DNA of 64,000 bases, taken from NCBI RefSeq assembly GCF_000210075.1, contig NC_021017.1, forward strand, positions 3,214,382 to 3,278,381. Reading direction: 5' to 3'. The translations under genes were made by a program, and so were the position numbers. Under the pieces are notes generated by a model. That model was not told where the DNA came from, did not search any database, and saw only the letters and a program-made list of their open reading frames with translations. Within the stretch, counting starts at the first letter, position 1. Every line of letters starts with the position of its first letter. This document shows positions 1-64,000 of the stretch, piece by piece. This stretch comes from Bacteroides xylanisolvens XB1A. GTDB lineage: Bacteria; Bacteroidota; Bacteroidia; Bacteroidales; Bacteroidaceae.

Positions 1-60
1 AGACGCGGATAACACGGATTTATTATCTTCTTATCCGTGTCATCCGTGTTATCCGCGTCT
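1..60. repeat. Perfect 19-bp inverted repeat, dispersed family
   Basis: AGACGCGGATAACACGGAT at 1-19 is exactly complementary to 42-60. The loop holds a further half copy (ATCCGTGT, 33-40). The same style of element recurs at 38963-39030 and in decayed form near 24125-24207, so this is a dispersed intergenic palindrome. It lies downstream of the thioesterase gene and may also end transcription, although no strong T-tract follows. Confidence 0.85.
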
Positions 61-103
61 AAAAGGTAGACTTTTAAGAGTGTTAATACATCTTCCTGTT
101 TTT

Positions 104-514
104 TTATTCCTGAACTTCGAAAGGCACTTTCTGATCTTTCCAGAATACGCTGGATTCAAAAGTGGCAATCAAATCTCCGTTCTGATTCGTTACATCTACC
201 TGATAGCAACCCGTGCTTCGGCCGATATAGCGTTCGCGTGCTTCGGCAAAGAGAGTATCTCCGGGGCCGCTGGCACGTAGGAAAGTAATAGTGGACGAGA
301 GAGAGAAAGCTAGTGTGCCGTGCGAGTTGGCAGCTGCGGCAAGCGCAAGGTCTGCCAGCGTAAAGATCGCTCCTCCTTGTGTGCGGGCACCTGCGTTAAG
401 ATGTTCGGGTTTTATTTCTAATTTGGCTTTACTGTAACCTTTGCGTACTTCCAGCAGTACTACTCCTGCATTTTCGGCAAACAGATCGTTCTTAAAAAAC
501 TCTTGTGCGGTCAT
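104..514 (-). CDS. PaaI-like hotdog-fold thioesterase
   Basis: This 136-residue protein has the size of a single hotdog domain. The stretch NAGARTQGGAIFTLADLA (about residues 40-57) has the family layout of a polar residue, then GG, then an Asp on the long helix, used to hydrolyse acyl-CoA thioesters. The acyl substrate cannot be told from sequence; phenylacetyl-CoA-type or a general housekeeping role are both possible. It is cytoplasmic with no signal peptide. It ends 32 bp from fecR on the same strand, so it could be co-transcribed at the end of the sigma/anti-sigma operon, although a functional link is not evident. Confidence 0.8.
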   Translation of the reverse strand: MTAQEFFKNDLFAENAGVVLLEVRKGYSKAKLEIKPEHLNAGARTQGGAIFTLADLALAAAANSHGTLAFSLSSTITFLRASGPGDTLFAEARERYIGRSTGCYQVDVTNQNGDLIATFESSVFWKDQKVPFEVQE

Positions 515-546
515 GATATTATTTTTGAAGATTCTTTAATCGTTTC

Positions 547-1539
547 TTATTTTTTCAATGAATGGATATATACCTTATCTTTTTCAATTGAGTAGCTAAA
601 TTTATTTGTTTCAGACATAATATCCAATATTTTCTCCAAATTATTTGTTTCTATAATAAAACTTCCATGGAAAATCAAATTCTTGAGTTGCTCTGACTCA
701 AATGCGAATGTCACATCAAACTGGCGCTCCAACTCTTTAGAAATGATCGACATAGGAACTTCATCCCAGAATACTTTGCAGTTGATCCACTGTTCAGCAT
801 AGTCAGCACTCTCGGTCAGCTTATAAGTTTGGTCAAGCTTATTAACTGTCATCGTTTGATTAGGCTTCATTATAAACTCTTGGTTGATGCACAATAAGAC
901 AATGGAACCTTCTAGGAGTGATACCTTTATATAATTCTCATCACCATAATTTTTAACGTTAAACTTAGTACCCAGTACCTTGATCTGTGCGGAGTCTGTT
1001 TGTATAACAAATGGATGCTCTCCATGCTCTACCTCAAAATACCCTTCGCCTTCCAGCCGGACATTGCGATTCTTTCGACTAAAACTCTCGGAGTAAGAAA
1101 GCTTGGAATCTGCGTTTAACCACACTATAGAACCGTCAGGAAGCTTCATTTTTAATTTCGATTTTCTTGGAGCGTATACTTCGGAAATCAAAGAATCATC
1201 AGGTGTTGTAAAATTATAAATTATAAAAGGAGTGGTAAACAGTAATATAATGATTGCCGCTGCGTAACCTGCATACTTCACAAATAAGGCTCTTCTCATC
1301 TTTCCTGCCGGAGCACTCTTATGTTTGCGGATTCGTTTCGCAAATCTGTTATAGGCTTGTTCTTCGTGTACAGATACATTTTTATACTCGGCAGACAGAA
1401 GCCAGATTCGTTTCTGCTGTTCAAAATATTTCTGATTCTCCGGATCGGAGTATATCCATTCGTTCAACTTATGTAAGTCCTCTTTAGCGATACTTCCCGA
1501 GAGGAAATCATATATCAGTTTATCAAATTCTTCTTTCAT
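547..1539 (-). CDS. FecR-family anti-sigma factor (DUF4974)
   Basis: This 330-residue protein has a cytoplasmic N-terminal part (1-85) that would hold the sigma factor. One membrane segment follows at about 88-110 (GYAAAIIILLF). The periplasmic FecR domain is at about 120-225, with the motif LPDGSIVWLNADSKLSY. A C-terminal DUF4974 domain is at about 255-327. In this family the periplasmic part senses the STN domain of a TonB-dependent receptor and releases the sigma factor. The sigma gene lies directly upstream and a SusC gene with an STN domain lies across the divergent intergenic region, so the three genes form a trans-envelope switch. That SusC is now interrupted, so FecR probably lacks its normal input. 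Confidence 0.93.
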   Translation of the reverse strand: MKEEFDKLIYDFLSGSIAKEDLHKLNEWIYSDPENQKYFEQQKRIWLLSAEYKNVSVHEEQAYNRFAKRIRKHKSAPAGKMRRALFVKYAGYAAAIIILLFTTPFIIYNFTTPDDSLISEVYAPRKSKLKMKLPDGSIVWLNADSKLSYSESFSRKNRNVRLEGEGYFEVEHGEHPFVIQTDSAQIKVLGTKFNVKNYGDENYIKVSLLEGSIVLLCINQEFIMKPNQTMTVNKLDQTYKLTESADYAEQWINCKVFWDEVPMSIISKELERQFDVTFAFESEQLKNLIFHGSFIIETNNLEKILDIMSETNKFSYSIEKDKVYIHSLKK

Positions 1540-1640
1540 ACCATCTTAAACTTAATATCTATTGAAAATCATATACCTGCGCTATCATCAGGACAGTTTG
1601 TCAATAGAAGAAGTATAGTGAATTACTTTGCTTTTTAATA

Positions 1641-2237
1641 TTAATTAAATATATTCGTAATAAACATTACAATCAGGGCAAGATAAGATCTTGCTGCTTC
1701 CTTCAGTTTATCCAGTGCACTTCGCATGTGATATTTCACTGTATGAATAGTGATTCCCATGATTTCGGCAATTTCTTCTTGTCTTTTGTTCTCAAAACGA
1801 CTCAATAAAAATACCTTCCGGGTTTCCGGAGATAAGCCGTCAATCGTCTTCTGGATAATAGAATGTAGCTCTTTACCCTCTAAATGCTCAACCGGATTTT
1901 CGCCCAAGGACCATAAATCGCTGTAAATGACCAGGTCTTCTGACGAGCAGGCCGTTTCCCTTCTCACATATTCAAGCTGAAGATAATTGATACACTTATT
2001 GGCTACACTTCTGAAAAGGTAGTTCTTCAATGAGGTGTTAATTGTTATTTTAGAGCGGTTTTCCCATAGACTATACACCAAATCTTCTACTATAGATTCT
2101 GATAGATAAGAGTCTGTCAAATACCCTCTCGCTATCCGGCAAAGATCTGTATAGTAAGTTTTATAGATGTATCGGAATGCCTCCTCTTTACCCGATTTCA
2201 GGGCCTCGATAATCTCTGTTTCCAGGTTTTTTTCCAT
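1641..2237 (-). CDS. ECF-type RNA polymerase sigma-70 factor
   Basis: From the ATG at 2237 the protein has 198 residues and starts MEKNLETEIIEALKSG. A longer reading from 2297 (GTG) adds 20 poorly conserved residues. Sigma region 2 is at about 25-90 (core-binding helix and -10 recognition). Region 4 near the C-terminus has the helix-turn-helix RQEEIAEIMGITIHTVKYH. This is the usual size of Bacteroides ECF factors paired with FecR. It should activate the divergent lipoprotein-SusC-SusD operon when released by the anti-sigma factor. The gap to fecR is about 100 bp. Confidence 0.92.
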   Translation of the reverse strand: MEKNLETEIIEALKSGKEEAFRYIYKTYYTDLCRIARGYLTDSYLSESIVEDLVYSLWENRSKITINTSLKNYLFRSVANKCINYLQLEYVRRETACSSEDLVIYSDLWSLGENPVEHLEGKELHSIIQKTIDGLSPETRKVFLLSRFENKRQEEIAEIMGITIHTVKYHMRSALDKLKEAARSYLALIVMFITNIFN

Positions 2238-2642
2238 TATGTCTTTCAGAAATCGTATATTTGATTTATTAGTTAATATATTAAGGTGAATACTCACAGG
2301 TTCTGTTTCTCCGATGGATAATTCGGGGGCAAGGTATTGAAAAAATGTAAGATGACCAAACTCACTAATAAAAAGATGAGTTGAAGGGCTGAACGAATAA
2401 AAAAATCATTTCTCACTATACTTTTTATTAATCTGGCTGTCATATTAATGAATAGGCCAATAAAGCATATTTTAACCTGAATCTCTATGAATGGTAAAAA
2501 GAAGGATTGTAAAAGAGCATAGCGCGACACTCTTTTTTAAGTTATAAGGTATACAAACAGCTGTTTTAGTTTAGTCATGCAGGATAAAGATTGTTTTCAG
2601 GAATAACAGAAAATAAGCTATTTCTTATTTAAATAATATTGT
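2238..2642. promoter_or_regulatory. Divergent intergenic region, sigma/anti-sigma versus PUL
   Basis: About 400 bp separate the sigma gene from the first PUL gene. It should hold the divergent promoters, one of them ECF-dependent. I see no clear TAnnTTTG element here, which fits use of an alternative sigma factor. A 78-codon open frame on the minus strand (2294-2530) is probably not a gene. Confidence 0.45.
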
Positions 2643-4367
2643 ATGAAGAAACTACATTTTCTATTAAGCACATTCCTTGTGTTTATATTCACGTCATGCG
2701 GAGAAGATGAACTGAAAGGTGTTGTCTTATCCGAAGATCCGGGGTACGTAAAAGAACCATTGGTAGCCATACAGGCAGAAGATGGCACAGGGAACTGGAT
2801 AAATGGTCTTATTGACCAGAACAGTAGGGTCATAGCCTTAGATTTTCGCATTTTGGACGACCAAAGTGCGGTGAATGTGAAACTCAAACTGGCGGATGAA
2901 TGGGCAAAGCCCATTGATCCGCTTACTACTGATGCTGTACTGGACTTGAGCAGCGGTATCACCCGTATTAAAGTGAATGATGGAGCAGATGATATCGAAT
3001 ATACCATTTTCAGCACTTCTACTCAGCTACTTCGAGGCGTAACGGCTACTTGTAACACAGAGCAGGTTAGTGCTAACTTTATTAATGGCATCGCTTCGTT
3101 ACGTTTCAAACAAAACACTGCATTTGCAAACGTTGTGTTGATGCCGACTTTGGCAGATAACGCAGAAATCATCTCTACGGATCCCGTCAGTCAAAAGGAT
3201 GAAAACGGAAACCTGATTGTTGACCTAAGTAGCACACTTACTATTACTGTAAAAGACAATACGAACAACATGACTAAAAAATATCACTTGAGTGCTGTAA
3301 ATGGAATTATTGACGCAGGGGTAAACTGGAAAAATATTACTGCTGATCTAAAAAGCCAACACAGTAGTATTTGTATTCCTGATTTCATGATTGTCTATGA
3401 AAATAAAAACTTGCATGGAAGGAGCGGTAATACGGGATGGTTGATAACTATTCCTGCCGGTAGAATAAATATGAAGGTTAGCTGGGATATGAATAAAGAC
3501 AATGTAACATGGGCTGAACCCACTGCTCAACATCGTACAACAGCTATCATGAATGATAATATGGATTATTCATTGTTTGTTCCGGGATTGTCCGGGCAAT
3601 TCTGGGTACCGATATTTTATAGCCTCGGGTGGAATGATAGTGGGCTGCTATCCGCACCGCGTCTCGGATATAACCTATCTACTTCTTTGAAGTATTGTCC
3701 GGGAACTCTGGGAATTACAGCTGATGGAAAAGCGGAGATTTCGTATGCAGAAGTGATAGATAATAACTTGTATAAGTTTACCAGCGGCGGAGCCGGCAAA
3801 CAAGCTGCCAATGGAGTACAGTGGTCCCCAACCAGTGCTGTCAGTGGATATTCCTATCCGTTGCAAAAAGGGCAGATCATGATTGCCGGAGAAAATGCAG
3901 AACTTTACAAGACATTTGCTACTAATGAAGGAAGAAATACTTCGACCCGTAACAGAGGAATGGATGGAGCATTGTCAGGAAGTAATTCATGGGCTGCTAA
4001 TCCGGTAAGCATTTGGACTTTTGATGGCAAGCCTGTAGGACGCCGGGCTGTCGGTATCACGGAAGAAGGAGACTTGGTCATTTTTGTAAGTAATCGTTTT
4101 ACGAATTCTTATAACTCGGTAAAAGCAGCTTGGAATGTCTTTAGTGATGGCTCTTCTTTACGGGAAGTTGCTGTGGCATTGCAGGAAGTGGGTTGTACGG
4201 ATGCCATTGTGTTTGGTGAGAACTATCATAGTCCTGTTGTTATTCGGGATGATAGTAGAGGGGTGCCTTTAGGAAAGGTAGCCGGTAGATACGACTGGGA
4301 AACGAACGGCAATGTTAAAAATGCGGATAATGAGGCTAGTTCGCAATCCTGGATAATGTTTAAATAA
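2643..4367 (+). CDS. Surface lipoprotein with phosphodiester glycosidase-like C-terminal domain
   Basis: This 574-residue protein begins with a lipoprotein signal whose lipobox FTSC places the lipid on Cys19. Residues about 30-215 look like repeated Bacteroides beta-sandwich modules (DUF5018-type). The C-terminal half has the traits of the NAGPA/DUF2233 phosphodiester glycosidase fold: AVGITEEGDLVIFVSN is followed by REVAVALQEVGCTDAIVFG, the place where the family usually has a helix and a DGGGS loop. That loop is poorly conserved here, so activity is uncertain. It is the first gene after the divergent promoter region and lies 57 bp before susC, so it probably belongs to the PUL as a surface glycan-binding or glycan-cleaving protein. 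Confidence 0.6.
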   Translation: MKKLHFLLSTFLVFIFTSCGEDELKGVVLSEDPGYVKEPLVAIQAEDGTGNWINGLIDQNSRVIALDFRILDDQSAVNVKLKLADEWAKPIDPLTTDAVLDLSSGITRIKVNDGADDIEYTIFSTSTQLLRGVTATCNTEQVSANFINGIASLRFKQNTAFANVVLMPTLADNAEIISTDPVSQKDENGNLIVDLSSTLTITVKDNTNNMTKKYHLSAVNGIIDAGVNWKNITADLKSQHSSICIPDFMIVYENKNLHGRSGNTGWLITIPAGRINMKVSWDMNKDNVTWAEPTAQHRTTAIMNDNMDYSLFVPGLSGQFWVPIFYSLGWNDSGLLSAPRLGYNLSTSLKYCPGTLGITADGKAEISYAEVIDNNLYKFTSGGAGKQAANGVQWSPTSAVSGYSYPLQKGQIMIAGENAELYKTFATNEGRNTSTRNRGMDGALSGSNSWAANPVSIWTFDGKPVGRRAVGITEEGDLVIFVSNRFTNSYNSVKAAWNVFSDGSSLREVAVALQEVGCTDAIVFGENYHSPVVIRDDSRGVPLGKVAGRYDWETNGNVKNADNEASSQSWIMFK

Positions 4368-4424
4368 GAATATTGTAAAACAATGAGTTAGTAACAAAAG
4401 ATATACACATAAAAACTTAAATCA

Positions 4425-4700
4425 ATGAGTAAAATCATCAAATGCATGTTCTTCGTGCTATTAGCCGCAGTTCTTCCACTGTCGGTTCACGCACAGCAGG
4501 TGACCTTACATTTGCAGGACGTAACGGTGCGCAAAGCGTTCCGGGAGTTGGAGGTCAAAGGAAATGTATCCTTAGTATATGAGAAAAATGATGTGGACCT
4601 GACCCGTAAAGTAACCGTGAAGGTAGATAATCAACCGATAAGCAAGGCACTGGATCAGATTCTGAAAGGGCAGGAATTAATTTATAAAATAAACACATAG
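4425..4700 (+). pseudogene. susC: SusC 5' fragment (signal peptide + STN domain)
   Basis: The 91-codon frame encodes a signal peptide (cleavage near VHAQQ) and a complete STN domain: VTLHLQDVTVRKAFRELE, then QPISKALDQILKG. It breaks off at QELIYKI, where a receptor normally continues with KDNHIIIT. After position 4693 the sequence belongs to the inserted element and adds only two residues before a stop. The missing continuation is found at 11798. As it stands, the fragment would make a secreted STN domain with no receptor body. It could conceivably still contact FecR, but it cannot transport. Confidence 0.95.
4685..4693. repeat. Left 9-bp direct repeat (att core) TAAAATAAA
   Basis: TAAAATAAA at the left junction is repeated exactly at 11789-11797. 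The flank to the left is susC coding sequence; everything to the right up to the second copy is foreign. It is the likely crossover or homology core used by the integrase. Confidence 0.85.
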
Positions 4701-4718
4701 CGAAAAAGTAAATTTGGG

Positions 4719-4761
4719 CAAAGCGTAGCGAATTAGCTGATAGAGCGTTCGTTACGCTTTG
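4719..4761 (+). terminator. Hairpin with T-tract at left end of element
   Basis: CAAAGCGTAGCGAA (4719-4732) pairs with 4748-4761 with a single G-T pair, and TTTTT follows at 4762-4766. It lies just inside the left end. It could stop transcription coming from the PUL promoter into the integrase gene, or serve as an integrase arm site. Confidence 0.55.
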
Positions 4762-4910
4762 TTTTTCTATTGCACAGAGCCAACGAAATACCACCTCGAA
4801 GCCAAACGGAGCAGGAGTTCAGTTACCACCTCGTTACTCCCGTAACGGGTGCAGATTTCTTGCTAAATGGTTCTGTTTCTGTGATTTGCGGCAATTTGCA
4901 TAGCTGTCAG

Positions 4911-4954
4911 TAACTCACTAATAACTAATTTTGTCACCCAAAAAGTGTGAGTTA
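4911..4954 (+). promoter_or_regulatory. Candidate integrase promoter with flanking 8-bp inverted repeat
   Basis: TAATTTTG at 4926-4933 matches the Bacteroides -7 consensus TAnnTTTG and lies 20 bp before the integrase ATG. It sits between TAACTCAC (4911-4918) and its complement GTGAGTTA (4947-4954), which could be an operator. No well-spaced -33 TTTG is present; the nearest is 27 bp away, so the call is tentative. Confidence 0.4.
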
Positions 4955-6186
4955 TGCGAAGTACATTCAAAGTATTGTTTTACGTGAAGAAAGGCAGTGC
5001 CAAACCAAACGGCAACCTGCCTCTGATGTGCCGTATCACGGTGGACGGCGAGATTAAACAGTTCAGTTGCAAGATGGACGTTCCCCCACGACTGTGGGAC
5101 GTGAAGAACAACCGTGCTTCGGGCAAGAGCGTTGAAGCGCAGAGAATCAATCTTGTCGTTGATAAAATTCGGGTGGAGGTAAACCGCCGCTACCAAGAAC
5201 TGATGCAGGCGGACGGTTATGTTACCGCCGCCAAGCTCAAAGACGCCTATCTCGGTATCGGCATCAAGCAGGAAACATTGCTGAAACTGTTCGAGCAGCA
5301 CAACGCCGAGTTTGAGAAGAAAGTCGGGCACAGCAGGGCGCAAGGTACATTTACCCGTTATCGGACGGTCTGCAACCATATCCGGGAGTTTTTGCCCCAT
5401 ACCTACAAGCGTGAGGATATTCCGTTAAAAGAACTCAACCTCACGTTCATCAACGACTTCGAGTATTTTTTGCGCACGGAGAAGAAATGCCGCACCAATA
5501 CCGTGTGGGGCTACATGATTGTGTTGAAGCACATCATTTCCATTGCGAGGAACGACGGGCGTTTGCCCTTTAATCCCTTTGCCGGATATATCAACTCTCC
5601 CGAAAGCGTGGACAGGGGCTACCTCACCCGAACGGAGATACAGACGCTCATGAACGCACCGATGAAGAACGCCACCCATGAACTCGTACGGGACTTGTTC
5701 GTCTTTTCGGTATTCACGGGTTTGGCGTATTCGGACGTGAAGAACCTCACCACCGACCGCCTGCAAACATTCTTCGACGGCAACCTGTGGATAATCACCC
5801 GAAGAAAGAAGACCAACACCGAATCGAACATCCGCCTTTTGGACGTTCCCAAACGTATCATAAAGAAATACAAGGGGCTGGCTCGGGACGGTCATGTTTT
5901 CCCCGTTCCGAGTAACGGAAGTTGCAACAAGATACTTAAAGAAATAGGCAGACAATGCGGCTTCAAGGTGCGTTTGACCTACCATGTTGCAAGACACACG
6001 AACGCCACTACCGTACTTCTGTCGCACGGCGTACCCATCGAAACGGTGAGCCGTCTTTTGGGGCATACCAACATAAAAACCACCCAAATTTACGCCAAAA
6101 TCACCGCCCAGAAGATAAGCCAAGACATGGAAACCTTGTCGCACAAGCTGGAGGATATGGAGAAGAATATCTGCCGAGCCATCTAA
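4954..6186 (+). CDS. int: Tyrosine recombinase/integrase of Bacteroidetes type
   Basis: At 410 residues this has the usual length of Bacteroides integrases. An arm-type DNA-binding domain (about 1-90, KVLFYVKKGSAKPNG) is followed by a SAM-like core-binding domain (about 100-205) and a catalytic domain (about 215-400). Visible catalytic elements are HVAR (His near 344), LLGHTNIKTT and the Tyr nucleophile near 380 in TTQIYAKI. The usual first catalytic Arg (TGLR) is replaced by Ala in VFTGLAYSDVKNL; loss of this Arg is known in the related IntDOT. It should carry out integration at TAAAATAAA and, probably with a helper, excision. The next gene starts 17 bp downstream. Confidence 0.95.
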   Translation: MRSTFKVLFYVKKGSAKPNGNLPLMCRITVDGEIKQFSCKMDVPPRLWDVKNNRASGKSVEAQRINLVVDKIRVEVNRRYQELMQADGYVTAAKLKDAYLGIGIKQETLLKLFEQHNAEFEKKVGHSRAQGTFTRYRTVCNHIREFLPHTYKREDIPLKELNLTFINDFEYFLRTEKKCRTNTVWGYMIVLKHIISIARNDGRLPFNPFAGYINSPESVDRGYLTRTEIQTLMNAPMKNATHELVRDLFVFSVFTGLAYSDVKNLTTDRLQTFFDGNLWIITRRKKTNTESNIRLLDVPKRIIKKYKGLARDGHVFPVPSNGSCNKILKEIGRQCGFKVRLTYHVARHTNATTVLLSHGVPIETVSRLLGHTNIKTTQIYAKITAQKISQDMETLSHKLEDMEKNICRAI

Positions 6187-6203
6187 TTAAAAACGGAATA
6201 CCA

Positions 6204-6596
6204 ATGAAAGAAGAAAGGAACATTATCACGATGGACGGGCAGGGCAATATCTTTCTGCCGAGCGATATAGGTGCAACCGCCATGACCGAGCGGGAAATCT
6301 GCGAACTGTTCGGGGTTATCGCCCCGACGGTTCGGGCAGGGATAAAGGCACTCTGCAAAAGCGGAGTTTTGAGCGTATATGACATAAAGCGCATTATCCG
6401 CCTATCGGACAGATACAGCGCGGAGGTTTACAACCTCGAAACGATAGCCGCCCTCGCTTTCCGTATCGAGTCGTTCGGGGCGGCGAAAGTCCGCAGGGCA
6501 TTATTAGAGAGGATTATACACGGGCGAAAAGAGAAAACGACGGTATTCGTGTCGGTTGTTTCGGACGGCAAGCCCAACAGCCGTTGGAAAGCATGA
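6204..6596 (+). CDS. Small HTH-like protein next to integrase
   Basis: The ATG at 6204, 17 bp after the integrase stop, gives 130 residues (MKEERNIITMDG). The frame stays open upstream into the integrase gene, but that part is antisense-like filler. MTEREICELFGVIAPTVRAGI (from about residue 27) reads as a helix-turn-helix that binds DNA, followed by a RhuM-like stretch VYNLETIAALAFRIES. Position and size suit an excisionase, recombination directionality factor or copy regulator for the element. This role is inferred from context only. Confidence 0.65.
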   Translation: MKEERNIITMDGQGNIFLPSDIGATAMTEREICELFGVIAPTVRAGIKALCKSGVLSVYDIKRIIRLSDRYSAEVYNLETIAALAFRIESFGAAKVRRALLERIIHGRKEKTTVFVSVVSDGKPNSRWKA

Positions 6597-6602
6597 TGAT
6601 AT

Positions 6603-6666
6603 ACCAACATACCAACATGCAAACATGCAAACGTACCAGCATACCAGCATGCCAACATGCAAACCT
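6603..6666 (+). repeat. Eight tandem 8-bp repeats (iteron-like)
   Basis: Eight consecutive 8-mers of the form RCMARCAT begin 6 bp after the preceding stop codon: ACCAACAT twice, GCAAACAT, GCAAACGT, ACCAGCAT twice, GCCAACAT, GCAAACCT. The period of 8 does not keep a reading frame, so this is non-coding. It could be a protein-binding iteron array near oriT or a slippage microsatellite. Confidence 0.9.
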
Positions 6667-6798
6667 ATCACTATGGTGATATATATTGCAGGTTCTATTC
6701 CTCTTTTCAAAGGAAAGCGGAGCAATCATTTCCGTTTACAAAGGCAAAGCAAGCACGGGGCTTCACGTCGGCTAAAAGGTCAAGCGGCTGCGCCGTTT

Positions 6799-6843
6799 CC
6801 CGATAAATCTTCCTCTCGCTTCGCTGCGAGCGTATTTATCGGG
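6799..6843. other. Two-level hairpin in the mobilization region
   Basis: CCCGATAAAT (6799-6808) is perfectly complementary to ATTTATCGGG (6834-6843). Inside it, CTCGC (6815-6819) pairs with GCGAG (6826-6830). It lies in the 600-bp gene-free stretch between the HTH gene and the relaxase. It may be part of oriT or an RNA structure. Confidence 0.7.
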
Positions 6844-7037
6844 AAAACCTTGTATCCGACCACCCCATGCAAAAGAGCCTTTGAAAACGGAAACGACCGC
6901 CCCGCCACCCACCGACCGAAAGGGAAAAAATAAGGTGGGGTTATACGGGTAAGCAAGCGGCAAGGATAACCACCGCCGAAAGGCAAACGGACAGACGGAC
7001 GGCACGCCGCAGGGTATTTACGGGGAAAATACCGTAG

Positions 7038-7150
7038 CTTATTAGGGAATTTGTCCGAGCCGCAATACTACGTATCGCTGAAAATTCCCCAATAAGGCAA
7101 GGGGCAAGCCCCTCTGCACACCCCCTTGAGGACGGCATTTCGCCGCCCTC
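7038..7150. other. oriT: Putative oriT: three palindromes upstream of mobV
   Basis: CTTATTAGGGAATTT (7038-7052) pairs with 7082-7096 with one mismatch. AGGGGC-AA-GCCCCT (7100-7113) is a tight hairpin. GAGGACGGC (7128-7136) pairs with 7142-7150 with one mismatch. Clustered hairpins immediately upstream of a MobV relaxase gene are typical of the transfer origins these enzymes nick. The exact nic site cannot be placed from sequence alone. The rest of 6667-7198 holds no gene I recognise. Confidence 0.6.
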
Positions 7151-7198
7151 AAAGATAGTCAGATTTATTGTTTCACAAGCCAGAAAAGAAAGGAATAT

Positions 7199-8566
7199 AT
7201 GGGTTTCGTAGTTTTACACATGGAAAAGGCGCACGGCAGCGACAGCGGAACGACCGCACATATCGAGCGTTTCATCATACCGAAGAACGCCGACCCCACA
7301 CGCACGCACCTAAACCGCAGGCTCATCGAATACCCCAACGGGGTGAAAGACCGTTCGGCGGCTATACAGCAGAGATTAGAAGAAGCTGGGCTGACACGCA
7401 AAATCGGAAGCAACCAAGTACGGGCTATCCGCATCAACGTATCGGGAACGCACGAGGACATGAAGCGGATAGAAGAAGAGGGGCGTTTGGACGAGTGGTG
7501 CGCCGACAATCTGAAATACTTCGCCGATACGTTCGGAGAGGAGAACATCGTGGCGGCTCACCTGCACAGGGACGAGGAAACACCGCACATACACGTTACG
7601 CTCGTCCCCATCGTCAAGGGAGAGCGAAAGCGCAGGAAACGGGAGGAGCAGACGAAGAAGCGATACCGCAAGAAGCCGACCGACACCGTGAGACTGTGCG
7701 CAGACGATATTATGACACGGCTGAAATTGAAGTCCTACCAAGATACCTATGCCGAAGCGATGGCGAAATACGGGCTGCAAAGGGGCATAGACGGCTCGAA
7801 AGCTCGCCACAAGTCCACGCAGCAGTATTATCGGGATATACAGAAACTCGCCGACAGTCTGAAAGCGGAGGTGGTGGATTTGCAGCAGCAGAAAGAAACG
7901 GCGCAGGAGGAATTAAGGCAGGCGAAAAAAGAGATACAGACCGAGAAGCTGAAAGGGGCGGCAACCGCTGCAGCCGCCAACATCGCCGAGAGCGTCGGTT
8001 CTCTTTTCGGGAGCAACAGGGTCAAGACACTGGAAAGGGAGAACACTGCCCTGCATAGGGAGGTAGCCGACCACGAGGAAACCATCGAAGCCCTGCAAGA
8101 TAGGATACAGACCATGCAGGCAGACCACAGCCGGGAGATACGGGAAATGCAGCGGAAGCACGGCAGGGAGATAGCAGACAAGGACACAAGGCACAAGCAG
8201 GAAATATCGTTTCTGAAAACGGTAATCGCAAGGGCAGCGGCATGGTTTCCCTATTTTCGTGAAATGCTCCGTATCGAAAACCTTTGCCGCCTTGTGGGGT
8301 TCGATGAAAGGCAGACCGCAACGCTCGTCAAGGGAAAGCCGTTGGAGTATGCAGGGGAACTCTATTCGGAGGAACACGGACGGAAATTCACGACCGAAAA
8401 GGCAGGTTTCCAAGTGGTGAAAGACCCCACGGACGGGACTAAATTGGTTCTTGCCATCAACCGAAAGCCCATTGCCGAGTGGTTCAAGGAACAGTTCGAG
8501 AAGTTAAGGCAGAACATACGGCAACCTATACAGCAGCAAAGGAAAAGCAGGGGTATGAAACTGTAA
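7199..8566 (+). CDS. mobV: MobV-family relaxase (Pre/Mob type)
   Basis: This 455-residue protein has an N-terminal relaxase domain (about 1-210). The metal-binding/active-site signature HLHRDEETPHIH (about 121-132) is diagnostic of the pMV158 MobV/Pre family. The stretch from about 215 to 345 is a long charged coiled coil (VVDLQQQKETAQEELRQAKK and onward). The C-terminal domain of about 100 residues is of unknown role. It should nick oriT and pilot the single strand through a helper conjugation pore. The palindrome cluster ends about 50 bp before the start, as expected for a self-recognising oriT-mob unit. Confidence 0.93.
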   Translation: MGFVVLHMEKAHGSDSGTTAHIERFIIPKNADPTRTHLNRRLIEYPNGVKDRSAAIQQRLEEAGLTRKIGSNQVRAIRINVSGTHEDMKRIEEEGRLDEWCADNLKYFADTFGEENIVAAHLHRDEETPHIHVTLVPIVKGERKRRKREEQTKKRYRKKPTDTVRLCADDIMTRLKLKSYQDTYAEAMAKYGLQRGIDGSKARHKSTQQYYRDIQKLADSLKAEVVDLQQQKETAQEELRQAKKEIQTEKLKGAATAAAANIAESVGSLFGSNRVKTLERENTALHREVADHEETIEALQDRIQTMQADHSREIREMQRKHGREIADKDTRHKQEISFLKTVIARAAAWFPYFREMLRIENLCRLVGFDERQTATLVKGKPLEYAGELYSEEHGRKFTTEKAGFQVVKDPTDGTKLVLAINRKPIAEWFKEQFEKLRQNIRQPIQQQRKSRGMKL

Positions 8567-8705
8567 AGCTCCAATTTTATACAGCGAGCAAATAAATCTA
8601 TTGCAACATAAGTGATTATCACAACTTTTCACTACCTTTGTGGTTGGATTAGGGAAACTCCGTCCAAGACATATTAGAAAAGAAAGAAGCGTTATGCTTA
8701 TCTTG

Positions 8706-8854
8706 TTGTTGAAAACGTAGGAAATTTTCAAAATGAGCAAGGATGGCATAGTGGTTCTCACGCTATAGCGTGGGCTGCTATTACTACATCTGCTCATTAG
8801 GTTTTTCCTACGACCTTCAACAAAGACGTGGCATTGCAGTTCCACGCTTCGTGG
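8706..8854 (+). other. Long nested palindrome plus alternative hairpins ahead of cargo
   Basis: Within the 335-bp gap between mobV and the first cargo gene, one large imperfect hairpin spans 8706-8823. TTGTTGAA (8706-8713) pairs with 8816-8823, CGTAGGAAA (8716-8724) with 8804-8812, AATGAGCA (8732-8739) with 8791-8798, GATG (8742-8745) with 8787-8790, and the tip is the palindrome CACGCTATAGCGTG (8759-8772). Directly after it, CGTGG (8827-8831), CCACG (8842-8846) and CGTGG (8850-8854) can form two mutually exclusive hairpins. This could be a structured leader RNA, a recombination site or an attenuator for the DUF1266-like gene. Confidence 0.7.
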
Positions 8855-8901
8855 TTTAATAATAAAAGGTCTTAAGGAGCTGGAAAGACAAACATAGTAC
8901 T

Positions 8902-9639
8902 ATGGACATGACATCTCTTTGGGGAAGACTTGCAAAATTGCAGAGTTTCTTTCAGGATGGTTTGAATGTGGATGAAAATTCACATTTGCCAGAAGCGGAT
9001 TTACGCAAGATAAGTCTTGGCAATCTGTATGTATATCAACAACAAGGTGTATTGAACACATTCGAAACTGGCGTAACTCCCTCTGTTCGTAAAGTTATTT
9101 TAGGTGAATACTTTGGTATAACGGATAGGGATAGTGCCATCGAAACTTTGAATTGGTTGTCGCAAGCTCCCTCGCAAACAATGTTTCACTATGCTTATAC
9201 GGCTTTTCTTCAAGGAGGGGGTAATATAAGCAGGAAGTGGCTTAATGAAAATGAAGAATTGAAAGAACACACCGATTTCCGAAATGACTGTTTGGAAAAG
9301 TTGGAAACGATGGAGGAAAAATATCCGGACATTGAACAAGCTGGAATTGTCGTATCCAAAGAAGAAATGGGCAAACTCGGAGTACTTGCGTGGGATGCAG
9401 GAAGATTAAACTTTATCAGCAGACTTTGCCTTGAGCAAGAGTACATTGTAAAAGAAGAATGTATGCAGTGTATCAATGCCGCTTACGAGATGACCAAAGA
9501 AGTTTATACCAATTGGAAAGACTATGCTTATAGTTATGTTCTTGGTCGTACTTTGTCGATGGGAACTACCAACATGATTGGATTGGCAGAAGATTTACTG
9601 ACAGATACCAAAAGCCCTTGGACTTATATAAAATGGTGA
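8902..9639 (+). CDS. DUF1266-like cargo protein
   Basis: This 245-residue soluble protein has no signal peptide. The C-terminal part has the DUF1266 pattern: GVLAWDAGRLNFI, then about 30 residues on TNWKDYAYSYVLGRTL. An upstream stretch (about 50-90) with VILGEYFGITDRDSAIETL also fits that family. The biochemical role of DUF1266 is unknown to me; such proteins turn up in accessory regions and could act as immunity proteins. It is the first cargo gene after the mobilization module, preceded by the structured leader, and is more AT-rich than mobV, suggesting separate acquisition. The next gene follows after 45 bp. Confidence 0.6.
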   Translation: MDMTSLWGRLAKLQSFFQDGLNVDENSHLPEADLRKISLGNLYVYQQQGVLNTFETGVTPSVRKVILGEYFGITDRDSAIETLNWLSQAPSQTMFHYAYTAFLQGGGNISRKWLNENEELKEHTDFRNDCLEKLETMEEKYPDIEQAGIVVSKEEMGKLGVLAWDAGRLNFISRLCLEQEYIVKEECMQCINAAYEMTKEVYTNWKDYAYSYVLGRTLSMGTTNMIGLAEDLLTDTKSPWTYIKW

Positions 9640-9684
9640 TACTTTATTAAAAAACATTTATTAACTCTACATTTTTTTTGAATT

Positions 9685-10143
9685 ATGAAAACGTTTAATT
9701 ATGCTCCAGCCTCTCCTATCAAGGATAACATTACAATGTTGGCTGTATCAGTCGGTATGGTTGTCGTGCCGCTCGTTTATCCATTCGGTATAAGAATAGG
9801 CAGTACCCGAATACTTGGCCCTACGAGTACTGCCATTGTTTTTATAATCGGAGGACTCGTTCTCTTGGTAATAACATTGAACAAGGTTCGTCTTGCCCGT
9901 GCTTTGGCGGCGAACGGAGGAAAAATCGTTGTCGATGCAGATAGTGTAACCTATCCTATAATAAAGAAAGGGGAGAAAACCGACAAAATATTTAAAATAT
10001 CGGATATAAAACATCTTAAATATGACGATGAAGAAGGAGAATTGGAAATCTTCTTGACGGATGATACACAAATAACATTGCATGCAGGATTCTTTGAATC
10101 TTTCGAGCGATACGAGGAATTTTTCGCTTTGTTGAAGAAGTGA
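9685..10143 (+). CDS. Small membrane protein with PH-like domain
   Basis: The 152-residue protein has two closely spaced hydrophobic segments (about 17-35 and 48-65). A soluble tail of about 85 residues (KIVVDADSVTYPIIKKG, later FKISDIKHLKYDDEEGELEI) reads like a small beta-rich bacterial PH-like domain facing the cytoplasm. I do not recognise a named family. It is probably co-transcribed with the DUF1266-like gene and is followed directly by the attC-like palindrome. A partner or membrane-targeted immunity role is possible but unproven. Confidence 0.6.
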   Translation: MKTFNYAPASPIKDNITMLAVSVGMVVVPLVYPFGIRIGSTRILGPTSTAIVFIIGGLVLLVITLNKVRLARALAANGGKIVVDADSVTYPIIKKGEKTDKIFKISDIKHLKYDDEEGELEIFLTDDTQITLHAGFFESFERYEEFFALLKK

Positions 10144-10146
10144 AGA

Positions 10147-10223
10147 GGCTAACAAGTTCGATTTATGCGGATAATGGCGTGTGGCTCAATCGCTTTTCGT
10201 GGTGATTGAGCCACGTGTTAGCC
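10147..10223 (+). other. attC-like palindromic element between cargo genes
   Basis: GGCTAAC (10147-10153) starts 3 bp after the stop codon and is exactly complementary to GTTAGCC (10217-10223). Between them GTGGCTCAATC (10181-10191) is exactly complementary to 10204-10214. The layout (cassette stop, RYYYAAC-like box, inner stem, GTTRRRY-like box, next ATG 26 bp on) resembles integron attC sites. Each terminal box differs from that consensus by one base and the arms are asymmetric (27 versus 2 unpaired bases). No T-tract follows, so it is not an ordinary terminator. Confidence 0.6.
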
Positions 10224-10248
10224 GCAACCTTGAAAAACAAAAAATACA

Positions 10249-10989
10249 ATGAATAGAATATTGGCACTATACATCTTTTTACTATTGTGTGGCACGGTTT
10301 CCGCACAACAAATCGTAGAATGGAGCGATTTGCAGACTATAACAGATAACTCACGGCGCACGGTCTATTATAAAAAAGGCAGAAAACAGCCGTTACGGGG
10401 AAAATATCGCATTATACGAGGACTTGACGAGGAGTGTGTTAAATTTTCCGATGGCATGATAAACGGAGATTATCGCCGCTATCGTGATGGGGTGCTGCGT
10501 GAATCGGGTATATATGCCAAAGGCAAGCGTAACAGCACATTCACGGAGTATTACCAAGACGGCGTTACTCCCCGAAAGGAAACACCCATGCAGCAAGGCA
10601 AGATAGACGGAACTGTAAAGACCTATTTTCGTAACGGCAAAATAGAAGCCGAAAAGGAATATAAGCAGAGTGTGGAGAGCGGGCGGGAGCGCCGCTTTGA
10701 CAGCAAGACAGGAGAGCAGATTTTTGAATCTCATTATATCGACGGGAAAAAAGATGGCGAGGAGTGGGAAATCTTCGAGGATGCGAGCACGCTTCGCAGC
10801 AGGATAATACGCCACTACCGTAACGGAAAACTTGACGGCTCTTATCGTGTGGAATCGACACGGGACGGCAAACCCTATATAACTATCGAGGGACAATACA
10901 CTGACGGCGAGAAATCGGGGCAATGGATAGAACATAACTATGATAACAATACCCAAACCTGCACATGGCATGGTGAAGGTGGGGCTTAA
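10249..10989 (+). CDS. Secreted MORN-repeat (YwqK-type) protein
   Basis: The 246-residue protein has a signal peptide (MNRILALYIFLLL, cleavage near VSAQQ). Repeated short units of the MORN/YwqK kind follow from about residue 60: GDYRRYRDGVLRESG, GTVKTYFRNGKIEAE, GSYRVESTRDGKPYI, SGQWIEHN. Such repeats form extended beta-hairpin sheets. Annotation pipelines call relatives 'toxin-antitoxin YwqK family antitoxin', which is weak functional evidence. It is predicted periplasmic or outer-membrane-facing. The next gene begins 6 bp later, so the two form one transcription unit after the attC-like element. Confidence 0.7.
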   Translation: MNRILALYIFLLLCGTVSAQQIVEWSDLQTITDNSRRTVYYKKGRKQPLRGKYRIIRGLDEECVKFSDGMINGDYRRYRDGVLRESGIYAKGKRNSTFTEYYQDGVTPRKETPMQQGKIDGTVKTYFRNGKIEAEKEYKQSVESGRERRFDSKTGEQIFESHYIDGKKDGEEWEIFEDASTLRSRIIRHYRNGKLDGSYRVESTRDGKPYITIEGQYTDGEKSGQWIEHNYDNNTQTCTWHGEGGA

Positions 10990-10995
10990 ACAGAG

Positions 10996-11577
10996 ATGAA
11001 GATAGTTATCATAATACTACTTTTAACGCTTGCATCGGTCGTAAGCTGCGAGCCACCCATGCCGCCGACGGACGAGGAAATGATACGCCACTTCGCCACG
11101 CACGAGGCGGCATTCGACAAGATACGCAAAATCATGGCGGAGAGTTCGGAGGGAAGCTTTCACTATCCACCGCTCTCTCCCTGCGATATTCTCATCCTTG
11201 ATTCGGCAGGACAAATATCCTACCAACCGAACCAAGTGCAGGACACGCCGGTACACGGGTTATCAAGATCTGACCGAATACAACTCGACTCCTTGTTGTC
11301 AGAGATTGGATGCGGTCTTGTCCTTGTTGACCGCAGGGAGCAGGAAACGGCAGATTCGGTATATGTGAGCTTATTTATGCTGTACTACTCCCACGGCATC
11401 GTGGATGCGGGAACATCCAAGAGTTTCGTTTACGATCTCGAATTGAGAAGCCGCCGTGACATCCGTATCACCGAACACGGCGACCTGAACAAAATTTACC
11501 GCAGGACATACAATGACACTACGCTATACAAGCCCGTCAAGGAAGGCTGGTATATAGAGTTAGACCATTCACGATAA
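10996..11577 (+). CDS. Cargo lipoprotein of unknown function
   Basis: This 193-residue protein carries a lipoprotein signal with lipobox VVSC (Cys18). The mature part is charged, has no recognisable domain, and contains two further Cys residues, in SPCDIL and IGCGLV. It follows the MORN protein by 6 bp, pointing to joint expression and a shared job at the envelope. Small lipoproteins are a common form of immunity against periplasm-acting effectors, which is the inference here rather than evidence. It is the last gene of the element before the right-end regulatory stretch. Confidence 0.7.
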   Translation: MKIVIIILLLTLASVVSCEPPMPPTDEEMIRHFATHEAAFDKIRKIMAESSEGSFHYPPLSPCDILILDSAGQISYQPNQVQDTPVHGLSRSDRIQLDSLLSEIGCGLVLVDRREQETADSVYVSLFMLYYSHGIVDAGTSKSFVYDLELRSRRDIRITEHGDLNKIYRRTYNDTTLYKPVKEGWYIELDHSR

Positions 11578-11614
11578 TTTTCTTTTTTCGCAAGTCGATT
11601 TTATAAAATTGTCA

Positions 11615-11652
11615 CCGAAAGTTCGTACTTTCGGAAAAAGATGTTATATTTG
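11615..11652 (+). promoter_or_regulatory. Outward-facing promoter with operator-like palindrome
   Basis: TATATTTG at 11645-11652 fits the TAnnTTTG -7 consensus. TTCG at 11622-11625 lies 19 bp upstream at the -33 position. The -33 is embedded in a perfect 8-bp inverted repeat, CCGAAAGT (11615-11622) / ACTTTCGG (11627-11634). It points rightward out of the element toward the susC remainder and susD. Just after it a start-like ATG (11656) opens only a 10-codon frame. The remaining bases to 11797 contain a small hairpin (TCGGTT 11763-11768 / AACCGA 11775-11780) and no gene. Confidence 0.5.
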
Positions 11653-11788
11653 CAAATGAAAGAGTTATTTGACAGCATAGCAATGTAAAACGCTGAAATT
11701 CGCACAGTTGCTAAATCGTTACCTCTATTTCTCAAATAATTCGCTAAAAGTTTATTTCTCAATCGGTTAAGTCAAACCGAGAAAAATC

Positions 11789-11797
11789 TAAAATAAA
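11789..11797. repeat. Right 9-bp direct repeat (att core) TAAAATAAA
   Basis: This is an exact copy of 4685-4693. To its right the susC reading frame resumes with codons for KDNHIIIT, the normal end of an STN domain. It marks the right boundary of the element. Confidence 0.85.
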
Positions 11798-14700
11798 AGA
11801 TAATCATATTATCATCACCCGGCCTGTCGTTCAGAAATCAGATAAGAAACGGCGTATCAATGGTATCGTCAGTGATGTCAATGATGAATTGTTAATTGGA
11901 GTATCGGTATCAATTCCCGGTACTAATATTGGCACGGTGAGTAATATGGAAGGGAAATTTGAACTGGAAATACCGGAGGACGCTAAGAAATTGCAAGTGT
12001 CTTATATCGGTTTTGACACGCAGGAAATTTCATTGTCGCCTGGCAAGACGACATTCAACATTGTAATGGGAGAGAATGTGAAAATGCTTTCAGAAGTAGT
12101 AGTGGTTGGTTATGGCACACAAAAGAAGGTGAACCTGACCGGTTCGGTTGCTACGGTAAATTTGGAAAAGGAATCACTTTCCCGTCCTTTGGTCAGTGCT
12201 TCGCAGGCGTTGAGCGGTATGACAGCCGGTTTACAGGTGATGCAAAGCTCCGGGACTCCATATAATGAAGGCTTTTCTTTCAATATTCGGGGAGTAGGTA
12301 CCCTGAACAGTTCTTCACCACTCGTGTTGGTGGATGGGATGGAGCAAAGTCTGAATAATGTAGATCCCAACGATATTGCTTCTATTTCCATCCTGAAAGA
12401 TGCGGCCTCGTGTGCTATTTATGGTAACCGAGGGGCAAATGGGGTTATTCTGGTTACTACCAAAACCGGACAAACAGGAAAGGTCAGCGTGTCCTACAAT
12501 GCTACTTTTTCACTGAATCAACCTACCAAACTGATAAAAACGGTATCTAACTACGCCAAGTATATGGAATTGATGAACGAAGCTGCTACTAATATAGGAG
12601 AATCTGCTCCTTTCAGCGACATTACCATCAATCAATGGCGTGAGGCGGAAAAAGATCCGAATGGCATTTCGGCTTCCGGCTATCCTAATTATGTAGCTTA
12701 TCCTAATACAGATTGGTACGATGAGATATATAGTAACGACTGGATGATGAAACATTCGCTTTCCGTCACTGGACAGGAGGGACGTACCGGATATAATCTT
12801 TCTATATCTTACACTGACAATCCGGGATTAATCAAGGATACCGGATACCAACGCTATTTTCTGCGTGCCAATGTTTATTCGGATATTACTAAGTGGTTAC
12901 GTATTGGTACTCGCGTATGGGGGTATCACACTGACCAGAAGAAAAGCGATACCGGTTCACTCACCAATATTAATACTCAAAAGATGATACCGGGCGTATA
13001 TCCATATTATGACGGAAAATATGGTGCGCCGGAAGCGAACGAGGAAGATCCGCAATCTCACAATCCTCTGTGGGACATGGCGCAATCGGAAGGGCATATC
13101 AAGAACACGCAGTTCTTCACTACTTTCTATGCCAACGTGAAGTTTCTGAAACACTTCTCATACGATGTTAATTTGAACTATAAGGATTATCGTTATGAAT
13201 CGATGTCCGTAAATACGGATTATGGGAAATATAGTTTTAGTACAGATCAGTGGATAGCTGCCCCCAAAGATCCTGCCGATTTGTATACCCGTATGGCGTA
13301 TGTCCGTGAGAACCACTGGAAATTAACGCACTTGCTCAATTATAACCAGACTTTTTATAAGCATGATATTGGTATGTTATTGGGCTTTGAAGAAGAACGT
13401 TTTGTCAAACGGACTACCGACACTGCCAAACTTGGATTAATAGATTCGTCTGTGGGTGATCCAAGTTCTGCTACTACTCCTTCTTCCATAGGTGGTACAG
13501 GTGAGGAATTTACATCCCGTTCTTACTTCGGTCGTATTAACTATGCTTTCGACAGCCGTTATTTATTCGAGGTTAATATGCGTTATGACGGTTCCTCCCG
13601 TTTTGCTCCGGATAATCGCTGGGGGCTTTTTCCATCTTTCTCTGCCGGGTGGAGAATCAGTGAAGAGAGATTTATGAAAGGACTTCCTATCGACAATCTG
13701 AAATTACGTGCTTCGTGGGGTAAGTTAGGGAACAATGCGATTGGTAACTACGAATGGCAGGCTGTATACAACTCGGCAAAGTACGCGTTTGGAGGTAGCC
13801 TTAATAATGGTTTGGCAATTACTTCTATTTCCAACAACCTGTTGGAGTGGGAAAGTACTGCCATTACGAATATTGGTATCGACTTTGCAACTTTAAGAAA
13901 CCGTCTGACGTTTGAGGCTGAATTTTATAATAAAGTAACGGATGGAATCTTATATCGCCCTGATATGTATATGTCTCTCGGGACAGCCAGTGGCCCTCGT
14001 CAGAACATTGCGGAAGTGACTAACCGCGGTATTGAAATGACCCTGAATTGGCAAGACCGTATCGGTAAAGTAGAATATCGTGTATCCGGTAACTTTGCCT
14101 ATAACCAGAACAAGGTCAGTAAATACAAAGGAGAGTTGCAGCGTGGCTGGCTGACAGATGAAAACGGGAACCGTATTTATCAAACCAATATCGGTGATGT
14201 CTCTACCGGAGGATCTACCCGTGTAATAGAAGGTAAAATGATTAATGAATACTATATGTTGCAACCATATAAAGGTAATGGAAACGGCTTTAACGCAGAT
14301 GGAACAGTCAATATCAACGGTGGTCCGAGAGACGGAATGATCCGCACAGTAGACGACATGAAATGGCTGAATGCCATGGTAGGGGCAGGGTATAAGTTTT
14401 ATCCGCGTCAGAACGTCAGTAAGAGTGGCATTTGGTATGGTGATTACATCTATGCAGACTTAAATGGCGACGGTGTATATGGTAATGACGCTGATAATGA
14501 GTTTCAGGGATGTTCCAATGTGCCCAAGTATAACTTCGGTCTGCAGGCAAGCGCTAATTGGAAAGGCTTCGATTTCTCCATGAACTGGTCCGGTGCGGCA
14601 GGTTTCAAGATTTACTACTATCGTTTGGCATTGAACAGCAGTGCTACCATCAAAGGATATGCTATCGGGGAAGCAATAGCAAACGATCACTATTTCTTTG

Positions 14701-15029
14701 ATCCCAAAAATCCCAATGATCCGCGCACGAACTTGAGTTCAAAGAATCCTCGTTTGACAAATAACTCCGGTAACGACCAAAGTGGTATGACACAGTCATC
14801 AGTACATTTGCAAAAAGGGGATTATATTAAACTGAAGAACCTGACTATCGGATATACATTGCCTGCTGTCCTGTCGAAAAAAGTATATGCACAGAATATC
14901 CGTTTCTTTGCTTCCGGTGAAAATTTATTTACCATTACCGGGTATGAAGGAATGGACCCGGAAATGCGTACCGCAGTGGGATATTCTACTATGAGACAAT
15001 ATGCATTCGGTGTAAATATCACTTTCTAA
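11798..15029 (+). pseudogene. susC: SusC 3' part: carboxypeptidase-like, plug and TonB-dependent barrel
   Basis: The in-frame coding sequence continues from the STN end at 11798; the first ATG in frame is at 11889. It encodes the carboxypeptidase D-like domain (NGIVSDVNDELLIGVSVSI), the TonB box/plug region (SEVVVVGYGTQKKVNLTG) and the outer-membrane barrel ending in the aromatic-terminated strand YAFGVNITF. Without the 5' part at 4425-4693 it lacks a signal peptide and STN domain, so any product would remain in the cytoplasm. Joined to that part it gives 1166 residues, normal for a SusC with an STN domain. The 3' part shows no other damage, which suggests a recent insertion. Confidence 0.95.
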
Positions 15030-15049
15030 ACTTACTCTAAAACGATTTT

Positions 15050-16882
15050 ATGATGAAAAACAAAATAAAAATATTTCGGAAATTAGTAAGATGTGTATCT
15101 ATTGCCTTGCTGTCTTTCTCTATGGCTGGATGCGGTGCGGACTTTTTAGATACTACTCCTACCAATAACATAAGCGGTAGTAGTATCTGGACGAAAGCAA
15201 CTTTGGCCGAACAGGCTGTTATCGGCGTATATAATGTCTTTCTGGATCAATATTGTCCTAACTCCGGCATTTTGGATTCGCACCGGATTCCATGGGATGC
15301 TTATTCTTCTGTGATGGATACAGACAAGAACTGGATTAAGCGAATGCCTAATTGTACAGGAGCAGCTACTCCCTCAAGTGGCCTGTTCAGTGATATTTAT
15401 AAACGTTTTTATACTTTTATCTATCGTGCTAATGATGTGATAGATAATATTGGTCAGGTTCCTGATATGTCGACCGGAGAGAAGCAACGGGCTATCGCCG
15501 AATGTAAATTCTTGCGTGCATTTGCTTATATGCGCTTGAATATCTTGTATAAAGGAGTGCCGTTATATATGAATGCAATCACGAGTCCTGAAAACGGTAA
15601 CAAAGCCCGTTCTTCAGAAGCGGATGTTTGGGCGGCTATAGTCCAGGATCTGACAGATTGTGTGAATGAACCCAATCTACCGGGTAAATATAATTCGGGT
15701 GACTCTAACTATGGACGGGTAACCAAAGGAGCTGCTTATGCATTACGCGGACAAGTATATATGTGGCAGAAGAATTGGGAGGCGGCGGTTGATGATTTTA
15801 ATTCTGTGGCTGACTGTGGCTTCGGGTTATATACTAAGGCCGGTGCTACCAGTTATAAGCAGTTGTTGAAAATAGCAAATGAACAATGTGAAGAAATGAT
15901 ATTCTCTGTGCAATGCATCAAGCAATATGGCTACTCCAATACAAGGAACATCACTTACGGCAACCGTTGTACAGCAGGTTCTATGTGGAATAACTATTTG
16001 CCTAATCCGCATTTTGTAGAATCTTTTGAGACGGCGACCGGAGAAAAGTTTAATTGGGATAACTACTTGCCGGGCTATAGTGCGATGAAAGAAAAAGAAC
16101 GTGTGGTGTTTTTTCTACGTGACGGACTGTCCGCGGCAGAAAAGGAACGTATGGCTGCCTATGGGGCAGATATGAACAAATATCTGGATAGTGGCAATGA
16201 AGCACGTATCAAAAAAGCTTACGAGAGCCGTGATCCACGTCTGCAAATGGCTGTCATTACCCCTTACGCACAATACAATGGCGCTTCTTCTGGAATAGCT
16301 CATACTTATACATTGCGTTGGCCTTATCGTGGCTCCGACAGTGCAGAGCCTTTTGATATCCGTACTGATACAAACGATAAGTTTTACTATCTATGGAGAA
16401 AGTTTGTACCTGAAGGTCTGGAACAGACAGAACGTGATACTTATGGATTGGATATTCCATTAATACGCTATGCGGAAGTATTGCTCCTGAAAGCAGAAGC
16501 GCTAAATGAATGGGGAAGTACCCATGAAAGCGAAGCAATCAGATGTGTTAATGAAGTAAGACGTCGTGCAGGGCATGTCGAATTGAATAATGCAACTTAT
16601 CCTGCTACGAAAGTTAACGGGCAGAGTGATTTGCGTGAACGTATCCGGAATGAGTATTACTGGGAAATCGGTGGCGAAGATTCCATGTATTTCCATGAAT
16701 TGCGTTGGGGAACGTGGAAAGATAAGAAGTTTGATAATAATCGTAACGGTCTGATGCAGATGTGGGGTGAAACGACTTATACCTGGTACTGGTTGGGGGA
16801 TCAGTGCTGGAGCTGGCCTATTCCTGCTAAAGAAATGGAAATGAACTCGAATTTGGAACAGAATGAAGGTTGGATAAATTAA
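15050..16882 (+). CDS. susD: SusD/RagB-family glycan-binding lipoprotein
   Basis: The 610-residue protein has lipobox SMAGC (Cys28), followed by FLDTTPTN, the usual N-terminus of mature SusD proteins. Tetratricopeptide-like helices (ECKFLRAFAYMRLN, GRVTKGAAYALRGQVYMWQ) and the C-terminal SusD block (PLIRYAEVLLLKAEALNEWG) are present. It should cap the SusC channel at the cell surface and bind the glycan. It lies 20 bp after susC and is intact, so its expression now depends on read-through or on the element's outward promoter. Confidence 0.96.
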   Translation: MMKNKIKIFRKLVRCVSIALLSFSMAGCGADFLDTTPTNNISGSSIWTKATLAEQAVIGVYNVFLDQYCPNSGILDSHRIPWDAYSSVMDTDKNWIKRMPNCTGAATPSSGLFSDIYKRFYTFIYRANDVIDNIGQVPDMSTGEKQRAIAECKFLRAFAYMRLNILYKGVPLYMNAITSPENGNKARSSEADVWAAIVQDLTDCVNEPNLPGKYNSGDSNYGRVTKGAAYALRGQVYMWQKNWEAAVDDFNSVADCGFGLYTKAGATSYKQLLKIANEQCEEMIFSVQCIKQYGYSNTRNITYGNRCTAGSMWNNYLPNPHFVESFETATGEKFNWDNYLPGYSAMKEKERVVFFLRDGLSAAEKERMAAYGADMNKYLDSGNEARIKKAYESRDPRLQMAVITPYAQYNGASSGIAHTYTLRWPYRGSDSAEPFDIRTDTNDKFYYLWRKFVPEGLEQTERDTYGLDIPLIRYAEVLLLKAEALNEWGSTHESEAIRCVNEVRRRAGHVELNNATYPATKVNGQSDLRERIRNEYYWEIGGEDSMYFHELRWGTWKDKKFDNNRNGLMQMWGETTYTWYWLGDQCWSWPIPAKEMEMNSNLEQNEGWIN

Positions 16883-16908
16883 TCTTAGTTTTAACTAATA
16901 AAGTATAT

Positions 16909-17994
16909 ATGAAAAAATTATCTTTTTTAATTGCAACAGCATTGTGTATCATGGCATGTTCCGGTGGCTCTGACGAACAACCGGATGGGCCGGGTAACGG
17001 TAATGGAAATGGGGGTGGGGGGAGTACACCTAACCCTGTTTCATTCTCCAATCCTATAGTCGGCAAACAGTTGCCTGATCCGACAATAATTCATGCGGCA
17101 GACGGAAACTTTTATTTGTATGTTACCCAACAGGATAATATCTATATTCCGATTTACAAATCTACTAATATGACACAGTGGACTTATGCTGGGGCAGCCT
17201 TTCTGCAAAAACCGAACTGGCAGCCGGACACTCGCTTATGGGCTCCGGACATTAACTATATCAATGGCAAATATGTGCTCTATTATACTCTCGGGCACTG
17301 GGACTTGCCTAAGAATAGTTGTATCGGGGTGGCGGTCAGCGACTCTCCTGTAGGGCCTTTTACGGATCACGGAAAACTTCTTGACTACAATTCTGGTACT
17401 ATGCAGTGCATCGACCCTTGTTATTTTGAAGATAATGGTAAGAAGTATCTTTTCTGGGGAAGTTATAATAGTACTTCTAAAGGCTATGAAGGAGGTATCC
17501 GTTATGTAGAGTTAAGTGCTGACGGTCTATCCATTAAAGGGGCTGTTTCCGAAAAGATAGCGGGTCCTTCAATAGAAGGCATCATGGTTCATAAACGCGG
17601 GAATTATTATTATCTATTTGGCTCTACGGGTAGTTGTTGTGAAGAGGAAAGAAGTACGTATCGTGTAGTGGTGGGGCGTTCTAAAAATATCGAAGGTCCT
17701 TATGTGGGTAAAAACGGTACTGTGATGAAAGAAAATAGTAGTTATAATGAAGTAATTCTACAGGGTAATAACCTGTTTGCCGGAACCGGACACAATTCCG
17801 AAATTATCACGGATGATGAGGGTAATGACTGGTTCTTCTATCATGCCTGGCAGAAAGCGAAAATAGATAATGGTCGTCAATTGATGTGTGACCGCATACA
17901 ATGGAGCAGTGATGGCTGGCCTTATATTACTAATGGCACACCGGCATCCGTATCTCGTGCACCTGTATTTAAAAACGAAGAAGAAAAAGAGTAA
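16909..17994 (+). CDS. Glycoside hydrolase family 43 lipoprotein
   Basis: The start at 16909 gives a lipoprotein signal (lipobox IMAC, Cys17) followed by a Gly/Asn-rich linker. The GH43 five-bladed propeller shows the three acidic residues in place: PDPTI (base Asp), CIDPCYF (pKa-tuning Asp) and SIEGIMV (acid Glu). WAPDINYINGKYVLYYT is also typical. The closest activities are arabinan-type endo or exo cleavage (alpha-L-arabinofuranosidase or arabinanase), though the family is broad. The Gly/Asn linker suggests exposure on the cell surface. It follows susD after 26 bp. Confidence 0.9.
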   Translation: MKKLSFLIATALCIMACSGGSDEQPDGPGNGNGNGGGGSTPNPVSFSNPIVGKQLPDPTIIHAADGNFYLYVTQQDNIYIPIYKSTNMTQWTYAGAAFLQKPNWQPDTRLWAPDINYINGKYVLYYTLGHWDLPKNSCIGVAVSDSPVGPFTDHGKLLDYNSGTMQCIDPCYFEDNGKKYLFWGSYNSTSKGYEGGIRYVELSADGLSIKGAVSEKIAGPSIEGIMVHKRGNYYYLFGSTGSCCEEERSTYRVVVGRSKNIEGPYVGKNGTVMKENSSYNEVILQGNNLFAGTGHNSEIITDDEGNDWFFYHAWQKAKIDNGRQLMCDRIQWSSDGWPYITNGTPASVSRAPVFKNEEEKE

Positions 17995-17997
17995 TCT

Positions 17998-19074
17998 ATG
18001 AAACTATTCAACTATTTATTGGCCGGGATATTGTGTGCTTCTGTCACTTGTCTCCCGGCGCAGCATCGGGCTGATCCCCAGAAATTGGTCAATCCGGAAT
18101 CCTTTTCTATGATTTTGCTCGGTGATCCACAGGGATATACCAAGTATGATATTAACCAGCCGCTTTTTGATCTTTGTACCGCATGGATTGCGGACAATAT
18201 AGAGTCGCTTAAAATTAAAGCTGTCCTTTGTACAGGCGATTTGGTGGAGCAGAATGATAATAATGTATTAAACCGTAAGATGCTGAACCAGACCAGTCGT
18301 GAAATGTGGGAGGCAGCATCGCAGGCTTTGAAAAGACTGGATAACAAAGTACCTTATATTATTGCCGCAGGCAATCATGATTATGGATACAAAGCCGCAG
18401 AAAACGGTCGTACTTATTTTCCTGATTATATTCCTTTTGAACGAAATTCTACCTGGCGGAATATCTGTGTCAGTGAATTTCCTAATCGTGAAGGCAGGGC
18501 GTCTTTAGAGAATTCGGCTTTTGAGTTTGATGAGCCGGGATGGGGAAAGATTTTGGTTATAGCAGTAGAGTTTGTGCCTCGTGATGAAGTTCTGCAATGG
18601 GCGAAAGATTTGGTAAACAAGCCGAGATACAAGAATTATAAGGTGATTTTTATCACTCATTCTTATCTTGATATAGGTAATAAGCGCGTTACGAAAGATG
18701 GGTATAAGATTTCTCCACAAAACTCGGGGCAGGCTATTTGGGAGAAACTTATTTATCCTTCTTCCAATATCCGTCTCGTACTTTGCGGACATGTGGGAAG
18801 AGGCACCGGTGAATATGAGAATAATGTGGCTTATCGGGTGGATAAGAACAGTGCCGGGAAAGATGTATCACAAATGACGTTTAATGTACAATATGTAGGA
18901 GGCGGTCCGGAAGGGAACGGAGGGGATGGTTGGCTTCGCATTCTGGAATTTATGCCGGATGGTAAAACGATCAAAGTACGTACTTATTCTCCCTTGTTTG
19001 GGATTTCAAAATTGACCAGGCATCTGGCACATCGTACGGCACCTTACGATCAGTTTGATATTATATTGGAATAA
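17998..19074 (+). CDS. Secreted calcineurin-like metallophosphoesterase
   Basis: The 358-residue protein has a signal peptide (cleavage near LPAQ). All metal-ligand blocks of the calcineurin-like fold are visible in order: LLGDPQ, CTGDLVEQND, AAGNHDYG, FITHSYLD and CGHVGRG. It should hydrolyse phosphomonoesters or phosphodiesters in the periplasm or on the surface. It starts 3 bp after the GH43 stop, so it is part of the PUL operon. This suggests the target glycan may carry phosphate or a teichoic acid-like or phosphoglycan link. Confidence 0.88.
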   Translation: MKLFNYLLAGILCASVTCLPAQHRADPQKLVNPESFSMILLGDPQGYTKYDINQPLFDLCTAWIADNIESLKIKAVLCTGDLVEQNDNNVLNRKMLNQTSREMWEAASQALKRLDNKVPYIIAAGNHDYGYKAAENGRTYFPDYIPFERNSTWRNICVSEFPNREGRASLENSAFEFDEPGWGKILVIAVEFVPRDEVLQWAKDLVNKPRYKNYKVIFITHSYLDIGNKRVTKDGYKISPQNSGQAIWEKLIYPSSNIRLVLCGHVGRGTGEYENNVAYRVDKNSAGKDVSQMTFNVQYVGGGPEGNGGDGWLRILEFMPDGKTIKVRTYSPLFGISKLTRHLAHRTAPYDQFDIILE

Positions 19075-19113
19075 CTTGACCTAGTAAAAATACTCTTAAT
19101 AGAAATAATGTAG

Positions 19114-20922
19114 ATGAGAAAAGTTGTATGTTCTTTAGTGATACTTATTAATAGTGTTTATCTATTTGCACAGTGGAAACCGGTTGGCGGTCGAATTATG
19201 ACGGAATGGGCGGCGAAAATAGATGTTGAAAACGTGTTGCCCGAATATCCCCGCCCAATTATGGAACGTGCTGACTGGATAAATCTGAACGGATTGTGGA
19301 ATTATGCTATTTCTCCGGTAGGTCAAGCTATGCCACAAAGTTATGATGGTCGGATTTTAGTTCCTTTTGCTGTAGAATCAAGCTTGTCCGGAGTGGGGAA
19401 AAGTCTTGGGGAGAAGAATGAACTTTGGTATCAGCGTCAATTCTCGGTTCCCTCCAAATGGAAAGGACATAGGATCTTATTGCATTTTGGGGCTGTTGAC
19501 TGGAAAGCGGATGTTTGGGTAAATAAGGTAAAGGTGGGACAACATACAGGAGGATTTACTCCTTTTTCTTTTGATATCACGCCTGCCTTGCTGAATGGGG
19601 AAAATGAATTGATCGTGAAAGTGTGGGACCCGACTGATAAAGGTCCTCAGCCTAGAGGAAAACAGGTTAGTAAGCCGGGAGGTATCTGGTATACTCCTGT
19701 CAGTGGTATTTGGCAAACAGTTTGGCTAGAACCCGTGCCAATCCGGTCGATTGTCAATATCAAAACGACTCCTGATATTGACAGGAATAAGTTGACAGTA
19801 GAGGTTATGACAGATCATCAGATGCTTTCAGATAAATTGGAGGTGAAGGTATTAGAAGGAAAGCAGTTGGTGGCTGTAGGAAGTTCCGTAAATGGTATTC
19901 CGGTTGAAATTGCTATGCCGTCTGATGTAAAGTGGTGGTCACCGGATTCTCCGTTTTTATATGATATGGAAATTTGTCTGTATTCAGAAAATAAGTTGAT
20001 CGATAAGGTTAAGAGCTATACTGCCATGCGTAAATATTCAACGAAACGCGATAAAAATGGAATTGTACGTCTACAATTGAATAATAAGGACTTGTTTCAA
20101 TTTGGTCTTTTAGATCAGGGCTGGTGGCCGGATGGCTTGTATACGGCACCTTCGGATGAGGCTTTAGTATATGATATTCAAAAGACAAAAGATTTTGGAT
20201 ATAATATGATTCGCAAACATATAAAAGTAGAGCCTGCCCGTTGGTATACGTATTGTGATCGTTTAGGGGTTATTGTGTGGCAGGACATGCCGAGTGGCGA
20301 TAAGAATCCCGAGTGGCAGAATCGGAAGTATTTTGAGGGAACAGAATTTAAACGGTCTGCTGAATCAGAGGCTATTTATCGTAAAGAATGGAAAGAAATT
20401 ATCGACTGCCTTTACTCTTATCCTTGTATTGGCACATGGGTACCTTTCAATGAGGCTTGGGGGCAGTTTAAAACCCCTGAAATAGCAGAATGGACAAAGC
20501 AATATGATCCTTCCCGTTTAGTGAATCCTGCCAGTGGAGGTAATCATTATACCTGTGGTGATATGCTCGATTTGCATAATTATCCCGGTCCGGAGATGTA
20601 TTTATATGACGCACAGCGTGCAACTGTACTCGGAGAGTATGGAGGAATTGGTTTAGTGCTGAAGGAGCATCTTTGGGAGCCGAATCGTAATTGGGGGTAT
20701 GTTCAGTTTAGTACTTCCAAAGAAGCTACTGATGAGTATCTGAAGTATGCTAATATGCTGAAGGATATGATTGCACGTGGATTCTCGGCTGCTGTTTATA
20801 CACAGACTACAGATGTTGAGATCGAAGTGAACGGATTGATGACATACGACCGCAAAGTAATAAAACTGGATGAACAGAATTTGAAGAGGGTAAATACGGA
20901 AATTTGTGAAAGTTTAAAGTAA
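19114..20922 (+). CDS. Glycoside hydrolase family 2 enzyme
   Basis: The 602-residue protein has a signal peptide (LFAQW). A jelly-roll sugar-binding domain (DWINLNGLWNYAI; VDWKADVWVNKVKVGQHTGG) is followed by an Ig-like domain and a TIM barrel. The acid/base Glu is in VPFNEAWGQ and the nucleophile Glu in VLGEYGG. It is shorter than classical LacZ, matching Bacteroides GH2 exo-enzymes (beta-galactosidase, beta-glucuronidase and related); the exact sugar cannot be assigned. It is last in the operon, followed by a clear terminator. Confidence 0.9.
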   Translation: MRKVVCSLVILINSVYLFAQWKPVGGRIMTEWAAKIDVENVLPEYPRPIMERADWINLNGLWNYAISPVGQAMPQSYDGRILVPFAVESSLSGVGKSLGEKNELWYQRQFSVPSKWKGHRILLHFGAVDWKADVWVNKVKVGQHTGGFTPFSFDITPALLNGENELIVKVWDPTDKGPQPRGKQVSKPGGIWYTPVSGIWQTVWLEPVPIRSIVNIKTTPDIDRNKLTVEVMTDHQMLSDKLEVKVLEGKQLVAVGSSVNGIPVEIAMPSDVKWWSPDSPFLYDMEICLYSENKLIDKVKSYTAMRKYSTKRDKNGIVRLQLNNKDLFQFGLLDQGWWPDGLYTAPSDEALVYDIQKTKDFGYNMIRKHIKVEPARWYTYCDRLGVIVWQDMPSGDKNPEWQNRKYFEGTEFKRSAESEAIYRKEWKEIIDCLYSYPCIGTWVPFNEAWGQFKTPEIAEWTKQYDPSRLVNPASGGNHYTCGDMLDLHNYPGPEMYLYDAQRATVLGEYGGIGLVLKEHLWEPNRNWGYVQFSTSKEATDEYLKYANMLKDMIARGFSAAVYTQTTDVEIEVNGLMTYDRKVIKLDEQNLKRVNTEICESLK

Positions 20923-21012
20923 GAAGCCGGATTAGCCATTTGGCTGAACAAGGCAACTCATCTGTAGCCATTCGAATTATAGATATAGTTTGCAATATTA
21001 TATAATTGAGAA

Positions 21013-21057
21013 AACAGAATTCAGATACTTTCTTTGTATCTGGACTCTGTTTTTTTG
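21013..21057 (+). terminator. Rho-independent terminator after GH2
   Basis: A 16-bp stem (21013-21028 with 21036-21051, one mismatch and one G-T pair) is followed by a run of T to 21056. It ends the SusCD-GH43-GH2 operon and separates it from the GH88 unit. Confidence 0.85.
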
Positions 21058-21155
21058 AATATATAATTCTATCCATTCCTTCATTTTTCAGTGAAATGTA
21101 CCAAAATTGTCCTTCATTTGGATTATTTAGGTCGGTCAATTCTATTTAAATGCAC

Positions 21156-21163
21156 TACTTTTG
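21156..21163 (+). promoter_or_regulatory. -7 element TACTTTTG for GH88 operon
   Basis: TACTTTTG is a perfect TAnnTTTG match 41 bp before the GH88 start and after the terminator. No clear -33 TTTG at 19-21 bp spacing is visible, so an activator may be needed. Confidence 0.6.
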
Positions 21164-21204
21164 CCATCAGGAAAATTAATCACTTAACAAATAATCCTTG
21201 TATT

Positions 21205-22407
21205 ATGAAAACAATTCTTAGCGCATTAGGACTTTCCCTATTGATCTTTACGAGTTGCGGTGGACAAAAAAAGGTTGAAGTAGACTTTATTCAGGACAAC
21301 ATCGACAACGCTGTGGCACAGAACACAATCCAGACGGACATTATCGAGAAGTCCGGTAAAATCTTGAATCCGAGAACAATCAACGAAGATGGGAGTATCT
21401 CTTACATACCGATGGAAGACTGGTGCTCCGGATTCTTTCCCGGTAGTATATGGTTGACTTATAACCTGACGGGTGATAAGAAATGGTTGCCGCTGGCTGA
21501 GAAATACACAGAAGCTCTTGATTCTGTGAAATATCTGAAATGGCATCATGATGTAGGTTTCATGATTGGTTGCAGTTATCTGAACGGCTATCGCATGGCA
21601 GATAAGAAAGAGTACAAAGACGTCATTATAGAAGCTGCCAAATCATTGTCCACTCGTTTTCGTCCGAATGCAGGCGTTATCCAGTCATGGGATGCCGATA
21701 AAGGTTGGCAGGGAACACGGGGATGGAAATGTCCGGTGATTATTGATAATATGATGAATCTCGAACTCTTATTTGAAGCAACAGCTCTTTCCGGAGATTC
21801 TACTTTCTACAATATTGCAGTGAAACATGCTGATACAACAATGGCTCACCACTTCCGTCCGGACAACAGCTGCTACCATGTGGTAGATTACGATCCGGAG
21901 ACAGGAGAAGTGCGTAAGAGACAAACTGCACAGGGATATGCGGATGAATCTTCTTGGGCCCGTGGACAAGCTTGGGCACTCTACGGATACACTACTTGCT
22001 ATCGTTACACGAAAGACAAGAAATATCTCGACCAGGCACAAAAAGTCTATAACTTCATCTTTAATAATAAGAACCTGCCGGAAGACCTCGTACCATACTG
22101 GGATTATGATGCTCCGAATATTCCGAACGAACCGCGTGATGCTTCTGCAGCAGCTTGTACAGCCTCTGCCCTTTACGAACTGGATGGCTATCTGCCGGGC
22201 AACCACTACAAAGAAACGGCTGATAAGATAATGGAAAGTTTGGGCTCACCTGCTTATCGCGCAGAAGTTGGAACAAATGGAAACTTTATCCTGATGCATT
22301 CGGTTGGCAGTATTCCTCACGGTCAGGAAATTGACGTTCCTCTGAACTATGCTGACTATTATTTCTTGGAAGGACTGATGCGTAAAAGAGATTTGGAAAA
22401 GAAATAA
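21205..22407 (+). CDS. GH88 unsaturated glucuronyl hydrolase lipoprotein
   Basis: The ATG at 21205 gives 400 residues with lipobox FTSC (Cys18); 38 further upstream codons are open but lack a signal. The (alpha/alpha)6 barrel shows family landmarks: DWCSGFFPGSIWL, HHDVGFM (catalytic Asp), VIIDNMMNLEL (second Asp) and SSWARGQAWALYGYT. It removes the 4,5-unsaturated uronic acid left by polysaccharide lyases on glycosaminoglycan disaccharides. The sulfatase and PL8 lyase downstream complete the pathway. From memory, B. thetaiotaomicron has the same gene order in its chondroitin sulfate locus. Confidence 0.92.
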   Translation: MKTILSALGLSLLIFTSCGGQKKVEVDFIQDNIDNAVAQNTIQTDIIEKSGKILNPRTINEDGSISYIPMEDWCSGFFPGSIWLTYNLTGDKKWLPLAEKYTEALDSVKYLKWHHDVGFMIGCSYLNGYRMADKKEYKDVIIEAAKSLSTRFRPNAGVIQSWDADKGWQGTRGWKCPVIIDNMMNLELLFEATALSGDSTFYNIAVKHADTTMAHHFRPDNSCYHVVDYDPETGEVRKRQTAQGYADESSWARGQAWALYGYTTCYRYTKDKKYLDQAQKVYNFIFNNKNLPEDLVPYWDYDAPNIPNEPRDASAAACTASALYELDGYLPGNHYKETADKIMESLGSPAYRAEVGTNGNFILMHSVGSIPHGQEIDVPLNYADYYFLEGLMRKRDLEKK

Positions 22408-22420
22408 GAAATAGACAATG

Positions 22421-22478
22421 AACGGTAAACAGTGAACGGTGAATGCTTAGCGGATTCTGACGGAACATGTTTACCGTT
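22421..22478. repeat. Inverted repeat around AACGGTAAACA
   Basis: AACGGTAAACA (22421-22431) is complementary to 22468-22478, and GAACGGT recurs at 22435-22441. It fills the 150-bp gap between GH88 and the sulfatase. It may attenuate or stabilise the operon mRNA between the two genes. Confidence 0.6.
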
Positions 22479-22558
22479 TATCATTCGCTACTTATTATCT
22501 ATAACTTTCTATTGACCGTTTGTCATTTACCTGTTTTAATTATTTATCATAAACTATC

Positions 22559-24109
22559 ATGAATAAACCTATAAACCTTCTTGTAGGAGGCTTGACGCTG
22601 TTTGCCGCACAAGGTTGCAAGGCTCCGAAGCAAGCGTCCCAACAAGCGGAGCATCCTAATATAATCTATGTATTTCCCGATCAATACCGTAACCAGGCGA
22701 TGGGCTTCTGGAGGCAGGACGGATTCCGGGATAAAGTAAACTTTGAAGGAGACCCCGTGCATACTCCTAATCTGGATGCCTTTGCACGTGAATCTATGGT
22801 CTTGTCGTCTGCACAGAGTAACTGTCCGTTGAGCAGCCCTCATCGTGGAATGTTACTGACCGGTATGTATCCGAACAAAAGCGGTGTACCATTGAATTGC
22901 AATTCTACACGTCCGATCAGTTCCTTACGCGAGGATGCGGAATGTATAGGCGATGTGTTCAGCAAAGCAGGTTATGACTGTGCTTATTTTGGTAAACTTC
23001 ACGCTGACTTCCCGACTCCGAACGATCCCGAACATCCGGGACAGTATGTGGAAGAAAAACGTCCGGCATGGGATGCCTATACACCGAAAGAACGCCGGCA
23101 CGGCTTTAACTACTGGTATTCTTACGGAACATTTGACGAACACAAGAACCCGCATTATTGGGATACGGATGGTAAGAGACACGATCCGAAGGAATGGTCA
23201 CCTTTACACGAATCAGGCAAAGTCATTTCTTATCTGAAAAATGACGGTAACGTACGTGATACCAAGAAACCTTTCTTCATAATGGTGGGCATGAATCCTC
23301 CTCACAGCCCGTATCGCTCCTTGAATGACTGTGAAGAGCAGGATTTTAATCTTTATAAAGATCAGCCTCTGGATAGTCTGTTGATTCGTCCGAATGTCGA
23401 TTTGAAGATGAAGAAAGCGGAGTCTGCACGTTATTATTTCGCTTCCGTTACCGGAGTAGACCGTGCTTTCGGACAGATTTTGACGACATTGAAAGAATTG
23501 GGATTGGATAAGAATACAGTCGTAATCTTTGCTTCCGATCATGGTGAGACGATGTGTAGCCAGCGCACTGATGATCCGAAGAATTCCCCTTATTCTGAAT
23601 CCATGAATATTCCGTTCCTGGTTCGTTTTCCCGGTAAGATTCAGCCGAGGGTAGATGATTTATTGCTCTCCGCTCCTGATATTATGCCTACGGTGCTTGG
23701 CTTGTGCGGACTGGGTGATTCTATTCCGGCGGAAGTGCAGGGACGTAATTTCGCTCCTCTTTTCTTCGATGAAAAGGCTGAAATTGTTCGTCCTACAGGT
23801 GCACTGTATATTCAGAATGTAGATGGTGATAAAGATGAAAATGGATTGGTGCAGACTTACTTCCCTTCTTCAAGAGGTATCAAGACGGCTCAATATACAT
23901 TGGCGTTATATATCGACCGTGATACGAAGCAATTGAAGAAAAGCCTCTTATTCGATGATGTAAAAGATCCATATCAACTGCATAACCTGCCTTTGGAAGA
24001 AAATAAGGAGATTGTGGCACAACTTTGCGGTGAAATGGGAGCTATGTTGAAGGAAATTAATGATCCTTGGTATACGGAAAAGATTCTGTCGGATCGGATT
24101 CCTTATTAG
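22559..24109 (+). CDS. Ser-type sulfatase (glycosaminoglycan desulfation)
   Basis: The 516-residue lipoprotein has lipobox AAQGC (Cys20). The formylglycine signature is SSPHRGMLLTG, with Ser instead of Cys at the modified position, so it needs the anaerobic radical-SAM maturase anSME, as usual in Bacteroides. Metal-site segments follow: VFPDQYRNQAMGFW near the N-terminus and VVIFASDHGET in the middle. Context between GH88 and PL8 points to removal of sulfate (probably 6-O on N-acetylgalactosamine) from chondroitin disaccharides; the exact position is inferred. Confidence 0.92.
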   Translation: MNKPINLLVGGLTLFAAQGCKAPKQASQQAEHPNIIYVFPDQYRNQAMGFWRQDGFRDKVNFEGDPVHTPNLDAFARESMVLSSAQSNCPLSSPHRGMLLTGMYPNKSGVPLNCNSTRPISSLREDAECIGDVFSKAGYDCAYFGKLHADFPTPNDPEHPGQYVEEKRPAWDAYTPKERRHGFNYWYSYGTFDEHKNPHYWDTDGKRHDPKEWSPLHESGKVISYLKNDGNVRDTKKPFFIMVGMNPPHSPYRSLNDCEEQDFNLYKDQPLDSLLIRPNVDLKMKKAESARYYFASVTGVDRAFGQILTTLKELGLDKNTVVIFASDHGETMCSQRTDDPKNSPYSESMNIPFLVRFPGKIQPRVDDLLLSAPDIMPTVLGLCGLGDSIPAEVQGRNFAPLFFDEKAEIVRPTGALYIQNVDGDKDENGLVQTYFPSSRGIKTAQYTLALYIDRDTKQLKKSLLFDDVKDPYQLHNLPLEENKEIVAQLCGEMGAMLKEINDPWYTEKILSDRIPY

Positions 24110-24124
24110 CGATTAGTAATTTAT

Positions 24125-24207
24125 AAAACGCTGATTAACTCAAATAAGTGCCAATTTTAGGAGTAAATCTCTGCGACAATAATAGGTGTTAATCCGCATC
24201 CGCGTTT
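24125..24207. repeat. Decayed member of the dispersed palindrome family
   Basis: AACGCTGATTAAC near the left is roughly complementary to GTTAATCCGCATCCGCG near the right. The right arm resembles the ATCCGTGTTATCCGCG arms of the perfect copies at 1-60 and 38963-39030. Pairing is imperfect, so this is likely an old copy in the gap before the PL8 gene. Confidence 0.35.
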
Positions 24208-24222
24208 AAATTGAAAATAGTA

Positions 24223-27084
24223 ATGAAAAACAGTTGTTTTATAGTATTATTCCTTTTGGGAATCATTCCTTCAGCTTTCGCTCAACTCATCGGATTTGAA
24301 GAAGAAGTGCCCGAAGCATTTACAGTTTCCGGAAAGGGAGAAGTGAAAATCTCTTCTCTTTTTTACAAGGAGGGTGAAAGTAGTCTGGAATGGGACTTTC
24401 AGCCCGGTTCTACGCTGGATGTTCAAATTGCTCCTTTATCGTTGAATACGAGAAACGAGAAGCAGTTCGGCATTACCTTGTGGATTTATAATGAGAAACC
24501 GCAGCAGGATTCTATTCGTTTTGAGTTTCTGAATAAGGAGGGAGAAGTCTCTTACTGGTTCTCTTATCGTTTGCAGGCAGCAGGCTGGCGGGCTTGCTGG
24601 ATCTCTTTTGAGTATATGCAGGGCGACAAGAAAGATAAGAAGATCGTAGCCTATCGGCTGGTTGCCCCGCAACGGAAGGGACGTATCTTTCTTGACCGTC
24701 TGATTTTTCCGGAAAAGAAAATGAATCTTCGTACCACTCCCGACCAACAGTTGCCTACCAATAATGGGCTGTCTAATCGTGACCTGTGGCATTGGTGTCT
24801 CGTGTGGAAATGGGAACAACAGTCGTATGATATTCCTCTGCCTTCTAAATTGACAAGCGAACAAAAGAAGGAGCTGAAGACTATCGAACAACGTTTGACT
24901 GACTTTCTGGAAGTGAAAAAGGCTCCGCAAGGACCGATTAATGCTGCCTATAAAACATTTGAGAAAGCGGCTATCAGTCCATCCATCGCTGGGACGGGAT
25001 TTATAGGAACTCCTATTGTTGCTCCTGATGAACAGGACAAGAAGAAAGGAGAAATGTCATGGAACGATATTGAAACGATGCTTTCCGGCTTTGCCTATGA
25101 TGCTTATTATAACCAGAACGAAACATCAAAGAAAAACTACTTTACCGTATTCGACTATGCTATCGATCAGGGATTTGCATACGGTAGCGGTATGGGTACC
25201 AATCATCATTATGGTTATCAGGTACGTAAGATATATACAACTGCCTGGCTGATGCGTGATGCTATCTATAAACATCCTCATCGGGATGCTTATCTCTCCA
25301 CATTGCGTTTCTGGGCGGCTCTGCAAGAAACTCGTCAGCCATGCTCTCCAACACGTGACGAATTGTTGGATTCCTGGCATACGTTATTGATGGCGAAATT
25401 TATTTCCGCTATGATGTTTCCCGATGCAAGAGAACAGGCGCAAGCGTTGAGTGGTTTGTCACGTTGGCTATCTTCTTCTTTGCGTTATACTCCGGGAACG
25501 ATCGGTGGTATAAAGGTAGACGGTACGACTTTCCATCATGGCGGTTTCTATCCGGGATATACCACTGGAGTACTTGCGACTGTAGGAGAATATATTGCAT
25601 TTACCAATGGTACAAGCTTTGAACTGACAGAAGATGCGCGCAAACACATGAAATCAGCCTTTATTGCTATGCGCAATTATTGCAATTTCTATGAATGGGG
25701 CATCGGAATCAGTGGCCGTCATCCTTTTGGAGGGAAGATGGGAAGCGATGATATCGAAGCATTTGCCAATATCGCTTTATCCGGCGATTTGTCCGGTCAG
25801 GGAAATACGTTTGATCGTGGTCTGGCTGCCGACTATTTACGTCTGATACGCAATAGTGATACTCCGAATGCGCGTTTCTTCAAGAAGGAAGGTATTCAAC
25901 CGGCACAGGCTCCACAGGGATTCTTCGTTTACAACTATGGTTCGGCAGGCATTTTTCGTCGTGCGGACTGGATGGTGACATTGAAAGGGTATACCACTGA
26001 CGTATGGGGCTCTGAAATTTATACGAAAGATAACCGTTACGGACGTTATCAAAGTTATGGCTCCGTGCAGATTATGGGGAAAGGAAATCCCGTGTCACGT
26101 GCCGGAAGCGGCTTTGTGCAGGAGGGATGGGACTGGAATCGTTTGCCGGGTACAACTACCATTCATTTGCCTTTCGACTTGCTTGATAGCCCATTGAAAG
26201 GAACGACTATGGCACGCTCCAAAGAGAATTTCTCCGGAAGCAGTTCTTTAGATGGTAAAAATGGAATGTTCGCTATGAAATTGGCAGAACGGGATTATGA
26301 GAACTTCACACCAGACTTTGTGGCCCGTAAATCCGTTTTCTGTTTTGATAACCGGATGGTTTGCCTGGGAACAGGTATTTCGAACTCCAATGTAGATTAT
26401 CCTACGGAAACAACTCTTTTCCAGACAAAATATAATGGTAAGGAGCCCAAGGTAGGAGAGGATAACTATTGGCTTCATGATGGTTATGACAATTATTATC
26501 ATGTAGTGGACGGAACCGTTCGCTCACAGGTGGCAGAACAGGAATCACGGCACGAAAAGACGCGTGAAGTTACTAAGGGAAAATTCTCTTCTGCCTGGAT
26601 AGAATATGGCAAGGCACCGAAAGAGGGGACTTATGAATATATGGTATTGATACAGCCTTCTGCTTCTGATCTCGACGAGCTGCGTAAAACTCCTGCATAC
26701 GAGGTGTTGCAACGCGATCAGACTGCTCACGTTGTTTATGATAAAAAGACAGGTATCACGGCGTATGCTGCTTTTGAAGCTTATCAGCCTGCCGCTGATA
26801 AAGTGTTCGTGGCTATTCCTGCGGAAACAATGGTGATGTATGCAAAGGAATCTGATAAGGGTATCCGTTTAAGCGTCTGTGATCCGAATCTGAATATAGA
26901 AGAGAAGACGTATACAACGAAAGAGCCCAGTCGTCCTATTACTAAGGAGATACGGCTTAAAGGACATTGGAGATTGACAAGCCCGATGGAAAATGTCCGG
27001 TTGGAACAGCAGGGAGACCAGACCGTACTGACGGTAACCTGTCAGCATGGACAGCCGGTTGAAATGCTCATGGAAAATAAATAA
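24223..27084 (+). CDS. Polysaccharide lyase family 8 chondroitin-type lyase
   Basis: The ATG at 24223 (preferred over TTG at 24211) gives 953 residues with a signal peptide ending SAFAQ. An N-terminal galactose-binding-like domain (about 25-180) is followed by the helical (alpha/alpha) toroid and C-terminal beta-sandwiches. FHHGGFYPGYTTGV contains the conserved His-His, and the catalytic His/Tyr region continues to YNYGSAGIFRRADW. These are hallmarks of PL8 lyases that cut chondroitin, dermatan or hyaluronan by beta-elimination. Its length fits Bacteroides chondroitin ABC lyases. The protein is secreted to the periplasm or surface. Confidence 0.93.
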   Translation: MKNSCFIVLFLLGIIPSAFAQLIGFEEEVPEAFTVSGKGEVKISSLFYKEGESSLEWDFQPGSTLDVQIAPLSLNTRNEKQFGITLWIYNEKPQQDSIRFEFLNKEGEVSYWFSYRLQAAGWRACWISFEYMQGDKKDKKIVAYRLVAPQRKGRIFLDRLIFPEKKMNLRTTPDQQLPTNNGLSNRDLWHWCLVWKWEQQSYDIPLPSKLTSEQKKELKTIEQRLTDFLEVKKAPQGPINAAYKTFEKAAISPSIAGTGFIGTPIVAPDEQDKKKGEMSWNDIETMLSGFAYDAYYNQNETSKKNYFTVFDYAIDQGFAYGSGMGTNHHYGYQVRKIYTTAWLMRDAIYKHPHRDAYLSTLRFWAALQETRQPCSPTRDELLDSWHTLLMAKFISAMMFPDAREQAQALSGLSRWLSSSLRYTPGTIGGIKVDGTTFHHGGFYPGYTTGVLATVGEYIAFTNGTSFELTEDARKHMKSAFIAMRNYCNFYEWGIGISGRHPFGGKMGSDDIEAFANIALSGDLSGQGNTFDRGLAADYLRLIRNSDTPNARFFKKEGIQPAQAPQGFFVYNYGSAGIFRRADWMVTLKGYTTDVWGSEIYTKDNRYGRYQSYGSVQIMGKGNPVSRAGSGFVQEGWDWNRLPGTTTIHLPFDLLDSPLKGTTMARSKENFSGSSSLDGKNGMFAMKLAERDYENFTPDFVARKSVFCFDNRMVCLGTGISNSNVDYPTETTLFQTKYNGKEPKVGEDNYWLHDGYDNYYHVVDGTVRSQVAEQESRHEKTREVTKGKFSSAWIEYGKAPKEGTYEYMVLIQPSASDLDELRKTPAYEVLQRDQTAHVVYDKKTGITAYAAFEAYQPAADKVFVAIPAETMVMYAKESDKGIRLSVCDPNLNIEEKTYTTKEPSRPITKEIRLKGHWRLTSPMENVRLEQQGDQTVLTVTCQHGQPVEMLMENK

Positions 27085-27154
27085 TTAGTGAATAAGATAA
27101 GAGAAAACAAGAATTTAAAGAGAGGTATTAGTTATCATGTTTCTATGAAAAAAG

Positions 27155-27190
27155 AGAAGACCGGTTCGTGGTGAGCCGGTCTTCTTTGTA
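27155..27190. terminator. Bidirectional terminator between PL8 and cysS
   Basis: AGAAGACCGG (27155-27164) pairs perfectly with 27176-27185. T-rich sequence follows on the plus strand, and on the minus strand TCTCTTTTTTC follows the stem. It serves the convergent PL8 and cysS genes. Confidence 0.88.
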
Positions 27191-27223
27191 TTTGCATGGT
27201 GCGTTGAGCACTTTCTTTTCTTA

Positions 27224-28705
27224 TTACTTATTCAGCCTCCATTCGAAACCGTCTTTAGTATCTTTGATTTCAAATCCGAGTGCTGTCAGTGTGTTGCGGA
27301 TTTCATCGGAAGTAGCCCAGTCTTTGTTGGCTTTCGCTTTCATACGTTGTTCCAGTAGCATATCTACTACCTTACCGTAGGCTGCTTCACGGCCATCAGA
27401 AGAACCTTTTTCTTCTTTCAATCCCATGATGTCGAAGCTGAACAGATGGAATGTTTCTTTCAACTCTTTCAGGTCTTCGGCGGATATGGTGGCATTGCCG
27501 GCAATGATATTGTTAATAATGCGGGCACCTTCGAAAAGCTGTGCGATGACAATCGGTGTATTCAAGTCGTCATTCATTGCTTCATAGCACTTAGCGCGCA
27601 GTTCTTTCACGTTGATTCCCTCTGAAGTTGCCGGTGCGGGAGTAATCTTATCTAATGCGTCAATAGCTTCCATCAGACGTTGCAGACCCTTTTCGGATGC
27701 TTGCAGTGCTTCATTGCTAAAGTCTACCGTGCTGCGGTAATGAGCTTGCAGGATGAAGAAACGGATTGTCATTGGTGTGTAGGCTTGCGCCAGCAGCTTA
27801 TGAGTACCGGTGAAGAATTCGTCCAGAGTGATGAAGTTACCAAGTGATTTACCCATCTTGGTTCCGTTGATGGTAATCATGTTGTTGTGCATCCAGTAGT
27901 GAACCATGTCGTCGCCTTGTGAAGCTACCGATTGTGCGATTTCACATTCGTGGTGAGGGAAAATCAAGTCCATTCCTCCTCCGTGAATATCGAAGTGTTC
28001 ACCCAGGTATTTGCGTCCCATAGCAGTACATTCGGCGTGCCATCCGGGGAAACCGTCGCTCCATGGAGACGGCCAGCGCATGATATGTTCAGGTTGTGCC
28101 TTTTTCCAAAGGGCGAAGTCGGCGGGATTGCGTTTTTCGCTTTGTCCGTCGAGGTCACGGGTGGTATTCAATACGTCGTCCAAATTACGTCCGGAAAGTT
28201 TTCCGTAATGGTGATCTTTGTTGTATTTGGCTACATCGAAATAAACGGAGCCTTCGCTTTCATAGGCGTATCCGGCATCCAAAATCTTCTGTACCAGTTG
28301 GATTTGTTCAATGATATGTCCTGAAGCATGTGGTTCGATGCTCGGAGAAAGTACATTCAGTGCTTCCATTGCTTTATGATAGCGGTTCAGGAAATATTGA
28401 ACAACCTCCATTGGTTCCAACTCTTCCAGACGTGCTTTCTTGGCAATCTTGTCTTCTCCGTCATCGGCATCATGTTCCAGATGACCTACATCGGTAATAT
28501 TTCGTACGTAGCGTACTTTATATCCTAGGTGGGTGAGATAGCGGAATAACACATCGAAGGTTATAGACGGGCGGGCGTGTCCTAAATGGGCATCTCCGTA
28601 AACAGTCGGTCCGCACACATACATGCCTACATGAGGTGCATGAAGCGGTACGAACAACTCTTTCTTTCTATCTAAGGTGTTGTAAATGGTAAGTTGATGT
28701 TCCAT
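27224..28705 (-). CDS. cysS: Cysteinyl-tRNA synthetase
   Basis: This 493-residue class I synthetase charges tRNA-Cys. The HIGH-type motif is in [12 protein letters not shown], and the KMSKS-type motif is [10 protein letters not shown]. Zinc-site residues are Cys in VCGPTVYG, Cys in WHAECTAMG and His/Cys in HHECEIAQS. The length and anticodon-binding C-terminal domain are complete. It is an essential housekeeping gene flanking the accessory loci. A -7 promoter element lies 30 bp upstream. Confidence 0.98.
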
Positions 28706-28734
28706 AACATTTTATATTTGTTTTATTGGAACTG

Positions 28735-28742
28735 CAAAGTTA
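28735..28742 (-). promoter_or_regulatory. -7 element TAACTTTG for cysS
   Basis: Read on the minus strand, TAACTTTG fits TAnnTTTG, 30 bp before the cysS start. No consensus -33 is visible. Confidence 0.55.
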
Positions 28743-28818
28743 GTATAAAATCTGAATATGCGCTCTATCTTTGATGAGTTGATTTTAGCTCTTGAGCTGT
28801 TTTACTGGTAATATTATT

Positions 28819-28928
28819 AGTTTCCCGGTATGAAACTAAAAGTTTCACACCGGGGAACCAATGGTTTCATTACGGGAAACCAAAGGTTTCTCACCGAGAA
28901 ACTAAAATTTTGTCGGCATGAAAGTAAA
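28819..28928. repeat. Five contiguous 22-bp repeats with GTTTC/GAAAC arms
   Basis: Five units of exactly 22 bp abut each other: 28819-28840, 28841-28862, 28863-28884, 28885-28906, 28907-28928. Units 1, 3 and 4 each carry GTTTC-N7-GAAAC, so each can form a small hairpin; units 2 and 5 are degenerate. Units differ in the N7 part. They lie between the HAD gene and cysS. Confidence 0.92.
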
Positions 28929-28935
28929 TGTTTGG

Positions 28936-29748
28936 TTATTGTTGACTGCAAAACTTATCAATAGCTTCTGCTACACCGTCTTCTTCGTTGCTTAGAGTGA
29001 TGTAATTTGCTGCTTTTTTTACAGGTTCTTGTGCATTTCCCATAGCAATTCCCAGTCCTGCAAACTTAATCATGGATAAGTCATTATAGCCATCTCCCAT
29101 TGCTATGACTTCTTCTCGTGCTACTCCTATTTCTTTCAATAAGACAGCAAGAGAAAGAGCTTTGTCAATTCCTTGCGGAACTAATTCGAGGAAATAGGGT
29201 TCTGAACGGAAAACGTTAATATGTCCTTGTAGCCGGAGACTAAGTTCTGCTTCAAGCGGAATGAGTTTATCTGCGTCTCCCACGATGAGGCATTTGGCTA
29301 CAGGAAGCGTGATCTCTGTGAGGAAGTCGTTTGTTTCCCGTACTGCCATTTTATTGAGAAAGGCCTCTTTCTGTACGTATGGGTCTTGAGAGTTTTCTGT
29401 TATTATATCTGCTCCGTCATAGGTTAATATACTTAGTTGGTGGGTACGGGCACATTCATAGAGCATCGGAACAACTTCATTAGGTAACACATTTTCATAT
29501 ACCATCTCTTTTGTTTCCCAATTGATAATTTCACCTCCGTTATAGGAGAGGATGAAACCTCCGAATTCATTCATCCGTAATTCGTTGGCTAATGGTACAA
29601 TACCATAAGTAGGTCGTCCGGAAGCTAATACGAGTCGTATTCCTTGCTCTTGTATACGTATTAGAGTTTCCCTGTTGCGGGGAGTGATTTCTTTTTTAGA
29701 ATTGGTGAGTGTGCCGTCAAGGTCGAGCACGATAAGTTTGTATTTCAT
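28936..29748 (-). CDS. Cof-type HAD-superfamily phosphatase
   Basis: The ATG at 29748 gives 270 residues beginning MKYKLIVLDLDGTLTNS, which carries the nucleophile and general acid Asp of HAD motif I. A start at 29796 is open but would place the promoter inside the gene. Motif II is VLASGRPTYG and motif IV is VIAMGDGYNDLSMIKFAG. The large C2 cap domain between them marks the Cof group, which acts on sugar phosphates and related small metabolites. It is cytoplasmic. The substrate cannot be determined. Confidence 0.92.
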   Translation of the reverse strand: MKYKLIVLDLDGTLTNSKKEITPRNRETLIRIQEQGIRLVLASGRPTYGIVPLANELRMNEFGGFILSYNGGEIINWETKEMVYENVLPNEVVPMLYECARTHQLSILTYDGADIITENSQDPYVQKEAFLNKMAVRETNDFLTEITLPVAKCLIVGDADKLIPLEAELSLRLQGHINVFRSEPYFLELVPQGIDKALSLAVLLKEIGVAREEVIAMGDGYNDLSMIKFAGLGIAMGNAQEPVKKAANYITLSNEEDGVAEAIDKFCSQQ

Positions 29749-29766
29749 GTAGCGTTGTTTTGGGTG

Positions 29767-29796
29767 CAAAGATAGATTAAAAAAGTTTTTCCGCAA
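29767..29796 (-). promoter_or_regulatory. Complete Bacteroides promoter for the HAD gene
   Basis: On the minus strand, TTG (29796-29794) and TATCTTTG (29774-29767) are separated by 19 bp, matching the -33/-7 consensus of the primary sigma factor. The -7 lies 18 bp before the chosen start, which supports the 29748 start. Confidence 0.75.
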
Positions 29797-29887
29797 GGTG
29801 GTGGGGGAAAAGATGTGGCTTTAGCTAAGCCAGCCATCGTTTGTTCAACTTGGCAGATGTTTTTGTAAAGTATTGAATATTAATAAA

Positions 29888-30023
29888 GGAGCTTCAGATC
29901 TGAGTCGTCGTGCTGTCATGCATCAGATGCAGGGACTTTCTTTTTGAACCAGACTCGTATTTTTCGGATGTAGTAGCTTCTCCTGTTTCTGATTTCTTGA
30001 TTGATGATATGACATTTAGATAA
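29888..30023 (+). pseudogene. Possible decayed 3' end of a gene
   Basis: In the 330-bp gap between two minus-strand units, a plus-strand frame reads DLSRRAVMHQMQGLSF and then stops. After a one-base shift it continues EPDSYFSDVVASPVSDF to a stop at 30021-30023, next to the terminator. The protein-like composition suggests a remnant. I do not recognise a family, and chance is not excluded. Confidence 0.22.
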
Positions 30024-30060
30024 ATAAAAGCCGCATAACTTTCGTTATGCGGCTTTTATT
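30023..30060. terminator. Strong terminator hairpin, 17-bp perfect stem
   Basis: AATAAAAGCCGCATAAC (30023-30039) is exactly complementary to 30044-30060 with a 4-base loop. The A/T ends give T-tracts on both strands. It ends the minus-strand operon at 30081-34706. Confidence 0.93.
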
Positions 30061-30080
30061 ATTAAACTGGTAAAAGAGTT

Positions 30081-32078
30081 TTATTCAATTGTTGCTCCAT
30101 AACCAGCTACATCGCTAGCTAATGTAAATATACCATTTACATAATCATATTGAGTAATAGGAGCTGTTGCGTGCTTGGTTATGTTATTACCGCTTGTTGG
30201 TTCTTTAACTAAAGAACTTGTATGATAATAATTCCAATTTTTGGTTAAGCCATATACGATATTGTCGGTTACATCTATTTGAGGTGTGCAACTTTCTAAG
30301 AAAGAATAATAGTAGGAACCGAATTCTGCTTCCGGACTTACGTCAAAGATATTCTTGCTTATAGTCAATGATGTTCCTTTTTGATATCTGAAGAATATAT
30401 TGCTACCTATCATGTTGACAAAAGTATTATTTATAATTTCGGCAGAAAGTACACCATCTGATAAAGGTATATTACCAGTAGCCCAGTTTAATATTTGCAC
30501 GCCTTCTTGAGGTGTCTGGCTATACACTATATTGTTCTTGAAGTTGAAAGTTTTATAATCTCCTAAATTGAAGCCTTTATATATATTTATCAAGGCAATT
30601 TTGATAGCATTAACTTCAATACGAGTGTCTTGAACAGAGATGTTGTCTATACCAAAGTAAGTCTTTTGTGCTGCATCGTAATAAATTGGTTTCAAGACAT
30701 TCGCAATCAGACAGTTGTCAATGCAGATGTCAGTAAAGTCTCCCTTGCTGATAACGCCTGCATTATTTATAAAATAACCAGCATTGCTACCTCCATTGAG
30801 ATCACTTAAATCTATTTTTATATTCTTAAAAAGTAGCTTTCCTTTGCATGATTTCCAGCAATTAATAGGACGAAGTGTTACTTGCTCGTCATCATATCGA
30901 CCGATGATAATAACATCATTGCTGATTGATTTTACTCCGGTTGTGGTAAAATTGTGTGCTGTACCTGTGAGGAACAGTATAACAGGTTTACTCATTGTAG
31001 CACTAAAGTAAGTGTCAAGTGCCACATCGGCATCTGTTGCATCCAATATTTGTATGTCAGCATCTGAATAAATTTGGTTGTTGATGGTGATGCCGCCGAT
31101 AGTAATGTCTTTACCATGATCAAAATCGGCTTTATAATCCGTACGATTCTTAATACTAACCTGAATCTTTGCAATCATAGCATACTTTCCACTTGTTGCC
31201 AATATCGCAATATCAGTACTGTTATCAGCTGTTGCACGAGTCATCATCTTTGCGCTTGATGCAGGGGCAGTAACAATCAATACATTTTCTTTTCCAGCTT
31301 CCTTAGAGAATTTAGCACTCCATCCTTCTGGAGCAGTAATCATTGTATTTTTTACTCCTCTCATGGTCATGGTAAATTCTTTCGTTTCACCTGCAGAAAA
31401 CTCTTGTATTTGTTCTAAATCTTCAGCCGCAAAACTACATTCAAAGTCGCTGATGATAGGGATACGTATGGTTGGAGCATCCTCACCCGCAAGTACTAAG
31501 ACCAGTTCGTTGTTTTCTACTGTTACACTCTTGAAGTTTTTGTCTTCTGCCGGAGCGGAACCGTCACCAGTTGCGCTGACTTTGTCAGTAGTTCCTTCTT
31601 TGTATATATATTCATAGTTTTTTCCTTCATCATAGCTAACCTGCCAGTAGCCTTCACTATCTACATTAAATGTAGGAGTCTTGCCACTCTCTCCATTAGC
31701 TTTCACAGGTTGTCCGTTTACAGTCAGACGCTCCGGAGTTTCATTTTTGTTGTAAAGAACAGTCCAGTAGCCTTCTGAATCGATACCGATAATAGGGCAT
31801 AACAGGTTATTATCGTTTTTCATATATAGATTTACTGTTTTTCCATTGCTCAAAGTGAGTGTGTAGGAATCAGACTTTTCCTCTATATTAGTAATAAATG
31901 TTCCTTCATTATAAAGTTCGCGAAGAGCTTCTGTGTTACTATTTATATCACGTACTTGTGTCTCGAGTGCGGTAACGCGCTTTTTCAGTGCGTCTACATC
32001 ATCTTCCAAATCGTCAATGTTGGTACATGCTACCAGGCATACAGCCAATAACATGAACATACTCCATACTTTTTTCAT
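30081..32078 (-). CDS. DUF4988 surface lipoprotein with beta-helix-like C-terminus
   Basis: The 665-residue protein has lipobox LVAC (Cys18). A coiled coil (DDLEDDVDALKKRVTALE) opens the DUF4988 module. Two near-repeat segments follow: PIIGIDSEGYWTVLYNKNE and TFNVDSEGYWQVSYDEG. From about 330 onward, DUF4957/DUF5123-like right-handed beta-helix repeats are seen (IINNTFVNMIGSNIFF, ISKNIFDVSPEAEFG). Such proteins stand off the outer membrane and bind or cut polysaccharides. It lies 21 bp after the 868-residue lipoprotein gene, which shares the same N-terminal design, so the pair is one operon. No catalytic residue can be assigned. Confidence 0.75.
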   Translation of the reverse strand: MKKVWSMFMLLAVCLVACTNIDDLEDDVDALKKRVTALETQVRDINSNTEALRELYNEGTFITNIEEKSDSYTLTLSNGKTVNLYMKNDNNLLCPIIGIDSEGYWTVLYNKNETPERLTVNGQPVKANGESGKTPTFNVDSEGYWQVSYDEGKNYEYIYKEGTTDKVSATGDGSAPAEDKNFKSVTVENNELVLVLAGEDAPTIRIPIISDFECSFAAEDLEQIQEFSAGETKEFTMTMRGVKNTMITAPEGWSAKFSKEAGKENVLIVTAPASSAKMMTRATADNSTDIAILATSGKYAMIAKIQVSIKNRTDYKADFDHGKDITIGGITINNQIYSDADIQILDATDADVALDTYFSATMSKPVILFLTGTAHNFTTTGVKSISNDVIIIGRYDDEQVTLRPINCWKSCKGKLLFKNIKIDLSDLNGGSNAGYFINNAGVISKGDFTDICIDNCLIANVLKPIYYDAAQKTYFGIDNISVQDTRIEVNAIKIALINIYKGFNLGDYKTFNFKNNIVYSQTPQEGVQILNWATGNIPLSDGVLSAEIINNTFVNMIGSNIFFRYQKGTSLTISKNIFDVSPEAEFGSYYYSFLESCTPQIDVTDNIVYGLTKNWNYYHTSSLVKEPTSGNNITKHATAPITQYDYVNGIFTLASDVAGYGATIE

Positions 32079-32099
32079 GATTATATTGTTTTAAAGTTA

Positions 32100-34706
32100 T
32101 TATTTTAAAGAGGATAGCCAGGAAGGAACATATCCCAAACGTTTACGTAATTGAGCCTCATAGAGTGAATATGGTTCCACAGCAGTTCCGTTACTTTCGA
32201 GTCGCTTCATTTGAGTAGCATCAAAATCTAAAGGACTTCCGTGGAAACCGACAATGATAGGAGGCATAAATTTCCACCAAAAGCCGTTACTATCCCACCA
32301 GGTAAATTTACCTTCTGTATCGATGTCCTGATCTGTTTGTACATTTGTTGCATAGAAATTCCATATTGTCAGATTCTCCATGTGATTTGGCATTTGAGCA
32401 GAGTCTCCTCCTTGTCTCCAATGCATGAAACCGCCAGTACAGCAGTCAATTAATGTTGCACGTGGCTGTGTGGCATGTGATTCAAAGCAAGAATCATCTC
32501 CCCATTTCACATTCCATATTACAGCACCCATGCTTTGCTTTGAAACACCGCAAGCGTGATATTGACCAACGTTTGTTTTATATTCCATCAATGTGCTTTC
32601 ACCTTCTCCTTTTCTAAGTGTGTAGCCATTGCTGCTTTCAGTTACTTTTCCAATAAAGATACGGGAAGAAGCTTGCGAGCGGATAGAAGCATGTCCACGA
32701 TTACCACCAATAGTGATGTCATAAGCAGAACAATTGGCAGAACTTGTGATTGACATGGCTTCACTAACACTTTCAAAATTAACCCGGCGCATCCATGAAT
32801 TGGTCAGACGTACAAAATCGATAAGCTTAAAACCACCGTCATCTATGTCAGAGCCGTGATGAATAAACTTCTCTTTGGCATGTCCTTTAAATGTAAGGTC
32901 TTCTACGCCAACATTGGCATAATTGGCGAATTTATGTACATTCCATCCCCAATCTTTATTAATAGCATGCATGATGGGTTCTTTAAAGGTAATACTGTTA
33001 CCACTAATCTTTTCAATCTGATGGTATTCGAATATTTGAATACCATTTGTTTTGATATTGGGAGTAATGCCTTGTTGTACCTTAATATCTTGCCATTGAT
33101 AAGGCGATAGTTCGGAATTAATAACATCATTATCCGTGTTTCCCAACTTGGGGGTTCCCAGTACGAGACATACCCAACTGCCCGCACTTACTCCTGTTAA
33201 ACTGGCCGTTATGGTTTTGCTGCCTATGGGAGCGTCTTCAGTGATAGCACCAATTGATTCTCCTAATCCTGTATTATGTTTGAACTCCATCATAACAGGA
33301 GCATTCCACATTTCCTCAGTAGGTTTGGGAGAATTATTTGCAGCAGTCATTTCGAGTGTTGTTTTGTTTCTTCCGGCTCCTTTTAAAACAATATCACTCA
33401 TCGATATACGAATCCTGCGATCCTTAGAATCCTCATCTTGTAGAATATAATTCCCTTCTGGGAAGTAGATAATAGCTTTAGCGTTTTCCTTAATATATCG
33501 ATCTGTCATATTATTGAGATCTTCTTGCTTTGTTTCTCTTGCTATTTCTTCCAGTACCTTCATGAAAGCTGCTCTGTCAGATTTGCCGTCGTTGGGGATA
33601 GCCCCATATTGGGGATCTGTAACATCGTATACTTTATATCCTTGTGCTATTAATGTTTCTATTTCAGGAGGAGCTATTTCACCATGTTTATATCCGGCGT
33701 ATGAAAAGTCCAATAATACATTTTGTTGATCTGCGTTTACAAATTGTTGCCAGGCTTTTGCTCCGGTTTCATTGGAAAGTTGTTTCACTTCAATAGAAAC
33801 AATACGGATATAATTCTTTGATGAAGTAAGTACAATCTTAATTGTTTCTTCTACGTCTTTTACAACAGTTGCTTGTGGTGTGATAGTTAATAAGTTCTCG
33901 GATAAAAGAACATCCCATCCTTTAGGAGCTTGTATTGCAGCTTGTTGCACGTCATTCTGTTCTACTTTATACTCTTTATGGCTTTCATTGGGGGCAAAAA
34001 CTTGCACAGCTTGTTCACTTTCAGCGTCATTGAGACCATAAATGATCAGTCCGAAGCTGTCGTCTACTGGGAAAGTATATGTTTTTTCACCATCAGCCAG
34101 GGTGAATGAGAAAGTATGGTTTGCTTCATTATATTCTACCTTGCTGAATATGCTGGTTCCTCCCTGACTTCCACCTTCGGCCTTAGTTCCTAAGCTTGTA
34201 TATGTTTGTCCATTATCGTAGCTCACTTGCCAATATCCACTGGAAGATACGCTGATTAATGGAGTTGCCACCACATTGCCTTCTCCATCACGGGGCCAGG
34301 CTGATATTTTCTCTCCATCGGCTCCTGGCAGATATTTGAAATCTGTATCATTACTTGTTTTATATATCCAGTAGCCTTCTTCGTCTACGGAAAATTCAGG
34401 GACAGACGCTTGTACTGCTTCACTCTCCATGACTTTAATGCTTGTTCCGTCACTAAGTTCCAGCAAATATCCTAAGCCATCTTTAGTCGGAGTAATTCCG
34501 ATAATGATTTTGTTTTTTTGCATAAGGGCTTGCAGACTGGCAAATGAAGTATTCAGTCCTTCCGTTGCTTTTTCCAAAGCAGCGACACGGTCTTTCAGAG
34601 AATTGATGTCTGCTTCCAGGTCGTCTGTTTTTTGGCATGATTGCATGATTGCCAACATGCTGCAAATACCAAATAGTAATAGGTAGGTAATGCTCCTGTT
34701 TTTCAT
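32100..34706 (-). CDS. DUF4988 + pectate-lyase-superfamily beta-helix lipoprotein (DUF4955-like)
   Basis: The 868-residue protein has lipobox MQSC (Cys24) and a coiled coil (ADINSLKDRVAALEKATEG). DUF4988-type repeats follow (FSVDEEGYWIYKTSND; ISVSSSGYWQVSYDNG). From about 340, DVTDPQYGAIPNDGKSDRAA begins a pectate-lyase-3 type right-handed beta-helix (FPEGNYILQDEDSKDRRIRI). The C-terminal YEAQLRKRLGYVPSWL is DUF4955-like. Related Bacteroides proteins near chondroitin loci include polysaccharide lyases (PL29, from memory), so lyase activity is possible. It is the first gene of its operon. Confidence 0.72.
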   Translation of the reverse strand: MKNRSITYLLLFGICSMLAIMQSCQKTDDLEADINSLKDRVAALEKATEGLNTSFASLQALMQKNKIIIGITPTKDGLGYLLELSDGTSIKVMESEAVQASVPEFSVDEEGYWIYKTSNDTDFKYLPGADGEKISAWPRDGEGNVVATPLISVSSSGYWQVSYDNGQTYTSLGTKAEGGSQGGTSIFSKVEYNEANHTFSFTLADGEKTYTFPVDDSFGLIIYGLNDAESEQAVQVFAPNESHKEYKVEQNDVQQAAIQAPKGWDVLLSENLLTITPQATVVKDVEETIKIVLTSSKNYIRIVSIEVKQLSNETGAKAWQQFVNADQQNVLLDFSYAGYKHGEIAPPEIETLIAQGYKVYDVTDPQYGAIPNDGKSDRAAFMKVLEEIARETKQEDLNNMTDRYIKENAKAIIYFPEGNYILQDEDSKDRRIRISMSDIVLKGAGRNKTTLEMTAANNSPKPTEEMWNAPVMMEFKHNTGLGESIGAITEDAPIGSKTITASLTGVSAGSWVCLVLGTPKLGNTDNDVINSELSPYQWQDIKVQQGITPNIKTNGIQIFEYHQIEKISGNSITFKEPIMHAINKDWGWNVHKFANYANVGVEDLTFKGHAKEKFIHHGSDIDDGGFKLIDFVRLTNSWMRRVNFESVSEAMSITSSANCSAYDITIGGNRGHASIRSQASSRIFIGKVTESSNGYTLRKGEGESTLMEYKTNVGQYHACGVSKQSMGAVIWNVKWGDDSCFESHATQPRATLIDCCTGGFMHWRQGGDSAQMPNHMENLTIWNFYATNVQTDQDIDTEGKFTWWDSNGFWWKFMPPIIVGFHGSPLDFDATQMKRLESNGTAVEPYSLYEAQLRKRLGYVPSWLSSLK

Positions 34707-34745
34707 ACATTTATTATTTCAGGTTATTTATAATTTTCACAGTGG

Positions 34746-34753
34746 CAAAGATA
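34746..34753 (-). promoter_or_regulatory. -7 element TATCTTTG for the DUF4988 operon
   Basis: The minus-strand TATCTTTG is 39 bp before the start of the 868-residue lipoprotein. There is no convincing -33, as is common for regulated Bacteroides promoters. Confidence 0.55.
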
Positions 34754-34851
34754 ACCGGATAAAATAAGAGTATATGGATAAAAAAATTCAGGAATACGAT
34801 GAAATAATACATTTTACACACCTCTGTGATAGATTGAGGCTTTATGTATTA

Positions 34852-37692
34852 TTAGAGCAGGTCTACCCATTGCTCATTGCTTAATATAGGCAATGACTCA
34901 CTGTCGGCAACAAATGTTTCCGCCAGTTTTCGTTTCTCATCTTGCAGATGCAGAATCTTTTCCTCAATGCTGTTTTGTGTAATGAAGCGATAGGCAATCA
35001 CCTGCTTATCCTGACCGATACGATGGGCACGGGCGATGGCTTGCGATTCGGCGGCAGGATTCCACCAGGGATCTATGATAAATACATAGTCGGCTTGTGT
35101 AAGATTGAGTCCCACACCCCCTGCTTTTAGTGAAATAAGGAATGCCTGAACATCTTTTTGCTCGGTGAAATGGGCGATTTCGGAAGGCCGGTTGTTGGTT
35201 GCTCCTGTTAATAGGGCATATTTCCAGCCTCGTTCTCGGAAAGCTTCAGCCAAGACCTCCAGATGTTTGACGAATGAAGAGAAAATTAGGACTTTGTGTC
35301 CTTCGCTTTGTAATGTATCGAATGTTTCGATTATCTGTGCGGTTTTTCCGGATGTTCCGGTATAATCAGGAAGAATGAGTTGCGGATGACAAGAGAGTTG
35401 TCGTAAACGCAAAATGCCATTTAGTACACTAAATGAATGGAGCCTGTTCGTACTTTGAGGGTGCTGGAGAAGTATGTTTCGCAGGCTGTTTTTCTCCTGT
35501 TCGTAACACGTGTTCTGCTCTTCAGTCATGTCGCAGTAGATTGTTTCTTCCGTAAGTTCAGGAAGTTCCGGAGCTACCTCTTTCTTGCTTCTGCGGAGGA
35601 TGAATGGGGCAGTCAGTTGTTGCAACTGCACTCGTACGCGTTCGTTTCCCTGGCGAATCGGCATTATGAACTGCTTTTGGAAAGCACTTTCCGTGCCCAG
35701 TAAGTCCGGTTGTATAAAATGAAATTGAGCCCACAGGTCCTTTAATGAGTTTTCGATAGGAGTACCTGTTAGTGCGAGTCGGTGTTTGCTTTGCAGTTGA
35801 ATTGCCGACCGGAAGGTGAGCGATTCGCTATTCTTGATATTCTGGCTTTCATCGAGCACGACATATTCGAAACGGTAGGAAGAGAGTATATCAATGTTAT
35901 TTCTCATCATGCCATACGTAGTAAAGATCAAGTGAAAATGACCGAAGAATTTTTCCGGACGTTTCTTGTCTATAGCCACGGTGTTGTTGTATTCCATCAT
36001 TGAGAGCCCTGTAAAGCGCTTGGCTTCCCGTCGCCAGTTGTGAAGTAGCGATGTGGGGACTACAATTAGGGTAGCGGGTTGTTTGGGAGCGGATGGCTTA
36101 TATATGTACTGTAGCAGGGTAAGAGTCTGAAGAGTCTTCCCGAGTCCCATGTCATCTGCCAGGCATCCGCCAAATCCTTGTTTATGGAGGTGTACCATCC
36201 ACGAGAATCCTTTCTGCTGATAGGGGCGTAACGTTGCTTTAAGCGTTCTTGGTACGGCAACGTTATGTATTTGCTGCTTCGCGGGGAATTTTTTCACTCC
36301 ATCCTCACCCAAAGCTGTCTGTACGGCACCTATAAATGCATGTTTCAACCGAATTCCTTTTTCTGTTTGTACTCCCATCTCCAGTAAGTTCGCATATTTG
36401 CTGAACCACTCTTCAGGCAGGAGAATCATACGCCCGTCAGGTAGCAGATATTCCCGCTTTTCTTCGAGGATATGTTTGCGGAAACGTGAAAAAGGAATGC
36501 GCAGATTACCGATAACAACAGTGATGTGCAGTTCGAACCAGTCAACCTCATCGTCGCAGCTTTGCTCGATGCGTATCTCATCCAGACAATATAATGCATT
36601 CCCTACATTACTGGTAAGGTGAAAGGATTGCTGCAACATCTCCCGATGATTGTTGATCCATTCGACAATTGTCTTTTCCGGAGCTTTGGCGGATAGTTGG
36701 AAGTGTGTGGCATTGAGTTGTTGCAGACCGGCATTCGTTAAGAGTTGGACTGCTTGTTCTTCCACTGTAATATTACGCGGGAAAAAGCCGATTTCACCGG
36801 ATGTTTTCCGATAAATGATTTTCTTCATTTCATTAGCACTATCTGGTGCAAATGTCTGGTCTCCATAGCGGAAGACAAGTTGCAATGCTTGTCCGTTGTA
36901 TGTGGCATCTTCGAATGAGAGAACAGCTTCACAGGCACATTCTTCTTCAGTAATATTCAAACCGTGAGTCTCGATATCGTGATAACGTGCAATTGGAATA
37001 ACGATGTTGTCTATGTATTTCTCAATCTGCAAAGCGTCTACGCTAATCGATCTTTTCTTTGTGAAAGGTAAGATACGTGCGCTTTCAATGTGCGGAAAGA
37101 AATATAACTCCATTCCCAATAATAGAGTGGCCGGCGAGGAGGTCAGTACAACTACCGGTTTTAACTCACTCAAAGAGAACGGTTGCCCTTCATAATAACA
37201 CTGCAACTGATAACGGAACGTTTTACTGTCAACATGAAACGTTACGCGAATTTCTACGTCGTGAGGGTTGATATGATAAATATGATGGGCGTATAAGATT
37301 TTGCTACCGGCTTGTTTCTGATAAAAAGGCAGTCCATTTTCCCGTATCAACGCCAGCATCTCCAACAGCTTCTTTTCGATGAACGGGCGAATATTATTTT
37401 TAATTCGTTCCGGATCTTCGGATAGCTTATGTAGAAAGCGTGATACTGTTTTTTCACGGGAGTAGAGGCCCATCAGATACTTTTCTGTATAGTATGAAGC
37501 GATATCGATAGCTTGTCTTTCCGCTTCGCTCATTATGCTCATAGCTTCCGGAGAGGCGTGAAACGCTTGCTCCACTAATTGCAAGGTGCCATCGTTCAGC
37601 CTTTCCGCAATATACGGAATCAGTAATATGCCGAGTATCGGATGCTCTGTGAAAACGATTATAACTTGTCCGTTAGTTGGTCTCTCTTTCAT
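34852..37692 (-). CDS. SNF2-family helicase/ATPase
   Basis: The 946-residue protein has the seven SNF2 motifs in order in its C-terminal half: DDMGLGKTLQTL (Walker A), TLIVVPTSLLHNW, VVLDESQNIK (Walker B with DESQ), LTGTPIENS, VLIFSSFVKH, ISLKAGGVGLNLTQAD and ARAHRIGQDKQV. The N-terminal half of about 480 residues is a poorly conserved bacterial accessory region. It is a double-stranded DNA translocase probably involved in transcription recycling or DNA repair, like RapA-type proteins. It is transcribed divergently from mnmA. Confidence 0.93.
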   Translation of the reverse strand: MKERPTNGQVIIVFTEHPILGILLIPYIAERLNDGTLQLVEQAFHASPEAMSIMSEAERQAIDIASYYTEKYLMGLYSREKTVSRFLHKLSEDPERIKNNIRPFIEKKLLEMLALIRENGLPFYQKQAGSKILYAHHIYHINPHDVEIRVTFHVDSKTFRYQLQCYYEGQPFSLSELKPVVVLTSSPATLLLGMELYFFPHIESARILPFTKKRSISVDALQIEKYIDNIVIPIARYHDIETHGLNITEEECACEAVLSFEDATYNGQALQLVFRYGDQTFAPDSANEMKKIIYRKTSGEIGFFPRNITVEEQAVQLLTNAGLQQLNATHFQLSAKAPEKTIVEWINNHREMLQQSFHLTSNVGNALYCLDEIRIEQSCDDEVDWFELHITVVIGNLRIPFSRFRKHILEEKREYLLPDGRMILLPEEWFSKYANLLEMGVQTEKGIRLKHAFIGAVQTALGEDGVKKFPAKQQIHNVAVPRTLKATLRPYQQKGFSWMVHLHKQGFGGCLADDMGLGKTLQTLTLLQYIYKPSAPKQPATLIVVPTSLLHNWRREAKRFTGLSMMEYNNTVAIDKKRPEKFFGHFHLIFTTYGMMRNNIDILSSYRFEYVVLDESQNIKNSESLTFRSAIQLQSKHRLALTGTPIENSLKDLWAQFHFIQPDLLGTESAFQKQFIMPIRQGNERVRVQLQQLTAPFILRRSKKEVAPELPELTEETIYCDMTEEQNTCYEQEKNSLRNILLQHPQSTNRLHSFSVLNGILRLRQLSCHPQLILPDYTGTSGKTAQIIETFDTLQSEGHKVLIFSSFVKHLEVLAEAFRERGWKYALLTGATNNRPSEIAHFTEQKDVQAFLISLKAGGVGLNLTQADYVFIIDPWWNPAAESQAIARAHRIGQDKQVIAYRFITQNSIEEKILHLQDEKRKLAETFVADSESLPILSNEQWVDLL

Positions 37693-37711
37693 TCTCTTTT
37701 AGGCTTTAACT

Positions 37712-37739
37712 GACAAAGATACGGGAAAATACTTAATTT
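37712..37739. promoter_or_regulatory. Back-to-back -7 elements, SNF2 gene and mnmA
   Basis: On the minus strand TATCTTTG (37719-37712) lies 19 bp before the helicase start. On the plus strand TAATTTTG (37732-37739) lies 6 bp before the mnmA ATG, implying an almost leaderless mnmA transcript. The two elements are 12 bp apart. Confidence 0.65.
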
Positions 37740-37745
37740 TGCAGC

Positions 37746-38885
37746 ATGATAGAGGAAAACAAACGCGTATTGCTTGGAATGAGTGGCGGTACAGATAGCT
37801 CTGTTGCTGCTATGCGATTGCTGGAAGCCGGTTATGAAGTAATCGGGGTAACCTTCCGTTTTTATGAATTGAATGGTTCGACAGAATACTTGGAAGATGC
37901 CCGTAATTTGGCAGAACGTTTAGGAATACGGCATATAACATACGATGCCCGTGAAATATTTGCCCGGCAGATTATTGAATATTTTGTGCAGGAATACCTG
38001 GCAGGACGTACTCCGGTCCCCTGTACCTTGTGCAATAATTATCTGAAATGGCCTTTGCTTGCTAAGATTGCCGATGAAATGGGAATTTTTTATATTGCTA
38101 CCGGACACTATGCGCAGAATATACAACTAAATGAAACTTTTTATATAACGTACGCCGCCGATTCGGATAAGGATCAAACCTTCTTCTTATGGGGATTGAA
38201 ACAGGATATTCTTAATAGGATGCTGTTGCCGATGGGCGATATTACGAAAGCTGAAGCCCGTGCCTGGGCTGCTGAACATGGTTTTCGAAAGGTGGCAACC
38301 AAAAAGGATAGTATTGGTGTCTGTTTTTGCCCGATGGACTATCGGACCTTTTTAAAAGACTGGTTGGTCAGAAATGGTCAGATGTCGGTCAGTAATAGTG
38401 AGGCATCAATCAACAATAGTCAGACATCGGGCAGCGATAAACAGACCTGGTCTGACAGAATCAGAAGAGGAAGATTTGTCGATGAAAAGGGAAATTTTAT
38501 TGCCTGGCATGAAGGCTATCCCTTTTATACTATTGGGCAGAGACGCGGTTTGGGCATTCATCTGAATCGTCCTGTATTTGTGAAAGAGATTGATCCTGAA
38601 AAGAATGAAGTGATGTTGGCTTCTCTTTCATCGTTGGAAAAAACAGAAATGTGGTTGAAAGATTGGAATCTTGTAAATCAGGAGCGTACTTTAGGACGCT
38701 CTGACATAATTGTGAAGATACGCTATCGCAAGCAGGAAAACTATGGCACGATTACCGTCACATCGGATCATTTACTGCACGTGCAGCTCCATGAACCATT
38801 AACAGCCATTGCTCCCGGGCAGGCTGCTGCATTCTATGGAGACGGATTGCTACTAGGAGGAGGAATCATAGTCAACGCCCGGTAA
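37746..38885 (+). CDS. mnmA: tRNA-specific 2-thiouridylase MnmA
   Basis: This 379-residue enzyme thiolates U34 of Lys, Glu and Gln tRNAs. The PP-loop ATPase signature [15 protein letters not shown] is at the start. Catalytic Cys residues are in [13 protein letters not shown] and [12 protein letters not shown]. The C-terminal barrel carries [10 protein letters not shown]. Between about residues 208 and 238 there is a low-complexity Ser/Asn/Gln insertion ([19 protein letters not shown]) not expected in the family; it lies between the second Cys region and the barrel and is probably a surface loop. Bacteroides often have more than one MnmA paralogue. Confidence 0.95.
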
Positions 38886-38962
38886 TCTTATATATTGGGA
38901 AGATGAACGCTCTGACGCAAGTTTTTTAAAACAAAACTTAGCTTGCTAATCGACATAACTAA

Positions 38963-39030
38963 GGCACGGATTACACGAATAAACAAGGAAAGAGAATAAA
39001 CTTATCCATGTAATTCGTGTAATCCGTGCC
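38963..39030. repeat. Perfect 18-bp inverted repeat of the dispersed family
   Basis: GGCACGGATTACACGAAT (38963-38980) is exactly complementary to 39013-39030. It has the same ACGGAT-xACACG design as the copy at 1-60. It lies in the 240-bp gap between the convergent mnmA and GH3-family genes, where it can act as a terminator or mRNA-end hairpin. Confidence 0.88.
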
Positions 39031-39125
39031 TGAAAGAAATCGGAGAGTTGTTTTGACGCTCTCTCCTTATACAAGTAACCTCTGTAATGGAAAAAAACTT
39101 GTAGTGGTTATGTTTTGGTTTTTGG

Positions 39126-40652
39126 TTATTCTTCCGGATGAGCGCTATTATTCAGCACCAGCATTGCTTCTATATATTCGCGTGTATTGCTTAATCTGGG
39201 TACTTTGTGTTGTCCTCCCAGTTTTCCTTTCTGTGCCAGCCAGTCATGGAACAATCCCTGACGGGCAACGATCACTTCCAATGGTTGCAAAGCAATATCT
39301 TTCCATCGTTTGGCCTCATAGTCAGAGTTAACCTCTTTCAGCGTAGCGTCAAGTATTGCGGCGAACTTTTCTACGGAATCCGGCATTTTGGCAAATTCTA
39401 TCAGCCACTGGTGCCTGCATTTTGCGTTCTCATCCATAAACACCGGCGCCGCAGAGTATTCGCAAATTTGTGCTCCGGTTTCGGCGCAAGCCTTTGCCAA
39501 TCCTTTTTCAGCATTATCGACAATCAGCTCTTCACCAAATGCATTGATGAAATGCTTCGTTCTTCCCGTGATGACAAACTTATAGGGATTCTTGCTGGTA
39601 AACTTCACAGTATCACCAATCATGTATCTCCACAAACCACAGGAAGTAGAAATAACCATTGCATAGTTCTTGTTAAGCTCGACTTCTTCAAGACAATAAG
39701 CCCGTGGATTTTCTTTTCCCACTTCCTCCAACGGAACAAATTCGTAGAAAATTCCATAGTCGATCATTAATAACATGGCAGGATCGGAAAGGTCGTTCTG
39801 GGTTCCGAAATATCCTTCCGAAGCATTGTAGGTCTCTACATAATGCATTTTAGGTGTTGTAATCACCTGTTTATATTGCTCACGATACGGTGTGAAAGCC
39901 ACTCCACCATGGAAGAAAACTTCCAGATTGGGCCATACTTCTTCCAGTGCCTGCTTTCCTGTCTTTTCAAGGATACGTTTGATAAGTACCAGCATCCACG
40001 ACGGCACACCGGATAGGCTTGTCACATTTACCGGAATAGTGCTGTTGGCGATTGCTTCTATCTTGGTTTCCCATTCGCTCATCAATGCAATTTTCTTGCT
40101 TGGTACGCGAATGAAATTGATAAGCGGATTTACGTTTTGAATCAGAATAGCGGATAAATCTCCTACTAAACTATGATTGGAATTGAGGTTCGGGCTATGG
40201 CTCCCTCCTAGAATCAGTCCCTTGCCGGAGAAAAAATGGCTATCCGGATTGATGCGGAAATAAAGAGCTGCTGCGTCTTTTCCTCCTCTGTAATGAATAT
40301 CTTCCAGCGCTTCCTTGCTGACAGGAAGGAATTTACTTTTATCATTAGTCGTTCCGGAAGATTTTGCAAACCAGCGTATCTCCGATGGCCAAAGCAGATT
40401 CTGTTCCCCAGCTCGCAAACGTTCTACATAAGGCTTAATTTCTTCGTATGTCTGGATAGGAACACGTTTACGGAAATCTTCATAGTTACGGATAGAGGAA
40501 TAATCGTACTTTCTTCCCCATTCAGTTTGAGCGGCCTGGCGTGTTAAGCGGCTTAACACACGATGCTGTATCTCACTAGCCTGACTAGCATATAGGTCTA
40601 TCTGTTTTAAACGGGAATCGAAAGTCTTACTAATAATTTTTGTAATATTCAT
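39126..40652 (-). CDS. GH3 auxin-responsive promoter family protein (acyl-adenylate-forming)
   Basis: The 508-residue protein has the fold of plant GH3 amido synthetases, members of the ANL adenylating superfamily. RWFAKSSGTTNDKSKFLP is the phosphate-binding loop, with YVETYNASEGYFG and GLWRYMIGDTVKFTS as further nucleotide-site motifs. Bacterial members are common in Bacteroidetes but their substrates are not known to me; ligation of an acid to an amino acid is the family reaction. It is cytoplasmic and monocistronic, with a -7 element upstream. Confidence 0.88.
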   Translation of the reverse strand: MNITKIISKTFDSRLKQIDLYASQASEIQHRVLSRLTRQAAQTEWGRKYDYSSIRNYEDFRKRVPIQTYEEIKPYVERLRAGEQNLLWPSEIRWFAKSSGTTNDKSKFLPVSKEALEDIHYRGGKDAAALYFRINPDSHFFSGKGLILGGSHSPNLNSNHSLVGDLSAILIQNVNPLINFIRVPSKKIALMSEWETKIEAIANSTIPVNVTSLSGVPSWMLVLIKRILEKTGKQALEEVWPNLEVFFHGGVAFTPYREQYKQVITTPKMHYVETYNASEGYFGTQNDLSDPAMLLMIDYGIFYEFVPLEEVGKENPRAYCLEEVELNKNYAMVISTSCGLWRYMIGDTVKFTSKNPYKFVITGRTKHFINAFGEELIVDNAEKGLAKACAETGAQICEYSAAPVFMDENAKCRHQWLIEFAKMPDSVEKFAAILDATLKEVNSDYEAKRWKDIALQPLEVIVARQGLFHDWLAQKGKLGGQHKVPRLSNTREYIEAMLVLNNSAHPEE

Positions 40653-40683
40653 TTCTGCTTTAACATAATAATGTTTAGTCGTG

Positions 40684-40691
40684 CAAAAGTA
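40684..40691 (-). promoter_or_regulatory. -7 element TACTTTTG for the GH3-family gene
   Basis: The minus-strand TACTTTTG fits the consensus 31 bp before the start codon. Confidence 0.55.
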
Positions 40692-40789
40692 ACTTATTTA
40701 TCTTTTTTTTCTATCTTTACGACGGAAATAATCGTTAAAAATAGACGACTTTCATATAAATCCCGAGTTTTAGACTAAAAAATGCGACA

Positions 40790-41800
40790 ATGAGAATTGG
40801 AATCTTAACATCCGGCGGGGACTGTCCCGGTATTAATGCCACGATTCGTGGCGTGTGCAAAACTGCCATCAATTATTACGGGATGGAAGTAGTAGGTATT
40901 CACAGCGGTTTTCAGGGCTTGCTGACTAAAGATGTCGAATCTATTACAGACAAGTCGCTCTCCGGTTTGCTCAATCTGGGTGGAACGATGTTAGGAACAT
41001 CTCGTGAGAAGCCTTTCAAAAAAGGAGGCGTTGTCTCTGATGTTGACAAACCGTCTTTAATCCTTCAGAATATCCGGGAAATGGAACTCGACTGTGTCGT
41101 TTGTATCGGCGGAAATGGAACACAGAAGACTGCGGCGAAGTTTGCTGCGATGGGAGTGAATATCGTATCTGTTCCTAAAACCATTGATAATGATATTTGG
41201 GGTACAGATATTTCTTTCGGTTTCGACTCGGCAGTAAGTATTGCTACCGATGCCATCGACCGTTTACATTCCACCGCAAGTTCTCACAAAAGGGTGATGG
41301 TGATTGAAGTGATGGGGCACAAGGCGGGTTGGATTGCCTTGTATTCCGGTATGGCAGGAGGAGGGGATGTGATTCTTCTCCCTGAAATTGCTTATGACAT
41401 TAAAAATATTGGTAATACGATTCTGGAAAGACTGAAAAAGGGCAAGCCTTATTCTATTGTAGTGGTAGCAGAAGGTATTAGGACAGACGGACGCAAACGG
41501 GCTGCTGAATATATTGCGCAGGAGATTGAATATGAAACTGGTATAGAAACTCGCGAAACAGTTCTGGGCTATATTCAGCGTGGTGGTTCGCCTACTCCTT
41601 TCGACCGCAATCTTTCTACCCGTATGGGCGGCCACGCGACAGAATTGATCGCCAAGGGTGAATTCGGGCGTATGGTAGCTTTAAAAGGGGACGATATTGC
41701 ATCTATCCCTCTTGAAGAAGTTGCAGGAAAACTGAAATTAGTTACTGAAGATCACGATTTGGTGATTCAGGGGCGTCGCATGGGGATTTGCTTTGGCTAG
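40790..41800 (+). CDS. pfkA: 6-phosphofructokinase
   Basis: The 336-residue glycolytic enzyme starts with GILTSGGDCPGINATIRG (phosphate-binding loop). Residues that sort ATP from pyrophosphate users are mixed: GGNGTQKT has Gly at the position E. coli calls 104 (ATP type) but Asn where Asp103 is usual, while PKTIDND has Lys at 124 (pyrophosphate type). Enzymes with Gly104/Lys124 are known to use ATP, so ATP is the likely donor. IDND holds the catalytic Asp. Its last 59 bp overlap the 3' end of rnc on the other strand. Confidence 0.94.
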   Translation: MRIGILTSGGDCPGINATIRGVCKTAINYYGMEVVGIHSGFQGLLTKDVESITDKSLSGLLNLGGTMLGTSREKPFKKGGVVSDVDKPSLILQNIREMELDCVVCIGGNGTQKTAAKFAAMGVNIVSVPKTIDNDIWGTDISFGFDSAVSIATDAIDRLHSTASSHKRVMVIEVMGHKAGWIALYSGMAGGGDVILLPEIAYDIKNIGNTILERLKKGKPYSIVVVAEGIRTDGRKRAAEYIAQEIEYETGIETRETVLGYIQRGGSPTPFDRNLSTRMGGHATELIAKGEFGRMVALKGDDIASIPLEEVAGKLKLVTEDHDLVIQGRRMGICFG

Positions 41801-42770
41801 TCTCCTCGGCTTCCATAGTAGGTTGTACCGTAGAAATTTCATTATCGGAGGTGTTTTCTTCTAAAACATTCTTCGGTTTTGTCTCGGGAATTACATTCAG
41901 TTCGGCTTCAAGTTCATTCTCAAATTCATTCTCAAGTTCAGTTGCCAATTCTGTTTCAGAGTTAGTTGCAAGTTCAACCTCCGGTTCTGTTGTAGTTGCT
42001 GAATGTTGTGCTTTGATCTCTTCGACAGTTGACATAAATACGGGTTCCTTTACTTTCTTTATAGCCATTTGGGCAGCATTCTGTTGAGACTCTTTTTTGG
42101 AATATCCCGTACCTGTTCCTGCCGGAAGTCCTTCAATGCGTACTTCAGTTTGGAAAACAGGGTTGCTGTCGTGATCGAGAAATTGCTCGATTAACTCAAA
42201 GGAAACCTCCATCTTATTTTTTTGGCTCCACTCAATAAGTTTGGATTTGAAGTTAACCTCTTTTCGGGATATTTTATCCAGGTCGATATAACGGTTGATG
42301 ATCCGTTGTTCCATAAACTGTTTGCAGCGTTCATACCCCTGATCCAGATAAATAGCTCCGATAAATGCCTCAAAAGCATTTCCGTACATATAACTGTTGT
42401 GAGAAGAAGAGCGGGTGGAATACTTTATGAGTTTATCCAAGCCGATTTCAACGGCCAACTTATTCAAAGTCTCCCGTTGTACGATCTTAGAACGTGTGTT
42501 GGTCAGGAAACCTTCCCGTTTCCCTTCAAAACGTTTATAGACAATATCTCCTACGATGGCGTCGAGGATGGCGTCACCTAAAAACTCCAGCCGTTCATTG
42601 TTGAGGGGACGTCCCTTGTCGGAGCGGACAGAAGTTGATTTGTGCAGGAGAGCCTGCTCATAAAGTTGGATATTGCGCGGGTAGAACCCGAGTATCCGGT
42701 AAAAACAAAGATAAGACTCTCTATTCTTGCGGAACAAGAGCCTTATCTTATCTATTTCGTTACGTAACAC
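41742..42770 (-). CDS. rnc: Ribonuclease III with acidic C-terminal extension
   Basis: A GTG at 42770, 4 bp after the fabF stop, is the best start (342 residues); the open frame further upstream only overlaps fabF. The endonuclease domain carries the signature NERLEFLGDAIL, with a second acidic site in GNAFEAFIGAIYLDQG. The dsRNA-binding domain ends at QQNAAQMAIKKV near residue 240. A tail of about 100 residues follows, rich in Glu/Leu/Thr (ELATNSETELATELENE), which RNase III normally lacks. It processes rRNA and other double-stranded RNA. Operon order acpP-fabF-rnc is typical. Confidence 0.94.
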   Translation of the reverse strand: MLRNEIDKIRLLFRKNRESYLCFYRILGFYPRNIQLYEQALLHKSTSVRSDKGRPLNNERLEFLGDAILDAIVGDIVYKRFEGKREGFLTNTRSKIVQRETLNKLAVEIGLDKLIKYSTRSSSHNSYMYGNAFEAFIGAIYLDQGYERCKQFMEQRIINRYIDLDKISRKEVNFKSKLIEWSQKNKMEVSFELIEQFLDHDSNPVFQTEVRIEGLPAGTGTGYSKKESQQNAAQMAIKKVKEPVFMSTVEEIKAQHSATTTEPEVELATNSETELATELENEFENELEAELNVIPETKPKNVLEENTSDNEISTVQPTMEAEETSQSKSPCDAPESPNRDLQ

Positions 42771-42774
42771 GATA

Positions 42775-44037
42775 TTACTCTGCGTATTTCTTGAAGATAA
42801 CGCACGCATTGTGACCACCAAATCCAAATGTATTGGACAAGGCAACATTAACTTCGCGTTTCTGTGCTTTATTGAACGTGAAATTAAGGTTATAGTCGAT
42901 ATTCTCGTCGTTGTCACCTTCTTCGTGGTTGATAGTCGGAGGAACAATGCCGTTCTTGATAGCAAGGATACTTGCAATAGATTCTACCGCACCGGCAGCT
43001 CCCAGCAAGTGACCTGTCATTGATTTTGTTGAACTGATGTTCAACTCGAACGCATGATCACCGAATACTTCCTTGATTGCTTTTGCTTCTGAAATGTCAC
43101 CAACCGGAGTAGATGTACCGTGTACATTGATATAATCTACTTCTTTCGGATCCATTTCCGCATCTTCCAGTGCATTTTTCATCACCAATTTCGCTCCCAG
43201 ACCTTCTGGATGAGAAGCTGTCAGGTGATGTGCATCTGCAGACATACCTACACCGGCAACTTCTGCATAGATTTTTGCACCGCGAGCTTTAGCGTGTTCC
43301 AGTTCTTCCAGGATCAGGCAACCGCCACCTTCGCCCATAACGAAACCATCACGGCTTGCGCTAAACGGACGTGAAGCTTTAGAAGCTTCGTCGTTGCGTG
43401 TTGACAGTGCGTGCATAGCGTTGAAACCGCCCACACCTGCCGGGAAGATAGCTGCTTCCGAACCACCGGATACAATTACGTTTGCTTTACCCAGACGAAT
43501 CAGGTTGAAAGCATCTGCAATAGCGTTGGTTGAAGTAGCACATGCTGAACAAGTCGCGTAGTTAGGACCATGGAAACCATACATGATAGAAATCTGTCCG
43601 GCTGCAATATCCGAAATCATCTTTGGAATGAAGAACGGATTAAACTTCGGACCCATTTCCTGACGAGTGTAGTAGTTGCCTACCTCTTCTTCAAATGTAT
43701 GTATACCACCAATACCGGCGCCGAAAATAACACCGATTTTGTTCAAGTCTTCTTTCTCGACATCAAGACCGGAATCACTCACCGCTTCTTTGGCAACAGC
43801 GATGGCATATTGAGTATACAGGTCCATCTTTCTTGCTTCTTTGCGGTCTATGTATTTCGTTGCATCGAAGTCTTTCACTTCGCATGCGAATTGTGTCTTG
43901 AATAACGACGCATCAAAATGAGTAATAGGCCCTGCTCCACTAACCCCGTTCACAAGGTTTTCCCAAAATTCGGGAACGCTGTTGCCAACGGGAGTAATGG
44001 CGCCAAGGCCTGTTACTACCACTCTTTTTAATTCCAT
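42775..44037 (-). CDS. fabF: 3-oxoacyl-ACP synthase II
   Basis: The 420-residue condensing enzyme elongates fatty acids. The catalytic Cys is in TCSACATSTNAIADAF. The two His are in VHGTSTPVGD and TKSMTGHLLGAAGAVE, and the GFGGHNAC loop is at the C-terminus. The N-terminal KRVVVTGLGAITPVGN is standard. It starts 15 bp after acpP on the same strand. Length and motifs are complete. Confidence 0.98.
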   Translation of the reverse strand: MELKRVVVTGLGAITPVGNSVPEFWENLVNGVSGAGPITHFDASLFKTQFACEVKDFDATKYIDRKEARKMDLYTQYAIAVAKEAVSDSGLDVEKEDLNKIGVIFGAGIGGIHTFEEEVGNYYTRQEMGPKFNPFFIPKMISDIAAGQISIMYGFHGPNYATCSACATSTNAIADAFNLIRLGKANVIVSGGSEAAIFPAGVGGFNAMHALSTRNDEASKASRPFSASRDGFVMGEGGGCLILEELEHAKARGAKIYAEVAGVGMSADAHHLTASHPEGLGAKLVMKNALEDAEMDPKEVDYINVHGTSTPVGDISEAKAIKEVFGDHAFELNISSTKSMTGHLLGAAGAVESIASILAIKNGIVPPTINHEEGDNDENIDYNLNFTFNKAQKREVNVALSNTFGFGGHNACVIFKKYAE

Positions 44038-44052
44038 ATTGATGAAATCGAA

Positions 44053-44289
44053 TTACTTAGCGTGTTCTTCGATATAAGATACAGCATCACCTACAGTACC
44101 AATCTTTTCTGCTTGGTCATCAGGAATAGAGATACCGAATTCTTTTTCGAATTCCATGATAAGTTCTACAGTGTCAAGAGAATCTGCTCCCAGGTCGTTA
44201 GTGAAGCTTGCTTCGGTTGTAACTTCTGATTCTTCTACGCCTAATTTATCAACGATAATCGCTTTTACTCTTGATGCAATTTCAGACAT
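44053..44289 (-). CDS. acpP: Acyl carrier protein
   Basis: This 78-residue acidic protein has the phosphopantetheine attachment Ser in [13 protein letters not shown]. It is the first gene of the acpP-fabF-rnc operon, carrying acyl chains for fatty acid synthesis in the cytoplasm. Confidence 0.98.
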
Positions 44290-44340
44290 AACTTTAAGTT
44301 TTTAATTAATAATTAGTTTTATTTCTTTAAATTTGCGGTG

Positions 44341-44372
44341 CAAAGGAATGAATATTTATCGTTTTGCGCAAA
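44341..44372 (-). promoter_or_regulatory. Promoter of the acpP operon
   Basis: On the minus strand TTTG (44372-44369), then 20 bp, then TTCCTTTG (44348-44341). The -7 deviates from TAnnTTTG by one base. It is 51 bp before acpP and divergent to purN. Confidence 0.5.
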
Positions 44373-44438
44373 TATTTGACTAAATAAATGCAAAGTTTTG
44401 CACATTTTTCACTGTTTTGTGCATCGAATTTGAGAGTT

Positions 44439-45014
44439 ATGAAGAAAAACATCGCAATTTTTGCTTCCGGTTCCGGTTCAAATGCCGAGAATATTATCCG
44501 GTATTTCCAAAAAAACGATTCCGTTCAGGTTTCGTTGGTACTTTCTAATAAAAGTGATGCATACGTTTTGGAACGTGCGCATCGTTTGGGAGTGCCCTGT
44601 AACGTGTTTCCAAAGGAGGACTGGATAGCCGGAGATGAAATTTTGGCTATTTTGCAGGAGTACCGCATCGACTTTGTCGTACTGGCTGGCTTTCTGGTTC
44701 GTGTGCCTGACTTGCTTTTGCATGCTTATCCCGATAAAATTATAAATATACATCCTGCTCTTCTGCCGAGGTTCGGAGGCAAAGGAATGTATGGAGACCG
44801 GGTTCATGAAGCGGTAGTGGCTGCCGGTGAAAAGGAAAGCGGTATCACTATACATTATATAAATGAGCATTATGACGAAGGAAATGCAATCTTCCAGGCT
44901 ACTTGTCCTGTTCTTCCGACAGATTCTCCGGATGATGTAGCCAAAAAAGTGCATGCCTTGGAATATGAACACTTCCCGCAAGTCATAGAACAAGTATTAA
45001 GAAATAAGTATTAG
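44439..45014 (+). CDS. purN: Phosphoribosylglycinamide formyltransferase
   Basis: The start at 44439 (MKKNIAIFASGSGSNAENI) gives 191 residues; an upstream ATG at 44388 adds 17 residues outside the family alignment. The enzyme transfers a formyl group from 10-formyl-THF to GAR in purine synthesis. INIHPALLPRFGGKGMYG contains the catalytic Asn/His, and HYINEHYDEGNAIFQ the catalytic Asp. The last codons lie inside a long inverted repeat shared with the 3' end of pdxB. Confidence 0.95.
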   Translation: MKKNIAIFASGSGSNAENIIRYFQKNDSVQVSLVLSNKSDAYVLERAHRLGVPCNVFPKEDWIAGDEILAILQEYRIDFVVLAGFLVRVPDLLLHAYPDKIINIHPALLPRFGGKGMYGDRVHEAVVAAGEKESGITIHYINEHYDEGNAIFQATCPVLPTDSPDDVAKKVHALEYEHFPQVIEQVLRNKY

Positions 45015-45118
45015 GTATTAAGTATTACTCCATGCAGATAATCGTTTGACGGAATTTCATGAAGTTCTCGGTCGCTACGGTTAATACTTAATACCTAATA
45101 CTTAATACTTATTTCTTA
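44997..45118. repeat. Long inverted repeat covering the ends of purN and pdxB
   Basis: TTAAGAAATAAGTATT followed by AGGTATTAAGTATTA on the left is complementary to the right arm ending near 45118, which has one extra 7-bp AAGTATT unit. Both arms contain the last codons and stop of the converging genes (LRNKY and YLIKY). It is likely a bidirectional mRNA-end structure. Confidence 0.85.
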
Positions 45119-46156
45119 ATATTTGATTAAATAAGCTGTCTCTTCTCGCCGCAAAGGATAATCCCCGCGTAAGGTTTCGAATTGTTCCGGTTGATTTTTC
45201 AATCGGGTGCTATCTTCGACTGGATTATATATTTGGAGGATTGCTTCTTCATGTTTTTTGGCATGTATAATAGGAGAGGCGGGTGCCGGTGCGTTTATTT
45301 TATAATCAGCTTCTATTTGGAAGAATTTGCAAATGGCATCCAGTGACATGCGTGTGGCGTTTGCTTTTCCATCGGCAGAGTAACCCGCAATGTGGGGAGT
45401 GCCAATAAATACTTTATCCAGTAACTCACGGTTAATTTCCGGCTCATGCTCCCACACATCGATGATGGCATCTAAAATGATCCGGCTGTCTAGGGCTTTT
45501 AAAAGAGCATTGGTGTCAATGACCTCTCCTCGGGAGGTATTAATGATAACCGGTTTTCGTTTGAGTGACTGGAAGAAGTTCTCATCTGCCAGGTGGAAGG
45601 TTTTATATTTCCCTTCCTTATATAAAGGTACGTGAAAGGTAATGATATCACATTCTTCTGCTATTTTACTTAGTGAAGCGAACTGCTCTGTTCCTTCTTT
45701 TTCCTCCCGTGGCAAATCATTCAGTAAAACGCGCATGCCAAAATCCCGGGCAACTTTAGCTACTTTACTCCCTACGTTTCCCACTCCTATGATTCCAATC
45801 GTCAGTTCGTTTAACTTTTTGTTTCTGCAAGATTTCCACACCAGAAGCGATGACTGTATATATTGGGCGACAGAAGCAGAATTGCATCCCGGAGCATTTG
45901 TCCATTCTATGCCTGCCTGTTTGCAATACTCTGTATCAATGTGATCGAAACCTATGGTTGCCGTTGCTATGAATTTTACCCGACTACCTTCCAATAAATC
46001 CCGGTTGCAATGTGTGCGGGTACGGACAATGAGTGCGTCTGCATCCCGTACGAGCTCCGGAGTGAAATCTTTCCCCGGTACATAAACCACCTCATCGGCT
46101 ATTCTCTGAACCGCTTCTTTTATAAATGGTATTTTATTGTCGATAATAATTTTCAT
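45116..46156 (-). CDS. pdxB: Erythronate-4-phosphate dehydrogenase
   Basis: The start at 46156 (MKIIIDNKIPFIKEAV) gives 346 residues. The NAD-binding motif is TIGIIGVGNVGSKVAK. Substrate and catalytic residues include VRTRTHCN, INTSRGEVIDTNAL and GTPHIAGYSADGK (catalytic His). It is in the D-2-hydroxyacid dehydrogenase fold, with the C-terminal PdxB dimerisation part. It performs the second step of DXP-dependent pyridoxal phosphate synthesis in the cytoplasm. Confidence 0.94.
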   Translation of the reverse strand: MKIIIDNKIPFIKEAVQRIADEVVYVPGKDFTPELVRDADALIVRTRTHCNRDLLEGSRVKFIATATIGFDHIDTEYCKQAGIEWTNAPGCNSASVAQYIQSSLLVWKSCRNKKLNELTIGIIGVGNVGSKVAKVARDFGMRVLLNDLPREEKEGTEQFASLSKIAEECDIITFHVPLYKEGKYKTFHLADENFFQSLKRKPVIINTSRGEVIDTNALLKALDSRIILDAIIDVWEHEPEINRELLDKVFIGTPHIAGYSADGKANATRMSLDAICKFFQIEADYKINAPAPASPIIHAKKHEEAILQIYNPVEDSTRLKNQPEQFETLRGDYPLRREETAYLIKY

Positions 46157-46179
46157 ATACAATTCATCTTTTATACCCA

Positions 46180-46187
46180 CAAAGGTA
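46180..46187 (-). promoter_or_regulatory. -7 element TACCTTTG for pdxB
   Basis: The minus-strand TACCTTTG fits TAnnTTTG, 23 bp before the pdxB start. Confidence 0.55.
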
Positions 46188-46210
46188 ACAAATAAAAAAG
46201 TAAGAAAGGG

Positions 46211-46241
46211 TTGCTTGTCTGAAAAATATTACATAGATTTG
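46211..46241 (+). promoter_or_regulatory. Promoter for the DUF4254-GT9-GT4 unit
   Basis: TTG (46211-46213), then 20 bp, then TAGATTTG (46234-46241) is a full consensus promoter, 32 bp before the DUF4254 start. Confidence 0.7.
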
Positions 46242-46273
46242 CCCTATTATATATCTATTAGCTAGTTAAGATT

Positions 46274-46879
46274 ATGACATTTAGTAACCTTTGCAACGAG
46301 ATTTTTTGGAAATCGACAACAGATTACCATGTAACGGATAGTGTGGATGCTCCGATGAACAATCCTTACGAGTTGAAAACTATTGAGTATTATTTATATC
46401 TAAAGAACTGGATTGATGCTGTGCAATGGCATTTTGAGGATATTATCCGTGACCCGCAGATTGATCCGGTAGAAGCATTGGCTTTGAAAAGAAGAATTGA
46501 TAAATCAAATCAGGATCGTACAGACTTGGTGGAACTAATTGATAGCTACTTCTTAGACAAATACAAAGAAGTAAAACCTCTTTCTGACGCAACGATCAAT
46601 ACAGAAAGTCCTGCATGGGCTATTGACCGCTTGTCAATTCTTGCATTGAAAATTTACCACATGCAGCAGGAAGTGGAACGTACGGATACTACAGAGGAAC
46701 ACCGTCTTCAATGTCAGACTAAGCTGAATATCCTGCTGGAACAACGTAAAGACCTCTCTACGGCTATTGAGCAGTTATTGGTTGATATCGAAGCCGGGAG
46801 AAAATATATGAAAGTATATAAACAGATGAAAATGTATAATGACCCGGCATTGAATCCGGTGCTTTATGCTAAAAAATAA
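46274..46879 (+). CDS. DUF4254 protein
   Basis: The 201-residue soluble helical protein matches the Bacteroidetes DUF4254 family (NPYELKTIEYYLYLKNWIDA; LSILALKIYHMQQEVER). I do not know a function. It lies 3 bp before a GT9 heptosyltransferase-like gene and is co-transcribed with it. It may take part in or regulate LPS core assembly; this is guilt by association only. Confidence 0.8.
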   Translation: MTFSNLCNEIFWKSTTDYHVTDSVDAPMNNPYELKTIEYYLYLKNWIDAVQWHFEDIIRDPQIDPVEALALKRRIDKSNQDRTDLVELIDSYFLDKYKEVKPLSDATINTESPAWAIDRLSILALKIYHMQQEVERTDTTEEHRLQCQTKLNILLEQRKDLSTAIEQLLVDIEAGRKYMKVYKQMKMYNDPALNPVLYAKK

Positions 46880-46882
46880 CGA

Positions 46883-47914
46883 ATGGCGCGTATTCTCATT
46901 ATTCGTTTTTCAGCTCTTGGCGATGTAGCCATGACAATACCGGTAATACATTCGCTGGCTGTGCAATACCCGCAGCACGAAATAACAGTGTTAAGTCGTG
47001 CTGTATGGCAGCCGCTCTTTCAGGGGCTGCCTACGAATGTAGGTTTTGTCGGAGCTGACTTAACAGGCAAACACAAGGGGCTTTGGGGCTTGAATAGCCT
47101 CTATTCGGAGTTGAAAGCGATGCATTTTGATTACATTGCTGATTTTCATCATGTGCTTCGTTCCAAATATTTATGTCTGCGATTCCGTCTTGCCAATAAA
47201 CCGGTAGCTTCCATATGTAAGGGAAGGGCCGGTAAAAAGAAACTGGTTCGTCGTCACGATAAGGTGATGGAGAATCAGAAGAGTTCTTTTCGCCGTTATG
47301 CCGATGTGCTTGAGAAGCTCGGTTTGCCGGTTTTATTAAATTTCTCTTCTATTTATGGCGAAGGAAAAGGCAACTTTGCAGAGATAGAGCCAGTCACAGG
47401 ACCTAAGGAAGGTCAAAAATGGATTGGTATAGCCCCTTTTGCCAAACACAGAGGTAAGATTTATCCGTTAGAGTTGCAGGAGCAGGTTATAGCACATTTT
47501 GCGGCTAACCCACAAGTGAAAGTTTTTCTTTTTGGAGGTGGTAAAAGCGAGCAGGAAGTGTTTGACGCATGGATTGCTAAATATCCTTCTGTTGTTTCAA
47601 TGATCGGTAAACTGAATATGCGTACCGAGCTGAATCTGATGAGCCATTTAGATGTGATGCTTTCAATGGATTCTGCCAATATGCATTTGGCGTCCTTGGT
47701 CAATATTCCGGTTGTTTCTATTTGGGGGGCCACTCATCCTTATGCCGGTTTTATGGGCTGGAAGCAATTGCCGGTTAATACCGTGCAACTTGATTTGTCA
47801 TGCCGTCCCTGCTCTGTATATGGACAGAAGCCTTGTTGGCGTGGTGATTATGCCTGTTTAAGAGATATAAAGCCGGAACAGGTTATTGCAAAAATAGAAG
47901 GGATTGTAGGTTGA
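46883..47914 (+). CDS. Glycosyltransferase family 9 (heptosyltransferase-like)
   Basis: The 343-residue protein starts MARILIIRFSALGDVAMTIP, the hallmark N-terminus of ADP-heptose:LPS heptosyltransferases. The C-terminal nucleotide-sugar domain has VMLSMDSANMHLASLVNIP and VSIWGATHPYAGF. It is a cytoplasmic GT-B enzyme adding a core sugar to lipid A-Kdo. Bacteroides cores differ from enteric ones, so the donor sugar is uncertain. Confidence 0.9.
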   Translation: MARILIIRFSALGDVAMTIPVIHSLAVQYPQHEITVLSRAVWQPLFQGLPTNVGFVGADLTGKHKGLWGLNSLYSELKAMHFDYIADFHHVLRSKYLCLRFRLANKPVASICKGRAGKKKLVRRHDKVMENQKSSFRRYADVLEKLGLPVLLNFSSIYGEGKGNFAEIEPVTGPKEGQKWIGIAPFAKHRGKIYPLELQEQVIAHFAANPQVKVFLFGGGKSEQEVFDAWIAKYPSVVSMIGKLNMRTELNLMSHLDVMLSMDSANMHLASLVNIPVVSIWGATHPYAGFMGWKQLPVNTVQLDLSCRPCSVYGQKPCWRGDYACLRDIKPEQVIAKIEGIVG

Positions 47915-47970
47915 TATTTGCAGGAATTCAATTTAGTTGTTTTTGAGCCGAAAGAGCGTAGAATCAAATA

Positions 47971-49050
47971 ATGATGGAAAAAGAGATACAACGAAAGAAA
48001 AAGGTACTGATAGATCTTACGAATTATGGTAGTCTAACAGCTGGTTTCGGACAGATTGCGGCCAACTATGCGGCCGCTTTTTCGTCTATGCCGGTAGAGG
48101 ATCTTCATTTTGTATATTTGTTGAGACAGAAATATATGCAGGAATTTGGCCCGAATGTGACCTCTGTTCCGGTACGTCGTATCAATAAGTTTTTCCCTTT
48201 TACTCTTCCTAAAGTAGATGTATGGCATGCGGTGAATCAGCAGCGGAAGTTGTTACGTATTGCCGGTGGTACAAAGTTTATCTTTACTATACATGACTTT
48301 AATTTCTTAACGGAGAAAAAGCCTTGGAAGGCTAAAATGTATCTTCGTCGGATGCAGAATAAGGTCAATAAGGCATCAGTAGTCACAACGATTTCTCATT
48401 ATGTAGCAGATGTCATTCGCCAACATATAGATTTGAAGGGGAAAGAGATCCGGGTCATCTATAATGGGGTGGAGAGGATCGATATGTTGGAAGGAACCCA
48501 GCCGTCTTTTGCGACGGGACGTCCTTTCTTTTTTACGATTGGACAGATCCGTAGGAAAAAGAATTTCCATCTCCTGGTTGACGTAATGCGCCATTTCCCG
48601 GAATATGATTTGTATATTTGTGGAGATGCCCATTTCGCTTATGCTGAAGAAGTGCGTAATCTGATTCGTGAGAAGCAAGTCACTAATGTGTTTTTGACAG
48701 ATGTAATCACTCAAAGTGAAAAGATATGGTTGTATCGGAGCTGTGAGGCGTTCCTGTTTCCTAGTGAAGGAGAGGGTTTTGGACTCCCTGTGGTGGAAGC
48801 TATGCAGTTTGGAAAGGCTGTATTTGCAGCTAATCGCACTAGTTTACCGGAAGTTTGTAATGGACATGCCATCATGTGGGAACATTTGGATACAGAATCT
48901 ATGGTGCAAAGTATCCGGGAACATTTGCCTGATTTCTATAAAGATGAGGAACGCTTGACCAGAATGAAAGAACATGCAGCTTCATTCAGTTACGAGAAGC
49001 ATATACAAGCTTATCTTGATTTATATCGCGAGTTAGCTCAATTGTCTTAA
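47971..49050 (+). CDS. Glycosyltransferase family 4
   Basis: The 359-residue GT-B fold enzyme has the retaining GT4 C-terminal signature FLFPSEGEGFGLPVVEAMQFG, with the donor-binding Glu residues, and FFTIGQIRRKKNFHLL. The N-terminal acceptor domain begins VLIDLTNYGSLTAGFGQIA. It is probably an LPS core or O-antigen mannosyl/glucosyl-type transferase. It ends by overlapping the 3' end of the converging GT9 gene by 18 bp. Confidence 0.9.
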   Translation: MMEKEIQRKKKVLIDLTNYGSLTAGFGQIAANYAAAFSSMPVEDLHFVYLLRQKYMQEFGPNVTSVPVRRINKFFPFTLPKVDVWHAVNQQRKLLRIAGGTKFIFTIHDFNFLTEKKPWKAKMYLRRMQNKVNKASVVTTISHYVADVIRQHIDLKGKEIRVIYNGVERIDMLEGTQPSFATGRPFFFTIGQIRRKKNFHLLVDVMRHFPEYDLYICGDAHFAYAEEVRNLIREKQVTNVFLTDVITQSEKIWLYRSCEAFLFPSEGEGFGLPVVEAMQFGKAVFAANRTSLPEVCNGHAIMWEHLDTESMVQSIREHLPDFYKDEERLTRMKEHAASFSYEKHIQAYLDLYRELAQLS

Positions 49051-50091
49051 TGTCGAAGTTAATTGATCGTATACCTTTTCCGGGGTAATTAATGCGAAAC
49101 GTTCTTCATAAGTTAATGTTGCTTGTTGTTCCGGCGGAAGAATATCGTCGGGACTAATACCTCGGGCAAGTACGGAATTTGTAGGTAACCACATTGATTT
49201 AGAAGCGCTTGGCGAATAAATAGCGAATGAAGGAATTTTGAGGGCTTGCGCAATGTGTCGGGCTCCTCCTTCGTTTCCGAAATAAAACGAGCAGTTGGCG
49301 CAAAGTGCTGCCAGTTGTCGTAATGAAGAGGCTTGTATATCAATCTTGATGCGTTCCGGGCATCCCAATTCCTTGTAGATATTTCTTGCATCTTCTTCTT
49401 CATACCCCGGTGCATAGTTGAAGATCATTTGTATGTCCTTGTATTCTTCCAATATTCTTTTAAGTGTGGTTATCATAAACTCCGTATTCCATTTTTTATG
49501 GAGGAGCTTGGTGGTAACTCCTATTAGGAATACAGGGCGCGCGAAATCTATCCCCTCCTTTTCCATATAATATCGAAAGTCTTTTTTCTCCTGGTCAGTG
49601 AGGTATAACCTGAATTCTTTTGTATATTGAATAGGCCTGATTTTCTCTAATGGCGCTGCAAGCAATAGGTTGCGTTCTACCATATCAGTTGTTAGACTAT
49701 TGCTGTAAGTGTCTGTCCGATAATTTAATAGAAAACGTGTGTATCCCTTGATACGCCCTATCCGGAAAGGAGTTTTTAATGAGAAAAGAGAGAAAAAAAG
49801 AGTCCGGATCGTAGAACGCATATCGATGATGACATCGTATTTGTTTTGATGCGTCACTTGCCATACTTTTTTTATATAAGCAGTGAATGGCTTATTCTCA
49901 TTCTTGTCAAATGTAATAACTTTATCTATGTCCGGGTGACCCTCATAGAGCGATGCTATATTTTTATTCAGCACAAAGTGTATTTCTGCATCGGGAAAAC
50001 TTTTTTTCAGCGTACTGCACAATGCAACAGCCAGAATAGAGTCCCCTATTTGTCTAAATCGAATAATCAGAATTTTTTTGATTGGTTTCAT
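49033..50091 (-). CDS. Glycosyltransferase family 9 (heptosyltransferase-like), second copy
   Basis: The start at 50091 (MKPIKKILIIRFRQIGDSI) gives 352 residues; the open frame extends 17 codons upstream without support. The motif RFRQIGDS and the C-terminal CSFYFGNEGGARHIAQALKI place it in GT9. It is divergent from the Kdo-kinase-like gene with a -7 element upstream. Together with the plus-strand GT9 it suggests two sequential core additions. Confidence 0.9.
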   Translation of the reverse strand: MKPIKKILIIRFRQIGDSILAVALCSTLKKSFPDAEIHFVLNKNIASLYEGHPDIDKVITFDKNENKPFTAYIKKVWQVTHQNKYDVIIDMRSTIRTLFFSLFSLKTPFRIGRIKGYTRFLLNYRTDTYSNSLTTDMVERNLLLAAPLEKIRPIQYTKEFRLYLTDQEKKDFRYYMEKEGIDFARPVFLIGVTTKLLHKKWNTEFMITTLKRILEEYKDIQMIFNYAPGYEEEDARNIYKELGCPERIKIDIQASSLRQLAALCANCSFYFGNEGGARHIAQALKIPSFAIYSPSASKSMWLPTNSVLARGISPDDILPPEQQATLTYEERFALITPEKVYDQLTSTLRQLS

Positions 50092-50119
50092 GCTTGACTT
50101 CTTTATGCTTTTTATCGTG

Positions 50120-50127
50120 CAAACATA
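50120..50127 (-). promoter_or_regulatory. -7 element TATGTTTG for the GT9 gene
   Basis: The minus-strand TATGTTTG is 28 bp before the start and fits the consensus. Confidence 0.5.
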
Positions 50128-50278
50128 GCTAAAAAAAAGCATTTATGTCTAAATATAAATGAAAAGAAAAAAGAAAAAACGACTAAAGTTGTTCGCAACA
50201 GTACTTAATATGTATAGAGAGTTAGCCAATCTTTGTGAGAAAAGAAAAAAATATAGTCGGAATATGCCTTAATTTCTT

Positions 50279-50286
50279 TATCTTTG
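50279..50286 (+). promoter_or_regulatory. -7 element TATCTTTG for the kinase gene
   Basis: The plus-strand TATCTTTG is 37 bp before the start codon at 50324. The preceding AT-rich 150 bp hold no gene. Confidence 0.6.
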
Positions 50287-50323
50287 CTCCATCTTTGTAA
50301 TTAGTATTATATAGGAGAGTGTA

Positions 50324-51235
50324 ATGAGAGTGATTGTAAATCCCAAGTACGCGCATCTGCAGAAGGAGATAGAAGAAATTCCAAGGTCCTTCCAGGAAAA
50401 AGGAGATGTGGTGTACGATGGGCGTAATGTTTTAAAACGAATTGGCTTAGGCAGCATTGATGTTGTGGTGAAGAGCTTTAAGAAGCCTCACATCATCAAT
50501 CGTGTTGTATATTCGTTTTTCCGGCAATCAAAAGCAGAGCGTTCCTATATTTACTCTATGGAAATTCAACAACATGGCTTTGACACTCCGGAGCCAGTTG
50601 CTATGATCGAACAATTCCAGAGTGGCCTTCTTTCACATAGCTATTACATTTGTTGTTATGATGGTGGCGAAACAGTCCGTTCCCTGATGGATGGGAAAGT
50701 GGAAGGAAATGAAGATAAACTTTCTGCTTTTGCGCGCTACACGGCTGCTTTGCATCAGGCAGGTATCCTGCATTTGGACTATTCTCCCGGCAATATATTG
50801 ATCCATCAGAATGATGCGAATGAATATAGTTTTTCCTTGGTCGACGTGAATCGCATGCAGTTGCTATCGGATATTGATTGTGATACTGTGTGCCGTAATA
50901 TGTGTCGTTTATGCATCTCTCGTGAAGTGCTGACTTATATAATGACAGAATACGCTTCTTTGAGGGGATGGGATGTAGAATCTACTGTTAGTCTGGCTCT
51001 TCGTTATAGCGATCAGTTCTTTACTCATTATATTTATCGTCGTGCGGCACGAAAAGAAAAAGAAAGGCATATCGTATCCCTGATTTTATTCTTCCGTTTG
51101 TACCGTTCAGTGCGTAAGTTCTTTTCCTGGGAACCGCATATCTCACGTTTCTTATTGAAAAAAGAAAAGCGCATTTATGATACATACTTGTGTAAGTATG
51201 ACTATTGCGAATTGCTTTCTGCTGATTATCAATGA
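50324..51235 (+). CDS. InaA/Kdo-kinase-like lipopolysaccharide kinase
   Basis: The 303-residue protein has a small-molecule kinase fold. VVVKSFKKPHIINR supplies the ATP-binding Lys, HLDYSPGNILI is the catalytic loop (HxDxxxxN) and SLVDVNRMQ holds the metal-binding Asp. It resembles KdkA/InaA/RfaP proteins, which phosphorylate Kdo or heptose in the inner core. In Bacteroides the lipid A core carries a phosphorylated Kdo, which fits. It stands alone on the plus strand and its stop abuts the end of the methyltransferase gene. Confidence 0.85.
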   Translation: MRVIVNPKYAHLQKEIEEIPRSFQEKGDVVYDGRNVLKRIGLGSIDVVVKSFKKPHIINRVVYSFFRQSKAERSYIYSMEIQQHGFDTPEPVAMIEQFQSGLLSHSYYICCYDGGETVRSLMDGKVEGNEDKLSAFARYTAALHQAGILHLDYSPGNILIHQNDANEYSFSLVDVNRMQLLSDIDCDTVCRNMCRLCISREVLTYIMTEYASLRGWDVESTVSLALRYSDQFFTHYIYRRAARKEKERHIVSLILFFRLYRSVRKFFSWEPHISRFLLKKEKRIYDTYLCKYDYCELLSADYQ

Positions 51236-52048
51236 TTAACTCTTACTTCCGCGCATGACTACACTGCGGATTTTATGCCTGAAAAAACCTTTCTGATTGG
51301 TATATGTGCAGTTATTCTTATCCAAAAATGCAGAAATGACTGCTTCGTCATCATGTAGATGGTATGTGCAAATTGCAAAATCCAACTTCTGGCAATTCTG
51401 GAATAAGTTCTTGCATCCGGCCAATGCATGCCGTTCAGCTCCTTCGATATCCATTTTTAGAAATAGATGCTCCTCCGTTTGATTGTTGAAGAAGTCATCC
51501 AGAGTTTGTTCTCTCGAAGAATTATGGTCGCTTACATATTTTTGGACAATCGTAACTTTATTTTGCCATGGTTCAAAAGTAGCTCTGATGGCCTCCAGCC
51601 ATTGTTCGTCCTGCTCAAACAAGTAGACATGTTTAGCTTCTTCGATGATTTCCAATGAAGAATATCCTTCGGCGCAACCGACATCTACAAATACCTTTCC
51701 TGTCACTTCTTTAACGCTGTTGAAGTAATGGTGCGGTGAGCGCCTGTCTTGTTCCATGCTCAAAGCCCTGTAATATTTTTGAATTTTCCTGGCCGGAGTG
51801 CTCTTTCTGAAATAGAGCCGTTTCTCTTCTTTTTGAACATAGTATAAACCTTTCTCCTCGTCTTTCTGTACGTCAACGGGCATATTTGCATATTCATCTT
51901 TGAATTCATACAGGTGTCTTGAATATCCATGTTCTTTAATATATTCATAGTATTTCAGATAAGGAGAGCCGGGCTTATATCCTTTCATGAAATAATATGG
52001 GAGAGTGCCATATATAAATTTCTTTATTGTGTGTTTAAGTATGTTCAT
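51236..52048 (-). CDS. FkbM-family methyltransferase
   Basis: The 270-residue protein has a SAM-binding Rossmann motif, GKVFVDVGCAEGYSSLE, then VYLFEQDEQWLEA. The FkbM-type MDIEGAERHALAG is in the second half. It should O-methylate a sugar of the surface glycan. Its start overlaps the stop of the GT4 gene by 4 bp, so translation is coupled. Confidence 0.88.
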   Translation of the reverse strand: MNILKHTIKKFIYGTLPYYFMKGYKPGSPYLKYYEYIKEHGYSRHLYEFKDEYANMPVDVQKDEEKGLYYVQKEEKRLYFRKSTPARKIQKYYRALSMEQDRRSPHHYFNSVKEVTGKVFVDVGCAEGYSSLEIIEEAKHVYLFEQDEQWLEAIRATFEPWQNKVTIVQKYVSDHNSSREQTLDDFFNNQTEEHLFLKMDIEGAERHALAGCKNLFQNCQKLDFAICTYHLHDDEAVISAFLDKNNCTYTNQKGFFRHKIRSVVMRGSKS

Positions 52049-53178
52049 CTCATTAATTTCTTGTAGATGTTTAAGATCTCTTCCGCTTGCTTTTCTTCAG
52101 AGAATCTTTTGGCAAATATTTGCCCTTTTTCAATCATTACTTTCTTTCTTTCAGGGTCAGAGTATATCTGTTTGAAAGCATTGGCCATTCCTTTGATATC
52201 ATCGGGATGTATATAGATCGAGTCGGGACCTCCGGCTTCTTCCAGGCAAGAACCTGTTGCGGCTACTACCGGAATTCCGGAGTATAAAGCTTCTATAATG
52301 GGGATGCCAAAGCCTTCAAAGCGTGAAGGATATACAAAAATTTCAGCTAGCTGATAAAAAGTCGGCAGATCATCAAAAGGAACATTGCTGATGATGTGCA
52401 CTCTTTCTTCCAGCTTATTCTCCTTAATAAAACGTTCAATCTTATCAGTGTATTCTGTATGGCGTCCTACAATGACAAGATGAATTTGTTCAGGAAGCAT
52501 CGTCAGTGCTTGTACCGCCGAAAGGGCATTCTTTCGTTCTTCAATACTTCCTACGTTGAGGATATAGTGTTCCGGTAGCTGATATTTAGCTCGGACTTCT
52601 CTTTTTTTCTCTTCTGTTACAGGGTGCGTGAATGAAGTATCACATCCCTGATAAACAACTTCTATCTTATCGGCAGGAATCCCGAAATACTCAATAATAT
52701 CACGTTTGGTACATTCGCTGATAGCAATGATTCTATCCGCATTTTCGCAGGCTTTGCGGAATTTGTATGTATATATATTCCTGTCGATCGAATGATAGTA
52801 TTGTGGGTATCGCAGAAATATCAAATCGTGGATTGTTACGATACTTTTTACCTTACTTTTATGGATATTCAGGGGTAATTCATTGCTAAGTCCGTGAAAA
52901 ATATCAATTCTTTCTTTTTCCAATTGGCGGGTGACTCCCAACACTCGCCATAACGAACTTAACTTTTTCCAGAAAGAAGTAGTGGGGTAAGAAAGCTGTA
53001 GTTGCCGATATTGCTTCGTTAATTTGTTCAGCCTTTTATTTTCCCGTTTCTTGGGGGCATACAATACATATTCATTCTCCGGATAGAATTGGCATAGAAT
53101 ATCCACTATATAGCGGCTATAATTACCCAAACCGGTGAAATTCTGTACTGCACGTTTTCCGTCAAAACCTATTCTCAT
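52045..53178 (-). CDS. Glycosyltransferase family 4
   Basis: The 377-residue GT-B enzyme begins MRIGFDGKRAVQNFTGLGNYS, typical of mannosyl/rhamnosyl GT4 enzymes. YILNVGSIEERKNALSAVQA and VYPSRFEGFGIPIIEALYSG carry the donor site. It lies between the methyltransferase and licD genes in a long minus-strand operon, adding a sugar to the glycan that these enzymes decorate. Confidence 0.92.
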   Translation of the reverse strand: MRIGFDGKRAVQNFTGLGNYSRYIVDILCQFYPENEYVLYAPKKRENKRLNKLTKQYRQLQLSYPTTSFWKKLSSLWRVLGVTRQLEKERIDIFHGLSNELPLNIHKSKVKSIVTIHDLIFLRYPQYYHSIDRNIYTYKFRKACENADRIIAISECTKRDIIEYFGIPADKIEVVYQGCDTSFTHPVTEEKKREVRAKYQLPEHYILNVGSIEERKNALSAVQALTMLPEQIHLVIVGRHTEYTDKIERFIKENKLEERVHIISNVPFDDLPTFYQLAEIFVYPSRFEGFGIPIIEALYSGIPVVAATGSCLEEAGGPDSIYIHPDDIKGMANAFKQIYSDPERKKVMIEKGQIFAKRFSEEKQAEEILNIYKKLMR

Positions 53179-53207
53179 TTCTACTTCTTACCTTTATGTG
53201 ATTATAG

Positions 53208-54020
53208 TTAGACTTCAAACTCCCGATAAGGTTTATTCAGGTCTAAATAATGGAAATTGTGTTGTCTTTGCCCACTTTGTTTAGGTATGGTCATGTAATC
53301 TCCGTATTTCTGTGACAGATAGACATCGTATTTCTGTACTCCCCACACTTCTTCATTTTCAAATAAGACTGGAGTAGGGGTACCCAGAATATCTTTAGAC
53401 ATGATTCCTTTCATTCCGTCATCATAATCACAGACCAACGCGGATTGGTCGAAATCATACTTTTTCATTACTTTCCTGATACTTTCCTGTGCTCCGGTAA
53501 GGGTAAAAAGTTTTCTGCATAATAGCGGTATCCATGAACTGGGGCCTTTTCCATGCTTGTATGGATCGCGATGAATCAGATAAAGTATACGTTTGTAGAA
53601 TTCGTACTTTGCAAAATGCATTCTTTGCGCCATGCGGCTCTCCGGAACTCCGTCCAGTGGGAATATATCAATATATACGCCTCCCAAATATTTGAGATGC
53701 ATACGTTCAATTAGAGTGGTGTCGGCATCCTGTACTTTTGCGAATGGAAGAGGATATTCCTTGTCGTTTTCAGCACATACAGCTTCGTATGGTTTCGGCA
53801 ACCATTCTTTGGCATTAGCCATTAATAAATCATAATCGGCTCTTGGCATACCGATATCCAGATCATCATCCCAAGGGATAAATCCTTTGTGGCGGACGGC
53901 TCCCAGCATGGTGCCTGCCATGATGTAATATCGCAGATTATGTTCTTTGCAAACTTTGTCAACAGCTAATAAATTCTTTAATATGCGAAGCTGTAGAGGG
54001 CGGATATCGTAATTTGCCAT
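53208..54020 (-). CDS. LicD-family phosphotransferase
   Basis: The 270-residue protein has the LicD signature MAGTMLGAVRHKGFIPWDDD followed by DIGMPRADYD, a nucleotidyltransferase-fold site with metal-binding Asp residues. LicD proteins transfer phosphocholine or a similar phospho-group from a CDP-linked donor to a glycan. The next upstream gene is a LicC-like cytidylyltransferase, so donor synthesis and transfer are encoded together. The group transferred is not certain to be phosphocholine, as no choline kinase or transporter is seen. Confidence 0.9.
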   Translation of the reverse strand: MANYDIRPLQLRILKNLLAVDKVCKEHNLRYYIMAGTMLGAVRHKGFIPWDDDLDIGMPRADYDLLMANAKEWLPKPYEAVCAENDKEYPLPFAKVQDADTTLIERMHLKYLGGVYIDIFPLDGVPESRMAQRMHFAKYEFYKRILYLIHRDPYKHGKGPSSWIPLLCRKLFTLTGAQESIRKVMKKYDFDQSALVCDYDDGMKGIMSKDILGTPTPVLFENEEVWGVQKYDVYLSQKYGDYMTIPKQSGQRQHNFHYLDLNKPYREFEV

Positions 54021-54037
54021 TTCTATCTGAATTTTGA

Positions 54038-54769
54038 TTAATAAAGACTTGCTGGAATCAGCTTCTGTGCCTGTTGAAAGTCCTCTACGGTGTCCAGTTC
54101 GGCCGAGAAGAACTCGGTGGTATCCATGACGTAAAAGCTATATCCTTGCGGAATCAGTCGCTCAAAAGCCCGTTCGTAGAATATATTGTCCAGTCCTTCA
54201 GTGGTAATCATAATTTCCAGTTCCCGGAATAGAGCTTTGGTGTATTCAGCTGACATCTTTTCGATACCGATAGACTCTCCGATAGCATCGGATATAGAAC
54301 AAACTTTGCTGATTTCAACAACCTTTTGTGCGTCGTCTACGATGACTTTTATTTCTTCCGCTCCAAGCTCGTGTCGATTCAGTGCCAATATGTCGTTTTT
54401 GTCCGAATGAAGCAGTTTTTCTACAATTTGAGGATCAAAAATAATATCACTGTCTAATAACAATATTTCTTCCTCGTCGGTATGCGGTCGGGTAAGCCAT
54501 AATGAATAGATATTGTTGGTTGATTCATATCTGTCATTATAGATGAAAGTAATATTTTGGACTGGATAACGTGCCTGCAGAAAATCAACGATTTGTTGCT
54601 GGCGATACCCCGTGACGATAATGAATTCGTCGAATCCGTTTTGTATCAGAGCATCAAAAGCCCTTTCCAGTAGGCATCGTTCTCCTATCTTGAGGAGGCA
54701 TTTGGGCGTTGTATCGGTCAGCGGGCGTAAGCGTGACGCTATTCCTGCGGCTAATATTACTGCTTTCAT
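54038..54769 (-). CDS. LicC-like sugar/phospho-amine nucleotidyltransferase
   Basis: The 243-residue protein starts MKAVILAAGIASRLRPLTD and continues TPKCLLKIGERCLLERAF, the CTP/NTP-binding loop and Lys of the NTP_transferase family. LLLDSDIIFDP holds the metal-binding Asp. Its short length and IYNDRYESTNNIYSLWL match LicC-type phosphocholine cytidylyltransferases rather than hexose-1-phosphate enzymes. Its start overlaps the end of the aminotransferase gene by 4 bp, and licD follows after 17 bp. Confidence 0.85.
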   Translation of the reverse strand: MKAVILAAGIASRLRPLTDTTPKCLLKIGERCLLERAFDALIQNGFDEFIIVTGYRQQQIVDFLQARYPVQNITFIYNDRYESTNNIYSLWLTRPHTDEEEILLLDSDIIFDPQIVEKLLHSDKNDILALNRHELGAEEIKVIVDDAQKVVEISKVCSISDAIGESIGIEKMSAEYTKALFRELEIMITTEGLDNIFYERAFERLIPQGYSFYVMDTTEFFSAELDTVEDFQQAQKLIPASLY

Positions 54770-55815
54770 TTGGAGGCGATTTCTTTAATTGTATCTATAA
54801 CGATCCGGTTTTGCTCTGGGCGTCCCAATGTGATACGCAAATGAGTGTTGATATCCGGTTCATTCATAAACTTCACTTTATAACTCTGTTCAGCAAAAGC
54901 CTTTTGTAAAGCTTCTTTTAGCTCTATCGGGTATTTGATTAAAATGAAATTGGCAACCGATTCATATACTTTGAATCCGGGTAACACGCCGATTTCCTTT
55001 TCGTAGCGCTCACGGTCTTCGTTCATCAGTTTGGCGATGTTGCGGTAGTGTGCGTCCGATTTAAGAGCTGCAATGGCGATATCTTCGGATATTCGGTTGT
55101 ATCCCAGATATTTATTGCTGTATCTGCTGAATTTTTCCAGTTCTTTACTCATAAATCCGAATCCCATACGTAAACCGGGCAATCCATAAAACTTGGATAA
55201 AGTACGGGAAATAATCAAATTCTGATATTTATTAACCAGTTTTTTGATATAACTGGTATCAGTTGAAACAAAAGAAGCGTATGCCTCGTCTATCAGTACC
55301 ACTGTTTGGCTGGGTACTTCTGCAAGCAGTTCATCCAGTTCTTTCGGAGTTAAACCGTTGCCGGTAGGGTTATTGGGAGAAGCCAGTAAAAGAATCTTCG
55401 GATTCTCTTTCTGAATCATATCTTTCAGCGTCTCAAAGTCATATTTAAAAGTGTTTCCGTCTTCGTAAAGAGGATATTGCAAAGTATGGCCATTCACCTC
55501 ATCTGCAATTGACTTATAATACCACCATGAGAACTTGGGAATCAACATCGTTTTGTTTCCATCTTCTTGAGTCAGGAAGTAATGAACGGCTTGCTTCAGA
55601 ATATCTTCTCCGCCGTATCCCAATAAAACTTGAGTTTCATCTATATCGTATAGTTCGGACAAGAAAACAGATAATATACTTTTCTTTCCTTCATCATAAA
55701 TGCGGGTATAAAAACAAAGTTTATTTATATCGAAGTTTTTTAAAGCTTCTACTACTTCTTTTGATGGACTGTAGTTAAATTCGTTTCGATCTAAAAAGTT
55801 CAAATTCTTTTCCAT
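54766..55815 (-). CDS. PLP-dependent class I/II aminotransferase (HisC/CobD-like)
   Basis: The 349-residue fold type I enzyme shows LLASPNNPTGNGLTP, VVLIDEAYASFV (Asp binding the pyridine N) and ISRTLSKFYGLPGLRMGFG (Lys forming the Schiff base). Size and motifs match histidinol-phosphate aminotransferase and the related threonine-phosphate decarboxylase. The tight coupling to licC/licD suggests it makes a phosphorylated amino-alcohol or amino acid precursor for the decoration, not histidine; this is inferred. Confidence 0.85.
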   Translation of the reverse strand: MEKNLNFLDRNEFNYSPSKEVVEALKNFDINKLCFYTRIYDEGKKSILSVFLSELYDIDETQVLLGYGGEDILKQAVHYFLTQEDGNKTMLIPKFSWWYYKSIADEVNGHTLQYPLYEDGNTFKYDFETLKDMIQKENPKILLLASPNNPTGNGLTPKELDELLAEVPSQTVVLIDEAYASFVSTDTSYIKKLVNKYQNLIISRTLSKFYGLPGLRMGFGFMSKELEKFSRYSNKYLGYNRISEDIAIAALKSDAHYRNIAKLMNEDRERYEKEIGVLPGFKVYESVANFILIKYPIELKEALQKAFAEQSYKVKFMNEPDINTHLRITLGRPEQNRIVIDTIKEIASK

Positions 55816-55816
55816 A

Positions 55817-56626
55817 TTAGTTTTGTATGATTCCTTTATCGCACCAGGTTAGTTTCCTGACTTTTGTTTCGTTCAAAATACTGCGGTTGTTGTTTAGATT
55901 ATCTGTTCCGTGTAGTTCATGATGAAGATGGAACACGATTCCCGCAAATTTGATGGTACGCTTGCGTACACCGCTGTTGATAAGGCGGCATACTAATTCA
56001 TGATCTTCACTTCCCCATCCGGTAATAGCTTCATTGTACCCATTGACTTTTAACAAATCCTCTTTCCAGAAAGCCATATTGCATCCTCTCGAGTAAGAAA
56101 CATCCCATTGACGATAATGTTGAAGTAGTGGACTCAACCAAGGTAAATGTACTCCGTTGATTGTGTTTTTAGTACCTTTGTCGTGAATGGAAATGATGCA
56201 GTTTTTTTCTGCTAACATTTTTCTCGTTAAGCCTTCCCGGATTAATACACGGCTACCGGTTACAAAACTACCTTTTTTTGCAAAACGTACATGATCTTTG
56301 ACGAAATCTTTGTGTAAGACGATATCTCCGTCAATTTGTATAATATATTCTTTAGATGCTTTCGCAATAGCTTTGTTGCGGATGGAGGCCAGTCTGAAGC
56401 CTAAATCCTCATGCCAAACATGAATAATGGGAACTTCAGAGGAAGCTGCCAATTGATGAATTAGTTCTCCTGTGTCTTCTTTAGAACCATCATCGGCAAT
56501 GATAATTTCATCAGGAAGGAGAGATTGACGTAGCACGCTTTTAACGCATAATTCTAATGCGTCGCTTCTATTATAGGTGGATATAATTAGCGATGTACTT
56601 ATGTTGCTCGCCATTGGTTTATTCAT
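55817..56626 (-). CDS. Glycosyltransferase family 2 with galactosyltransferase-type C-terminus
   Basis: The 269-residue GT-A enzyme has LIISTYNRSDALELCVKSVL, DEIIIADDGSKEDTGEL and a DxD-like QIDGDIVLH. GWGSEDHELVCRLINSG is the acid-site motif of Glyco_transf_7C proteins. It is the first gene of the minus-strand decoration operon (1 bp from the aminotransferase stop) and is divergent from another GT2. Confidence 0.9.
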   Translation of the reverse strand: MNKPMASNISTSLIISTYNRSDALELCVKSVLRQSLLPDEIIIADDGSKEDTGELIHQLAASSEVPIIHVWHEDLGFRLASIRNKAIAKASKEYIIQIDGDIVLHKDFVKDHVRFAKKGSFVTGSRVLIREGLTRKMLAEKNCIISIHDKGTKNTINGVHLPWLSPLLQHYRQWDVSYSRGCNMAFWKEDLLKVNGYNEAITGWGSEDHELVCRLINSGVRKRTIKFAGIVFHLHHELHGTDNLNNNRSILNETKVRKLTWCDKGIIQN

Positions 56627-56771
56627 ATAATTATTACTATGTTAGTTAAATAGTTAAGGGGGCTTGCACTAAAATTCTACAAATGTATACATTTTATTTG
56701 GTTGTGACAAGTGTTAAAGGCTTTTTTGCTAAACATTAGAGGGTTAGCGTCTTTTTTAAGAATAATATCTG

Positions 56772-56779
56772 TATCTTTG
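56772..56779 (+). promoter_or_regulatory. -7 element TATCTTTG for the plus-strand GT2 gene
   Basis: TATCTTTG lies 43 bp before the start at 56823, in the AT-rich divergent region 56627-56822. Confidence 0.6.
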
Positions 56780-56822
56780 CTATCAGTTTGTTATTATAAC
56801 TAAGATTAATAGTGTATTTGTA

Positions 56823-57806
56823 ATGGAAAATCATTCGGTGGAAGTTAGTGTAATCATTCCTAATTATAACTATGCTCGTTTTTTGCGGCAACGTATCGAA
56901 TCGGTATTGGCCCAAACATATACAGATTATGAGATTATATTATTGGATGATGCGTCAACGGATGATAGTACATCTATTTTAAAACATTATAGTGCTAATC
57001 CTCATGTCAGTCATTTGGAGATTAACTCAGTCAATACAGGAAGTCCTTTTGCTCAATGGCAGAAAGGCATTAGTTTGTCTCGTGGAAAGTACATTTGGAT
57101 TGCCGAAAGTGACGATGCGGCTGAACCCTCTTTTTTGAAAAAGGCAGTCTCTGTTTTGAAACAATATCCGGATGCTTCTTTTTGCTTTCTGGGCTCACAT
57201 TGTATAGATGGGGAAGGTAATCAGTTAACTACTGATTTTGATCGTTGGACTTCAAAACAGTTGAGTCGTTCTCATAATATGGGTGTTTTTGATGGTGAAG
57301 ATTATATAAAACATAATCTTTATTGGCGTAACTATATTTACAATGCTAGTGGTGTTGTCTTTCGTAAACAATGTTTTGAACAAATAAAAGACTTGTCTTG
57401 CTTTTCAATGCGCTATAGTGGCGATTGGCTTTTCTGGATAGAAATGGCTAAGCAAGGAATGGTAGTCGAAGTTTATGAAAAATTGAATAATTTTCGTTTG
57501 CATAATGTAAGCACTACCAAGAAGGGGCAAAAGACAGGCGATGGGGTTCGAGAAGACATATATATAGTAAATAGAATAGAGCATTCTCTCGTTAATATAG
57601 GGAGGCAAAGAAAGACTGTGCGTCATGGGAGCTTTTATAAAGAGATAAAAAGACTTAAGGTTCCTACTGAAATCAAGAAGGAACTTACATTGCACTTAGT
57701 AGCTTCTTTAAAAGCAAATTCTAGTGATTATTATGTAGAACGATTTAATAAAAGTTTTAGTTGGCTGATGCCTTGGTTGATTACTCGTGATAAAGATCGT
57801 CTGTGA
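56823..57806 (+). CDS. Glycosyltransferase family 2
   Basis: The 327-residue inverting GT-A enzyme opens VSVIIPNYNYARFLRQRIES. EIILLDDASTDDST and YIWIAESDDAAEPSF (DxD) form the donor site, and YSGDWLFWIEMAKQG is the usual acceptor-side motif. It is a single gene on the plus strand in the glycan region, probably an O-antigen or capsule transferase. It faces the SGNH gene tail to tail. Confidence 0.93.
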   Translation: MENHSVEVSVIIPNYNYARFLRQRIESVLAQTYTDYEIILLDDASTDDSTSILKHYSANPHVSHLEINSVNTGSPFAQWQKGISLSRGKYIWIAESDDAAEPSFLKKAVSVLKQYPDASFCFLGSHCIDGEGNQLTTDFDRWTSKQLSRSHNMGVFDGEDYIKHNLYWRNYIYNASGVVFRKQCFEQIKDLSCFSMRYSGDWLFWIEMAKQGMVVEVYEKLNNFRLHNVSTTKKGQKTGDGVREDIYIVNRIEHSLVNIGRQRKTVRHGSFYKEIKRLKVPTEIKKELTLHLVASLKANSSDYYVERFNKSFSWLMPWLITRDKDRL

Positions 57807-57876
57807 TTACTGGATGTTTTTATTGGAAATGGATAATGTTTATGAAATACTTGCTAATAATCACTTAAAAGTAAAT

Positions 57877-58917
57877 TTAGTCGGTGGATTTTTCTATCTT
57901 ATCTGCAATAATATTACCAACAGTTTCACTAGCTATAGTTGCCCAATGCGTATCATCTATATGATAAACGTCTTTGACTCCGCTGGCAATCATTTCTCTA
58001 AAATTATCTCTAGGATTAATAAACCATTTTAGTTGGTTAATTCCATTTTCTTCTAGTTGATCAATTACTTTCTTAGGCGGGTATGGATTATTTATTATAT
58101 ATGGTTGGTATACATCATATTTATCGGGAGCTATCATATAATAGAGGTCAATGCCTTTTTCTTGAAAGCGTTTATGAAGGTAGTTTAGTTTGTCTAAAAT
58201 GGCGTTGTATTCTTCTTCTGTGATTGATAATTTCCATAAATCGTCATTGTAAAAATAGAAGGTGTTGTATGGTGGAACAGAGAAACAATCAGTGTTTAAC
58301 TGTACTTCTTTTACTGGCCTTTTTGATTTGTATAAATGATATTTGATATATTTAAACGTTTCCATTAAATAATCTTTCTTCTTTTTTTCTGTAAAATTAT
58401 TTTCTGGCTTATTGTCTTCTTTCTCAAGAGTATAATTGATGTCTTTAATATCTCTAAAGCTAAGTATATGCTGTACAAATTCTCTTTCGACCGTTTCAAT
58501 AATAACAGTCTTACATCCTAGGCTAGCATATATATCGTTATTCAATAAATACAATGCGATATCTTCAGAGCTATATCCTCTTCCTCTTGGATCAGGATAG
58601 TTGAGGATTCTTTCTCCTAATTTGGCTGCTAAATAATTTTGATAACCACTGAAACCTTGTTGGCTAAAGGAGTCTCCTATGGTCATAACTTTGTAATTTC
58701 TTTGTATGTTGTCATAATATGTATCTACCTTGTTCTCTGATAATGGTGTACCTAAATTGGTTTGGGTTTTGTCTATGTAAAAGTAGCCAAGTTTCCCTAA
58801 ATCACCGGCTTTGGTTAGACGATCTATTAAATAGAAATTCACATAAAAGCCATATGCGTATATTAATACCATGACAGGGAATATGGTGAATAAGCATTTT
58901 AATATAAATTTTCTCAT
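57877..58917 (-). CDS. SGNH/AlgJ-like O-acetyltransferase partner, membrane anchored
   Basis: The 346-residue protein has one N-terminal membrane segment (about 5-30), so the body lies in the periplasm. MTIGDSFSQQGFSGY contains the nucleophile-type Ser of GDSx, and YHIDDTHWATIASE gives the DxxH-like acid-His pair. This is the layout of AlgJ/AlgX-type enzymes that work with an MBOAT acyltransferase. The MBOAT gene lies 6 bp upstream in the same operon, so the pair should O-acetylate a surface glycan. Confidence 0.82.
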   Translation of the reverse strand: MRKFILKCLFTIFPVMVLIYAYGFYVNFYLIDRLTKAGDLGKLGYFYIDKTQTNLGTPLSENKVDTYYDNIQRNYKVMTIGDSFSQQGFSGYQNYLAAKLGERILNYPDPRGRGYSSEDIALYLLNNDIYASLGCKTVIIETVEREFVQHILSFRDIKDINYTLEKEDNKPENNFTEKKKKDYLMETFKYIKYHLYKSKRPVKEVQLNTDCFSVPPYNTFYFYNDDLWKLSITEEEYNAILDKLNYLHKRFQEKGIDLYYMIAPDKYDVYQPYIINNPYPPKKVIDQLEENGINQLKWFINPRDNFREMIASGVKDVYHIDDTHWATIASETVGNIIADKIEKSTD

Positions 58918-58923
58918 AAAGTT

Positions 58924-60351
58924 CTAGAATTGAAAATAGATAAATGTTTGAATATCATTAGAGTAATAAAATATATAATAGAATATGGCACAGTAGATTC
59001 CCCATCTGATTATAGGGTATTTTATATTTATTTCTAGTCCGTGCATTTTGCGTCTGTTAATCCATTCTATGATAATCAAAATAGCAATGTATTGGATGCA
59101 TTTAACTCCATATTCAAGCGATGAAGGTTGCCATTTAGTAAACATATAAATGATATATTGATAGGCCTCTTTTATATTTTCGGCGCGGAAGATAACCCAA
59201 CCAATCATTACAAGAATGAAAGTACTAATAATCTGTCCAAGTTCTTTGAGGGATGGTAGGTATTTGTTTTCAGCTACTATGTCTTTATACTTTCTGTTTC
59301 TTCCCATGAGTAATAATGGTAGAAATAGTAGAGCATGAAATGCACCCCAACAAATAAACGTCCAATTGGCTCCATGCCAGAGACCGCTAACTAAGAAAAT
59401 TATCATAGTGTTACGGAAAGATTTCCATTTGCTACATCGACTTCCTCCTAATGGGATATAAATATAATCTCTGAACCAAGTGGTGAGTGAAATATGCCAA
59501 CGTCTCCAAAATTCGGCAATATCTCTAGAAAAATATGGAAAGTTGAAGTTCTGTAGTAAGTTAATGCCAAATAACTTTGCTGTACCTATAGCGATGTCCG
59601 AGTATCCAGAAAAGTCTCCATAAATTTGGAAAGTAAATAAGAAAGCTCCCCAAACCAGATTCAAACTATCAAGTGTTTGATAATTTGCAAAGATTTGATT
59701 GACTGCGACAGCGCATGTGTCTGCTACAACAATCTTTTTGAATAATCCCCATAAAATTTGCCTCATACCATCTACTGCCGCTGTGTAATCGAAAGTTCGT
59801 TGGCTTTCGAACTGCGGTAGTAAATTGGTCGCTCTTTCGATAGGACCTGCAACAAGTTGAGGAAAAAAACTGATAAAAGCAAAGAATGCTACAATATCAT
59901 GTGTGGGTTTCATCTTGTGACGGTAGATATCGATTGTATAACTAAGTGCTTGAAATGTATAGAAGCTAATTCCTACTGGAAGTAAGATATCTAATGTGAC
60001 CCAATCCAATTCAAATCCAAACCACTGAAACAGGTGTTGTAAATTTTCCGAGAAGAAGTTGAAATACTTGAATATTCCTAATATGGTTAGGTTTAATACA
60101 ATGTTGGCAATACTTATTAAACGTTGGATGTGTCTATGTCCTTCTTGCCGTTCAAGTAGGATTCCGCTTGCATAGCTACATAAAGTAGTAAACGCTATTA
60201 AGATAAGAAAGCGCCAATCCCACCAACCATAAAATAGATAACTAGCTACAACAACAAATAAGTTTTGTGCCCTTAATTTTTTGAAAGCAAACCAATATAA
60301 TAAGAATACTATTGGTAGAAAGACTAAGAATTCGAATGAGTTAAATAGCAC
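58924..60351 (-). CDS. MBOAT-family O-acyltransferase (AlgI-like)
   Basis: The 475-residue polytopic membrane protein has about ten hydrophobic helices. FWRRWHISLTTWFRDYIYIP and SGLWHGANWTFICWG (catalytic His) are AlgI/DltB hallmarks. It moves acetyl groups across the inner membrane to the periplasmic SGNH partner. The promoter -7 is 16 bp upstream. Confidence 0.93.
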   Translation of the reverse strand: MLFNSFEFLVFLPIVFLLYWFAFKKLRAQNLFVVVASYLFYGWWDWRFLILIAFTTLCSYASGILLERQEGHRHIQRLISIANIVLNLTILGIFKYFNFFSENLQHLFQWFGFELDWVTLDILLPVGISFYTFQALSYTIDIYRHKMKPTHDIVAFFAFISFFPQLVAGPIERATNLLPQFESQRTFDYTAAVDGMRQILWGLFKKIVVADTCAVAVNQIFANYQTLDSLNLVWGAFLFTFQIYGDFSGYSDIAIGTAKLFGINLLQNFNFPYFSRDIAEFWRRWHISLTTWFRDYIYIPLGGSRCSKWKSFRNTMIIFLVSGLWHGANWTFICWGAFHALLFLPLLLMGRNRKYKDIVAENKYLPSLKELGQIISTFILVMIGWVIFRAENIKEAYQYIIYMFTKWQPSSLEYGVKCIQYIAILIIIEWINRRKMHGLEINIKYPIIRWGIYCAIFYYIFYYSNDIQTFIYFQF

Positions 60352-60366
60352 GGCCTAATTTTTTTG

Positions 60367-60374
60367 CAAAGATA
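60367..60374 (-). promoter_or_regulatory. -7 element TATCTTTG for the MBOAT operon
   Basis: The minus-strand TATCTTTG is 15 bp before the MBOAT start and fits the consensus exactly. Confidence 0.6.
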
Positions 60375-60434
60375 AATATAAAATAATTATTGATATTGTA
60401 AATGCATGTAATTTTGTTTACGTCTTATAAATAA

Positions 60435-61595
60435 CTATGTTCTAAGAATAGATGTATATAGACGCTCTATCTGTTTGGCATTGTTCTCAATAGAGTATAA
60501 TGACGAAACATAATTATATGCTCGTTCGATGATTTCAGTGTATTGTTGTATCTGTTTTTGTTCTATATCTGTTAAATGCGTGGCTAATTGCTGTTCGTTG
60601 GTAAAACGAAGAGCAATTTCTTTATTGTATTTTTTTTGACCATTGTCAAATTGTTCTTTTGTTCCGGCAGTATCTTTTCCAATAACTAAGCATTTGTTAA
60701 ACATAGCTTCTGCTGTAATTAGACCAAATGCTTCAAACGGTGACGGGACGATTAAAGCTGTTGCGCGATTCATTAGATCATATATTTGATTGGTGGGTAA
60801 TGCTCCTTTAAGCGTAATATTATTTTGTATATTGTATTTTCCTATTAGTCTATCAATTTTTTGTTTTGTCTTTGAAGAATAGTTTCCGGCAAGTATTAAT
60901 TTGAAGGTACCTCCTCTTAGTAGATAGTCTTTATAGCTATTTAATAGTGAAAATATGCCTTTCTCTTTCACGATGCGTCCTACAAATAGAAAATACTTTT
61001 CTTTAGGAAACTCTTTAGGTTTATAACTTTGCCTCAAAACACCGTCGTAAATAATAGTCGAGTTTTCCTCCTTTAGTTGGTAGAAATTATATATACCTTT
61101 TGTTATTGCTATATTGAAATTGCCGGATTTGTGTAGTTGTTTTTTTAAATATGGAAGTGAGTAAGCGTGTGAATGTCCAAAATCTAAAGATTGATACTCT
61201 CTTAGGTGCCATATATGTGGAATCTTTAGTGATTGAGCTGCAGTAGCCCCAAACTGATATGCAGAAGAATTGGTATGAATAATATCAATCTTATATTGTT
61301 TGGATAATTCTATGATTTGTTTGGTAAAGAATTTCTTTTTATTTTTTAATTTAAAGGCATATATGGGACGAGTAATATAATTCCATAAATTTTTTTTTGA
61401 GGGATACCAGAAGAAGTCGTAGTTAAGAATACTATATGGTATATTTTCCGATTTCAATTTATTAATGGTTGATTGGCTAGCTAATTTCCCTAATGTGACA
61501 TAAGGCCTTATTTTGCTTTTAAGTTCTTTAATTAAAGTGATTAATGCTTGGTCAGAGCCTCCTTCACCTACTGCTATGTATAAGACGTTAATCAT
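60435..61595 (-). CDS. Glycosyltransferase family 4
   Basis: The 386-residue GT-B enzyme begins INVLYIAVGEGGSDQALITL. YFLFVGRIVKEKGIFSLLNS and LIVPSPFEAFGLITAEAMFN are the GT4 donor-site motifs. It is very AT-rich, as is the downstream (leftward) MBOAT pair, which is typical of variable polysaccharide loci. It is separated from its neighbours by 75-85 bp on each side. Confidence 0.9.
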   Translation of the reverse strand: MINVLYIAVGEGGSDQALITLIKELKSKIRPYVTLGKLASQSTINKLKSENIPYSILNYDFFWYPSKKNLWNYITRPIYAFKLKNKKKFFTKQIIELSKQYKIDIIHTNSSAYQFGATAAQSLKIPHIWHLREYQSLDFGHSHAYSLPYLKKQLHKSGNFNIAITKGIYNFYQLKEENSTIIYDGVLRQSYKPKEFPKEKYFLFVGRIVKEKGIFSLLNSYKDYLLRGGTFKLILAGNYSSKTKQKIDRLIGKYNIQNNITLKGALPTNQIYDLMNRATALIVPSPFEAFGLITAEAMFNKCLVIGKDTAGTKEQFDNGQKKYNKEIALRFTNEQQLATHLTDIEQKQIQQYTEIIERAYNYVSSLYSIENNAKQIERLYTSILRT

Positions 61596-61669
61596 TTTGA
61601 TGGAACTTTATTGAATTTGGTTTATGACTTCTTTTGTTATGTGTATGGCATCTTTTTACGATGAACTAT

Positions 61670-64000
61670 CTAATAATATTTTTTGGTAAAAGTACTACAA
61701 GTATTAAGACATATAATTCTATACCATATAAATTTGAAAAGGATTTTATTTCGCCACTTGCTATTTTTATAGGTCTCACGATAGAGCTTCATTTCTCTAA
61801 AAGCGCGTTTAAAGGGTGCCGATCCTTTAATGATATTTTTTATGCGTTTATATTCTTTCTTTTCTTGTATCGACTTTATACTTGATGGATTGAGTTCTCT
61901 GCTTTTTTTGTAGAATTCAATCTTTGATTGTGTGTCATTGGTATCATAAGCTAAAACAGGGAATGTATTGATGGTTTTATTGTATATTCTTGCATATTCA
62001 TTAGCCATTTCTTTTACAGACTTCATTTCTTTTAAATAATGTCTGATATTCTCTTTTTTCTTTTGATATTCTCCTGCGATGTTTGATTTGACTGTTAAAA
62101 TGAACTTAAAAATATCTTTTGCGGTACTGTGTATGGGGAAAATCCATCCTGCATCAATTGCTTTCACCCGTTCAGCTATAGCTCCTAAATCGAATGTGAT
62201 TACAGGAATTTCAGCAATAAGGCTTTCTGATAAAGTATAGGAATATGTTTCTGGCCACATGGACATTAAACATACTAGTTTAATGTCGTTCTCAAGTAGT
62301 AGATTAGGTAGGTCTTTCTGTAAATATTCACCATGATAGATATAATTTTGTTTATTGGTGTTATATTTTTTATTTTCTGCCATTCCAAAGAGATGGATTG
62401 TTATCTCGGATTTTCTAGCTTCAGCTATTAACCCTTTTAAATATCTTAAACCTTTTTCTTCTGAAATCCCACCAATAAAAGCGATATTAAACTTTTCTTT
62501 TTTGTTTTTCTTTATGTTAGAATAATTCGATTCTTTGTTTGCTTGATTGTAGCCATGTTCTATTACGTCGATTGTTAGGTCTTTGTATATATCTAAAACA
62601 ATATTCTTAGTATTGGAAGAGGGGACGATTATTTTCTTTGCTAATTTAAGATTCGAATAAAATTCTTTTCTCCATAACGGTATAAAATTAATATTCAGTT
62701 TAAACTTTTTTGATATGCATGAACTACATCCATTTTGGTTGTTATAATTACAAAGAAATGTTTCCTCGTCGAAGAGTTTTACCGAAGGACATATTGAATA
62801 AAAATCATGCATTGTATATATAAAGGGAACGTTCTTCTCTTGTGCCACTTTGAAAATATCCAAATACATGTTTCTTAAGTGATGGATATGGATTAAATCT
62901 ATTCTTAGGGCCGTTATCAATCTCTCAATATCCTTCTTGAAAACATCATTATAAAGATTTAAAGCTGTATATTGAGAATACATGCCTAGAGAAACAGTAA
63001 TTTCGTCAGATGAAAAATAAGAGGTTAGATAGTATCTGAAATCATCCACAGAATAATAGATTACATGAAAATTAAATTCCTTTCGCATGTTTCTAATTAA
63101 ATCATGTACATGCAATGTTGTTCCGCCGATGTTCCTTTCGTTGATCGCTTTGAACTCATGTATTACAATCAGTACATTCTTTTTAGAATACATATCTGTG
63201 TTATAACGCACATTCAGTTGTATCTCTGAGATCGGATTTTGTTGAACAAAAGCTTCAGTGTTTGCAAAGCATACTGGGTATCTCTCTTTTAATATTTGTA
63301 GATGAGAGTTTATCAAATTGGTCTTTTCTTGAGTGAAAGATTGGGTCCCTTTATGATAAATATATGTGTTATCACATAATAAATGTCTATATCCAGCTTG
63401 TAAACATCTATATGAGAAATCATTTTCTTCCCCATATCCTTTTCCAAAAGTTTCTTCGTCGAATAGACCTAGATCGTCTATTGCCTCTCTTTTAATATAC
63501 ATACAGAATCCGTGCGCAGTAGGAATATCAGGAAATAAATTCATGCTGCATTTTTCGACAATGTCAGCATATTCTTCTACACTTAAACCTGGAGGAATGG
63601 TGTTTTCTGCCAAAAAAACAGGTACAGATGCTAAAGTCGCGTTATTGGATAGGGGAGTAACAGTAGCTACTGCAGGTTTACTATATGCGCAATTTTGTAT
63701 TTTGGAAAGCCAATTTCTGGTTACTTCAGTGTCACTATTTAATAAGACTACATCATGGTGTGAATATTGCATGCCAATATTCACAGTTCGGACAAATCCT
63801 TGATTATCTTTGTTATCTATTAATATGATATTTAGCGATTGATTTTCTTTTATAAAAGAATTCAATAAGGGCAATATTCTTTCGTCTGTGCTTTTATCAT
63901 TGACTAACAATAATGTGTGTTGGGTAAGATCTGTATGCTCAATTACTGTTTCAATGCACTTTTTGACAAAATCAAAAGCATTATAGATGGGGATTATGAT
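61670..64000 (-). CDS. Two-domain glycosyltransferase (GT2 + GT4), 5' end outside window
   Basis: The frame is open to the window edge, so the gene is partial: 776 codons are visible, and a TTG at 63910 is not the true start. The upstream 30 codons read IIIPIYNAFDFVKKCIET, the start of a GT2 domain that continues with VNDKSTDERI, VLLNSDTEVTRNWL (DxD) and GYGEENDFSYRCLQAG. From about 250 residues on, a second GT-B domain follows (GTTLHVHDLIRNMRKEF; FNIAFIGGISEEKGLRYLKG; ESLIAEIPVITF). The C-terminal 100 residues are basic. It probably adds two different sugars in series to a surface polysaccharide. Confidence 0.85.
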   Translation of the reverse strand: MIIPIYNAFDFVKKCIETVIEHTDLTQHTLLLVNDKSTDERILPLLNSFIKENQSLNIILIDNKDNQGFVRTVNIGMQYSHHDVVLLNSDTEVTRNWLSKIQNCAYSKPAVATVTPLSNNATLASVPVFLAENTIPPGLSVEEYADIVEKCSMNLFPDIPTAHGFCMYIKREAIDDLGLFDEETFGKGYGEENDFSYRCLQAGYRHLLCDNTYIYHKGTQSFTQEKTNLINSHLQILKERYPVCFANTEAFVQQNPISEIQLNVRYNTDMYSKKNVLIVIHEFKAINERNIGGTTLHVHDLIRNMRKEFNFHVIYYSVDDFRYYLTSYFSSDEITVSLGMYSQYTALNLYNDVFKKDIERLITALRIDLIHIHHLRNMYLDIFKVAQEKNVPFIYTMHDFYSICPSVKLFDEETFLCNYNNQNGCSSCISKKFKLNINFIPLWRKEFYSNLKLAKKIIVPSSNTKNIVLDIYKDLTIDVIEHGYNQANKESNYSNIKKNKKEKFNIAFIGGISEEKGLRYLKGLIAEARKSEITIHLFGMAENKKYNTNKQNYIYHGEYLQKDLPNLLLENDIKLVCLMSMWPETYSYTLSESLIAEIPVITFDLGAIAERVKAIDAGWIFPIHSTAKDIFKFILTVKSNIAGEYQKKKENIRHYLKEMKSVKEMANEYARIYNKTINTFPVLAYDTNDTQSKIEFYKKSRELNPSSIKSIQEKKEYKRIKNIIKGSAPFKRAFREMKLYRETYKNSKWRNKILFKFIWYRIICLNTCSTFTKKYY

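Follow-up and report, generated by a model that had tools for sequence, protein, structure and literature searches.

The 3' ends of tRNA genes serve as attachment sites for integrative elements, which leave the RNA whole, and the attC sites of integrons carry R boxes with the consensus RYYYAAC ... GTTRRRY in that order. Riboswitches and other structured cis-regulatory leaders stand 5' of genes behind a promoter motif of their own, and combine a covarying pseudoknotted fold and a near-invariant core with a gene-proximal pairing next to the start codon. Two structured RNAs of unknown function have been listed from Bacteroidetes, Flavo-1 (RF01705) and Bacteroidales-1 (RF01693) (PMC2864571), the former overlapping some 5' transcript regions in Flavobacterium psychrophilum (PMC9723704). 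Fremin and Bhatt reported a 109-bp candidate RNA, HMP2_4078, mostly from Bacteroidetes and located near phage integrase and D5_N domains, which the accessible text of their paper describes as palindromic and without a terminator (PMC8040213). The rAID defence clusters of Bacteroidales bring together a tyrosine recombinase, short accessory genes and "conserved intergenic sequence motifs" (PMC12247911).

We analysed an element found in the genome of Bacteroides xylanisolvens XB1A, within a stretch of 64,000 nt (positions 3,214,382 to 3,278,381 of contig NC_021017.1) that is called the window throughout. It has the 5' position, promoter motif, fold, core and gene-proximal pairing listed above for riboswitches and cis-regulatory leaders, and differs from riboswitches in the 65 families of protein encoded downstream of its copies and in matching no Rfam family (4227 tested, Rfam 15) at the gathering score. 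One chance-level miRNA match overlaps a diverged member, L243 (26 bits for a cut-off of 110, E 0.083), and neither Flavo-1 nor Bacteroidales-1 gave a match at E-values up to 1 (6 loci), 10 (20 loci) or 5 (11 loci). In the literature searched (supplements and most subscription journals lay outside the search), we found no recognisable description of the element, and its sequence words were absent. HMP2_4078, compared by its description in the accessible part of the source only, may be the same element. We consider it probable that the element is a portable, promoter-linked 5' leader RNA, multi-helix and pseudoknotted, which controls the genes downstream of it and whose 3' end is also an attB site.

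In the window, a mobilisable element splits a susC-like gene (start at 4425-4700, rest from 11889, by eye) and carries, in this order, a tyrosine integrase, a Mob_Pre relaxase, the palindrome and then cargo headed by a DUF1266 gene (Table 1). The sequence AAAATAAA is present at both element/susC-like junctions (4686-4693 and 11790-11797), so that the element, as judged from these junctions, probably spans ~4694 to ~11790. At eight other loci, relaxase genes 84-93% identical to this one over their last 167 nt are followed immediately by different sequence, and blastn found no leader in the 0.8-5 kb 3' of these eight related relaxases (four of the eight with one common downstream start). Because these related relaxases precede other, leader-free sequence, the leader appears to travel with the cargo and not with the relaxase backbone. 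The cargo right after this relaxase type varies among loci (window 8567 onward; L224, L226-L232), with annotated SMI1/KNR4 and DUF2750 genes in L224 and, by eye, Crp-like, acetyltransferase-like and methylase-like genes in other related-relaxase loci. In L224, L228 and L232, what follows includes, by eye, a protein similar to the MORN protein of the window.

The original prediction placed a nested palindrome with a 14-bp palindromic tip at 8706-8823. This palindrome is real: the arms at 8706-8713/8816-8823, 8716-8724/8804-8812 and 8732-8739/8791-8798 are all 100% complementary, further arms are formed by ATAG (8748-8751) with CTAT (8778-8781) and by the apical CTCACGC (8757-8763) with GCGTGGG (8768-8774), and the folding energy of 8680-8850 is -62.9 kcal/mol against -38.7 (sd 3.6) for 200 shuffles, none of which was as good (z -6.68). 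The tip is a 14-nt perfect palindrome, CACGCTATAGCGTG (8759-8772), which as a hairpin gives a 5-bp stem with a TATA loop. The hairpin thus held up, while its coordinates proved too narrow, as it is the inner part of a larger element of ~8646-8889. The conserved unit runs from a TAnnTTTG motif through a 5' hairpin, an outer helix and a 3' hairpin, after which comes the ATG (Table 1).

Table 1. Features of the mobilisable element and of the conserved unit, in window coordinates
Feature	Coordinates	Strand	Evidence
Tyrosine integrase of mobilisable element	4954-6186		
Mob_Pre relaxase of mobilisable element	7199-8566		
TACCTTTG, match to Bacteroides sigma-ABfr -7 motif TAnnTTTG	8633-8640	+	Motif in 166/175 copies
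P1, 5' hairpin at expected transcript start	8646-8665	+	Covariation
P0 5' strand GAAGCGT, outer closing helix, partner 8844-8850	8686-8692	+	Consensus fold; permuted-helix test
PK1 5' strand CTTG, partner CAAG 8738-8741	8702-8705	+	3/5 pairs with both-side changes, 72% of cells paired
P3a 5' strand GTTGAA, partner TTCAAC 8816-8821	8708-8713	+	6/6 pairs with both-side changes
P3b 5' strand CGTAGGAAA, partner TTTCCTACG 8804-8812	8716-8724	+	99.6% of cells paired
P4 5' strand AATGAGCA, partner TGCTCATT 8791-8798	8732-8739	+	5/5 counted pairs with both-side changes, 71% of cells paired
P6/P7 apical hairpin, near-invariant internal loop, 14-nt palindromic tip	8748-8781	+	98-99.7% of cells paired
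PK2 5' strand CAGTTCC, partner GGAGCTG 8876-8882	8837-8843	+	4/5 pairs with both-side changes, 84% of cells paired
CAGTTCCACGCTT, core of attachment site used elsewhere, unoccupied here	8837-8849	+	10/10 element ends adjoin motif or near variant
P0 3' strand ACGCTTC, end of conserved module	8844-8850	+	Consensus fold; homology border
P10 hairpin GTCTT/AAGAC, PK2 3' strand within its loop	8869-8889	+	Weak support
First gene of the cargo, placed under the leader, encoding a 245-aa DUF1266 protein	8902-9639	+	Pfam PF06889, E 9e-33

For the tool alignments we kept 41 of 145 copies, diverse and nearly gap-free. Across these 41 sequences, 186 cells of the inner unit were changed on both sides against 73.9 after shuffling, and 249 cells of the full unit against 107.3; none of 500 shuffles reached either value. 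Because the sequences used for counting were also those that yielded the structure, slid controls are biased towards it, and we give more weight to the permutation tests and to the diverged set. In 31 diverged members, comparison of own with permuted strands gave z 4.6 for P0 and z 5.2 for PK2 (0 of 5000 permutations in each case), and z -0.6 and 0.8 for two controls of the test. Two further helices, P2 and P8, were both counted in the 41-sequence structure and are conserved in near relatives, but the 31 diverged members gave them no support (z 1.3 and 0.8, respectively); they were dropped, and there is thus no evidence for a switch between P0 and P2/P8.

Among the single helices, the top covarying column pair lies in P3a (z 37, four Watson-Crick types, 145 copies). 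All five pairs of the P1 main stem are changed on both sides, with 87% of cells paired and APC z-scores of 12.0 and 9.7 for two of the pairs, and both-side changes occur in three of the six P3b pairs counted. The P10 main stem has both-side changes in 4/4 pairs but only 61% of its cells are paired, and 34.5% for a fifth pair. A U.G wobble within P6/P7 (8758/8773) is conserved in 141/145 copies. An alternative local helix that excludes the outer P3a, named Palt, shows 27 both-side changes against 9.1 after shuffling; as P3a and Palt are mutually exclusive and both covary, this suggests that the leader may take two conformations. G.U pairs exceed A.C mismatches by 48:1 in P7 and 22:0 in P0, an excess that fits a + strand RNA; the ratio is even (39:42) in the other helices of the counted structure, outside P7 and PK1. 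Aligned copies therefore hold many compensatory changes, which the original prediction had left to an alignment of this kind.

TAnnTTTG, reported for the primary sigma factor of Bacteroides, sigma-ABfr, as its -7 motif (PMC7366714), occurs within the first 40 nt of the excised sequence in 166 of 175 copies, compared with 1.6% of 3197 control windows, and sequence conservation begins just 3' of it (by eye). At the other end, 154 of 169 copies have an ATG-ORF of at least 60 aa that starts at +20 to +120 after the unit (median 52 nt, IQR 49-56), a criterion satisfied by chance at 35% of 2771 random positions and at 23 of 165 mirror positions. The 3' strand of PK2 ends a median of 23 nt (IQR 20-28) before the ATG in 135 of 141 scorable copies, and 19 nt before it in the window; 13 of the 154 copies were dropped from this count as no ACGCTT-like end was found in them, and the free search for the PK2 partner accepts 5 bp, so that chance matches are included.

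An own promoter motif would equally be expected of a gene for a trans-acting small RNA that lies ahead of other genes by chance, and the 15 of 169 copies with no ORF in the expected place could be read in that way. We regard such a gene as quite improbable in view of the narrow ATG distance in the other 154 copies and of PK2, which pairs with a gene-proximal stretch and covaries out to diverged members. A simple scan of 8550-8950 for intrinsic terminators (a GC-rich hairpin followed by a U run) also found no terminator-like site, which speaks against a small RNA gene; on the same result we rejected a reading of the palindrome itself as a terminator.

We clustered the 154 downstream proteins by blastp into 65 families, which include DUF1266, a DarT-domain protein and a TOTE-type helicase, as well as numerous small products of secreted or lipoprotein-like type; with genes spread over so many families, no ligand can be guessed. 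Together with the promoter motif, the narrow start-codon spacing and the covariation, this diversity backs the structured leader RNA that had been one of the roles first suggested. A total of 182 pairs of leaders at least 90% identical precede different protein families (the pairs are not independent), and in 115 of them homology ends 0-4 nt past the position of CACGCTT. Resistance genes are among those downstream: at L193 (pBUN1, 4001-5143), L183 and L057 the leader lies directly 5' of a class A beta-lactamase gene (two loci) or of a nucleotidyltransferase-like gene. The beta-lactamase belongs to the MUN family, annotated as blaMUN-1 on plasmid pBUN1, and the other gene is lincosamide/aminoglycoside-nucleotidyltransferase-like. 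Within the window's own genome, diverged leaders L221, L239 and L240 stand ahead of RibD_C-matching genes (L239 below the cut-off), and L221, being beside rteR and BTnc005, is probably on a CTnDOT-like region. Diverged leaders L220, L241, L242 and L243 of the same genome have a long extended apical stem and stand ahead of similar small proteins (by eye), of which the one after L243 has an HTH_17 match below the cut-off.

Searches for further copies, which the original prediction had expected ahead of different genes, found many. Within the genus, DNA similarity reveals a copy in 85 of 158 genomes (E-value of 0.01 or better), and within the order in 45 of 393 genomes and 24 of 206 genera (E-value of 1e-4). 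A covariance model built from the 41 near copies (R1) and searched against 296 genomes of the phylum detected full-length members in 14 that lie outside the order, its other two phylum matches being the own genome and a weak one from the same genus. A broader covariance model (R2; E-values of both models are rough) placed members at 17 sites of the window's own genome at an E-value of 1.1e-5 or better, 10 of them outside the set from which R2 was built, and in 18 of 40 genomes of the order (own genome included), with up to 23 in one fragmented assembly. On 384 kb comprising the window and 40 control stretches from the genus, R2 returned the window copy and one more strong match. A pattern scan of named genomes yielded at least 118 stretches, nearly all titled Bacteroidales among the matches listed, which include Bacteroides, Phocaeicola, Prevotella, Alistipes, Muribaculaceae and Parabacteroides; two titles among the matches listed name Clostridia and Roseburia (MAG contigs, possibly misbinned). 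The element was also found in 7 plasmid records, in 1 phage record and in 10 viral contigs (the contigs by exact pattern). With so few phage and viral sequences, a phage element was set aside, copies being mostly not phage-borne.

Many near-identical copies with sharp borders are what a selfish repeat, MITE- or REP-like and without regulatory role, would leave. We give such a repeat almost no weight, since covariation extends to other orders, placement ahead of start codons is consistent, and under the thresholds applied none of the copies had P3a and P4 broken together (0/145). On that last count we also discarded chimeric leaders as a sign of recombination within the unit. By eye, the leader at L177 (2843) looks chimeric, its 5' half being of one subtype and its 3' half of another.

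Comparison of occupied with unoccupied copies indicates that the 3' end of the leader, CAGTTCCACGCTT, doubles as the site at which a family of tyrosine-integrase elements inserts. The second leader copy of the own genome (5018226-5018390, minus strand) is without its gene, and a DarT-domain gene 16.4 kb away starts with the leader's last bases only, TTGCAGTTCCACGCTT. The intervening 16.4-kb insert has the 13-bp repeat at both ends and carries a Mob_Pre relaxase and, at the gene-side end, two tandem tyrosine integrases (Phage_integrase, E-values of 2.6e-8 and 1.3e-6, above the Pfam cut-off). An unoccupied site is provided by a Parabacteroides plasmid locus (L190) with an identical leader (219/219 nt) and an uninterrupted gene, whose product (419 aa) is 100% identical to that of the split gene. 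Searching the order gave relatives of the integrase end in 9 of 393 genomes, own genome included. Of the 15 integrase matches listed, 5 are second integrases of elements that another match already represents; the 10 distinct element ends of the loci listed all adjoin TTGC[AG]GTTCCA plus a CGCTT-like end, with an exact 13-bp core in five and near variants in the other five. A TAnnTTTG motif lies 66 nt inside the element end and points outward at the gene in 8 of the 10 ends. The next ATG-ORF follows 8 to 253 nt after the att motif across the 10 ends, one of which has no ORF longer than 15 aa. Among the 10 flanking genes, three match families whose members have a whole leader at other loci. Some of the element ends (L322-L331) hold a GTTATGCTT-like stretch that resembles the 5' segment of the leader and is possibly a bypass leader. 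Genome G447 has a complete leader, suitably oriented, at a distance of ~40 kb from one of its element ends; the sequence 3' of this leader begins GAACC, which is also the case in the own genome. The far end of the other G447 element showed no recognisable leader, and one leader of G447 with GAACC behind it is without an assigned integrase.

Of the insertion hotspot that had also been suggested for the palindrome, what stands is an attachment site limited to the 3' end of the unit, and the copy in the window is unoccupied. The parallel with tRNA genes is that the tyrosine integrase targets the 3' end of a gene for a structured RNA, with the RNA left intact; the site differs in that the element end brings an outward TAnnTTTG in 8/10 cases and, because the RNA is the leader of a message, in that insertion cuts off the leader's gene. 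The rAID clusters likewise belong to Bacteroidales and hold a tyrosine recombinase and short accessory genes, and the recombinase and the DUF1266 cargo led us to consider identity with them. We rejected it as a weak fit, since the unit is rarely present more than once per locus.

With a true integration site at its end, a strong palindrome and MobV homologues present in 25 of the 105 leader loci compared (control stretches, 0 of 40), the unit could be thought to act as DNA, either as an attC-like single-strand site or as a single-stranded-DNA promoter upon conjugative entry. The MobV comparison covers those 105 of the 118 contig loci that are at least 7 kb long, with controls taken from genomes of the genus only and eight query proteins from the own genome. 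We judge a role at the DNA level to be very improbable given the G.U over A.C skew in P7 and P0, the canonical double-strand promoter motif 5' of the conserved unit, and covariation that extends to the stretch beside the ATG. The attC-like site of the original prediction fails in particular, as the box pair occurs in order in 1 of 176 copies and is absent from the window copy. Cassette arrays flanked by copies were not seen either, with only 4 of 185 loci holding more than one copy (loci are mostly 3-8 kb long, so that wider arrays could be missed).

The main rival to a sensing leader is a constitutive one of the same anatomy, which would stabilise the message or enhance its translation and so give new genes reliable expression in a phylum without Shine-Dalgarno sequences. 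Such a leader would sit well with downstream genes that have no common function, with the portability of the module, and with the 8 of 10 element ends that supply a promoter motif facing outward together with a leader of much reduced length, which looks like a provision for expression. We nevertheless hold it to be unlikely, since a near-invariant apical internal loop and the covarying, mutually exclusive P3a and Palt both exceed what a stabiliser needs.

For the regulatory leader that we prefer, comparison of the copies establishes the conservation at the RNA level, the structure, the spacing, the distribution and the integration site. From these we infer a transcript start, control of translation, a binding site and a switch, as follows. 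RNA polymerase would start just 3' of the TAnnTTTG box, and the first ~205-245 nt of the transcript would fold into a multi-helix, pseudoknotted domain closed by P0. The last segment of this domain, CAGUUCC, would pair with a stretch of the P10 loop that ends 19 nt before the AUG in the window, close enough for the state of the domain to reach the ribosome-binding region. Bacteroidetes messages are described as lacking a Shine-Dalgarno sequence and as enriched in adenine just before the start codon (PMC7366714), so that a pseudoknot near the start codon could matter there. The likely candidate site for a small molecule or a protein is P6/P7; its occupation would be reported to PK2/P10, and the leader would thereby set the start of translation. 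The module is found ahead of unrelated genes and moves with mobile cargo, and its 3' terminal 13 bp act as attB for a family of tyrosine-integrase elements, whose insertion keeps the leader whole, parts it from its gene and supplies an outward promoter motif.

As a broader and tentative proposal, which we put forward as possible rather than probable, the element would be one of the most numerous orphan RNA switches of Bacteroidia, ancient and present in ~20 copies per genome at most, that plugs unrelated acquired genes, drug-resistance genes included, into one host signal; a family of integrating elements would have evolved to land precisely at the end of the leader, with the RNA kept whole and the sensor over the trapped gene replaced by their own outward promoter and a short bypass leader. 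If the leader does sense a signal, many accessory genes of dominant gut bacteria would share one control that has no Rfam entry, with resistance and presumed defence genes among them, and this would account for the way in which incoming foreign genes are brought under a host regulatory circuit. The attachment site would add a case in which an integrase targets the leader of a message and rewires the gene behind it.
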